41,554 nucleotides of DNA from a virus. A model generated the notes under the pieces. It was not told the origin of the DNA and did no database searches. It was given only the letters and a program-made list of their open reading frames with translations. This document shows positions 1 to 41,554 of the stretch, one piece after another (within the stretch, counting starts at the first letter, position 1; each line of letters starts with the position of its first letter). Location of the stretch: positions 1-41,554 of IMG/VR virus record IMGVR_UViG_3300033047_000019. One strand, written 5' to 3'. The position numbers and the translations under genes are program-made.

Positions 1-64
1 GGCCCTAACACTGGCCCTAACACTGGCCCTAACACTGGCCCTAACACTGGCCCTAACACTGGCC
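1..64. repeat. 12-bp tandem repeat, left end (coding)
   Basis: Five perfect copies of GGCCCTAACACT are followed by GGCC and then unique sequence. On the minus strand each copy reads GCC AGT GTT AGG, that is Ala-Ser-Val-Arg, in frame with the gene starting at 294. The same repeat family, more diverged, fills the other window end (41453-41554). The array is therefore a protein repeat of DUF6745 interrupted by the contig ends. Confidence 0.95.
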
Positions 65-294
65 TTCTGTAATTTTTCCACTAACAACTTGGCGAGGGGA
101 TTGGATAACGGGCTCCCAGTGAAAATAATTGTGGGCGCAGATAACCCCGCTGATTTATACATCAAATTGATAGCCTTAGTAGCGCGGGGTTTATCTGTCG
201 GCTCTGTTGATAACCCGTAATCAGTCCACTCCTTCACGTATGCCGGAAACTCGGAAATCTGCTGTTTGGTTAGCTCTGTAATTTTCTTTGTCAT
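1..294 (-). CDS. DUF6745 protein, N-terminal part (gene continues at the other window end)
   Basis: This is the first 98 codons of a gene cut by the window ends; it continues at 41554 and stops at 40848. The start is the ATG at 294-292 (MTKKITELTKQQ). About 80 residues follow, including TEPTDKPRATKAINLMYKSA and FTGSPLSNPLA, which resemble the N-terminal part of DUF6745 proteins as I know the family. The frame then enters ASVR tetrapeptides encoded by the 12-bp repeat. The last codon (GCC, 3-1) needs one more base to join the split codon at 41554. The gene lies directly behind the initiator gene (2-nt gap), so it is probably co-transcribed with it. The molecular function of the family is unknown to me. 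Confidence 0.85.
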   Translation of the reverse strand, partial: MTKKITELTKQQISEFPAYVKEWTDYGLSTEPTDKPRATKAINLMYKSAGLSAPTIIFTGSPLSNPLAKLLVEKLQKASVRASVRASVRASVRASVRA

Positions 295-295
295 T

Positions 296-1120
296 TTAAC
301 TTTCTTTCCAATTATGTTGTTCGTGAAACTTCTTACCAAAATAATGGCGGTATTGAAATGGGCAGCGCTTCGGGCTTGGATCAGATGAATGTACTTCGCC
401 ATGTTTGTTTGCATAACCCGCGATAGCTTTCCAGCGTTCTTCGTCTTTATTGGCAAAACCGCCATTAAATTCAGGCTTGTCGAGGAAGTGTTCAAACTTC
501 TCTTGATTGAGCATTGTTTGAAGTCCGGGAGCATATTTATGGTTTTCTCGGGAAACGTCCACTGAGTGATAGTACCACTTAACTGCGGATGAAACCTTAT
601 CAACCCCGTGTTCTTTAATCGCCGCGAGGAATTTCTTTTGGCTGGTTTTCTTTGATGATCTGGTAAAGACGCTAGGCGGGATAGCCTGCTTAAGGTATTC
701 CCATAATTCTAAAAACTTAGCTTTGTTTTCCTTCGCGCACGTTGTTGATGTATTACTTGATGTATTAACTGAAGTATTAGTGTGCCGCTGTGGAAACACC
801 TGAGATGCCGCTGTGGAAACACAGTTTTCGTCAGAGGAAACACCTGAAGGCCATGCGGCTTCATAAACACTTAGCTTCCATTTTTTACCTGCAAACCCCA
901 TTTTTGACTTTGTAATCCAACCTGAGTTCTCAGCAATAGCTATATGTCGGTTGACTGTATTTAAACCCATTCCAGATAAATCGGCTATTCGCCTTTGGGA
1001 GGGATAACAAGATTGCCCCGTTTCAGTCATATGACAAGCCAGCGTATGCAAAACCAGTTTTGTCATTGGCTTTAAATCAGCGTCCATGAAGGCTTGTCGC
1101 CATGAGAAAAACTTACTCAT
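296..1120 (-). CDS. Winged-helix replication initiator (lambda O / DnaD-like role)
   Basis: Residues 1-85 form a helix-turn-helix region typical of phage replisome organisers: a conserved opening FSWRQAFMDADLKPMTKLVL, then YPSQRRIADLSGMGLNTVNRH as the recognition segment. A Ser/Thr/Asn-rich linker follows, then a C-terminal domain (FLELWEYLKQAIPP...KYAPGLQTMLNQEKF) of the kind found in proteins that deliver helicase to an origin. I chose the ATG at 1120 because AGAGG stands about 8 nt upstream; a GTG at 1222 lies too close to the predicted transcription start. The DnaB-type helicase gene is just upstream on the same strand. The linker-coding DNA carries the candidate origin repeats (745-847). 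Function is inferred from family resemblance and context. Confidence 0.8.
   Translation of the reverse strand: MSKFFSWRQAFMDADLKPMTKLVLHTLACHMTETGQSCYPSQRRIADLSGMGLNTVNRHIAIAENSGWITKSKMGFAGKKWKLSVYEAAWPSGVSSDENCVSTAASQVFPQRHTNTSVNTSSNTSTTCAKENKAKFLELWEYLKQAIPPSVFTRSSKKTSQKKFLAAIKEHGVDKVSSAVKWYYHSVDVSRENHKYAPGLQTMLNQEKFEHFLDKPEFNGGFANKDEERWKAIAGYANKHGEVHSSDPSPKRCPFQYRHYFGKKFHEQHNWKES
745..847. other. Candidate replication origin inside the initiator gene
   Basis: Three consecutive AT-rich 12-mers lie at 745-780 (TTGATGTATTAC, TTGATGTATTAA, CTGAAGTATTAG). Next come two exact 17-bp copies of TGCCGCTGTGGAAACAC at 783-799 and 806-822, then a shorter copy (GGAAACACCTGA) at 836-847. The shared GGAAACAC cores are 23 and 21 bp apart, about two helical turns. 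The two 17-mers are translated in different frames (VFPQRH and CVSTAAS), so protein repetition does not explain them. Iterons plus an AT-rich unwinding element inside the initiator gene is the lambda O arrangement; assignment as an origin is inference. Confidence 0.6.
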
Positions 1121-1230
1121 AGCATTGCCTCTTGATTGAATGGATTGTTTTGTGTATATAATTTCATATTCGCTACCTGTTTTAGCGTTGTTTGCCAGTG
1201 AGGGGATGTCACAAACCTTCACTGGCCTTT

Positions 1231-1259
1231 CTATACGCCGATAAAGCGTTTATAGTCAA
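1231..1259 (-). promoter_or_regulatory. Promoter with operator-like dyad upstream of the initiator gene
   Basis: On the minus strand TTGACT (1259-1254), a 17-bp spacer and GTATAG (1236-1231) form a sigma70-like promoter. The dyad ATACGC-CGATAAA-GCGTTTATA (1233-1254) fills the spacer and overlaps both boxes. The same dyad form occurs at 4042-4063 and 33728-33750. Transcription would start near 1224 and leave a leader of about 100 nt before the ATG at 1120. Repressor control is inferred. Confidence 0.6.
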
Positions 1260-1262
1260 GTC

Positions 1263-2750
1263 CTAATATTCATCTTCAAACGTATCACTGTAAAACCTAT
1301 CATAACCAATAGCCGACCGGACGTTAACAGTCTTTGTTGGCCCGTTCTTATTCTTGGCTATGATAATATCTGCACGGTTTCTGTGTTGATCACATGCGGC
1401 TTCCCACTCTTGACCAGCTTCAAAGCCCTTGGGACGACCGGAGCGTTCCAGATAGTATTCTTCCCGCAAAAGAAACCAGACAGCCGTTGCCTGCTCTTCC
1501 AAGCCACCAGAGCCACGCATGTCACTCAATTCTGGTCTATGGTTTTCTCTCTGATCCACCGCTCTATTTAGTTGAGTTAGTAACAGGAATGCACAATTGG
1601 CCTCTTTAGCAAAATCCGCATAAGATAAACAAAAATCATTGATGGCCTCGTGCATGTTTTTTGCGCCGCCCCATCCCTGCCGTTGTGCAAAATCAACCAC
1701 AAACAAATCTATGTTGCCATTCTTTTGCATCATAGAACGGGCACGGGCAATTACTTCATCACCAGACAGTCCAGACGTGTCATCAATATGCAAAGAGCGG
1801 TATGTATCGTTGTATTTCGGCCACTTGCTTATCAAATAATCTCGTTGTGAAGGATCTATGTCGTGGTTTAAAATATCTCTATATTCTATTTGATCCAACC
1901 CCTCTTCATGGAGCCAAGCCGCGATACTACGAACGCCTATCTGTGCAGCTTTCATCTCTAATGAGAAAAACCCTACACGGCCTTTACGGGTTTCTTCCTT
2001 GCCATCAACATCTACTATTATGTCCTGTCGTGCAACATTCCGCATGATAGTTCCAGCTAAGGCCGTCTTGCCCATCGAAGGCCGGCCACCAAGGACAATG
2101 AAATCCCCACGGTGCATACCGCCGGTAACTTGATCGAGTTCTGTAATGCCCGTCCTAATGCCCATAGCGGATTGTTGGCCTATGGTCTCTAATTCTGCCA
2201 AAGTCGCATCGCCGAGCGTTACTGTGGACGCAGAGGCACTAAATTGAGAGCGCATGGCTTCAAGTGATTTCTTATCGGCCTCATACATGGCTTCAGCAGA
2301 TAAATCGGTTTCAGGGTCAGCAGAGGCTACAATCATATCAGCCCCGCGCAATATCAGTAGACGCCGAGCAGCAAAGTCACTTACCAATTTTGCATAGTCA
2401 GGAGCGCCGGCTTCATCAGGACGGCCTTCAATTATCGTTGCGAGATAATCCGCAGCATCCATCTCGTCAAACACTTCGTCATTCTCTAACCGCTTGTGGA
2501 TCATAATACCGTCCACCAACTGCCCGCGATTGCACCTTGTCCATGCGGCTTGAGCAATAACTCTGTTGGCTGGATGATAGAAGTCCTCGGGCTTTACCAA
2601 GTCTCTTATGGCGATAAATACGCTCTCTGATTTATATAAAAGGCAACCGAGTAATGCAGTTTCAGCATCATAGCTATTCGGCATCGAGAATGGTATTCCA
2701 TCCCCTTCAATTGTGATAATTCCTGTATGCTTTTGTCGCGGTCCGGACAT
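1263..2750 (-). CDS. dnaB: Replicative DNA helicase, DnaB type
   Basis: A 495-aa protein, close to the usual DnaB length. The N-terminal domain (about 25-170) has the characteristic DAETALLGCLL start. The RecA-like C-terminal domain carries Walker A GGRPSMGKTA at about 221-230, the SLEM segment, and a Walker B-like VVDFAQ where DnaB proteins more often have VVDYLQ. A QLNRAVDQR...SDMRGSGGLEEQA stretch matches the DnaB H4 region. It would unwind the phage origin as a hexameric ring loaded by the initiator encoded downstream at 296-1120. The start has an upstream TAGGAA. A 12-nt gap separates it from the dyad promoter of the next gene. Confidence 0.95.
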   Translation of the reverse strand: MSGPRQKHTGIITIEGDGIPFSMPNSYDAETALLGCLLYKSESVFIAIRDLVKPEDFYHPANRVIAQAAWTRCNRGQLVDGIMIHKRLENDEVFDEMDAADYLATIIEGRPDEAGAPDYAKLVSDFAARRLLILRGADMIVASADPETDLSAEAMYEADKKSLEAMRSQFSASASTVTLGDATLAELETIGQQSAMGIRTGITELDQVTGGMHRGDFIVLGGRPSMGKTALAGTIMRNVARQDIIVDVDGKEETRKGRVGFFSLEMKAAQIGVRSIAAWLHEEGLDQIEYRDILNHDIDPSQRDYLISKWPKYNDTYRSLHIDDTSGLSGDEVIARARSMMQKNGNIDLFVVDFAQRQGWGGAKNMHEAINDFCLSYADFAKEANCAFLLLTQLNRAVDQRENHRPELSDMRGSGGLEEQATAVWFLLREEYYLERSGRPKGFEAGQEWEAACDQHRNRADIIIAKNKNGPTKTVNVRSAIGYDRFYSDTFEDEY

Positions 2751-2758
2751 ATTGGTTC

Positions 2759-3346
2759 CTATTTTCTAAATAATCCTACATTCATATCCCTTGGCGCTAT
2801 GCCATCAGGGAATAACTCTTTGAGAAACCCGTTCATCTTATCAGGTTTTACTTTCCATACAGCCACGCGAATACCGCTCTCAGGGCCATATGTTTTTATC
2901 TTCATGCCGCCGATAACTTGGCTATCATCTTTGTAAACAATACCGCTCATGGCATCCATTACCATTTTAACGTTATTATCCACATCGGGCTTTTTAATCA
3001 TCGGAATGGCACGAGTTAACTTTTGCTCTTTAATGGCCTTAGTGTCGGACATATTGGAAGCAAACTGGAAGCAAATATCGACCATGACTGCACCGGTATA
3101 TTCACGGGCTAACCCTTGTTTATTCAGTGCAGACATGGCCGTATATTTAATCAATTGCTCCAAGCCGGAATTCGACTTGGCGACAAATGTGTGGGGATAA
3201 ATCTGGCTACGTGTCCTTGGTATAGGATCCGTCTTCTTCCATGTTTGCTTACGGCCATTAGCCATAACCATCAATGTAGTGAATGGCCGAGCGGTACCCG
3301 CAGGCTTACCCGGTATCCACATTTGCAAGATGTTTTCCCCACGCAT
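2759..3346 (-). CDS. rusA: RusA-family Holliday junction resolvase
   Basis: The segment KPDVDNNVKMVMDA followed by GIVYKDDSQVIGG contains the conserved Asp residues of RusA endonucleases, which cut four-way junctions as dimers. The N-terminus (MWIPGKPAGTARPF) also matches RusA. I placed the start at 3346 (MRGENILQMW, 195 aa) because its ATG overlaps the region of the upstream stop (TAAGATG) and sits behind AAGGA. The longer frame to 3400 adds a Lys/Arg-rich stretch that lies inside the neighbouring gene. It is in one operon with the helicase, with an 8-nt gap, and probably resolves replication or recombination intermediates before packaging. Confidence 0.9.
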   Translation of the reverse strand: MRGENILQMWIPGKPAGTARPFTTLMVMANGRKQTWKKTDPIPRTRSQIYPHTFVAKSNSGLEQLIKYTAMSALNKQGLAREYTGAVMVDICFQFASNMSDTKAIKEQKLTRAIPMIKKPDVDNNVKMVMDAMSGIVYKDDSQVIGGMKIKTYGPESGIRVAVWKVKPDKMNGFLKELFPDGIAPRDMNVGLFRK

Positions 3347-3347
3347 C

Positions 3348-3755
3348 TTACTTGTCCTTCTTCTTTTTCTTGGACTTCTCTTGAACAGGAGCAAATCCAA
3401 ATGTAAGCTGAAGGCTCTCTATATAGTGGTCGTAAACAGGACCATTATCTTCACCAAGGTTTTCAGAGACAGCGGTTAACTGATCCAGAACCTTCATGGT
3501 TTTGTGAGTAGCAAGCAGGACTTTGGTATTTACACCACGGCCACGCATTTCAGTGAGATCTTCCTTCTTCTCTTCCCGAATGGCCTTGCACTTCGCCATA
3601 TATGTACCCTTGGCTGTTGCCAGTCGCTTATCATATTCCGTGATAATATTAAGGTCAGATTTCATTTCATCAGCACCGGGCAAGTTTTGTGCCTGAGTAC
3701 GCAAGTGATGAATGTTTGAGCCATTTTCTGCTTCTTCAGTGTTTTCTTCAGTCAT
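3348..3755 (-). CDS. Helical DNA-associated protein, possibly GapR-like (DUF2312)
   Basis: This 135-aa, probably all-helical protein has a segment KGTYMAKCKAIREEKK, then a gap to GRGVNTKVLLATHKTM, which recalls the helical core of GapR/DUF2312 proteins and related phage proteins. GapR binds overtwisted AT-rich DNA in alphaproteobacteria. The C-terminus ends in a strongly basic Lys run (KSKKKKKDK). A Shine-Dalgarno AGGAA precedes the ATG. The gene lies between the XRE regulator and rusA. The family assignment is by eye and tentative; a conserved hypothetical replication-module protein is the alternative. Confidence 0.55.
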   Translation of the reverse strand: MTEENTEEAENGSNIHHLRTQAQNLPGADEMKSDLNIITEYDKRLATAKGTYMAKCKAIREEKKEDLTEMRGRGVNTKVLLATHKTMKVLDQLTAVSENLGEDNGPVYDHYIESLQLTFGFAPVQEKSKKKKKDK

Positions 3756-3764
3756 AGTAGTTTC

Positions 3765-4007
3765 CTATTTGGAGGGTTTTACGGGATCCGCCGTATCGGT
3801 TTCGAGTGGTATAGTCCAATAGCGGAAATCAACGCCCACCGCATCTTCTAATGCCACAGCATCAGCAATGCTCGGCACTGTTGCGCCCCGCCTGATCTTG
3901 GAGAGTTTGTCTGGCTTCATACCAAGTGTTGCTGCCAACTCTTGAATTTCAAGGCCACGTCTCTTCATCCGTTTAGTTAATAATTTTGTACCTAATGACA
4001 GTGCCAT
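3765..4007 (-). CDS. Small XRE-family helix-turn-helix regulator (candidate repressor)
   Basis: An 80-aa protein with a HTH at about 18-45: IQELAATLGMKPDKLSKIRR, then GATVPSIADAVALEDAVGV, the layout of Cro/CI-type proteins. The length suggests a DNA-binding domain with little else, so it is more Cro-like than CI-like. It is the first gene of the leftward replication operon, and its upstream region carries one of the three dyads (4042-4063). It is therefore the best local candidate for the protein that binds them. AAGGG stands 9 nt before the ATG. The XRE protein at 38478-38972 is the other candidate. Confidence 0.8.
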   Translation of the reverse strand: MALSLGTKLLTKRMKRRGLEIQELAATLGMKPDKLSKIRRGATVPSIADAVALEDAVGVDFRYWTIPLETDTADPVKPSK

Positions 4008-4041
4008 ATAGAAGTCCCTTTAGTTTGAATTTAATGCTTGC

Positions 4042-4063
4042 CATAAGCATATAAAGCGTATAG
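4042..4063. promoter_or_regulatory. Operator-like dyad between divergent replication and recombination operons
   Basis: ATAAGC-ATATAAA-GCGTAT matches the dyad at 1231-1255 and 33728-33750, with the same 7-bp spacer ending in ATAAA. It sits in the middle of the 78-bp gap between the XRE gene (minus) and the exonuclease gene (plus). The local -35 sequences are poor in both directions, so no promoter is called precisely. Confidence 0.55.
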
Positions 4064-4085
4064 CTACATACCCACTAAAACAGAA

Positions 4086-5069
4086 ATGTCAAACAGGGAA
4101 TTTAAAAAAATGGCAAATAAACAAAAAATACAAGTGAAAATTGTTCGTGACGACCAGCGTGTAACCGGAGATGGGTTCTACATAATGAACAACGAACATT
4201 ACCATACAGACTGTGCAAATGCACCTTCAGTATCATCCAGCGAACTAATCAAGATTGATGATAGCCCGCTAGAGTATTATGACCAATCTCACTACAATCC
4301 AAATGCTGAAGAGAAAAAGACTATGACGTGGTTTAGCTTTGGTAATGCCGCGCACGAACTTATCTTAACCGGCGATCTGGACAAAGACAAATACGCTGTA
4401 CGGCCAGAAACATACAAAACTTGGCGCGGGAAAGACGCCCAAGAATGGAGGGCATTCAGAGAGGCCGAGGGGAAGGCATGCTTGGCTATCGACGATCTGG
4501 ACAACCTTGAGGGCATGGCAGAGGAACTTCAGAAGCACACTATAGCCAAAGAGGTGTTCAAGTCTGGCTTTGTTGAAGGCTCTATGTTTGTCCAAGTTGG
4601 CGGCGTATATGTAAAAGCCCGTCCAGACATTATAACCTTCCAAGACCTGAGCGTGGTGAATGACTATAAGACGTGTAACTCCACACATCCGACGGCCATC
4701 AAATATGACATCAAGAAATACCAGTATGAAACCAAACTGGCCAATGTAGCATTTTGTAAGATGCGGCTATTCGGGATCAAGAGTATTGATGATCTATCCT
4801 TCATCTTAATATTTCAGAAGAAAACACGGCCTTGGGGCATCTCGGTTATTCCAATCGACAAAGACCTTATCTTTAATCGGGTAGCACAGAACCTTGCGGC
4901 TATTGAAATATTTGAGCAGGGCATGGCAACCGGAGAATGGCCAGACAGAACGCCCGACTTCAAACCCTACAACATATCTAGTTGGGACCAGAGTGCTCTC
5001 TTGGAGAAAATCCAGACGGGCATCTACCCGAATATCGACAGCACACTCACAGTACAGAAAGCTAAATAA
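4086..5069 (+). CDS. RecE-like exonuclease (PD-(D/E)XK, exonuclease VIII family)
   Basis: The residues fit the family: FGNAAHELIL at about 85-94 (the G-x-x-x-H element), then KARPDII with D181, and VNDYKT with D193 and K195 as the nuclease core, followed by YQYETKLANVAF. Such enzymes resect dsDNA ends to expose 3' single strands for the partner annealing protein. The recT gene follows with a TAATG overlap, the classic RecET pairing. The start is uncertain: the ATG at 4086 lacks an obvious ribosome site, while an in-frame ATG at 4110 has AGGGA upstream. It is the first gene of the rightward early operon, behind the dyad at 4042-4063. Confidence 0.85.
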   Translation: MSNREFKKMANKQKIQVKIVRDDQRVTGDGFYIMNNEHYHTDCANAPSVSSSELIKIDDSPLEYYDQSHYNPNAEEKKTMTWFSFGNAAHELILTGDLDKDKYAVRPETYKTWRGKDAQEWRAFREAEGKACLAIDDLDNLEGMAEELQKHTIAKEVFKSGFVEGSMFVQVGGVYVKARPDIITFQDLSVVNDYKTCNSTHPTAIKYDIKKYQYETKLANVAFCKMRLFGIKSIDDLSFILIFQKKTRPWGISVIPIDKDLIFNRVAQNLAAIEIFEQGMATGEWPDRTPDFKPYNISSWDQSALLEKIQTGIYPNIDSTLTVQKAK

Positions 5070-6181
5070 TGACTGATAAAAAGAATGAAATATCCGTAAC
5101 ACGGGACAAGCGCAGAACCGAAGCAGCCAATGTTGGTGTGAAAACCTTGGCGGGATCAATGGTTGTCGCACCGAGCAACATGTCGGAGATGATGGACTTC
5201 TGCCAAATGATGGCACAGGCGGGGGTAGCAGTTGGGCCAGTGTGCCGTGAAAATCCGGGTGCCGCCTTTGCTATTACAGATATGGCTATGCGTTGGGGTA
5301 TAAGCCCGTTTCAAATGAGCCACAAGGTTTACACCGTCAAAGATAAGTCTGGTGTCGAGCGGTTGGCGTATGAAGCACAGTTGGTAAACTCTGTCATTCA
5401 ATCCAGGGCGCCAATCCAAGGCCGGCTTAAAATCACTTATGCAGGAGAAGGCCCAAGCCGGACTTGTACCGTTTCAGCACTACCGATTGGTGAGGACGAG
5501 CCAGTGACATACACGTCACCAACATTGGCAAAAGCAAAGCGCAGGAGCCCCCTATGGAATGACGATCCAGACCAACAGCTTGCGTACTATAGCCAGAGAG
5601 CCTTTGCCCGCAGGCACTTCCCTGATATTCTTATGGGTGTTTACACCGAAGACGAGATTGAGGACAGCAGGGACTATGAGGTAAAAGAGAAGTTGGAAAA
5701 CCTTAACAAGCCAGACGAAGGCGACATGCAGTTTGAGGTCGAGGTTATCTCTTCAGACGGTGAAGTCATTGAAGAAGCCGATGTGGAGCAAGCTCTTGAG
5801 CAGAAACCGGATGAAGGAGAGGATGTAAGCTCCGCTGAGGACGAAACAGATGATGTGGAGCCATTACCCGAAAAAGAACTAAAGGCCAATGCTGAAGCGG
5901 CTGAGGAGCCCGTAGAGCCTGTTGAAGATGATAATGTGGACGCGGAAGTGCTGGGAAAAGATATAGGGCTTGAAATGACCGCCGACATGACAGATTGGAT
6001 GTACTATCTGAACGAAGCGCAGGACCCAAATGACATTGCAGCCAACTGGACACGCGAAGGCAAGAACGAGAAGTGGCGCTGGGAAATATCCGACGAGCAA
6101 GCCGCGTACCTGAATAAAGCTACACAAGACAGGTGTGGGGTATTGTTTAATGAAAATGTAATTGATGGAGATGCGAAATGA
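5069..6181 (+). CDS. recT: RecT-family single-strand annealing protein with acidic C-terminal extension
   Basis: The first ~200 residues match RecT: ITDMAMRWGISPFQMSHKVY, then YEAQLVNSVIQSRAPIQGRL, and RSPLWNDDPDQQLAYYSQRA near the end of the core. It would anneal ssDNA exposed by the exonuclease encoded just upstream (TAATG overlap). Residues about 215-315 are very acidic (runs of Glu/Asp with Pro and Ala). They are followed by a compact segment WMYYLNEAQDPNDIAANW to the end, making the protein (370 aa) longer than a typical RecT of about 270 aa. The tail may recruit a partner or ssDNA-binding protein; that is inference. Confidence 0.9.
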   Translation: MTDKKNEISVTRDKRRTEAANVGVKTLAGSMVVAPSNMSEMMDFCQMMAQAGVAVGPVCRENPGAAFAITDMAMRWGISPFQMSHKVYTVKDKSGVERLAYEAQLVNSVIQSRAPIQGRLKITYAGEGPSRTCTVSALPIGEDEPVTYTSPTLAKAKRRSPLWNDDPDQQLAYYSQRAFARRHFPDILMGVYTEDEIEDSRDYEVKEKLENLNKPDEGDMQFEVEVISSDGEVIEEADVEQALEQKPDEGEDVSSAEDETDDVEPLPEKELKANAEAAEEPVEPVEDDNVDAEVLGKDIGLEMTADMTDWMYYLNEAQDPNDIAANWTREGKNEKWRWEISDEQAAYLNKATQDRCGVLFNENVIDGDAK

Positions 6182-6483
6182 ATAAGAAACAGGAAAAAGC
6201 ATTAAGAAAAAAAATTGGTAAGGTCGTTACTGATTTCGCAAAGTTTTCAATAGAGAACACAGATGAAAGACAGGTTGTGCTAAATTTCTATGACAATCTA
6301 ATATGTAGCCTATCCGCTAGCTTCTCAGCAACAGCCCTTCACGGTGTCCCAATGGGTCAAAGACCGGAACTAGCGATAGAACCATGGGGAATTTTGGCGG
6401 GTAATATAAAAGGTCCATTTATGGATGCCGCTATGGATGAAATTGAAGCATATTCTGAGGTGTCCCGTGATACCGTTCATTAG
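6178..6483 (+). CDS. Hypothetical early protein, 101 aa
   Basis: Not recognised. The ATG overlaps the recT stop (ATGA), which supports translational coupling. The N-terminus is basic (NKKQEKALRKKIGK). The middle has small hydrophobic residues (LICSLSASFSATALHG) and the C-terminus is acidic. There is no clear signal peptide or transmembrane segment. It overlaps the start of the next gene by 17 nt, so it is part of the tightly packed rightward early operon. Confidence 0.7.
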   Translation: MNKKQEKALRKKIGKVVTDFAKFSIENTDERQVVLNFYDNLICSLSASFSATALHGVPMGQRPELAIEPWGILAGNIKGPFMDAAMDEIEAYSEVSRDTVH

Positions 6484-7003
6484 CAAAACCGTAAGGGACA
6501 GGATCAAGCGCAATAACTATGGCCAACGGTCCAGGGTGAAGGGCATTAATGGGAATATTGCAAACTATAATGCAAATGTTCCCAAACACCTTCAGAAAGA
6601 ATTGTTGGTTATCGAGGATTTCGACATACTGGAACTCTTCGACGAACAGGAATGGACTTGCATGTGCCACCGCGTACCGAACTTCACCGGATGCTACAAG
6701 TATGTCGACCCGAGTAAATCAGGACGTGAAGACGGAGCCCCTACAATCGGCCACATAAACAACACAGCAAACGGTGGAGGCCACACCCGAGCAAATGTCG
6801 GAGTAATGCGGTACGAATGTAATGCGGCTATCTGCTACGACATTGAGAAGACAAGATCCTCTAAGGTAGAGCGCCTCAGCCGTTCACACAGCGGCGTTAA
6901 GGCAAATGGTAAGCCCTATACCAAAAAGAAGAAGAAACGCATCCAGAGTAAAGGATGGGGTTCTCAGACACGTAAAATACAAGGAAGGAAGAACAGATGG
7001 TAA
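6467..7003 (+). CDS. HNH-like nuclease / zinc-binding protein
   Basis: A 178-aa protein when started at the GTG at 6467, which has GAGG six nt upstream; the longer open frame from 6425 has no comparable site. CMCHRVPNFTGC followed by TIGHINNTANGGGHTRANVG and YECNAAICYD resembles an HNH fold. In that reading G-H is the first His of the motif, an Asn-Val pair and C-N follow, and Cys pairs could hold zinc. The C-terminus is highly basic (YTKKKKKRIQSKGWG). HNH proteins next to recombination genes usually cut DNA. The catalytic assignment is tentative. Confidence 0.6.
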   Translation: MIPFISKTVRDRIKRNNYGQRSRVKGINGNIANYNANVPKHLQKELLVIEDFDILELFDEQEWTCMCHRVPNFTGCYKYVDPSKSGREDGAPTIGHINNTANGGGHTRANVGVMRYECNAAICYDIEKTRSSKVERLSRSHSGVKANGKPYTKKKKKRIQSKGWGSQTRKIQGRKNRW

Positions 7004-7191
7004 AATTAGGAGAAAAGGTAGTCAAACGGTCAATAACCAAGGCGGAATATCAGGGCTTCATTGAAAGCTCTTTGGGAGCCGCCCGGTTACTTAGGCAATA
7101 TGGTCAACACGACAACGCAAAAATCAAAGACAGGAATGCAAGCATACTCACTGAGAAGATGAATGCAGCATATCCGGAAGGTAGGAAATAA
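6997..7191 (+). CDS. Hypothetical small protein, 64 aa
   Basis: Not recognised. It is basic and probably helical (EYQGFIESSLGAARLLRQYG). It overlaps the preceding gene by 7 nt and the next start by one base (TAATG), as expected in a translationally coupled early operon. The upstream gene ends in Lys/Arg-rich codons that supply an AGGAAGG-like ribosome site. Confidence 0.7.
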   Translation: MVKLGEKVVKRSITKAEYQGFIESSLGAARLLRQYGQHDNAKIKDRNASILTEKMNAAYPEGRK

Positions 7192-7475
7192 TGAAAACAC
7201 TTGAACAACACAACAATACCCGCTCCCAAAGCGCGGATAACTTGGCCGGTGTGAAATGTGATAAATGCGGCACAGAAATGTTTTATCCAGAACCAGATAT
7301 GGTGATGGCGTCACACCCTCCACAAAAGAAAGTGAAGTGTGCCGGATGTGGTGAAACAGGGAATAAAGTTTGTGGCCCCAGGTTAAGACGAGATCAACGG
7401 GGGCTTAATGACCGTAGTGATGAATTTAACGGCCAAGGCACAATAGACAATTATATGGCGAGGCACGGCAAATGA
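7191..7475 (+). CDS. Zinc-ribbon protein, 94 aa
   Basis: Two CxxC knuckles are visible, CDKCGTEMFYPEP and KCAGCGETGNKVCG, about 30 residues apart, the pattern of a small zinc ribbon. The C-terminus (DEFNGQGTIDNYMARHGK) is polar. No catalytic motif is seen. The start is coupled to the previous stop (TAATG) and the stop overlaps the next ATG (ATGA). A nucleic-acid or protein contact role is possible but not shown. Confidence 0.75.
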   Translation: MKTLEQHNNTRSQSADNLAGVKCDKCGTEMFYPEPDMVMASHPPQKKVKCAGCGETGNKVCGPRLRRDQRGLNDRSDEFNGQGTIDNYMARHGK

Positions 7476-7726
7476 GTACCCGCGTCCATAACATAAAATG
7501 GTACAACTGGACAGGTTTGATGGCCGTTGTTGCCTTTATGATAGCAGGAGTAGCCTTGTTGATCGGCGTCTATATGGGAGTGACCAGGGGCGCCACTGAC
7601 GACGCTAAAGGCACCGCCTACATAGCCGCGCAGTATCAATGTCCCGTATCAGGATTTCTGTACGAAGGGCAATTCTACCCAAATACTAAAGTCGGTTATG
7701 AAACCGTATTTGAAAGTGAGGAATGA
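7472..7726 (+). CDS. Single-pass membrane protein, 84 aa
   Basis: A hydrophobic helix at about 14-36 (LMAVVAFMIAGVALLIGVYM) follows a short basic-aromatic N-terminus, so an N-in topology is likely. The roughly 45-residue remainder (YQCPVSGFLYEGQFYPNTK) would face the periplasm. Not recognised as a family. It overlaps both neighbours by 4 nt. A role in the host envelope, for example blocking superinfection, would suit an early membrane protein but is speculation. Confidence 0.7.
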   Translation: MSTRVHNIKWYNWTGLMAVVAFMIAGVALLIGVYMGVTRGATDDAKGTAYIAAQYQCPVSGFLYEGQFYPNTKVGYETVFESEE

Positions 7727-7968
7727 TGAGTAAAGACATAATAGAGAGGTTAGACGGAGAACTGGAATCGCAGTACAGGATTCACGGCGTTAAAGGTGTA
7801 AGCCATTATATTGCCGAGCAAAACGTACAAGACGCCAAAGCTGAAATCCTATCCCTACGCCAACAGCTAAAGGATAGGGATGCGGAGATAGCGGTTTATG
7901 TTGAGGGAAGCCGAAATGTCCACCTTGAACTGAAGCGACTTTCATTAATCCAAATGGAAAGGGAATAA
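7723..7968 (+). CDS. Hypothetical coiled-coil protein, 81 aa
   Basis: Two adjacent ATG codons (7723 and 7726) offer starts overlapping the previous stop. The segment VQDAKAEILSLRQQLKDRDAEIA has heptad-like Leu/Ile spacing typical of a short coiled coil. Small phage proteins with this make-up are common in early operons and their role is usually unknown. It lies 3 nt before the next gene. Confidence 0.65.
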   Translation: MMSKDIIERLDGELESQYRIHGVKGVSHYIAEQNVQDAKAEILSLRQQLKDRDAEIAVYVEGSRNVHLELKRLSLIQMERE

Positions 7969-7971
7969 TCC

Positions 7972-8481
7972 ATGACCGATAACAAAGATAAACCAATAGA
8001 ATATATCACGTATAATGGGGTGCAGGGTAAGGCCGTGGAAGGTGTGAAAACTCAAGATGGTGGTGCTGTGTTTGATTTAGGTGATATGGCGGACGCTGTG
8101 AACTGTTCTACCTGTAAATCTATAGGCTACAAAGACAGCTTGAACGACCCTGATAAATGCGAGTTTTGTGACAATCCTGCTTATGACACCCTTCAGATTG
8201 TTTCAACTTCAGCGGATAGTTATTTCAAGGAAATGATGGAACTCCGCGAAACTGTTGAGGCACTTACCCAACAGGTGAAAGATAAGGGACTTGATGAAGG
8301 TGCGCTTAAGATTGTCGATGATTGGGTAACCATCAAAGAGGAACGGGATGCTTTGCGGGAACTTGTTGTGTGTTTGTTGGAGAATGAACCTGACGACCAC
8401 ATATCGGATGGTGGGCACACTGTTCTTGATTTATGGCGGCATGATGCCCGTAAGCTACTAGGAGACGATGATGACCAATAA
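7972..8481 (+). CDS. Hypothetical protein with Cys4 cluster and coiled coil, 169 aa
   Basis: The N-terminal part has CSTCKSIGYKD...CEFCDNP, two CxxC pairs suggesting a zinc site. The C-terminal half (MMELRETVEALTQQVKDKG and IKEERDALRELVVCLLENE) is coiled-coil-like. The very end is acidic (GDDDDQ). Not recognised as a named family. It overlaps the next start by 14 nt. Confidence 0.7.
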   Translation: MTDNKDKPIEYITYNGVQGKAVEGVKTQDGGAVFDLGDMADAVNCSTCKSIGYKDSLNDPDKCEFCDNPAYDTLQIVSTSADSYFKEMMELRETVEALTQQVKDKGLDEGALKIVDDWVTIKEERDALRELVVCLLENEPDDHISDGGHTVLDLWRHDARKLLGDDDDQ

Positions 8482-8710
8482 CATAGAAGAAATAATCGCA
8501 GGGAGACTTGCTATAGCCCGCGAACTTGAAGACGTATTATCCGTTCAAGTAAAAGTTTCAGGCGGAGAGGTTATGAGGATAATTGTCAGGGACTTAGTAG
8601 CTAAAAGAAAAGCCTGTAAAGACGAAGAACTACAATACGCTTTCGACACTGTATTGCTTGGGTACTTTCTAACAGCAGATGAATTAAAGGCGGCATTAAA
8701 TGACCAATAA
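8468..8710 (+). CDS. Hypothetical small protein, 80 aa
   Basis: Not recognised. It has two ATGs in tandem; AGGAG lies 3 nt before the first and 6 nt before the second (8471), so the second is likely used. The protein is helical with mixed charge (EEIIAGRLAIARELEDVLSV). It overlaps both neighbouring genes, by 14 and 11 nt. Confidence 0.65.
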   Translation: MMTNNIEEIIAGRLAIARELEDVLSVQVKVSGGEVMRIIVRDLVAKRKACKDEELQYAFDTVLLGYFLTADELKAALNDQ

Positions 8711-9080
8711 AGCAGAACTATATGCCTTAGCTGGTAAGGTTGAGAAGCTTGAGGGTGGTTGTCGGGAAACTGATGCGGAGATAGCGATAGCATTGGGTTT
8801 AGTGCCCAGCAGGTTTACCTTATACAAAGGCAGTGGACGGTGGACTAACGATAATGGGCGGCGAAGCGTAACATTTAAAGCTGAAATAGTCACATCCTCT
8901 ATAGACGCCGCTATGACATTAGTACCAGAGGGGTTCTACTGGACTAAAAACTTGCTAGGCAAGACAGTGTACTGCGTAATGTGGGATGGCGGGTGTGAGG
9001 GGGAATTTTATAGAGGCAAAAACGCATCCGAAGCCAACGCAATAACAGCCGCCTCTCTACGCGCTATAGGAGGTGAGTAG
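8700..9080 (+). CDS. Phage hypothetical protein, 126 aa
   Basis: The segment SSIDAAMTLVPEGFYWTKN, then GKNASEANAITAASLRAI, is a pattern I associate with a widespread phage protein of unknown function. In those relatives a short helical N-terminus precedes a small alpha/beta domain. Its last codons contain AGGAGGT, a perfect ribosome site for the 14-codon frame that follows at 9081. It is the last sizeable gene of the rightward early operon before the convergent lysis genes. Confidence 0.7.
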   Translation: MTNKAELYALAGKVEKLEGGCRETDAEIAIALGLVPSRFTLYKGSGRWTNDNGRRSVTFKAEIVTSSIDAAMTLVPEGFYWTKNLLGKTVYCVMWDGGCEGEFYRGKNASEANAITAASLRAIGGE

Positions 9081-9125
9081 ATGTCCGATGATAACACAAA
9101 CATAAGTGCCAAGACTACTCGCTAA
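9081..9125 (+). CDS. 14-codon open frame with perfect Shine-Dalgarno (remnant or microprotein)
   Basis: ATG at 9081 encodes MSDDNTNISAKTTR and stops at 9123-9125. AGGAGGT stands 7 nt upstream, the strongest ribosome site seen on this strand. The frame runs into the 3' end of the convergent spanin gene. It could be the stub of a gene lost when the two modules were joined, or a true microprotein. Confidence 0.4.
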   Translation: MSDDNTNISAKTTR

Positions 9126-9492
9126 CCCATTCATCAATTATACCAATGCAGAGGGCTTCAAGGCTTACGGTAGCGGTATTATAAGCGGTAACGGCGTCAC
9201 GGTCCAATATAGCAGCTTTTTTGGCGTTCTCAGGAACCACCAAATTATACGTATCAATCTCTTCGTTGTTTGCCCGGATAAGCCCGCCCAGGCCACCCAA
9301 CTGGATTTCACCTATAGGACGATGAATCCTTGGGGCATCAGCATACAGCGCAAGATCTATGCTCTCTAATTTCAGGGGATCAGGCCATTCACAGACAGGA
9401 GGCTTCTTAGGATTATCCTCTTGGCCAAATAATGTCGCGCACGCTGTCGTCGACAACAAGGCTATAACACTTATTAACATCCGGTAAACCAT
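9115..9492 (-). CDS. Outer-membrane spanin candidate (Rz1-like lipoprotein)
   Basis: The N-terminus is a short lipoprotein signal: a hydrophobic run MLISVIALLSTTAC with Cys18 as the likely lipidated residue. The lipobox is imperfect (Thr at -3). A Pro-containing segment (NPKKPPVCEWPDP) follows, as in many Rz1 proteins. At 125 aa it is longer than classical Rz1. Its start lies 80 nt inside the Rz-like gene in another frame, the usual Rz/Rz1 overlap, and has GGAG 8 nt upstream. It would pair with the inner-membrane spanin to fuse the membranes at lysis. The role is inferred from architecture and position. Confidence 0.65.
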   Translation of the reverse strand: MVYRMLISVIALLSTTACATLFGQEDNPKKPPVCEWPDPLKLESIDLALYADAPRIHRPIGEIQLGGLGGLIRANNEEIDTYNLVVPENAKKAAILDRDAVTAYNTATVSLEALCIGIIDEWVSE

Positions 9493-9841
9493 TGATCTGC
9501 TCCGTTACTGTACTATACACTGTTTCCCTACGCGGGGCTCTGGATTTAGCAAGTTCTGTGTTCTCCCCTACTAGCGCAGTGTGAGAAATTTGCAAGCTTC
9601 CCATAGTTTTGCGCAAAATATCATTGATACCAACCGCATCATCTTTGGCCTTTGTTTCCAACTGTCTGGCCTTCTTTTCATCTTTAATATCCGCCTTAAG
9701 AGCCTTGATCTTGGACGACTTGGCCGCGCTCCCCCAAACCATGTTTACAAACAGCCCGCCAGATATAAGCCCGGCAGCAAAGATTGCAGGGAGAATGTAC
9801 ACCCCAAATTTCCCGGCCAATAGCTTCAAAAGAAATTTCAT
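9413..9841 (-). CDS. Inner-membrane spanin (Rz-like)
   Basis: An N-terminal transmembrane helix (about 12-36, VYILPAIFAAGLISGGLFVN) is followed by a long charged coiled coil (KIKALKADIKDEKKARQLET) and a periplasmic C-terminus. This is the i-spanin plan. The 3' part overlaps the lipoprotein gene at 9115-9492 in another frame. The gene directly follows the virion protein gene at 9845-10516, so lysis and structural genes are interleaved here. 142 aa is normal for Rz. Confidence 0.75.
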   Translation of the reverse strand: MKFLLKLLAGKFGVYILPAIFAAGLISGGLFVNMVWGSAAKSSKIKALKADIKDEKKARQLETKAKDDAVGINDILRKTMGSLQISHTALVGENTELAKSRAPRRETVYSTVTEQINGLPDVNKCYSLVVDDSVRDIIWPRG

Positions 9842-9844
9842 CGG

Positions 9845-10516
9845 CTATTCAGGGTTATCAACGAGGAGAATGTCAAAGCCGCCAGACATTAAAGACTGTT
9901 CTTCCAAAACTTGAAAAGACTTGCCCGGCTCGCGCTTATTCAAACGCACACTACTAATAGACTTGACCTTGCCCGCAAATGCCGCAAACCATGAATTAAA
10001 AAACCCCGTCTTGCCCGCTGGAATAGTAAATGCGGCAAGCATTGTAGAACCATACCCAATCGGCAACACAGCAAAGATAACCGCCGTGGTGACTTTCTGT
10101 GCAACCGTAATGTTGCCTGCATTCACACCGCCGGAACCAACAGCACCACACTTCACACGGTCTAAGCGCCAATATGACAATGTACTATCAACCGCGGTTG
10201 TCCCATTCATTGTCACAGTTTCGCTTTGCTCAATACCCGCAACCGTAAGGCCAAATAATGTAACATCCCGCGCACCAGTGCCAGCAGATGTATCAGCGGT
10301 ACTAGACGAAACAACAGTGACAATTTCTTCCCCCGTTGCATCAAAGCCAGTATAAGCCTCGCCACCGTTCCAGAGTGTCTCAAACCCGTTGGCAATATCA
10401 ATATCAGGATTAAGCCCGTATTTGTGAACGGGAGCAAGCCCTTCCATGTTGCCCCGGGCAACGGCTAGCCCAAAATCAGGAGGTGGATTTCTAAAACTAT
10501 AATTTATATGGCTCAT
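9845..10516 (-). CDS. Putative virion protein, 223 aa
   Basis: A beta-rich protein with no signal peptide. The pattern of an N-terminal HKYGLNPDIDIANGFETLWN, a central STADTSAGTGARDVTLFGL and a TIPAGKTGFF element is one I associate with a structural protein common in marine podoviruses, of unknown precise role (decoration or tail). The start has AGGAG 6 nt upstream, formed by the last codons of the transglycosylase gene. Its location between lytic genes is unusual for a virion protein. Confidence 0.6.
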   Translation of the reverse strand: MSHINYSFRNPPPDFGLAVARGNMEGLAPVHKYGLNPDIDIANGFETLWNGGEAYTGFDATGEEIVTVVSSSTADTSAGTGARDVTLFGLTVAGIEQSETVTMNGTTAVDSTLSYWRLDRVKCGAVGSGGVNAGNITVAQKVTTAVIFAVLPIGYGSTMLAAFTIPAGKTGFFNSWFAAFAGKVKSISSVRLNKREPGKSFQVLEEQSLMSGGFDILLVDNPE

Positions 10517-10518
10517 GA

Positions 10519-11169
10519 TTATCTCCTATAGGCTCCACAACTGCCCGCTCGGGCGGGTTTTGTCTTATGTAGCACATTACTGCATCCGTCTAACGCACGC
10601 CACCAGCGTTCAATTCTCACAACGTAGGTACGTGTCTCGACGGAGTTATGGCCGGTGACTGAGGAAAGACAATATTCTATGTCGCTCCACATCCTTGCAT
10701 TTGAGCAAATTCTCTGTGCTTTAAGGATATTGCCAAACCCGGCGTTGTAAGATGCGAGAGCCAGACGCCACCGCTCGTGGTCAGGGCGCCTGGACTTCCA
10801 CCCCCGCATCAGTGTGGACATATAATATGCCCCGTATTCAATTGAAACTAAATCGTGGGGAGATCCTCTACGGTTAAATCTCTTTTCCATATCCCGCCAC
10901 GTAGCAGGCATGAACTGAGCCAATCCTCTTGCGCCAACAGGCGACACCGCAGAAGCGTCACACAGGCTTTCTTGATAGAGTTGAGCCTTCCATGCCAAAG
11001 GGTAGTTAAAACTCCCCCACCATGTACCCACGGCGCTCTCAATAGCCGTGTCGTACTTATCGCAGGCTTTAAAGCGGGAAGATGAATGCGCCGGTAACGA
11101 CCAGAGCAAAAGCGACATACACAGAGCCAAGGAGGATAGCCTTAGCTTGTGGATCATGGGCAATGCCAT
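10519..11169 (-). CDS. Secreted lytic transglycosylase (endolysin), SLT fold
   Basis: The SLT core is clear: AQLYQESLCDASAVSPVGAR, with catalytic Glu about residue 67, then GLAQFMPATW and LALASYNAGFGNILKAQ. It cuts the glycan strand of peptidoglycan. I chose the ATG at 11169 (216 aa) because GGAG precedes it by 6 nt and it yields a Sec signal peptide (HKLRLSSLALCMSLLLWSLP, cleavage near AHS). An open frame extends to 11343 but lies inside the holin candidate gene. The export signal means the enzyme need not pass through a holin hole. The first 101 nt overlap the 3' end of the gene at 11069-11389. Confidence 0.85.
   Translation of the reverse strand: MALPMIHKLRLSSLALCMSLLLWSLPAHSSSRFKACDKYDTAIESAVGTWWGSFNYPLAWKAQLYQESLCDASAVSPVGARGLAQFMPATWRDMEKRFNRRGSPHDLVSIEYGAYYMSTLMRGWKSRRPDHERWRLALASYNAGFGNILKAQRICSNARMWSDIEYCLSSVTGHNSVETRTYVVRIERWWRALDGCSNVLHKTKPARAGSCGAYRR
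10544..10561 (+). terminator. Plus-strand terminator-like hairpin
   Basis: CCCGC-TCGG-GCGGG followed by TTTTG reads as a short rho-independent terminator on the plus strand. It lies in the 3' end of the transglycosylase gene. It could stop rightward early transcripts that have passed the convergent end at 9.12 kb, after about 1.4 kb of antisense reading. Confidence 0.4.
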
Positions 11170-11389
11170 TTGGATCTCCATTTCTAAACAGAACACGCAT
11201 ATACATAGCGACGGAAACGACAACCATAAGGACAATGCTGCCAACAAATGCAGTAAGGACCTTGGACAGCACGCCACCAGCAAGGAAGCCCCCAATATTA
11301 GACGTGACGCCCAATACGCCCAAGGCAACAAATACCGCCACAATCACGTAAAACGGGTTCGTACATATTTTCGCTATAAACTTTTTCAT
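11069..11389 (-). CDS. Holin candidate with three transmembrane segments
   Basis: A 106-aa hydrophobic protein. Segments at about 11-33 (PFYVIVAVFVALGVLGVTS), 40-65 (VLTAFVGSIVLMVVVSVAMY) and 84-105 (LLGSVYVAFALVVTGAFIF) fit a class I holin. The N-terminus is basic (MKKFIAKICTN). It directly precedes the endolysin, whose start lies inside it. The ATG overlaps the upstream stop (ATGA). The alternative is that the gene at 11386 is the holin and this is an accessory membrane protein. Confidence 0.65.
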   Translation of the reverse strand: MKKFIAKICTNPFYVIVAVFVALGVLGVTSNIGGFLAGGVLSKVLTAFVGSIVLMVVVSVAMYMRVLFRNGDPNGIAHDPQAKAILLGSVYVAFALVVTGAFIFPL

Positions 11390-11637
11390 TTGGATAGTTT
11401 TCCTTTCACAATTCCCAATTCATGGGAAATATCTGATACTTCTTTCCGAAGCTCTTTAACCGCTAAGTTGGTCGCGGAGGTGTCTGTTTTCACTTCATTG
11501 AGGCTGTCCAATACAAATTGAGATACCTTGCCTGCTTTAAACGCATAAAGAAAACCACCTATGAAAAACCCGCCTATGCCGGTTATAGCAGGCCAAGCGC
11601 CCTTAAGTGTAACAAAGCCAATGACGTTATCATGCAC
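11386..11637 (-). CDS. Small membrane protein with coiled coil, holin-like (T7 17.5 position)
   Basis: One hydrophobic stretch (AWPAITGIGGFFIGGFLYAF) is followed by a heptad-like C-terminus (AVKELRKEVSDISHELGIVK). It lies right after the tail spike gene, where T7 has its holin 17.5. An ATG at 11643 directly abuts AGGAG and is too close to use well. A GTG at 11637 has AGGAG at 6-nt spacing and is my choice (83 aa). Holin or holin-regulator roles are both possible. Confidence 0.6.
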   Translation of the reverse strand: MHDNVIGFVTLKGAWPAITGIGGFFIGGFLYAFKAGKVSQFVLDSLNEVKTDTSATNLAVKELRKEVSDISHELGIVKGKLSK

Positions 11638-11646
11638 ATCCATCTC

Positions 11647-13938
11647 CTAAATTACTGGTAGAAACACAGCAATACCCGTTCCACTAGTTGTGCGGTAGCT
11701 TGTAGCAAAATGCTTTATGATACCACCTGACGTGGTAGCAATATCCGCCTGCGCGCTTCCGTATGATGCACAATTATCAAGATACATAACCGGGCCTGTT
11801 GTATAAAGCCCGAAGTCATTACCCGAACCGCCGCCTTTACCTGATGTCGTGCCAACATTCCAGCTTTCGCCCGTGCCGCTATCCACAACATTCGGGCCGT
11901 AGTTATGTCTGTACACACCATTGATACGTAAAATGTCTCCCGCGCCATGCATAGCGGAGCCGTTAGATGTATTGGGCGCTGTAGGCTCGCCATCAATGTC
12001 ACCAGCAAAAGTAGACTTACAGTTTATCTCAACCGCTTGGCAGTCGTGCCCGCCACTATCTGTATAATGCAGGTTATCACCTTTAGTTCGATGCCCCCAA
12101 ACTCCAGACAAGTATGAAAACGCTCCTAATGCATCTAAACCGTGGGATGCAGTATAGGAGATTGTAGGAACCTTTGATGCAACACTATTTTGATGAATGT
12201 CCATATACAAATATGGCTTAGTGGTTCCAAACACTAGAGGCTGTAAAAACACACCCTCCATTCGCCAGTCACCCTCGAATAGTATCTTTGTTCCGTAGAT
12301 TAAAAACCGAGAGGACGAAGAACCTGTGATTATTTTTAAACCGAGTTTTTTAGTGAAATTGAAGTCCCGCGCACTAGCAGTCCCACCGCTTGTGTAGGTA
12401 GTGAATCCAGTTCCATCGACAGGTGTTCCGCTAGTGTCCTCTATGGTGATTGTGTTGGTTGTGACAGAAGTTGCGACATACGTATTTCCGTTTAACTCTG
12501 TCATACCACCAACAGAAGTTACGTTGAACTTATCTCCAGCTATAATTTTATGGCCTGTTACCGTCAAAACAACGGGGTCTGCCTGCGTTGCGCCTGATAT
12601 AGTGCCAGAGTATTCAGTTCTCCCCGAGCGGATGTATAACTCATCTGCGCCTGTGTCGTGGTAGTACCCCGCACCATTAGCAAAGGTATTTAAATTAGCC
12701 GCGCTAGTATAAACAGCTAGGCTTTTTGGTTGCCCCTCAATATCGAGACCCCCGCTATCTGTTACGGCTAACACATCGGGATTAGCAGAAGTCAATGGCA
12801 TTTTCCAAAGAGCGGTATATGTTCCGTCCTCTGTCCAAGTGGCTGTTACAGGGTCATCAGCGGCTTCTCGAATAGAACAAGCCCCTAATGCCGTAAGTAT
12901 TTTTAGCTTTGCTCCTGTCGTGTCAGTTGAACGAAAATCAAACTTCTCATAAACACCAGGATAGCAATAAATTTGTGATGGGTTTAATGTTCTAACAGCA
13001 TATGATAATGTTTTTACAGGTGCAATCTCTGTGCCGCCGTTGGTGTCTAGCCCGTGGATCGGGTCAACCCACGCCACACCCCCGCCGATTAAGGCGGAAT
13101 GAACTCGTTTCGCGTATTCACTAACTGTTTCGCTAGGTTGCGCCGCCCCTACTGCACCACATATTTTAGGTACAATACCAGCCCATGAAAACGCGGATGG
13201 GATAATGCGATTATTAACAGCACTGTTCTGAGTTACACGAACCCATAAACGGGTATCTGTACCAACTATATTTAAAACTGCATCATCCTCCCCTGCCCCA
13301 TGCCCTGTAGTATTATCTGTTATAAATAATCCACCGCCACCGTCGGCACCGGAGGTATAGCCTGTAACTTGCACAGCAGTAGTGCCAGTATCAGACACCG
13401 CTTTTAATAATGCGATAGTCGTAACAACGTCAGCCGTACCAGTGAACGTCAATACAGAATTTGCATCTATAAGGCCAAATTCGTTGGTGGAAACCCCGAG
13501 CAAAACTTTTCCATCAACGTTAGACCCAAAAGGCATTGAGAATGGCACTTGCCCAAGTGCAGACCTCATTGTGCTATTTAATTGTTCATCTTGATCTTGA
13601 TTGACCATATGAAGTTTATCCAGAGCGGTATTCACATCATCCGGCTTAATGCCATTTACATTGAAATCGTCCGCTCGACCCGCAGGAGACTGCCTGACAA
13701 GCACAACCTTTGCCGTAGTCACACCAGCATTCAAGGTGATACTGCCGCCCTGTATGCCTCCTGGAAGCACAGTGCCGGGTGTTAAAACATACGAAGAAGA
13801 CACGAGTATAACGTCGTCTACGAGGACATTTACATCAGTAGCTTCTTGATAGGGCCAAGTAAAAACAAACGGACCAGTGCCGGTTTGATTGAGAAATTCG
13901 GTAAGTGCATTACCTTCGGGTACAGTTATATGAGCCAT
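11647..13938 (-). CDS. Tail spike / tail fibre with T7-type anchor and beta-helix
   Basis: Residues 1 to about 135 resemble the T7 gp17 N-terminal anchor: VDDVILVSSSYVLTPG, then GIKPDDVNTALDKLHMVNQD. The rest is repeat-rich beta structure. GGMTELNGNTYVA at about 480 matches a small FCCH-like module seen in phage fibres. The part after it (DNLHYTDSGGHDCQAVEINC, HGAGDILRINGVYRHNYGP) matches a right-handed beta-helix region of tail spikes. It would bind, and possibly degrade, a surface polysaccharide; no catalytic residues can be assigned by eye. The first codons lack a good ribosome site. At 763 aa it is larger than T7 gp17. Confidence 0.85.
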   Translation of the reverse strand: MAHITVPEGNALTEFLNQTGTGPFVFTWPYQEATDVNVLVDDVILVSSSYVLTPGTVLPGGIQGGSITLNAGVTTAKVVLVRQSPAGRADDFNVNGIKPDDVNTALDKLHMVNQDQDEQLNSTMRSALGQVPFSMPFGSNVDGKVLLGVSTNEFGLIDANSVLTFTGTADVVTTIALLKAVSDTGTTAVQVTGYTSGADGGGGLFITDNTTGHGAGEDDAVLNIVGTDTRLWVRVTQNSAVNNRIIPSAFSWAGIVPKICGAVGAAQPSETVSEYAKRVHSALIGGGVAWVDPIHGLDTNGGTEIAPVKTLSYAVRTLNPSQIYCYPGVYEKFDFRSTDTTGAKLKILTALGACSIREAADDPVTATWTEDGTYTALWKMPLTSANPDVLAVTDSGGLDIEGQPKSLAVYTSAANLNTFANGAGYYHDTGADELYIRSGRTEYSGTISGATQADPVVLTVTGHKIIAGDKFNVTSVGGMTELNGNTYVATSVTTNTITIEDTSGTPVDGTGFTTYTSGGTASARDFNFTKKLGLKIITGSSSSRFLIYGTKILFEGDWRMEGVFLQPLVFGTTKPYLYMDIHQNSVASKVPTISYTASHGLDALGAFSYLSGVWGHRTKGDNLHYTDSGGHDCQAVEINCKSTFAGDIDGEPTAPNTSNGSAMHGAGDILRINGVYRHNYGPNVVDSGTGESWNVGTTSGKGGGSGNDFGLYTTGPVMYLDNCASYGSAQADIATTSGGIIKHFATSYRTTSGTGIAVFLPVI

Positions 13939-13978
13939 AAGGCGATAAATATTCGCAAAATAGCATTATTTGGACGCA

Positions 13979-16900
13979 CTACGGAATGAAGTTTGTTTTC
14001 TTCCGAGCAGGCAAACCCATTTTCTGATTTATGCCGTCCTCAAAACTATCCATTAGCACCTTAAAGCCAATAGCGTTTTGAAACGGAACCAAACGACGAG
14101 CTTTGCTCACATCACCAGCAGATAGGTTGCCATTTATAATACTTGAAAACACATTCATTAAATCATCAGCCGCGCCAACGCTTGGGCCAAGGAAGGCGCC
14201 AGTTTTGTTGCGGCTTCTATATCTTGTGGAACCGCCACCGCCAGTAAGAGCAGAAATGCCGGCCTTACCATCCGTAGTTTTCTCCAATAGATTATTTGCA
14301 TCAAACAGAATGCCGGTCGCGCCAGAGCGGTCTATCGCATTAGCAAGTATAATCGCAGGATCCTTCGATATTTCACGGCCAGCACGCGCCTCTTTAACCG
14401 CATAGGTCATAGCGCCGAGACCTGTAAGGAGAAGGAGCCCATTCATGGCTTCCATATCTCTGCGCTGCATACCGGAAACTAAAATCATTTGTGTAGAGGC
14501 CGTAGAGAACGATTTAAACTGTCCCATATGTCGCGAAGCACGCTTAGACATCCACAGCGGTTTTTCTTGGCCGGGAGTGAGAATTGTCTTATCGACCTGA
14601 GTAATCGCAGAAAAGCGGAAAGCGTCAGCGGCCTCTTTGTCTGTCCAATCTCTAAGGCTTGGTATCAGAGTATTGTCATAGTCTGGCACATGGGTTTTGA
14701 TTTGTTCCGCAATCCTCGGCGCCATTTCTTTACTTATATTCCAAGACGCCAATTCACGGATCTGCCTTGGGGTAGCAGTACCGGCGGCAATATCCCGTGA
14801 CGCCCGAACAACAAAATGAGTATATATAACCGCCGCCTGTTGCTTCATATAAGCATTCCAAGGCGTCATTAGAGTAGCCACACCAAAGGCTTTATTGGCC
14901 TTATCATCAAACCGTGCCAATCGTCCGCCGTGGCCAATGCCAGTAGGAATTTCCGCCATTGCAGCCAAACGGGTCGCCAAGGTCATATCAATGCCTATAC
15001 CCCATTCTAGCATCTCTCTGCGGGCATTCTTGGACGCCTTCGAGAAACCTTGTGTGGATTGTGCCAACTTCATATGAGTGCCGGCAGTGTGCATTAATCC
15101 ATTGCGGAATATCGGCATAGCAAGGTCAGGAATGGCGCTATATGTCATTCCACCCAACAACCGCTTGAAGTTCCAGGAGAGCATCCCCTTCTCAAATCTA
15201 TTCATAAACGAATACGGGTCTTTTGGTTGGTCATATGTTCCGCGAAGACGGGAAAGCACATCACTTAATTTTCGTTTTGTCTTTTCAGTTTTTCTATCCA
15301 GTTCTTTACGGGCGGCCTGTTGCTTCTCCGTATCGACCAGTAGCTTTTGCACCGCCGGATTATCTATACCGCGGAGATCCGCCAGATCATCAATGTTATC
15401 TACAAGGACTAATTCTTTAATCTGATCATCCGTAAGGCCAGTGTCTTTGCTTTGCACAAATTCCAAAGGTTTCATCTCACGGCCCGGAAACTTCACGGAC
15501 ATTGTTTTCTTTGGCGTAGTGACAAACTTCTTAATATTGATAGCATCTATTTCAAACCGCTTGATTGAAACAGCATCATCAATTTCTGCAAATCTAATTT
15601 TAAGGTCAACATCACCGATATTGCGAACCAAGGCAGTATCCGTTGACATAGCAATGGCATATTTACGCATCAAAGTGAAAATATTGTTCTCGGTAAACTC
15701 TCTGAAGTCCTTTGATGAAATCTGCATAGCGCGTTTCTTCAAGTGAGAGTTCAAGCCCTTCGTCACATAGCTGGCAGCGTCAGCATCTATTTCGCCAAGG
15801 ATATTACCAACCGCACTCTTGGCCAGTTCACGAGCAATAACTTCATCCCCCGCTTCTGCCAATTTTTGGCGCTCGGCCATTGTTACTTCTAAATCATCCA
15901 TACGGGCACGTTCTTGAGCGCCAAATTTTGGAGCGTGTGGACTTCCCCCCGTCTGGCGCCCACCGAACCTTGCGCCACCTGTTCTTTCGCCAGTAATTTT
16001 AGTGACTTCTGGAAATTGTTTGCGGAACTCTGTAATTACGGCCCTGATAGTTTTGGTGCCGAGAGTATTAAACGCATCCTCCCTAGTTTTGTCTGCTGAG
16101 AAAATGTTTTCAATTTTTAACTCAGTTCCCTCTACTTTATAAACAATACTTGCCACTTGCTCGCCACCTGCATCAACATAAAACGTATCGAACCCATCCT
16201 CTTTATTACTTTTCAAAAATACATCGTCCGGGTGAGGAACAACCAATTCCACAGCGGAAGACGCACCTTCGGATGGCACGTCGCCGCCACGGCGGAGGGT
16301 GTCTTGCAAACTAATGTCGCCTTGAGGAGCATCCTGCACAGGCACAAAGTCGTCTTGTTGCGCCCTTTTGAACCCACTAGCATCAAGATTACGAAGTTTA
16401 TTCCGGATTTGTTCCGATGTCAGCTTTCTAAAATCAATGCCGGCACGGGTTAGATCATCAGCCAACTGGTCAATGAAATCTTGTTCAAGCTGTTGTGTTG
16501 TCTCTAAACGAAGTGGAGTTCCGCCAAGTTCATTGCCAACAGCCTCTAATATATCAGCAGGATCAAGAAACCCCGTTTCGCCAACAGGAATAAAGTCCTT
16601 GAATAGCTCTTGTTCTGAGGCGACAATATTATCAATGTCACTTATACCAAATTTATTGAACAGACCAGGATGGGTTTTTGTCGTCACACCCATATTGTTT
16701 AGCTCTAGCGCCAAGTTTGAGCCGGGCTTAACGCCACCAAATTCTCTAAACATTCCAAGCACAGGAAACTTTGCGCCGCGCTGAACACCGGCAGAACGAC
16801 GAACCTTATTCAGGATTGCCGCAGTTGGCAGATCCGCTTCAGCAGCCACACTTAATTGTTGCAAGTCCGCAAATTCTTTCTGCGCGACCAAAAACTGATC

Positions 16901-18304
16901 CTGATACAACTGAGCGTTCTTTTGGAATTGTATTGCCAGTTTATCCTCAAACCCCGTACCCTGAGCATTGGTACGGTTCTTGATGATTTCCAACACATCA
17001 TACACGATAGGAATAAAGAAATCACCGTTCTCTTGTCTCTTGCCGATAAACTCACTGCCCATCAAGCCGGTACGAGCGGCATCATCAGCGAATTGATCCA
17101 GAAATGGGCGGACCATATTGGCAAACTTCATCACTTCAGGGCTTTCATGTTCGCCCTTCTGGACTGCAAATGTAACTTCTTCAGCGAACCTATCCAAAGT
17201 CATTACTTCCGGGTCTTTATTTAATATGTCTGTTGCGGCCAGTTTAGTACGGCTGATTATTCCGCCTGTTTTACCAAGACGCATCTCCGCAAAAATGTCA
17301 GTGCCGGCGCGGGTCATATTAGCTACATCACCAAGAGCGGCCTTCTGTATCGTCTCCACAGCGCCATTAGCGGCACCTGGGCGTATATCACCTAGTTCAT
17401 GTCCTTTGAACACCACGGCGGTCTCAGCGATGTCAGTGGTGGTTCTAATAGCTATCTCGTCACCGGAGTTGAAAATAAGCCAAGAGGAAGGACCAATATG
17501 GCCCAAAGCCTCACCAGTGCCAAACGAGCCGACAGGAGCAAAGTCAAACTTAACAGCCTTTTCGACGGCGCCCGCAGACAATGAACCCGTGCTTACCAAT
17601 TCACCAGTTTCCGGGCCTGTTAATTGCAGGCCATTCCAATCAGGGTTATTGTACAATTTGGCCGCAGTCCTATTTTCTATGGCTTTCGCACCAAGGGAAA
17701 ACCCACCAAGGAGAGCAGAGCCAAAGGCAGCACTGCCTAAAACATTCAGTGTGCTTTCTTGTAGCGTTCGAGTGTCTTGAGTGCCCTGTAATAGAGCCTC
17801 GGAGAGCGCGGCGCCCTGCAAACCTATAGCGGCACCCTGAGCAAACTTCCCGCCTATACGACTAATTTTCGCAGATTGTCCAAGAACGGGTATAAAGTTA
17901 ACAGGATCCAGGCCAGCGGAAGCAAATTGCGCAAGCATTCCCTTAAACCCTGCGCTTTTAAGGTGTTCTTGCAGGCCAAATTGTTTGTCTAATTGCCGGG
18001 CCACAACTGCAAATTCTTCATCAGATTTAACATCAACAAAAGACCGTGCAAATTGTTCATACTCTGAGCCCTTAACAAGCTCAAATTGGTCATAGTTGGG
18101 ATCGCGCACAACGCTACCATCAAGATACAGCGCATCACGCTCATTGCGGCGATTTACTAATCCGACAAAACTGGCAATCGAGTTTTCACGTTGAAATGCA
18201 GCGCCAAGAGAACCGAAGAACCCCGGCTTCTCTGTATCGTCCACAGGAGGAATGTTTCTTTGGGTAACGGGACCAAGTTCATTTGGTACAGACTGTAATG
18301 GCAT
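13979..18304 (-). CDS. Large internal virion / ejection protein (T7 gp16 position), 1441 aa
   Basis: Size and position, downstream of the 902-aa protein and before the tail spike, match the T7 gp16-type core protein that is ejected into the cell envelope. Ala/Gly-rich helical stretches near 150-215 (AAIGLQGAALSEALLQGTQD) and 1310-1330 (GLLLLTGLGAMTYAV) are membrane-compatible. A region near 700-810 (TLGTKTIRAVITEFRKQFPE, then GERTGGARFGGRQTG) resembles a GNAT-like insert found in some phage virion proteins. No lysozyme or transglycosylase motif is seen, unlike T7 gp16; that activity is separate here. The start follows the upstream stop after 3 nt. Confidence 0.75.
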   Translation of the reverse strand: MPLQSVPNELGPVTQRNIPPVDDTEKPGFFGSLGAAFQRENSIASFVGLVNRRNERDALYLDGSVVRDPNYDQFELVKGSEYEQFARSFVDVKSDEEFAVVARQLDKQFGLQEHLKSAGFKGMLAQFASAGLDPVNFIPVLGQSAKISRIGGKFAQGAAIGLQGAALSEALLQGTQDTRTLQESTLNVLGSAAFGSALLGGFSLGAKAIENRTAAKLYNNPDWNGLQLTGPETGELVSTGSLSAGAVEKAVKFDFAPVGSFGTGEALGHIGPSSWLIFNSGDEIAIRTTTDIAETAVVFKGHELGDIRPGAANGAVETIQKAALGDVANMTRAGTDIFAEMRLGKTGGIISRTKLAATDILNKDPEVMTLDRFAEEVTFAVQKGEHESPEVMKFANMVRPFLDQFADDAARTGLMGSEFIGKRQENGDFFIPIVYDVLEIIKNRTNAQGTGFEDKLAIQFQKNAQLYQDQFLVAQKEFADLQQLSVAAEADLPTAAILNKVRRSAGVQRGAKFPVLGMFREFGGVKPGSNLALELNNMGVTTKTHPGLFNKFGISDIDNIVASEQELFKDFIPVGETGFLDPADILEAVGNELGGTPLRLETTQQLEQDFIDQLADDLTRAGIDFRKLTSEQIRNKLRNLDASGFKRAQQDDFVPVQDAPQGDISLQDTLRRGGDVPSEGASSAVELVVPHPDDVFLKSNKEDGFDTFYVDAGGEQVASIVYKVEGTELKIENIFSADKTREDAFNTLGTKTIRAVITEFRKQFPEVTKITGERTGGARFGGRQTGGSPHAPKFGAQERARMDDLEVTMAERQKLAEAGDEVIARELAKSAVGNILGEIDADAASYVTKGLNSHLKKRAMQISSKDFREFTENNIFTLMRKYAIAMSTDTALVRNIGDVDLKIRFAEIDDAVSIKRFEIDAINIKKFVTTPKKTMSVKFPGREMKPLEFVQSKDTGLTDDQIKELVLVDNIDDLADLRGIDNPAVQKLLVDTEKQQAARKELDRKTEKTKRKLSDVLSRLRGTYDQPKDPYSFMNRFEKGMLSWNFKRLLGGMTYSAIPDLAMPIFRNGLMHTAGTHMKLAQSTQGFSKASKNARREMLEWGIGIDMTLATRLAAMAEIPTGIGHGGRLARFDDKANKAFGVATLMTPWNAYMKQQAAVIYTHFVVRASRDIAAGTATPRQIRELASWNISKEMAPRIAEQIKTHVPDYDNTLIPSLRDWTDKEAADAFRFSAITQVDKTILTPGQEKPLWMSKRASRHMGQFKSFSTASTQMILVSGMQRRDMEAMNGLLLLTGLGAMTYAVKEARAGREISKDPAIILANAIDRSGATGILFDANNLLEKTTDGKAGISALTGGGGSTRYRSRNKTGAFLGPSVGAADDLMNVFSSIINGNLSAGDVSKARRLVPFQNAIGFKVLMDSFEDGINQKMGLPARKKTNFIP

Positions 18305-18307
18305 GGT

Positions 18308-21016
18308 TTAATTGTCTCCGCTCACTGGAGTTTGGCTTCTTAATCTCTTTTCGGCACTTTCTGGCACGAAAACATCACCTCTTTCAGCGGCAGACAACAA
18401 GGCACCGCGGCGGCGGTCAACATCACCTTGCTGTTTTTCTGCCTTGGCCAATTCATTCGCGCTCGAAAGGTCAGATGCTAGTTTATTGGCAATGCCGCGA
18501 GGGGAAGTCGAATAATTAGGACGGAAGCGCACGATTTCACCATCTATAATCAGCGGCGTAGGAAACTCACCATCCATGTAATAGACTTGATATGTCTTAG
18601 AGCCCTCGGCTTCCTTGCTAGTCGCAAAGTCACTTGAAAGGAATGCCGTATCAATGCGAGGATCATCAGCGAGGAGATCCTCTTGCGTTCCTATGGCAAG
18701 GCCACGGGCAAATGGGATCTGTGTTGAGCGGCGGATTGCAGCGTCCTCAGCGGTCTTTAATGTATTAAACTCGCCAACATGAGGAATGTTCTCGTCACCA
18801 GCTTCAAAACCCGCTTGAACAATATCTGGATCTACACGCTCCCCATCAATGACAGTCGGAACATTAAAGAACTTGCCACCGCGCTCAATAGTAATGGTTT
18901 CTTCAGTAGAAATTGAACCATCCTCATTGATTATAACAGGCCGTGTAATATCTATAGGAGCGCCAATGTCTGATATTGCACTGTGCAGCTCAAATTGAAG
19001 CTGTCCGCCAATCCACTCGGCATCCCGTTTTGTGTCCTCAAAGACGCCGTAGATGGCTTCTGGCGCGTATTTTTGGAAATGTACACCGCCACTACCCCCA
19101 ACCTTCGTTTCGCCCCACACACGGCTTAAATCGGCCTCTACAGCACTAAAGATGGCGTCTTCAGAGACAGTATCACCAACTTTTATAAATTCATCTCTGT
19201 AAAGTGCCTCGAAGTCCGTTTCGTATTCTGTGAAATCACCTAGCAGCACACCTTTCTCTGAGGCGCCGGTAAATTTAAGGCCACGCTTTACGGCTTTATC
19301 AACACGTTTAGACGTAAGCGACTTGGCTCGCGCTTCACGAACAGGGTCTTTTACATTCAAAGCGGCATGAGCAGATACGACAGCTTCTTCAGGGGGAACA
19401 CCGGCAGAGATTAGTTTGCCAGCATAATTTGTAAGGTCTTTAATGTTCTTTGGAAGTTGGCCAAATGCACTATTGCCGCTTTCGCTTTGGATCATCATAG
19501 CACTTTCAACAGCCTGCACTTGTTGGTCAGGTGTGCCGTTGGTTGCCATAGCATTTAAGTGTGAACCATATTTATCCGGCACATGGCCAGTTCTAACAAC
19601 CCAATCTGTAATGCCAGGAGCAGACATATCCGGTGCAGGAGCCTCTAACCCAAGGCGTTTGGCTTGTTCAGACTGTTCTAAAGTCGCACGCTCTAATTCT
19701 GCATCAAACGCAGTGTCCAGAGCCTTAGTTTGTTTTGTGTTGGCAGGATCAAAAACTGCATCTCCATTGATAACATCTTGAGCAAACAATCCAGCATCAG
19801 CCTTATTACCTTGCTCTTCGACCTGTTTAATTTGACGCTTGGAAAAGGCGGCCCACTGTGAGGTCGTTAACCATCCATTCTGGAATGCCGTTGTAATCTC
19901 TGTCTGTGTCGCTTCACCAGCGGCAATTCTTACGTCCAGCACCGCCGCCTTCTTAGAGTTTGTCTCTTTTACCCGAGAAGATGCAATCGTAGCATTTGTC
20001 TTGGCCAGTGAAGAGCGAGCAGTAATGTCAGCGGTAAGAGACCGGCGTAAGGCGTCACGTTCATCACTGTTGATGGCAGCCTGGCCAACCAAATCCTCAA
20101 TAGCAGTCTTGGCAATCAGTTCAGCCTCGACCGGAGGGAAACCCGCCGCAGTGGCCTGGTCATAAATGCTGTTAACCTTGAAGCCGGACGCCGCCGTAAT
20201 CATGCTACTACGTAATTCTCCAATCTCTTTATCGCTTTGCGCTTGGCTGAAGTTATGAGAAATGCCGTCAACTCTAATCTGTTGAAGGGCAATATAGTCA
20301 TTCATTTTTGCGGAAAACTCTGGATCGGCAAAAGCATCTTCCCCGCGCTCGGTGATCATTATAATCATCTCTTCAGACATGGCATCCGAACCAAGCGTAG
20401 CCGAGGAAACGGCCTCCTTAGTATCTTTTACTTGCAATTCATCAGATAGCTTTTGACGGGCATCATTGGCCTTACGGCGCCAAGCCATCTCTATCGCATC
20501 ACGACTTTCTATCGGCGCGGCATCGAGATATCCCGCAAGTGAAGCCTCAAACTTCGCGTCAAATTCAGTTGGTAAACTTTCAGCTTCAGCAGAAATTTGC
20601 GCTATGACATCAGTCCCGTCTTCAGTAGCCCTTGTCATAGTAAGCAAATCTAAAGTCTGAGTGTAAGCCAAACCTTCCACCGCACTGTCAAAATCCCGAT
20701 CGAGGATTGAAATTGGTGAACCGATTGCAGTCTTTGCCGCTACGGAATTGAAAACACGAGTAGCTTCAGCCTTACCCTTGACAGTATCAGCTTTATCAAT
20801 TGCGGTCTGTAACTTTGCAAGACGAGCCTTCTCAGCTTTGTCGAATGCGGCTTGTTTAGCTGCGGTGTCGGCCTTCGCAGCATCAATGCCTCGGGCAATA
20901 GCACTTACATTCTCCGCTATAGCCTCAAATGTGCCAGCTATAGCACGATTGCCACCATCATCCGTACCAAGTGCAGGAGATGTTAAACCAGTTGTGGAAA
21001 ATCTAGGGATGGCCAT
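18308..21016 (-). CDS. Internal virion protein (T7 gp15 position), 902 aa
   Basis: Ala-rich and largely helical, with a coiled-coil N-terminus (AKADTAAKQAAFDKAEKARL). Near the C-terminus GGKFFNVPTVIDGERVDPD, followed by FNTLKTAEDAAIRRST, is a segment I know from internal virion proteins of podoviruses. The ATG overlaps the preceding stop by one base (TAATG), linking it to the gp14-like gene. It is probably one of three core proteins ejected to make the DNA conduit. Function is inferred from gene order. Confidence 0.75.
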   Translation of the reverse strand: MAIPRFSTTGLTSPALGTDDGGNRAIAGTFEAIAENVSAIARGIDAAKADTAAKQAAFDKAEKARLAKLQTAIDKADTVKGKAEATRVFNSVAAKTAIGSPISILDRDFDSAVEGLAYTQTLDLLTMTRATEDGTDVIAQISAEAESLPTEFDAKFEASLAGYLDAAPIESRDAIEMAWRRKANDARQKLSDELQVKDTKEAVSSATLGSDAMSEEMIIMITERGEDAFADPEFSAKMNDYIALQQIRVDGISHNFSQAQSDKEIGELRSSMITAASGFKVNSIYDQATAAGFPPVEAELIAKTAIEDLVGQAAINSDERDALRRSLTADITARSSLAKTNATIASSRVKETNSKKAAVLDVRIAAGEATQTEITTAFQNGWLTTSQWAAFSKRQIKQVEEQGNKADAGLFAQDVINGDAVFDPANTKQTKALDTAFDAELERATLEQSEQAKRLGLEAPAPDMSAPGITDWVVRTGHVPDKYGSHLNAMATNGTPDQQVQAVESAMMIQSESGNSAFGQLPKNIKDLTNYAGKLISAGVPPEEAVVSAHAALNVKDPVREARAKSLTSKRVDKAVKRGLKFTGASEKGVLLGDFTEYETDFEALYRDEFIKVGDTVSEDAIFSAVEADLSRVWGETKVGGSGGVHFQKYAPEAIYGVFEDTKRDAEWIGGQLQFELHSAISDIGAPIDITRPVIINEDGSISTEETITIERGGKFFNVPTVIDGERVDPDIVQAGFEAGDENIPHVGEFNTLKTAEDAAIRRSTQIPFARGLAIGTQEDLLADDPRIDTAFLSSDFATSKEAEGSKTYQVYYMDGEFPTPLIIDGEIVRFRPNYSTSPRGIANKLASDLSSANELAKAEKQQGDVDRRRGALLSAAERGDVFVPESAEKRLRSQTPVSGDN

Positions 21017-21447
21017 TATGCACCCCCGCCAAACGCCTTAAGGAGCGGAGTTGCAAGTGCATTTGCGGCATTGTTAATCCCCGCCAATTGAGCGAAGGGT
21101 GCAGCACGTCTTTTGGCGGCAGCTTCAGACAACAGTCTTTGTTCCTTGAATTTTTCCCCGAGTATGGCCGCGTTTTCATTTGTTTGCGACCTACGGGTAG
21201 CAGTGCGCTTCAAATTACCAACACTGAAGCTGTCGCCTGAGATGTCCCGTGAGGCGAAAGAGGCGTCAATGGTACTCAGGGCTTCATTTAGTTCTTGTCG
21301 TCTACTGTGCGCTACCTGAGAGCCTCTCAGAGCAAACTGTTTGGCTTGGTGCTCTAACTGAGCTGCTTCAGTTTTCAGGGCAGCCTTTCTCCGGTTGCCG
21401 CTAACCAAACTTAACGCAGCGCCGACAATTGGACTAGCTTCAGACAT
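21016..21447 (-). CDS. Internal virion protein (T7 gp14 position), 143 aa
   Basis: A small Ala/Arg-rich helical protein. The opening PIVGAALSLVSGNRRKAALK, a long helical middle (LEHQAKQFALRGSQVAHSRR) and an Ala/Gly-rich C-terminus are typical of gp14-like ejection proteins of podoviruses. It is coupled to the tail tubular B gene by TAATG and to the next gene by TAATG. It probably forms the outer-membrane part of the ejection channel. Confidence 0.7.
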   Translation of the reverse strand: MSEASPIVGAALSLVSGNRRKAALKTEAAQLEHQAKQFALRGSQVAHSRRQELNEALSTIDASFASRDISGDSFSVGNLKRTATRRSQTNENAAILGEKFKEQRLLSEAAAKRRAAPFAQLAGINNAANALATPLLKAFGGGA

Positions 21448-23528
21448 TATGCACTCACTTTCATTGTTATCTGCCTTATATGTAAAGGCGCACCTTCACC
21501 GAGAAGTTGGGTTATCACAGAAGTTTGTTCAGTTCCAGACCCTAAACGGTTGGCTTGATATGAACCACCAGTTACAGGCGGCACTTCTTCAGGATCAGAC
21601 GAAAATACAGTGCCTTGTTGAAGCGTACCATTACAGCGGAATGTTCCACTATCAATTACATCAGTCCATGTTTTGCCAATCTTATACCGCAGTCTTCCCG
21701 CTTGTGGATGAACCCAAGGCGCAGGCTCGATCGTCACTGGAAAGTCAATGCCAAGATGGGAAATGGACGCAAAGACAATTGGATCCACCAGATTACCCGA
21801 ACCGTCCGTAGTGTTGGGGCCAACAACATGGGAGCCACGAAGCATATATACGCTTTCAGATGGATAGCCAGCATCACCAAAGGGAAATTGAGCATCCATG
21901 ACAGCATTAAAGTCAAATTGTTCTATATTTATCTCAGTACCGTTACCGGCTATACAGAACAATTCACCATTGAAACCCGCAAATGAGTGATAGATATTAG
22001 ATCCAGAGCGGGACCACTTAAGCCAGCCCGCTTGTTGCGCTTGGCGCTTATATGTAAACACAGCAGCCGTGCCATCACCATTCAGCACAGTCAATACACG
22101 CTCTTCACGGTTGGCAATACCGGCAGAGAACACTAACTGCCTTGGAGCGTTTATATTCTCATATCCAAGTTGAGTAAGTTCAGTGGTTGCCCAGGCGCCC
22201 CGAGTTGTCCCGGTAAGAGACAAGAGCAGAACTCTGTCCTTCACGTCAATGAACAGTACGCCCTCGGTGCTACTTGTAGGCGGCACAGTACCAGCAATAT
22301 CAGTACCAATTTTGTCAAAGCTAATACCAGACGGGGTAAAGGGTGTTTGGGGGGTTTCACTCACATACATTGTACGCTTAGCGGTCAATATCACCAATTG
22401 TTCTTCAGAAATCAAATGCAGGAGACGCTCATTACGGTTATTGCCTATCTCGACAATAATTGCATTGCTATCACTGCCATCACCAACATCAAAATCAGTA
22501 GGCGCTTCAATTGCAGAGGCAATAAAGTGGTTGGGAGCCTCGGGGAAACCCGCAAAGCAAAGCCTTGTTCTATGAAGAGTACATGTAGACGGGAAACCAC
22601 GGGCATCAGAAATCAGTTCTTCAAACCAGATATTCGTAGCGGAAGGGGCGCCAGCTTGTACGACGACGGTTATATCAGAGAACCCGCCAGGAGCAGACAG
22701 TTTTTCACCAACGACATACGCCGTGTGTTCGGCCAAATTCACAATTGTCAACACATTGGTAGCAATACCAACAACTTGGCCTTGCACAGATGTAGTATCG
22801 CCGGTAACAACATCACCAACTTCATATGATGCGCCAGAAGTAACCGTCACAGTATATGTAGGAAATATCGTGCCAATAACGTCCGCAGTCGCAATTGTAC
22901 TACTGGTTATGGCCGTTACTTCAATCTGAGCGCCAAACGCATACAAAAACCGACCACCTATATAATCTGAATTTAGAAGCGGAGAGGAAAAGGTCAGAGT
23001 AATGCCAGTGCCGGTATACGCAGAAGGCAATATCGTAACACCCTCTTCATTAAACCGGGTAAATGGAGAGGCCCTACGCCCGTTAGGATCAGTCCTGAAG
23101 GCAAAATCTGCTACAGACCATGTAGCACCATCAAACACCAATGCTTGTGGCCAGAAGGCATTAGAGGCAATGTAGAGTTCGTTTTTGTCCGGCTCAATAG
23201 CCATTGCATCAATGTCAGCAGTTACCCAAACCGCGGTGACAGTTTGTTCAAGCGCAGCAGAAGCATCATATATTTTAACACTGAGATGGGTGAATACCAG
23301 AAACTTTACATCACCATTTTCTAAATCGAACTTAACCAGACGGCCAGAGACACCAGTACGATCAAGCCGGGTTGTGCCACATCTACGCATCAGCGTACCA
23401 GCGTTGGTGATAAAGATGTTTTCGCCTTGCTTCAGCGCCGTAGCAAACAGGTTCGCATTCCGGTAGTTTTCAGGAGCAACAACACCGGCAGAGAAGTTAT
23501 CACGTACATCATTGAATTTACGTGCCAT
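21447..23528 (-). CDS. Tail tubular protein B / nozzle (T7 gp12-like)
   Basis: The N-terminal motif (DNFSAGVVAPENYRNANLFA, then NIFITNAGTLMRRCGTTRLD) is the conserved start of podovirus nozzle proteins. The body is beta-rich, with propeller-like segments such as HRTRLCFAGFPEAPNHFIAS. 693 aa is in the usual range. GAGGT lies 6 nt before the ATG. It would form the distal tail tube below tail tubular protein A, whose gene lies directly upstream. Confidence 0.9.
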   Translation of the reverse strand: MARKFNDVRDNFSAGVVAPENYRNANLFATALKQGENIFITNAGTLMRRCGTTRLDRTGVSGRLVKFDLENGDVKFLVFTHLSVKIYDASAALEQTVTAVWVTADIDAMAIEPDKNELYIASNAFWPQALVFDGATWSVADFAFRTDPNGRRASPFTRFNEEGVTILPSAYTGTGITLTFSSPLLNSDYIGGRFLYAFGAQIEVTAITSSTIATADVIGTIFPTYTVTVTSGASYEVGDVVTGDTTSVQGQVVGIATNVLTIVNLAEHTAYVVGEKLSAPGGFSDITVVVQAGAPSATNIWFEELISDARGFPSTCTLHRTRLCFAGFPEAPNHFIASAIEAPTDFDVGDGSDSNAIIVEIGNNRNERLLHLISEEQLVILTAKRTMYVSETPQTPFTPSGISFDKIGTDIAGTVPPTSSTEGVLFIDVKDRVLLLSLTGTTRGAWATTELTQLGYENINAPRQLVFSAGIANREERVLTVLNGDGTAAVFTYKRQAQQAGWLKWSRSGSNIYHSFAGFNGELFCIAGNGTEINIEQFDFNAVMDAQFPFGDAGYPSESVYMLRGSHVVGPNTTDGSGNLVDPIVFASISHLGIDFPVTIEPAPWVHPQAGRLRYKIGKTWTDVIDSGTFRCNGTLQQGTVFSSDPEEVPPVTGGSYQANRLGSGTEQTSVITQLLGEGAPLHIRQITMKVSA

Positions 23529-23530
23529 GA

Positions 23531-24145
23531 TTACCTCACATTAGAAACTGGGGTTCTTGGCAGTCGATATTGACGGTTCTGCCACGTATCAACAAGAGGC
23601 GCGGAGGCAACCCATTGACTAGGAGGGTACTGGGCACGGTCAATTGCAAGTTCATCCAGTAGCAAATCCTCAGCCTTAAAATCCAACTCTCGGGCGGCAA
23701 CCTGGTCAAGAAGAATAGCCTTTGAAATGATAGCCTGCATTTTAAATACAACAGCTTCAGCAAAACCCGCAGACCACAAATCCACATCAGCATAGTGGGT
23801 ATAATAAGCAAATATTTCTTCGTCTTCTAAAAACGTAAGAAACTTGTCAGCCTCTAATTCAAAGGAAAATCTGTTTCGATTGAACCGTGCGGCATGAAAC
23901 AGAAGAAGGTCCGGTGGCATACTATAAACAAAGGCTTCCGGAGTTAACGACGGGCCCTGGAAGGATAGTATAGCCGTTTTCCGCGCAAACGAAAACTTGT
24001 GACGAGCCATCATACGCCTTGCAGCGCCGGTAAATACAGTACGAAATGTTACGGCAGCGGCATCATCTGCGCCCACATCCGTCGTGTCTTCGCCTAATCT
24101 GGCAAGCGCATCATTAAAAATATCAATAGGTTGTGCATAGGTCAT
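23531..24145 (-). CDS. Tail tubular protein A / adaptor (T7 gp11-like)
   Basis: The signature is at the N-terminus: IFNDALARLGEDTTDVGADD followed by FRTVFTGAARRMMARHKFSF, then an aromatic YSMPPDLLLFHAARF segment. 204 aa matches T7 gp11 (about 196). It forms the ring between portal and nozzle. It is the first gene after the terminator at 24187-24219. The ribosome site is weak (GAAAG), so expression may depend on its own promoter or on read-through. Confidence 0.9.
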   Translation of the reverse strand: MTYAQPIDIFNDALARLGEDTTDVGADDAAAVTFRTVFTGAARRMMARHKFSFARKTAILSFQGPSLTPEAFVYSMPPDLLLFHAARFNRNRFSFELEADKFLTFLEDEEIFAYYTHYADVDLWSAGFAEAVVFKMQAIISKAILLDQVAARELDFKAEDLLLDELAIDRAQYPPSQWVASAPLVDTWQNRQYRLPRTPVSNVR

Positions 24146-24186
24146 AGCGGCAAACTTTCATGTTATTTTGTGGAAAGGTACGCACT

Positions 24187-24219
24187 AAAAAACCCCCCAC
24201 GGCGACAGTAGGGGGTTTT
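24187..24219 (-). terminator. Rho-independent terminator between head and tail genes
   Basis: On the minus strand a GC-rich stem (CCCCC paired with GGGGG around a 12-nt loop) is followed by TTTTTT. A-T pairs extend the stem, so the hairpin could work in both directions. It sits between the gene ending at 24246 and the tail tubular A start at 24145, separating capsid from tail gene expression. Confidence 0.85.
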
Positions 24220-24245
24220 CTTGGCATCCAGACCACAGGATGTTA

Positions 24246-24710
24246 TCAGCGTGATTTAAAGTCCGTAGCGTGCCAGCCATATTCCGACATTGACAGCTTA
24301 CGGTTCATAGCACTCTCTAAAACCTTCTTCTTAACTTGGCCAGAGGGCGTAAGGCTACCGGGATCTTTAATCTTATTTGCAGCGGCAATGACCATTGCAG
24401 GAGAGATGGCAGGGAGTTCAGGAGCGGCTTCAACCACAGGCGCAGAAGTAGCCTGGGACACGGCGGGTGCAGCGGCAGGTTCGGACGGGGCGGCATTTAC
24501 GCCCTTCACCGGCTTGGTTTTATTCTTTTTTTTGGACTTTTTCTTCTTGGACTTCTTTGGTTTATCACCATCGAGGATCTCTATGCAGTATAGACCACCA
24601 TTGAACCTCTTATCTTTAGTCGCAAAAATGGCCCCGCCTGGTTGGTCGGGACCATAAAATTGATTATCTGGCATATAGCTTTTTTTTGTGACGTTAAAAC
24701 GACGGGTCAT
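24246..24710 (-). CDS. Hypothetical head-region protein with Lys-rich linker, 154 aa
   Basis: The first 50 residues contain NQFYGPDQPGGAIFATKDKR, a compact segment. A strongly basic run follows (KPKKSKKKKSKKKNKTKPVK), then an Ala/Pro-rich linker and a helical C-terminus (ESAMNRKLSMSEYGWHATDF). The basic tract could contact DNA or RNA. Not recognised as a named family. The ribosome site GGAG (24719-24716) lies in the 3' arm of a perfect hairpin (24715-24738). It is the last gene before the terminator, between cement and tail genes. Confidence 0.7.
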   Translation of the reverse strand: MTRRFNVTKKSYMPDNQFYGPDQPGGAIFATKDKRFNGGLYCIEILDGDKPKKSKKKKSKKKNKTKPVKGVNAAPSEPAAAPAVSQATSAPVVEAAPELPAISPAMVIAAANKIKDPGSLTPSGQVKKKVLESAMNRKLSMSEYGWHATDFKSR

Positions 24711-24714
24711 AGGG

Positions 24715-24738
24715 GCTCCATAAAGTTATTTATGGAGC
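24715..24738 (-). promoter_or_regulatory. Perfect hairpin covering the ribosome site of the next gene
   Basis: GCTCCATAAA and TTTATGGAGC form a 10-bp perfect stem with a 4-nt loop. The GGAG in the 3' arm is the Shine-Dalgarno for the ATG at 24710-24708. Folded mRNA should translate this gene less than the cement protein upstream. The stem may also protect the 3' end of capsid mRNA. Confidence 0.7.
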
Positions 24739-24745
24739 AGGCTTA

Positions 24746-25177
24746 CTAAACCACGTAGTTATTGTCAACTGTAACCTTCTGGCCAACATTTGGAGTGATG
24801 AAAGCATCAATCGTACCACCGCCTGTCATTGTGCCGACAACCGTATAGCGAACACCGAGATAGCGAAGATAGTCGTCGCTATTTGGCAAGGCAATCGTGC
24901 CAACCAATGTATTTGCAGTGAGGTTAGCGGTAATAACCGTACCTGCGCTGCCAATAACAACCGGAGACGTTAGAGCGGCGGAAGCCGATGTAATAACTTC
25001 AAGAGCAATTGAAGTACCCCCTGCGAACACTAAGCCCACTCGGAATGCAATTTGCAAATTCGGTTGTGCATTGCCTACCGGAAGCCCCGCTGCGCCAAGG
25101 TCAATGGTATTTTCACTTACCGCAGTTGTTGTGACAACCTGTGCAGTGGAAAGTTCTTCGTTTAAGTTCAATAGCAT
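24746..25177 (-). CDS. Capsid cement protein, Bbp16-like
   Basis: The N-terminus (STAQVVTTTAVSENTIDLGA) followed by NLQIAFRVGLVFAGGTSIAL and a beta-rich remainder matches the Bbp16-type cement family as I know it. It directly follows the major capsid gene, as usual. 143 aa is normal. It would bind the outer capsid surface and stabilise the shell. AAGGA lies 9 nt before the ATG. Confidence 0.8.
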   Translation of the reverse strand: MLLNLNEELSTAQVVTTTAVSENTIDLGAAGLPVGNAQPNLQIAFRVGLVFAGGTSIALEVITSASAALTSPVVIGSAGTVITANLTANTLVGTIALPNSDDYLRYLGVRYTVVGTMTGGGTIDAFITPNVGQKVTVDNNYVV

Positions 25178-25211
25178 GTCTTTTTTCCTTATATAAGACG
25201 GGGTTCAAAAA

Positions 25212-26204
25212 TTAAGTAACACGCGCTTCAGTGTTCACAATGGCATCAACACGACGGAATGGTGTATCATCAATTGTCATTACACGCTTACCAGCGGCCT
25301 CAGCCATACGAATACGGACGTTGTTCACTTCAATTTGTTGCTGGCGCAAGAATGAAGAGATAGTCCGGTTGCCGTAGAACTTGGCATTGCCATCAAGAGA
25401 ATGGATGGTTTCCAACGCTTGAGCGAGCAAGTTAAACAAGTCAGCACCAGTTGCCGCATCTTTGGTTAGATCAGACACATCAATGTTACAGATCCGCACA
25501 ACATAGCGCCAATCAGGGACAGCAAAGCCGCCAGAGAACTTGAAGTGATCACGATATGCTTCATATCTGGAATTGTCAGATAATTGGACAGTTTGCTGGC
25601 CAAGGTCTTCGTGGCTAATACCCGCATTGGCAGATTGGCCTTTAGGGAAGATGCCGTGGACTTTTTTCTTACCCCAACCGATCAACCAGATTGATGTGTT
25701 ATCTGAGCCGGTGCCGCCAGCATCAATGATATTATCCGCATTAGATGCAGACAAATCATTGAAGCGGGGAGCAAGCCCGGTAAATTGTTCAGGATTGACG
25801 CTCTCGTCAGAGTAGAAGAACGCGGAAGCAAGTTGTTGCCCCATGCCTTCCATATGAGCGGTGGCTTCATCCATGCGGAATGCTTTGGTGTTGCCGTTTA
25901 GGTCCGCCTCGGCCTTGTCAGGCTCGGAGTACGCTTCTAGCATACCGATTGTGTCGGTAACTTGAGCGGTAGTAGACTTGGTTGGCTGGACGCCTTGGTA
26001 AAGTTTACGCCATGTACCGGAAGGAAGACCTGTACGCACGGTATGTCTATGTCCCGTCGGTAAGTTGCCTTCAATATATGGAATATCGTCCATGATCTCG
26101 TTGTTTTGAGAAAGCATCTCGATAATCATGGCAGGAGCGCCCTTGGGATCGGTTTTATTCGCCCAATCTAAAAGAGTGGAATAATTGGCAGCTAGCAAGG
26201 ACAT
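25212..26204 (-). CDS. Major capsid protein (Bbp17 type, HK97 fold expected)
   Basis: 330 aa. The N-terminal part (NNEIMDDIPYIEGNLPTGHR, then TGLPSGTWRKLYQGVQPTKS) and the C-terminal end (GKRVMTIDDTPFRRVDAI) are typical of this capsid family in podoviruses and siphoviruses. It is flanked by the scaffold-like gene and the cement gene, as expected for a head module. GGAG precedes the ATG by 8 nt. No protease cleavage region is evident. Confidence 0.9.
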   Translation of the reverse strand: MSLLAANYSTLLDWANKTDPKGAPAMIIEMLSQNNEIMDDIPYIEGNLPTGHRHTVRTGLPSGTWRKLYQGVQPTKSTTAQVTDTIGMLEAYSEPDKAEADLNGNTKAFRMDEATAHMEGMGQQLASAFFYSDESVNPEQFTGLAPRFNDLSASNADNIIDAGGTGSDNTSIWLIGWGKKKVHGIFPKGQSANAGISHEDLGQQTVQLSDNSRYEAYRDHFKFSGGFAVPDWRYVVRICNIDVSDLTKDAATGADLFNLLAQALETIHSLDGNAKFYGNRTISSFLRQQQIEVNNVRIRMAEAAGKRVMTIDDTPFRRVDAIVNTEARVT

Positions 26205-26939
26205 TTAGTCGTCTCCGTACAAAATATTTTCGGGCGGTCTATCACCTGTTGCGGGATTATTCCCTGTACCAAATCCGTTTGCGGTACTTTTTACAAGCAA
26301 CTGTTCGACCAGTTCAACAATGACTGCATTTGTGAGTGCAGGGGCTAGCTTTGTGGACGCACCATCCCCCAAAACACTATCAATAGAACCCATAAGAGCC
26401 TCTATTCGTGTCTCTGCTGTAATGGTTTTTCCGTCTTCGCCTTTAGTTTCCAACTTAGCGAGTTCGGCGGTTCTGGTGGTTTCAGCACGCTCTTTATTAG
26501 CGGTTGTTCCAGCTTCAGCAGTTTCTTTTTGCATATTCATTTGCAAATTAATCAAGTCTTGCACCATTTCGGGCTTTGCTTGATGTTTTGTTAAAATGTC
26601 CTGAAAACTTGTGACGAAGGGGTCGCCATCTGCAAAGGTAAATGGATTACCTTCTTCGTCTTTAATACCAAGAGCGGGGTCTACTTCAATCTTGTAGTCA
26701 GCAGCAACAAACTCCGGCGCTTCTACTTTAGGAGGCTGAGGAGCCAATGAGTTTGGAGGAACAGCGGCAGGCTCTACCGGGGCTGGTGTGGCAGGCGCGG
26801 GATCTGTGGCAGGAGCCGGTGCGGGCGGCGCGTTAGGATCCGGGGCTTGCGGGGTAACGGCAGGCGCCGCAGTTGGTGTTGGGGCGGCACTAGGAGCCGG
26901 TGTTGGTGTCGGGGTTACTGGTTCGGTCATAAGGAGCAT
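26205..26939 (-). CDS. Probable scaffolding protein with Pro/Ala/Thr-rich N-terminus
   Basis: Position between portal and major capsid genes and an acidic, helical C-terminal half (EMVQDLINLQMNMQKETAEA, then RIEALMGSIDSVLGD) fit a scaffold. The first ~70 residues are low complexity (Pro, Ala, Thr). The start is ambiguous: ATG at 26939 or 26930, neither with a clear ribosome site; both overlap the previous gene out of phase. The stop is directly followed by the capsid ATG. The role is inferred from context. Confidence 0.65.
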   Translation of the reverse strand: MLLMTEPVTPTPTPAPSAAPTPTAAPAVTPQAPDPNAPPAPAPATDPAPATPAPVEPAAVPPNSLAPQPPKVEAPEFVAADYKIEVDPALGIKDEEGNPFTFADGDPFVTSFQDILTKHQAKPEMVQDLINLQMNMQKETAEAGTTANKERAETTRTAELAKLETKGEDGKTITAETRIEALMGSIDSVLGDGASTKLAPALTNAVIVELVEQLLVKSTANGFGTGNNPATGDRPPENILYGDD

Positions 26940-27186
26940 CCATCATATCTAAAATTTCAGATGCTACTCTGCGCCGTACTTGGTTTGCTATCATGTCGTC
27001 ACGCTCATAAGACGAGCATTCTTCAAACGACATTCTGGACAACCATTCACGGATCCTGGCACCATCCTTGGTTTCCGCTATATTGAAAAATGCTGAATGT
27101 GCAAGTAAATTTGTTTCATCGGTAGTGGCTTTGACAACTGTGCGAATGTCAGAAAACTTGTTTTGGGGTCCAACTCTCTTACCCAT
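26890..27186 (-). CDS. Small head-module protein, 98 aa
   Basis: A helical charged protein (RIREWLSRMSFEECSSYERD, then NQVRRRVASEILDMM). Not confidently recognised; small proteins at this position in Bordetella-type and T7-type head modules (for example the Bbp19 group) are possible relatives. It overlaps the portal gene by 8 nt and the scaffold gene by about 50 nt in a different frame. Confidence 0.6.
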   Translation of the reverse strand: MGKRVGPQNKFSDIRTVVKATTDETNLLAHSAFFNIAETKDGARIREWLSRMSFEECSSYERDDMIANQVRRRVASEILDMMDAPYDRTSNPDTNTGS

Positions 27187-28702
27187 CGACTATATTCCTA
27201 CCTTGTCCAAGAGCCTCTTTAATGAGTTCCTGTTGCTCGTCAGGTTTTATAATAACCAACGTATTGTCGTCAAGTTTTGTTTTCATATTTTCCATTGTTG
27301 CAAACGCATCCATTGATGCAAGGGCGGTTTCGCCCCACACAGAAACAAAGGTTTGGGCCAACTGGATCGCAACTGTAACTTCTTGAGCATCACTTGCTTT
27401 TGACAACGGAGATACAAATTCAACTTCGATAACCTCCTCACCAATTTTAACAGGAGGAAGTTGCCCGCGTTTTGCAAAAACATAGGCAAATCTTTGCAGC
27501 ACAGGCAGTACAAATTCTCTATAAATACGCATACGTGACTGTTGACGACGTTGCTTTTCAGCCTTTTCATCAAGCCATTGCACAGTCGTAGGCGGAGTTT
27601 TACCAAGTTGTTCAGGTACATCCGTATGGAGAGCCCGTTTAACTTTCTTAACCAATTCCTCTTTATCAAAGAAACCCGCGCCTTGTTGATTTCTGAGAAA
27701 CTGTGTTGGCGGTTTGGTGTTCTTCTTACGTGGATATGTCCCCCCGGGAACTATGCCTTCATCAAAATTCTGAAGCCCGTCATGCTCGTAGGTGAGCGGC
27801 GGGTTCGTATCGTAGGCCAAGCCCCGTAAATGTTGGTAAGCTAACTCGTCGAGCGTTCTAGCGGCTGGCATAGCCACTTCAGCAGGCCCAGGACCCCAAG
27901 CCGAAGGTGGAGATACACGCCACCGAGTAGCAATAACCGTAGCGGGCTGGCTATCGCTATCAGTTTGTAAAGTAATCTTGTTATCGACAACAACCGTCCA
28001 GACCCAGTTCATGCCATCCTTTTCCCAATTACGGGTGTTGCCCTGGACAACGTTGAACATGTCAGTAGGCTTGGCTTGTTGCCAGCGTGTTATTTCACTG
28101 TAATTTGCCTTATCACCAAAAATCCGCGTGATGTGTTGCTTTTGCATCTCGCATTCAAACCAGCGGCCATCGAGGTCGTTACTTGGCCCGCGCTCCATTA
28201 AAAGAGCATTCATTAAAACAGGATAGGTACGGATAGGCTTCTTTATACTTTGGACAAGCGGAATGGAAATGCCCATTGCTCCACCAGCGAGGTCTACGAA
28301 CAACTCTTGAGCCATTTCATAGAAATCCGTACCGCGTATCAGTTCATATAGTCGTTTCTCATAAGCTTTAAGCGCATCAATACCTTGTTGGGCATCAGTA
28401 GAGGAGCCAAATTCTGTCATAAGCTTGGCTTTTACCCATTCTTTATACTGAGGCACGAAGAAATCAGACTGCACAGCGGCAAAATCAAGCACTTCTTCCT
28501 GTAAGGTATTGTCCATTATATCACCCTGATCATCATTTGATTGATCAGCACGCTTGGTGGTTCCTACTTTTTGACGGGTAGGCTCTACAAATCCGTAAAA
28601 TTCGTTAATTCTATCAACATGTTTGTCTCTGTCTTGCCGAGCAAGCGCAATTCTACCGAGGTAAGCGGTATCACGCTCATGCTTGTTTGTCGGTTCGGGC
28701 AT
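27179..28702 (-). CDS. Portal / head-tail connector protein (T7 gp8 type)
   Basis: 507 aa, close to T7 gp8 (536). Family segments are visible: an N-terminal EFYGFVEPTRQ, then ATRWRVSPPSAWGPGPAEVA followed by MPAARTLDELAYQHLRGLA, which corresponds to the conserved stem/clip region. The C-terminal part has a long helix with QSRMRIYREFVLPVLQRFAY. It forms the dodecameric vertex through which DNA is packaged. It is joined to the previous gene by a TAATG overlap. Confidence 0.9.
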   Translation of the reverse strand: MPEPTNKHERDTAYLGRIALARQDRDKHVDRINEFYGFVEPTRQKVGTTKRADQSNDDQGDIMDNTLQEEVLDFAAVQSDFFVPQYKEWVKAKLMTEFGSSTDAQQGIDALKAYEKRLYELIRGTDFYEMAQELFVDLAGGAMGISIPLVQSIKKPIRTYPVLMNALLMERGPSNDLDGRWFECEMQKQHITRIFGDKANYSEITRWQQAKPTDMFNVVQGNTRNWEKDGMNWVWTVVVDNKITLQTDSDSQPATVIATRWRVSPPSAWGPGPAEVAMPAARTLDELAYQHLRGLAYDTNPPLTYEHDGLQNFDEGIVPGGTYPRKKNTKPPTQFLRNQQGAGFFDKEELVKKVKRALHTDVPEQLGKTPPTTVQWLDEKAEKQRRQQSRMRIYREFVLPVLQRFAYVFAKRGQLPPVKIGEEVIEVEFVSPLSKASDAQEVTVAIQLAQTFVSVWGETALASMDAFATMENMKTKLDDNTLVIIKPDEQQELIKEALGQGRNIVDG

Positions 28703-28983
28703 TAGTTAAGAGCCAAACTTGTGTTTAGAGGATTACGCCCACCTGAAAACGCAGACGAAATACCGGAAGTTTGAAAAAGGCCGGATAAATTAGGCGGAAC
28801 AAGAGACTGTGCGGCCGAAGATGGGCCGCCTAAGCGCCCAAATTGACGCACAATTTGTCGGGTATCTTGTGCAGCTTTAGTACCCGCTTCTTCCAACCGA
28901 CCTGTCTCAGCGCGCTTTTCAGCCAACTCACGTCTGGCTTTTGTTTCCGGATCTTCTACAGGGGGTTTTACTTTGAAACTCAT
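28702..28983 (-). CDS. Hypothetical portal-adjacent protein, 93 aa
   Basis: Pro/charged N-terminus (KPPVEDPETKARRELAEKRA), helical middle and Gly/Ser-rich C-terminus (GLFQTSGISSAFSGGRNPLN). Small proteins of this make-up are common just upstream of podovirus portal genes, often as virion or assembly proteins of unknown role. It is coupled to both neighbours (ATGA and TAATG). Confidence 0.65.
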   Translation of the reverse strand: MSFKVKPPVEDPETKARRELAEKRAETGRLEEAGTKAAQDTRQIVRQFGRLGGPSSAAQSLVPPNLSGLFQTSGISSAFSGGRNPLNTSLALN

Positions 28984-29405
28984 GGCTTAATCGTCCTAAC
29001 TTTGGCGTTATTTCGCTCTAAAATCTTGATTAAACCCCTCGGAGTACACGCACTGCCCTTAAGCCCAATGATGCGTAGGACAACACTTGAGCATGTTTGT
29101 AGCAGCCGGCCAGAGTAAACCGAGCCTTCTTCAGCAGCAACAGTATAAATCTTTGTACCGACGGCTTCAATTGTGTCCAGGTAGGCGTCCATGTCAGGAT
29201 TATCAAGCATCATAATGGCGGTTTTGTTGTGGAGAGGATCTACAATAACCCACTTATCGTACTTCAACAGATAGGCATATGCGAAAACGTGACGAGCCCA
29301 CGACGGAGAGAAAATATCAAACCAGTGACGGAAGGGCCTACCTACGAAAACGACGTGCCAGTAGGACGGCGTTACCAGGCTTTCATATTCTTGGTTATTA
29401 TCCAT
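28980..29405 (-). CDS. Terminase-adjacent phage protein of unknown function, 141 aa
   Basis: The pattern of an aromatic N-terminus, RHVFAYAYLLKYDKWVIVDP and a C-terminal LLQTCSSVVLRIIGLKGSAC with TPRGLIKIL recalls a conserved protein often next to terminase genes in proteobacterial phages. In those relatives the Cys and the TPRxL element are conserved, which hints at a papain- or NlpC-like fold. The order Cys after His is unusual for a classical protease, so no activity is claimed. It overlaps terL by TAATG. Confidence 0.65.
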   Translation of the reverse strand: MDNNQEYESLVTPSYWHVVFVGRPFRHWFDIFSPSWARHVFAYAYLLKYDKWVIVDPLHNKTAIMMLDNPDMDAYLDTIEAVGTKIYTVAAEEGSVYSGRLLQTCSSVVLRIIGLKGSACTPRGLIKILERNNAKVRTIKP

Positions 29406-30991
29406 TACCTACGACGCATAAACATTGAAGCCCGCTTTGTAAAGATATTTGCTCGACCTTGGGGAACATGGTTTGTCACAGTGGCCATTGCAGGGTTTTC
29501 AACAATCTTATGATCCTCTCCACCGCCCCACCAAGCATATTCAGCACTTTCCACCACGTCAGCATATTTTGAGAGCTTATCTAGGACATTATGCGTAACA
29601 TTTGTGCCAGACCGCCGAGTTTGCTTCATCACAGCGCCCCCGTCCATGCCATCAATAAAGAACGGCATACGCTCTCGGCACAGAAGTAGTCTAGGAGTGG
29701 CCTGTTCGCTTGCTGAGACGAGTTTGGTCCCAATCTGCATCCGGAGGCTCGGGCTGTCTTTTGGCTCTGGACTGTCAAATTCGAGGCCCAGTTCACCAAT
29801 AATTTTATAGTATGTGTCTTCTTCAGACGTATGGGCAACGCTCCCGAACGGATCTCCCCAACACACTACACCAGTCTCTCTATACCACGGAAATCTTGTC
29901 GAAAGTATATAAAGCATTTTCTTACCGACCTTCTCAGCAGAATTAAGGTCAGGATTGTCCCTACAGATGATTTCATCAAACCCCCGCCACTGGCCATTCA
30001 CCTGTTGCCAGAAGGTTGCCGCTCCGTTGAAGCCGGGGTCATACCCAATGATAGGAACAACGTCTGTGACCGGCTCTAAGCGTGCTGAGGAGACATTCCA
30101 ATCTCTTTTGAACTTAGGGTAGCGAGGCTTCCCGCGCTTCACCTGCACCGTTAAATTCATCAGGTCGCGTTTAATATCGTCAATGTCGCCGGTTTTGGTC
30201 ATATCCAGTATCGTCTTCTTCTTCTGATAAGGCAAATTCTCTATTTCGGGGTTAATTTCAAAATCTGTAATATCACCATTATCGTTATATATAGCACGAA
30301 CAGCAGGCGGCTGCACGAAAAACTCCCAATCATCCGGCTTATTATGTTTCCTCTTTTCATCAAAGGTCCAATCAGCGGGAAATGGAATGTCACCACGCAT
30401 ATAAGAAACCCAATGGTCGTTTACCGGCGGCGCATTCATGTCCATATGGATACGTTTTTCTCTGTCATACGACGGATTATCAACTTCAGCAGGGTATCTT
30501 CCCGTTCTTTGGCGCACAGCAAGGAAGAATTTTAGCGTACAATATTGTCCCTCATTGACATAGGCACTTGTGTACTCGGTCGACCGCAGTTTCCGTAAAG
30601 ACGCATCACTATCATCTTCAAACGCGAAAAACTCCACCTCCATCTCAACGTCAAGAAACCGTAAAGTGTGAATAGCCGGCATTTTGCCAACAGGAGAGCC
30701 ATATATCTCTTTGGGGAAGATTGTTTGCCATGTCCGCATTATCCCCCGTTTAAGTTCCTGATCAGTTGTTCGGGTAACAATGAAGCGAGAGCGCCTTATG
30801 CCATCCAGACCTCTTGGCATCAAACACGCTTGCTTATACATCTCCAAGCAGCCCCACACCGTCTTACCGCTCTCTACAGGCCCCTGGACAACCTTTACAG
30901 GCACAGAGGACAACAAAGCCTTCTGAAGCGTAGGAGCGTGTCCTAGCCCCCAAATTCTACTCATAGTAAGTGAAATAGAGCCAACATCCAC
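29405..30991 (-). CDS. terL: Terminase large subunit
   Basis: The ATPase domain has Walker A GPVESGKT at 37-44 and the Walker B-like AYVNEGQ at about 142. The nuclease domain starts with IGYDPGFNGAA and carries VCWGDPFG, with conserved Asp residues of an RNase H-like fold. It packages DNA into the prohead through the portal. The start is uncertain: a GTG at 30991 adds nine residues to an ATG at 30964, and neither has a strong ribosome site. It is first in the long minus-strand structural run, after the terminator at 31075-31112. Confidence 0.95.
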   Translation of the reverse strand: MDVGSISLTMSRIWGLGHAPTLQKALLSSVPVKVVQGPVESGKTVWGCLEMYKQACLMPRGLDGIRRSRFIVTRTTDQELKRGIMRTWQTIFPKEIYGSPVGKMPAIHTLRFLDVEMEVEFFAFEDDSDASLRKLRSTEYTSAYVNEGQYCTLKFFLAVRQRTGRYPAEVDNPSYDREKRIHMDMNAPPVNDHWVSYMRGDIPFPADWTFDEKRKHNKPDDWEFFVQPPAVRAIYNDNGDITDFEINPEIENLPYQKKKTILDMTKTGDIDDIKRDLMNLTVQVKRGKPRYPKFKRDWNVSSARLEPVTDVVPIIGYDPGFNGAATFWQQVNGQWRGFDEIICRDNPDLNSAEKVGKKMLYILSTRFPWYRETGVVCWGDPFGSVAHTSEEDTYYKIIGELGLEFDSPEPKDSPSLRMQIGTKLVSASEQATPRLLLCRERMPFFIDGMDGGAVMKQTRRSGTNVTHNVLDKLSKYADVVESAEYAWWGGGEDHKIVENPAMATVTNHVPQGRANIFTKRASMFMRRR

Positions 30992-31074
30992 CCCACCAAC
31001 TCAAAAGAAGAACCAAAAAAACTAAATCAAATGTATTTTCCATTCACGTCTATAGGCACACCAAAGAGCAAATG

Positions 31075-31112
31075 TCAAAAAGAACCCCGATTGCGTTTGA
31101 GAGCAACCGGGG
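31075..31112 (-). terminator. Terminator upstream of terL
   Basis: On the minus strand CCCCGGTTGC pairs with GCAATCGGGG (one mismatch, 8-nt loop) and is followed by TTCTTTTTG. It separates the small genes at 31.2-32.2 kb from terL. A second inverted repeat (CAGAAGG/CCTTCTG, 31122-31152) lies just before it. The 216-bp gap (30992-31207) also holds weak short open frames on both strands that I do not call as genes. Confidence 0.65.
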
Positions 31113-31207
31113 CAAAGGCTTCAGAAGGAAATAATGGGGTCAAAACCTTCTGGAATGGTATTTCGGAGGAAACACCTAAATCTGTAATACGCATTCAAAG
31201 CGCTAAG

Positions 31208-31438
31208 TCAATCACCTGAAATGTTTTTGTAAGCCTCAGCGGCGCCAAAACTAAACAGAGCTCCCGCAGTCAAACCCTTCTCTACAGACACAATGGTTTG
31301 AATATCACCTTCATCAAGATACGCCACAACAAAGTCTGTAATTTGTCCGGCTTCATACTGGTCAGCCAATATCCGTAGATCACCAGCAATATCCCTATCA
31401 TCATTCTTCCCATTTGCAGGAAGGTCAATTACAGGCAT
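31208..31438 (-). CDS. Hypothetical protein, 76 aa
   Basis: Started at the ATG at 31438, which overlaps the stop of the (FG)9 gene (TAATG). The longer frame to 31549 would put a Phe-Trp dipeptide repeat in front and uses a TTG start; I reject it. The protein (DRDIAGDLRILADQYEAGQI, then FVVAYLDEGDIQTIVSVEKG) has the look of a small alpha/beta phage protein of unknown role. Confidence 0.7.
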   Translation of the reverse strand: MPVIDLPANGKNDDRDIAGDLRILADQYEAGQITDFVVAYLDEGDIQTIVSVEKGLTAGALFSFGAAEAYKNISGD

Positions 31439-31584
31439 TAGAAATAGTCCATAGCTGCTGACAATATACCAATGGCCAGGCACCCACACCCAAAACCAAA
31501 ACCAAAACCAAAACCAAAACCAAAACCAAAACCAAAACCAAACTGCCAACCCATCCGGAATATCTTATCTTCAGCCGTTCTCAT
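31438..31584 (-). CDS. 48-aa microprotein with (FG)9 repeat and hydrophobic C-terminus
   Basis: The frame starts at 31584 with ATG overlapping the previous stop (TAATG) and ends at 31438 in another TAATG. Both couplings favour this frame over the Phe-Trp one. It reads MRTAEDKIFRMGWQ, then Phe-Gly nine times, then CGCLAIGILSAAMDYF. The Gly-rich hydrophobic end could insert in a membrane. The repeat DNA is a perfect hexamer array (31490-31537), so unit gain or loss changes length without shifting the frame. Function unknown. Confidence 0.65.
   Translation of the reverse strand: MRTAEDKIFRMGWQFGFGFGFGFGFGFGFGFGCGCLAIGILSAAMDYF
31490..31537. repeat. Perfect (CCAAAA)8 hexanucleotide array
   Basis: Eight exact copies of CCAAAA on the plus strand (TTTTGG on the minus), followed by a partial copy. 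It encodes the FG dipeptides of the 31438-31584 gene. Such perfect arrays are prone to slippage in replication. Confidence 0.97.
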
Positions 31585-31754
31585 TATGCCGTCTTCGCAA
31601 AATCACCGGAATGGAGGGCGCCGCAAAGAATAGGGTCGGCGTACTCTCCCGTTAAAGCAAACTCTGCAAGTTGGATAGCAACCTGAAGATCGCCACCAGC
31701 CAATTCCAAACACCGAAGCCTCACAGCCACAAAATTAGTATCAACACTTTCCAT
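31584..31754 (-). CDS. Hypothetical protein, 56 aa
   Basis: Start taken at the second ATG (31754, MESVDTNFVAVRLRCLELAG) because GGAG stands 7 nt upstream; the first ATG is at 31766. The segment GDLQVAIQLAEFALTG suggests a small helical protein. Not recognised. It is the first of three small genes chained by TAATG overlaps. Confidence 0.65.
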   Translation of the reverse strand: MESVDTNFVAVRLRCLELAGGDLQVAIQLAEFALTGEYADPILCGALHSGDFAKTA

Positions 31755-31877
31755 TATAATCTCCATATTTTGTTTTAATTACGGCGGGTGAGCCATCTTC
31801 CCGCGCCGCTCAGGTCAAAAAAGGCTATCAGGAACCCCGGGCGCTCAAAAATATAAACATAAATCAGGAAGAATGTA

Positions 31878-31908
31878 AAGCGGGCCAGTGTTTTATGCTA
31901 GCCCGCTT
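31878..31908 (-). terminator. Terminator after the gene at 31915
   Basis: AAGCGGGC and GCCCGCTT form a perfect 8-bp stem with a 15-nt loop directly after the stop of the 101-aa gene. On the minus strand the following TTTACATTC is a modest T-tract; on the plus strand ATTTTGTT follows. Confidence 0.55.
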
Positions 31909-31914
31909 ATTTTG

Positions 31915-32220
31915 TTAAATTGCTACAAGCTTGCGGGCTTGAACCCCGTCATGATCCTTAGCCTCTTGAATGCGTACACCAGGCACAAAGGTAACAGCTT
32001 CAGCTACCACATCGTTTAAATCGTTATTACGCTGTTGCGTAGTTATTTGAACGACACAGCCAACACCCTCAATTTCCATTGCCTTGGTTGACTTCATCCA
32101 GCCTTCTTTTTGAGAAGACGCCTTGCTAAGTAATTTAAACATGGAGCCATCGCCCCAAAACTTAACATCAGAGACATTTTTTGTAACGGTGTCTGTGTCC
32201 GTATTTCCTAGAGTTTTCAT
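31915..32220 (-). CDS. Conserved phage hypothetical, 101 aa
   Basis: KAMEIEGVGCVVQITTQQRN followed by VVAEAVTFVPGVRI is a pattern I have seen in small phage proteins of unknown role. AAAGGT lies 8 nt before the ATG. The gene stands alone: a terminator follows and a leader of over 150 nt precedes it, with a short GGTGA/TCACC hairpin in the leader. This suggests its own promoter. Confidence 0.7.
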   Translation of the reverse strand: MKTLGNTDTDTVTKNVSDVKFWGDGSMFKLLSKASSQKEGWMKSTKAMEIEGVGCVVQITTQQRNNDLNDVVAEAVTFVPGVRIQEAKDHDGVQARKLVAI

Positions 32221-32391
32221 TGGATTTTACCTTTGAATGGTGAATAGCGTCACCTCGCACAACTCAATTTTATGAGTGTTCTGTAATATAAGTGCCGGAA
32301 CTTCTGTTGCTAGGCATCCGGCCTCCCCGACATTCACCTAAGCGGCAATTGTCATTGTGATGCTCGAAGCATCGTTATCGTTGACAGTTAA

Positions 32392-32607
32392 TCAACACAG
32401 TAGCGCGGTGATAACTCCGCTGCCAAAAACAAATAGCATAAATGAAGGAAATGTAAAGCCTTGGCGGGAATGAACATCAACACCCCTTAATCCACATACG
32501 ATATGGAACGCCAAGACAACTGGGCGGAATGCCCGAACGCCCGCAACTAATCCAATGCTAGTCCAGCAGGCAAAACACCCATAACAATAAAACATCAACC
32601 CGCGCAA
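32392..32607 (-). CDS. Possible small membrane protein (weak)
   Basis: A 71-aa open frame with hydrophobic, Cys-containing N-terminus (MFYCYGCFACWTSIGLVAGV). The start is a TTG or the ATG five codons in, neither with a good ribosome site. It is not coupled to neighbours and lies in an otherwise non-coding region, so it may be chance. Confidence 0.3.
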   Translation of the reverse strand: MRGLMFYCYGCFACWTSIGLVAGVRAFRPVVLAFHIVCGLRGVDVHSRQGFTFPSFMLFVFGSGVITALLC

Positions 32608-32873
32608 TCAAATTTTTTCCAGCAGTAACAACCCAATTTTCACAAACTCGGAACTATATCCCTCCCAATTACCATAAGCCGCAAAAACACAAAATTACAA
32701 AAAGACACAAAAGTAACTAAACTTATTTCTAAAAAAAAACTAAAAATACAAAAATAATTTGAGGGAAATGCTTATAGTGTAATCTGTTGATTGGTAATTT
32801 CCGGAAGGGGTTCACCTATAGGATTTAGATAAGAGTAGTGTTATTGTCCTTACGGTAGTTTATCATAAGAGGA

Positions 32874-32893
32874 GGGGCGCGGCCCCAAATCGC
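32874..32893 (+). repeat. Hairpin plus partial copy of dispersed motif (CCCCAAATCGC)
   Basis: CCCCAAATCGC (32883-32893) is identical to the right 11 bases of the 16-mer ACAAACCCCAAATCGC. The C4 is the 3' arm of the hairpin GGGGC-GCG-GCCCC. Confidence 0.6.
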
Positions 32894-32964
32894 TATTATC
32901 TGTTTATAGTACCCTATATAATGTGCATGTGATGCGTGAGGGCGCGTGTCTGTACTCCGCCGCT

Positions 32965-32974
32965 CCCAAATCGC
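32965..32974 (+). repeat. Partial copy of dispersed motif (CCCAAATCGC)
   Basis: Ten bases identical to the right part of the 16-mer. It lies 82 bp from the previous copy in the same non-coding region. A ten-base match alone could be chance, so this copy is weak. Confidence 0.4.
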
Positions 32975-33105
32975 AGGGCTAGAGATACAGGCCACAAGCG
33001 GGCATATCATAGCTATATGGTGCAAGTTATCCCAGCGGTGGCAATAGTTGACTAAGCGCCTGTTAATACACGCTTTTATATTTTGAGTATTTGCCCGAAA
33101 CAGGG

Positions 33106-33612
33106 CTATTTAGAGAGTTTCTTGCTCTTTTTGGCTGAAATGTCCAATAATACGAGCGTGGAAGCGTCCCCATAATCTACCAATCCATCATCATCGTCGA
33201 CAAATTGCGTTGCAAGCATCCGCTCTACTTTGTCAGTTTGAAATTGCCAATTGTTCTCATTCATAGCCACTCTTGAACGGTTATGCCAGTGAGCCCTAGA
33301 TAGAGTAAGCGCCCGTGAGACGGCAGTATTGAACTCAGAATGTGTTTTTTTCCACAAATGCCAATTGTCTTTGGTGATACCCGTTTGCGCCATGATCGAC
33401 GCAGGAGAGAACCCCACGTGACCTAGGGCCAGCACTTTGTCACAGAGAGAGGGAGAGTATTGTTCTAGTGTTATAGGTATAGAGTTAAGGATCTCTTTTG
33501 GATGATCCGCTGCGAGTAATTCTTGGTAATGGGCTATTTGTTTATTTGCGACTATCAGGTCGTTAGAGAGTTTCTTTTGTTCGCCGAGTGAAAGAAGTTT
33601 AGCTTTAGCCAT
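33106..33612 (-). CDS. Terminase small subunit candidate, 168 aa
   Basis: YSPSLCDKVLALGHVGFSPA, then SIMAQTGITKDNWHLWKKTH and a Ser-Glu-Phe, resembles the HTH part of phage small terminases, which have a similar order of a short helix, a G-x-x-x-x-I turn and W-x-K/R. The C-terminus is basic (KKSKKLSK). It would recognise phage DNA and start packaging with TerL, although terL is 2 kb away. Upstream is a divergent promoter region with the shared dyad. The ribosome site is weak. Confidence 0.65.
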   Translation of the reverse strand: MAKAKLLSLGEQKKLSNDLIVANKQIAHYQELLAADHPKEILNSIPITLEQYSPSLCDKVLALGHVGFSPASIMAQTGITKDNWHLWKKTHSEFNTAVSRALTLSRAHWHNRSRVAMNENNWQFQTDKVERMLATQFVDDDDGLVDYGDASTLVLLDISAKKSKKLSK

Positions 33613-33713
33613 GATATCGCACCTATCTATAAAATGTTTTTTGGTAATAGCCTGGTTCCGGGTGAAATGTAAAGATATATGGTGAAATAGGGCTTATTTG
33701 TGCTTTTATTTAC

Positions 33714-33742
33714 ATTATAAATTTGACTTATACGCTAATAAA
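33714..33742 (-). promoter_or_regulatory. Minus-strand promoter candidate for the terminase small gene
   Basis: A perfect TATAAT on the minus strand (33719-33714) has a TTTATT at -35 (33742-33737) with a 17-bp spacer. The -35 lies in the centre of the shared dyad, so a repressor there could block both this and the divergent plus-strand promoter. Confidence 0.5.
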
Positions 33743-33751
33743 GCGCATAGA
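33723..33751 (+). promoter_or_regulatory. Plus-strand promoter with operator-like dyad
   Basis: TTGACT (33723-33728), a 17-bp spacer and CATAGA (33746-33751) repeat the arrangement at 1231-1259. The dyad ATACGC-TAATAAA-GCGCAT is at 33730-33748. The first gene starts at 33799 with AAAAGGAG upstream. Confidence 0.6.
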
Positions 33752-33798
33752 CTGCATGAAGACGCCAATCATGGCGCACCTCAAAAGGAGCCTACAAA

Positions 33799-34041
33799 GT
33801 GACCACATTAACCGAAACACAAATGATAGACGCAATTACCAAGGCAGTGCCAGAAGCAAGGCCAGTGCCATATGGTGACTTTGACGGAACAGACGCGACC
33901 GGGATATGGTTTAAAGGTTCAGAAGATCACGCCGCCAACGGCTTACCAATCTATGACACATACGAAGAGTTTGGCGGGGAAATGATACATAAAGCCTTGT
34001 CCAAAGTATTGGAAGCGGGCGGCACAAATGAAAATATCTAA
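33799..34041 (+). CDS. Hypothetical protein, 80 aa
   Basis: GTG start with GGAG upstream. DGTDATGIWFKGSEDHAANG suggests a small compact domain. Not recognised. It is the first gene of the rightward accessory operon, behind the dyad promoter, and overlaps the methyltransferase gene by 14 nt. Confidence 0.7.
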   Translation: MTTLTETQMIDAITKAVPEARPVPYGDFDGTDATGIWFKGSEDHAANGLPIYDTYEEFGGEMIHKALSKVLEAGGTNENI

Positions 34042-34447
34042 TAGCCAGATTGAAAGCTATTTCCCAACACCCGCCGGGATAGTGGGAAAAATGCTGGACG
34101 CCGTAGGGCTCGAAGAAGGTCACACGGTACTTGAACCAAGCGCCGGATGTGGACAGATAGCCGGAGCAGTGCGGGAACGAGGCGCGCAAGTCACTTGCAT
34201 AGAACAAAATAGCGGACTTTGTGACTTGCTACGACTAAAGGGTTTTGAAGTAGCGCACCAATCATTCGATGAAATAGCAGCCCCTTTAATGGATTTTGAC
34301 CGTGTTGTCATGAACCCACCTTTTGAACGTGGGCAAGATTGCGACCATGTGCGCCGAGCTTATGACGTGGAGAAACTACCTAGCGGAAGCTTTAAAGAGA
34401 GCGGAACAGGCGTAGAAACGCTAATGCTAACAATCAGAAAAGAATAG
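34028..34447 (+). CDS. Adenine-specific DNA methyltransferase with internal deletion
   Basis: Motif I is LEPSAGCGQIAGAVRE (about 35-50) and motif IV is RVVMNPPFERGQD (92-104), the NPPF of N6-adenine methyltransferases. The opening YFPTPAGIVGKML matches phage members. In relatives I know, HVRxAY is followed by a block of roughly 40 residues (a LKPGGRLVAI strand and more) before EKLPSGSFKESGTGV. Here AYD is joined directly to VEKLPSGSF. The frame is kept, giving 139 aa, which is short for the family. Activity is therefore doubtful. Confidence 0.85.
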   Translation: MKISNSQIESYFPTPAGIVGKMLDAVGLEEGHTVLEPSAGCGQIAGAVRERGAQVTCIEQNSGLCDLLRLKGFEVAHQSFDEIAAPLMDFDRVVMNPPFERGQDCDHVRRAYDVEKLPSGSFKESGTGVETLMLTIRKE

Positions 34448-34458
34448 GAGCGGAGACA

Positions 34459-34767
34459 ATGATAAATGAAAGCACACAGGCGGAGCGGGCGCACATGATA
34501 GCCACAGGAATGCAGGAAATCCCTTGGAGCGAATACAAGGCGAAAATTGACAGCATGGGCTACGAAATAGATTTGGGAATGTGTCACACATACACCAACA
34601 GAGCCAACGCCAGAAGTTACAAGGCGCGGAGCCTTGGAATACGGTTTAAACCCACAAGGCTATCATGGGCGCACATAGACGGGCCACGGGACGCAGGTTT
34701 TGCAGAACTAAAGGAATTTATATTCAGTCATTTTTCTTTTGTTAACGGCAGAATTTACGAAACTTAA
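34459..34767 (+). CDS. Hypothetical protein, 102 aa
   Basis: Not recognised. The start follows a GGAG-containing leader. The protein is mixed in charge, with IPWSEYKAKIDSMGYEIDLG and YKARSLGIRFKP. No membrane segment. It stands between the methyltransferase and the disrupted frame at 34790. Confidence 0.65.
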   Translation: MINESTQAERAHMIATGMQEIPWSEYKAKIDSMGYEIDLGMCHTYTNRANARSYKARSLGIRFKPTRLSWAHIDGPRDAGFAELKEFIFSHFSFVNGRIYET

Positions 34768-34789
34768 ACCACCATAGGAGATCAAGACA

Positions 34790-35007
34790 ATGGGACAGAC
34801 ACTGACATAGAACACTACATGAAAACAGGCGTACGCAAGTGCATAACGCTTGAAGCACTAGGACGCCGAACCGCAGGGCGCGCAGGACACGCCGACAAGC
34901 AGAACGGCCTTGAGAGCGCACCAGAACGCCACGGAGCCACAACAAGGAGCGCATGGGCAGACTGGTACAGGACAGGCTATAACCAACCAGAGACAAGGAG
35001 CCTATAA
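34790..35007 (+). pseudogene. Possible frameshifted small gene
   Basis: An ATG at 34790 has AGGAG 9 nt upstream but its frame stops after six codons. The frame one base earlier is open from the previous stop and continues as DTDIEHYMKTGVRKCITLEA to 35007. If the ATG is the original start, one base has been lost or gained near 34792. Otherwise the gene starts at the internal ATG at 34819 (62 aa), which has no good ribosome site. Confidence 0.5.
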
Positions 35008-35008
35008 A

Positions 35009-35374
35009 ATGGACGCCATAGAAGAAATGAACCGCGACCAGTTAGAAACCCTATTTTACGCAGGGCACTACACACCGGACCAACACTACAAGTTTTTACT
35101 GGAAATCAAGCGCAAGGAAATAGCGGAAGACTTAACTATTGAACGCGGAAAATACGGTCAATGGATAGTAAGCGCCGTTATAGGCGAACACCTAGAAACC
35201 CGCCAATACTACGACTACACGCAGGATGAAGCACAAGAAAACTTTATAAACCAATTCACCAGATCAGAGCAGGAGCAAGCAGCACGACCAGACTATCGAC
35301 CCACCCAACCATTGACGGGATCAAAACCCAAATTGCGAACTATTGGTGCACGGACGCCAAAAAAATCGAAGTGA
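35009..35374 (+). CDS. Hypothetical protein, 121 aa
   Basis: Started at 35009 because AGGAG stands 8 nt upstream; the open frame extends back to 34910 without such a site. RDQLETLFYAGHYTPDQHYK and GQWIVSAVIGEHLETRQYYD suggest an alpha/beta fold. The C-terminal 35 residues are Pro/Lys-rich and overlap another open frame that looks more protein-like (see 35371-35466). Not recognised. Confidence 0.65.
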   Translation: MDAIEEMNRDQLETLFYAGHYTPDQHYKFLLEIKRKEIAEDLTIERGKYGQWIVSAVIGEHLETRQYYDYTQDEAQENFINQFTRSEQEQAARPDYRPTQPLTGSKPKLRTIGARTPKKSK

Positions 35375-35466
35375 AAGGGACACAGGTTTTCCAAAACGGC
35401 AAACTTATGGAGCATAACCAAGTGAAACCTATCCACGGTGGATTTGTGTTTTCAGACGTAAGATAA
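35371..35466 (+). CDS. Short frame, GTG start, possibly the shifted tail of the previous gene
   Basis: It reads VKGTQVFQNGKLMEHNQVKP onward to FVFSDVR. The same frame is open upstream from about 35235 and reads IDGIKTQIANYWCTDAKKIE just before the GTG, without an ATG. A ribosome site is lacking. Either this is a small gene with an unusual start, or a frameshift has split one gene with 35009-35374. Confidence 0.35.
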   Translation: MKGTQVFQNGKLMEHNQVKPIHGGFVFSDVR

Positions 35467-35495
35467 TATTAAACCCACCAACAGGAGCCAAGACC

Positions 35496-35681
35496 ATGAA
35501 GATTGAAATAGAAACAGGCAACGCAGCATTTGACGACGGAAACCACGCGGAAGAATGTAAGCGCATTATTGCACAAGCAATCCAAAACTTACCAACAGAC
35601 GGACCCGACGAGGACGAAAAGCCAGAACGCTACCCACTACGGGACATAAACGGGAACAAAGTAGGGTTTATTGAATGGTGA
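35496..35681 (+). CDS. Small conserved phage protein, 61 aa
   Basis: KIEIETGNAAFDDGNHAEEC, a short helix and PLRDINGNKVGFIEW match a small protein common in phages of proteobacteria, of unknown role. The leader has AGGAG. It precedes a 179-bp gap holding a long hairpin. Confidence 0.7.
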   Translation: MKIEIETGNAAFDDGNHAEECKRIIAQAIQNLPTDGPDEDEKPERYPLRDINGNKVGFIEW

Positions 35682-35701
35682 GAGCCAACAGGACACACAA
35701 G

Positions 35702-35758
35702 GAGAGCGTTAAGGGGATATTATAGGCCAGTATAAGGCCGCGAACCCTAAACGCTCTC
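35702..35758. other. Long inverted repeat (hairpin), possible structured RNA
   Basis: GAGAGCGTT at 35702-35710 and AACGCTCTC at 35750-35758 pair, with further pairing of GGG and CCC inside, around a loop of about 30 nt. There is no T-tract on the plus strand, so it is not a standard terminator. It lies between genes ending at 35681 and starting at 35861. Confidence 0.55.
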
Positions 35759-35826
35759 AGGAAGGCTTAGAACGGACACCCGTTTTGACCGTTTTATCAC
35801 GCCAGTAAGAATTTTATTAACCGGGG

Positions 35827-35842
35827 ACAAACCCCAAATCGC
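35827..35842 (+). repeat. Dispersed 16-mer ACAAACCCCAAATCGC, copy 1
   Basis: A full copy in the leader of the gene at 35861, just before its AAGGAG ribosome site. GGGG in front pairs with CCCC inside the motif, so a small hairpin is possible. Confidence 0.85.
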
Positions 35843-35860
35843 TTTTAAGGAGCAAATAAA

Positions 35861-36121
35861 ATGTCAGATTATAAATTAGTAAAAGAAAGCCTACAAAGGT
35901 TCGGGAGAGCGGGAAGAACGCCATGCAATTTCAGCAGAAACTTTGAATGTGCCCTAGAGAGCGGAGAAAAAACCGAAAGAACAGTGCATAGGGTGATGAA
36001 AGACGCCCTACGACACCCTACAGGGAGCCTAGCAGCCGGGGTACGGTTGATGCAGGACGGGAGACTTACCCAAGGGCGCTGGATGGACAGCTACGAGCAC
36101 ATAGAAGGGATATTGATATAA
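35861..36121 (+). CDS. Hypothetical protein, 86 aa
   Basis: Basic N-terminal half (VKESLQRFGRAGRTPCNFSR). Not recognised. AAGGAG upstream. Its stop overlaps the next start. Confidence 0.65.
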   Translation: MSDYKLVKESLQRFGRAGRTPCNFSRNFECALESGEKTERTVHRVMKDALRHPTGSLAAGVRLMQDGRLTQGRWMDSYEHIEGILI

Positions 36122-36324
36122 TGGCATTCGCAAAAAAACCGCACAAAATGACGGTTATATATAGCCGGCCAGGTAACAATGGCTTGATCGTACCGGAATT
36201 AATGCACGTCAGGGGATACACAAAGCCAGACGCAAGAGAAGCAGCAGAAACCAAACTGGCAGACAAAGGCGTCTTTGATCGTACCTACATAGCTACGTTT
36301 TTAGGACATATTGAGAAAGTATAG
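36121..36324 (+). CDS. Hypothetical protein, 67 aa
   Basis: KMTVIYSRPGNNGLIVPELM and a helix KPDAREAAETKLADKGVFDR suggest a small alpha/beta protein. Not recognised. Coupled to the previous gene by a start/stop overlap. A possible role in nucleic-acid contact is not shown. Confidence 0.65.
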   Translation: MAFAKKPHKMTVIYSRPGNNGLIVPELMHVRGYTKPDAREAAETKLADKGVFDRTYIATFLGHIEKV

Positions 36325-36333
36325 GAGGATATT

Positions 36334-36549
36334 ATGATTGAGTTTAACTACCTTTTTAGAGGCGACACCAAATTAAAAACCGTGAAGGCGGTAATGTTTA
36401 GTATGTTGCCATCGAAGATCATAGATACAGCCGTTTTTATATATGACCCCAAAACCATGTATATACATAAAAGTAGAAATTTGCATACTGGGTTTGTATA
36501 TAAGACCCGGCTTGAAATGCAGCTAGAATACTACGGTGTAAAACCATGA
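36334..36549 (+). CDS. Hypothetical protein, 71 aa
   Basis: AGGAGG precedes the ATG. The protein is rich in beta-branched and aromatic residues (AVFIYDPKTMYIHKSRNLHT). Not recognised. The stop overlaps the next ATG (ATGA). Confidence 0.65.
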   Translation: MIEFNYLFRGDTKLKTVKAVMFSMLPSKIIDTAVFIYDPKTMYIHKSRNLHTGFVYKTRLEMQLEYYGVKP

Positions 36550-36890
36550 AACGAATTAAAGCTAAAGGTGTAGGCGATAATGACGGGTTTTACGAAATGA
36601 CCAACAAACCCCAAATCGCAAACGATAACGTATGCACCGCAGTAGATACCGCGAGCGGAGAGCCCGTCAGATGCACGCACAACACCGGGGCATTGCCCTT
36701 GTTTTTGCACGAACAGAAACCAAAATGTTTCACGAACATGTTTTCTATGATGCAGATGCAATCTTATTCTTTAAAGGAAGGCTTAAGTTTCATAGGCCGG
36801 ACGGAACAGCGGGAGCCGCAGCCAATGCGCCATCTTGCCTTATTGCCTACGGGGAAAACAATGTGCTGGCACTACGCAACAGCGGGTTAG
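36546..36890 (+). CDS. Open frame coupled to the previous gene; 3' half probably read out of frame
   Basis: The ATG overlaps the previous stop, which supports initiation here. The first ~40 codons (KRIKAKGVGDNDGFYEMTNK) look like protein. After about 36670 the residues look random, while the -1 frame (36632-36931) becomes clearly protein-like and resembles a Dam-type C-terminus. A frameshift between the two frames, mutational or programmed, is likely. Copy 2 of the dispersed 16-mer lies at 36604-36619. Confidence 0.45.
   Translation: MKRIKAKGVGDNDGFYEMTNKPQIANDNVCTAVDTASGEPVRCTHNTGALPLFLHEQKPKCFTNMFSMMQMQSYSLKEGLSFIGRTEQREPQPMRHLALLPTGKTMCWHYATAG
36604..36619 (+). repeat. Dispersed 16-mer ACAAACCCCAAATCGC, copy 2
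   Basis: An exact copy inside the gene starting at 36546, read there as NKPQIA. It lies shortly before the point where the protein-like frame changes. Confidence 0.85.
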
Positions 36891-36931
36891 CTGGCAAACT
36901 TATCAATCTAAAACAGGAGAAAGACCAATGA
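36632..36931 (+). pseudogene. C-terminal remnant of a phage Dam-type adenine methyltransferase
   Basis: HRGIALVFARTETKMFHEHV, then DADAILFFKGRLKFHRPDGT and APSCLIAYG, match the C-terminal half of phage N6-adenine methyltransferases, in which a ...LLPARTDTxWFH strand is followed by FLxGRLxF. The N-terminal half with the catalytic N/DPPY motif is absent in both frames. No ribosome site precedes the ATG at 36632. It is probably a relic, perhaps translated through the frame at 36546. The stop overlaps the next ATG. Confidence 0.6.
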
Positions 36932-37113
36932 AGCAGCCAAGAACAAGCTATGCAAAACCCGCATTGCAGCGTGACAAACACGGACACATTACAATACTTG
37001 CCGGTGGGGAAGTAGTGGCAATAGACAGAGAACTTTTACAAATGCTTATTGATGAACACAATCAACTAACAAAACTTAAGCGCAACTTGGAGGACCCAAA
37101 ATGGACACCCTAG
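36928..37113 (+). CDS. Hypothetical protein, 61 aa
   Basis: Start at 36928 with AGGAG 8 nt upstream and ATGA overlap with the previous stop. KHGHITILAGGEVVAIDREL, then a helix LLQMLIDEHNQLTKLKRN, suggests a small two-part protein. Not recognised. Confidence 0.7.
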   Translation: MKQPRTSYAKPALQRDKHGHITILAGGEVVAIDRELLQMLIDEHNQLTKLKRNLEDPKWTP

Positions 37114-37571
37114 ACAAACAACTAAAAGAAGCAATCAATCAGGCCCGCGAAGACCTCTTACAATATCAAGACGGAGGACAAGACGAAATGATAGACGTAG
37201 TTATCGCAGATCTTACAGCCGCAGTAGATGAAGCAGGGCAGGCGCCGGGACAAACCCCAAATCGGCCGAGCAGGGACCAGGGCATGATGAAAGACCAAAT
37301 TATTGTTGCCAAAAATTGTGACAGGCGGGCCGCACGGAGTATTTACAATATGTGTAGCGCGGAAACCAGAGCCTTAATCGGTAAGCCTGAGTTTATATAT
37401 CAGTCCATGCTATTTTGCGCAATGAGTGTCATTAAGCGAGCCGGGCGGCTTGCGAGGATAGACGCAGAGGTGGACGAAGAAACCGCCAGAGGAATGATAA
37501 GCCGGATTGCAACACTGTATAAGGCTGAGTTTATGGCAGAAGTTACTAAGGGAGAGCATAATGTCAGTTGA
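37101..37571 (+). CDS. Hypothetical protein, possible fusion, 156 aa
   Basis: The N-terminal 50 residues are helical and acidic (KEAINQAREDLLQYQDGGQD). The C-terminal 90 are a different, compact helical domain (NCDRRAARSIYNMCSAETRA, then YQSMLFCAMSVIKRAGRLAR). The join (GQAPGQTPNRPSRDQ) is where copy 3 of the dispersed 16-mer lies. It may be a fusion of two small genes. Not recognised. Confidence 0.6.
   Translation: MDTLDKQLKEAINQAREDLLQYQDGGQDEMIDVVIADLTAAVDEAGQAPGQTPNRPSRDQGMMKDQIIVAKNCDRRAARSIYNMCSAETRALIGKPEFIYQSMLFCAMSVIKRAGRLARIDAEVDEETARGMISRIATLYKAEFMAEVTKGEHNVS
37250..37264 (+). repeat. Dispersed motif ACAAACCCCAAATCG, copy 3 (15 of 16 bases)
   Basis: Located at the junction of two unlike halves of the gene at 37101-37571. 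With its left flank CCGGG it matches copy 1 over about 19 bases. Confidence 0.8.
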
Positions 37572-37863
37572 AAAGTTTACAAAGGGGCCTTGGACAGCGC
37601 ACAAGTCGCTTACTCGCAAAGACGGCGAATGGGATTATGGCATTGCAGATAGTGAACGTGAACTAATCGCGGAAACATACACAAACGCTATGAACACCTT
37701 GGACTTCTCACATTCAACTATGGGCGAAATCCTTGGCTTTGAAGGCAATGCACAGCAAAAGAGCATGGACATAGCTAAAGGACGAAGAAGGCTATCACCG
37801 CCCGCTATAGGGCTTATACAGGCATATCTTGATGGGTATAGGCCGGAAGGATGGAGTGAATAA
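37561..37863 (+). CDS. Apparent chimeric regulator-like protein, 100 aa
   Basis: Start at 37561 with GGGAG upstream. The N-terminal half (KFTKGPWTAHKSLTRKDGEW, then DYGIADSERELIAE) resembles a small phage protein with a GPW motif. The C-terminal half (MGEILGFEGNAQQKSMDIAK, then GRRRLSPPAIGLIQAYLDGY) resembles the HTH end of another phage family. The two are joined after about residue 45. It may be a fusion made by deletion. Confidence 0.6.
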   Translation: MSVEKFTKGPWTAHKSLTRKDGEWDYGIADSERELIAETYTNAMNTLDFSHSTMGEILGFEGNAQQKSMDIAKGRRRLSPPAIGLIQAYLDGYRPEGWSE

Positions 37864-37864
37864 A

Positions 37865-38077
37865 ATGCAAAATATGGGACCAAAGGAAATGCCCGCTCGC
37901 AAGGCGGGAGTATATAAAAAAGCAAGAAAACGTATTAAAGTTCATGTTGATACACGGGATTGGACCTTTGATCCGACTGCTGGCCCATATGAAACGTCTG
38001 TCCACACTAGGTTTTTTCTCGATCGTTCTGGATTAGACCTACATTTTGTGCAAGGTTTTTATACAGGGCCAAATTAA
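37865..38077 (+). CDS. Hypothetical basic protein, 70 aa
   Basis: ARKAGVYKKARKRIKVHVDT gives a strongly basic N-terminal half; the rest is mixed (TRFFLDRSGLDLHFVQGFYT). Start at 37865, one base after the previous stop, with GGAG upstream. It converges with the minus-strand gene at 38074: both stops share the palindrome TTAA. Confidence 0.65.
   Translation: MQNMGPKEMPARKAGVYKKARKRIKVHVDTRDWTFDPTAGPYETSVHTRFFLDRSGLDLHFVQGFYTGPN

Positions 38078-41554: not shown

Follow-up and report, generated by a model that had tools for sequence, protein, structure and literature searches.

Does the initiator gene of this phage also hold the origin at which its product would start replication? The window, that is, the whole stretch of 41,554 bases analysed from an IMG/VR virus record, carries on its minus strand (296-1222) a gene for a winged-helix replication protein (Pfam HTH_36, PHROG 270). 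In the middle of this gene stand two exact copies of the 17-mer TGCCGCTGTGGAAACAC, at 783-799 and 806-822, and a degenerate third iteron, TTCGTCAGAGGAAACACCTGA, at 827-847 (core 834-843). The spacing between starts is 23 bp and then 21 bp, in agreement with the sequence-only reading, which had described two exact 17-mers and a partial third with cores 21-23 bp apart. The third copy shares GGAAACACCTGA, the 12 bp at 836-847 being identical to those at 792-803, and within the second, positions 811-824 form a perfect dyad, CTGTG-GAAA-CACAG. The stretch at 853-870 was considered as a fourth iteron and rejected, since its score is matched at 60 sites in the window and does not rise above background. 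Three tandem A+T-rich 12-bp units (TTGATGTATTAC, TTGATGTATTAA and CTGAAGTATTAG), also described earlier, were found again at 745-780 (TRF 745-779, score 49), on the 3' side of the iterons when read along the gene, and are a candidate unwinding element. A 37-bp window from 742 has 24% GC and is among the lowest 0.9% of the whole window; the 100 bp starting at 743 are not extreme, the element being modest over longer windows. We consider it highly probable that the iterons and the A+T-rich units are the replication origin of the phage, nested in the initiator gene in the manner of lambda O and P22 gene 18; that the site is bound, and active as an origin, is what we infer.

The repeat test searched for three 16-mers spaced 18-28 bp apart (maximum score 48) and compared the result with dinucleotide shuffles of the gene. 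The triple in the initiator gene scored 38, against a shuffle mean of 27.7 (s.d. 1.5; z = 6.8), and 0 of 60 shuffles reached it. Simple tandem arrays aside, it was the best repeat of this spacing in the whole 41.5 kb, the next (33) lying in an A-rich tract. Short two-copy repeats do arise by chance, but these values make a chance origin of the array scarcely credible. As controls, lambda O gave z = 7.8 and P22 gene 18 gave z = 6.9, and the same test found no signal in the neighbouring genes (the helicase gene of the present phage, lambda P and P22 gene 12). Across 127 long ORFs from seven phage stretches, z exceeded 6 only in the initiators of the present phage, HU1 and P22. The iterons of lambda O and P22 gene 18 lie at 0.39-0.49 of the gene, matching the relative place of those described here, and in both genes an A+T-rich stretch is located 3' of the iterons.

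The reading frame differs between the two exact 17-mers, as had been pointed out from the sequence, and the repeated thing is thus the DNA and not a peptide. When the gene was recoded synonymously for the same protein, a repeat of at least 17 bp appeared in 0 of 20,000 trials and one of at least 12 bp in 40 of 20,000. The A+T-rich 12-mers share one frame (NTSV/NTSS/NTST), so protein-level selection for the linker is possible for these units. This in-frame arrangement, together with the disorder of the linker, would be expected if the repeats were a by-product of low-complexity linker coding with no function as DNA; nevertheless, the differing frames of the 17-mers and the failure of recoding to reproduce them make such an explanation very unlikely.

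By profile, the protein itself falls outside the lambda O Pfam family. HTH_36 was its sole Pfam match above cut-off (9.5e-15), and PHROG 270 ("replication initiation protein") matched residues 30-251 at 3.5e-19, compared to a weak best value of 4.7e-8 among the PHROG O-like families. A profile match to the lambda O Pfam family (Phage_rep_O) was absent. Of the earlier proposal of a lambda-O-like origin in the initiator gene, the lambda/P22 iteron architecture therefore stands, supported by the controls and by distant relatives, while assignment to the lambda O Pfam family does not, the domain being HTH_36. The ORF comprises 308 aa from a GTG at 1222; from the sequence, the ATG at 1120 (274 aa, with AGAGG ahead) seems the likelier translation start, and the disorder of residues 1-33 in the structure model bears on this choice. 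An inverted repeat, GCCAGTGA...TCACTGGC, at 1194-1226 comes after the helicase stop codon and before the likely start of the initiator, and is possibly an RNA hairpin or an operator in the initiator leader.

The structure model was built on a thin alignment and is poor overall (pLDDT 54.8), and for this reason its fold matches confirm the winged helix only; a Rep-DNA complex structure appears among these weak matches. A PDB sequence search with the initiator returned nothing useful. The winged helix, at about residues 40-122, is the sole confident part of the model. It is followed by a predicted disordered linker (residues 129-165), whose coding DNA consists of the iterons and A+T-rich units, and by a helical C-terminus of low confidence. 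This layout fits lambda, in which the origin sits in the middle of gene O (PMC7466680).

A DnaB-type replicative helicase had been predicted upstream of the initiator, and its gene was confirmed at 1263-2750 on the minus strand (DnaB_C 1.9e-55 in Pfam; PHROG 19, 4.2e-75), directly upstream of the initiator gene and transcribed in the same direction. Adjoining genes at 4086-6181 encode PDDEXK (DUF3799) exonuclease-like and RecT-like proteins, likely a recombination pair. By analogy with lambda, the initiator would bind the iterons and load the neighbouring helicase. Its N-terminal winged helix would occupy the three iterons as dimers, each probably spanning the GTG-GAAA-CAC quasi-dyad, and the resulting protein array may bend the DNA and open the adjoining A+T-rich 12-mers. 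The C-terminal domain could then bring the DnaB-type helicase encoded by the phage itself onto the opened strand, to be followed by primase and polymerase from the host. The origin DNA would code for a flexible linker between two domains, a part of the protein that tolerates amino-acid changes. Because two iterons plus the A+T-rich region form the minimal unit for lambda unwinding (PMC7466680), three copies would suffice.

The repeats could instead be an operator only, at which the winged-helix protein represses its own gene or blocks transcription, with replication starting at another place, such as the A-rich intergenic DNA around 32.7 kb. Any array of sites for a gene's own product could autoregulate, and the weakest-stability DNA of the window is indeed found at about 32,683-32,760, in an intergenic, A-tract-rich stretch. 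However, that stretch has A-tract low-complexity repeats only and no iterons, and sites deep in a coding region, flanked by an A+T element on the side where lambda and P22 also have theirs, suit an origin better. We regard the operator explanation as improbable.

Both contig ends (1-64 and 41454-41554) consist of a 12-bp tandem repeat inside an apparent single minus-strand gene, which encodes ASVR/DSVW repeats and then a DUF6745 domain (Pfam 1.4e-25). Since the two ends fall in the repeat of what seems to be one gene, the genome is probably a circle that was cut at this repeat by assembly. Another repeat, of nearly nine exact CCAAAA copies, lies at 31490-31542 in a small minus-strand ORF and encodes WFWFWF. 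Cumulative GC skew marked no origin at the iterons; it reverses at about 9.1 and 33 kb, where gene orientation switches. At fourfold sites (4086-40838), the AT skew shows an excess of A on the plus strand in both halves of the circle and, whichever their orientation, in most genes. The sameness of this skew in both halves shows no bidirectional origin. The pattern suggests a transcription-independent strand asymmetry and perhaps unidirectional replication.

Close relatives of the initiator protein were found neither in viral contigs nor in 84,980 genomes, so the comparison was made with distant initiators. The initiator genes of HU1, ctRVW222, an Agrobacterium plasmid/prophage, L067, L071, L080-L082 and L084-L087 carry their own, differing iterons, 20-24 bp apart and at 0.25-0.48 of the gene, with a low-GC stretch mostly 3' of them. 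Among the viral contigs found with HU1, 11 of 21 gave z of at least 4.6, although some are near-duplicates and some have an in-frame 21-bp or 24-bp spacing to which protein repeats could contribute. The iteron 15-mer of the present phage occurs in 39 viral contigs, with one copy in each. No relatives of ctRVW222 were found.

It had been predicted that conservation of the repeats would exceed codon needs. This was observed in three pairs of initiators with the same layout, the query gene having no close relatives to align. Synonymous codons were identical at 19 of 19 positions inside the iterons and at 59 of 118 elsewhere for HU1 and L067 (p = 7.6e-6), at 19/19 and 103/144 for L085 and L087 (p = 0.0028), and at 7/7 and 37/87 for L069 and L072 (p = 0.0037). 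These three diverged pairs were the informative ones; three others could not tell, through high similarity or a shortage of comparable sites. A multi-family alignment (A2) was too diverged for scanning.

Not every related initiator follows this design. Burkholderia phage KS9 gp46 has detectable sequence similarity and the same order of helicase gene and then HTH initiator gene, but no iterons were detected inside the gene. The same is true of the KS9-group Burkholderia phages as a whole (L053-L065), the closest by BLAST and with the same gene order; their origin must lie elsewhere or have another spacing. A search with a pair alignment (A3) found only Burkholderia-type phages and L066, whose initiator gene is truncated by the contig end; none had iterons in the gene, and nothing was found in genomes.

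The sequence-only reading had joined lambda-like replication to a T7-like virion. The second part is not supported, as the major capsid protein is 52-54% identical to those of the podoviruses BPP-1, phiV10, BcepC6B and HU1. Nor is a nested origin in a short-tailed phage new. Pseudomonas phage HU1, with the closest capsid type, has iterons (CTTCGGAAAAYACGAA) 22-23 bp apart at 0.41-0.47 of its initiator gene (L051:5930-6643), and a DnaB-type helicase gene adjoins it; however, that initiator is only distantly related and the helicase gene follows it. P22 is likewise short-tailed, with an O-like initiator whose gene (18) contains iterons of about 20 bp and an A+T-rich stretch (PMC8022706), and its own DnaB-type helicase gene (12) adjoins. 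The iteron sequence and initiator family of P22 are different, and its helicase gene comes after the initiator instead of before it. The lambda origin in gene O shares direct iterons with an internal dyad, 20-24 bp apart and at 0.39-0.46 of the gene, and an A+T-rich element 3' of them. In contrast to the present phage, lambda has four iterons rather than three, an initiator of the Pfam lambda O family, and uses host DnaB through P where this phage encodes its own helicase.

Similar nesting is known from Firmicutes. In SPP1, oriL is within gene 38 (PMC6316719), so initiator sites again lie inside the initiator gene, but the protein family is another one and the helicase loader is separate. In pSK41-type RepA_N plasmids, the origin is inside rep; in pSK41 it is central and codes for a dispensable linker joining the DNA-binding N-terminus of Rep to its DnaD-like C-terminus (PMC5703833), the same layout as in the initiator studied here although, again, in another protein family.

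It is well supported that this locus is a further example of the lambda/P22 nested-origin design rather than a system of a new kind. Its iteron sequence is, by comparison, new and unlike the iterons of lambda, P22 or HU1, and among lambda, P22 and L the iterons within the initiator gene likewise differ from phage to phage (PMC8022706). A likely origin is thereby located in an uncultured short-tailed phage for which no close relatives were found. The lambda-type layout recurs among initiators that share almost no sequence: iterons, followed by an A+T-rich stretch, lie where the gene encodes the linker that joins two domains. Many phage origins could therefore be annotated by a simple search of initiator genes for repeats. 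An origin in the linker-coding stretch between the winged helix and the helicase-recruiting domain might even be the widespread default of unrelated winged-helix phage initiator families, with iterons and recognition helix changing together, a proposal that we take seriously without quite expecting it to hold. If it were true, sequence would suffice to read off origins and initiator specificity in a large share of uncharacterised phages.
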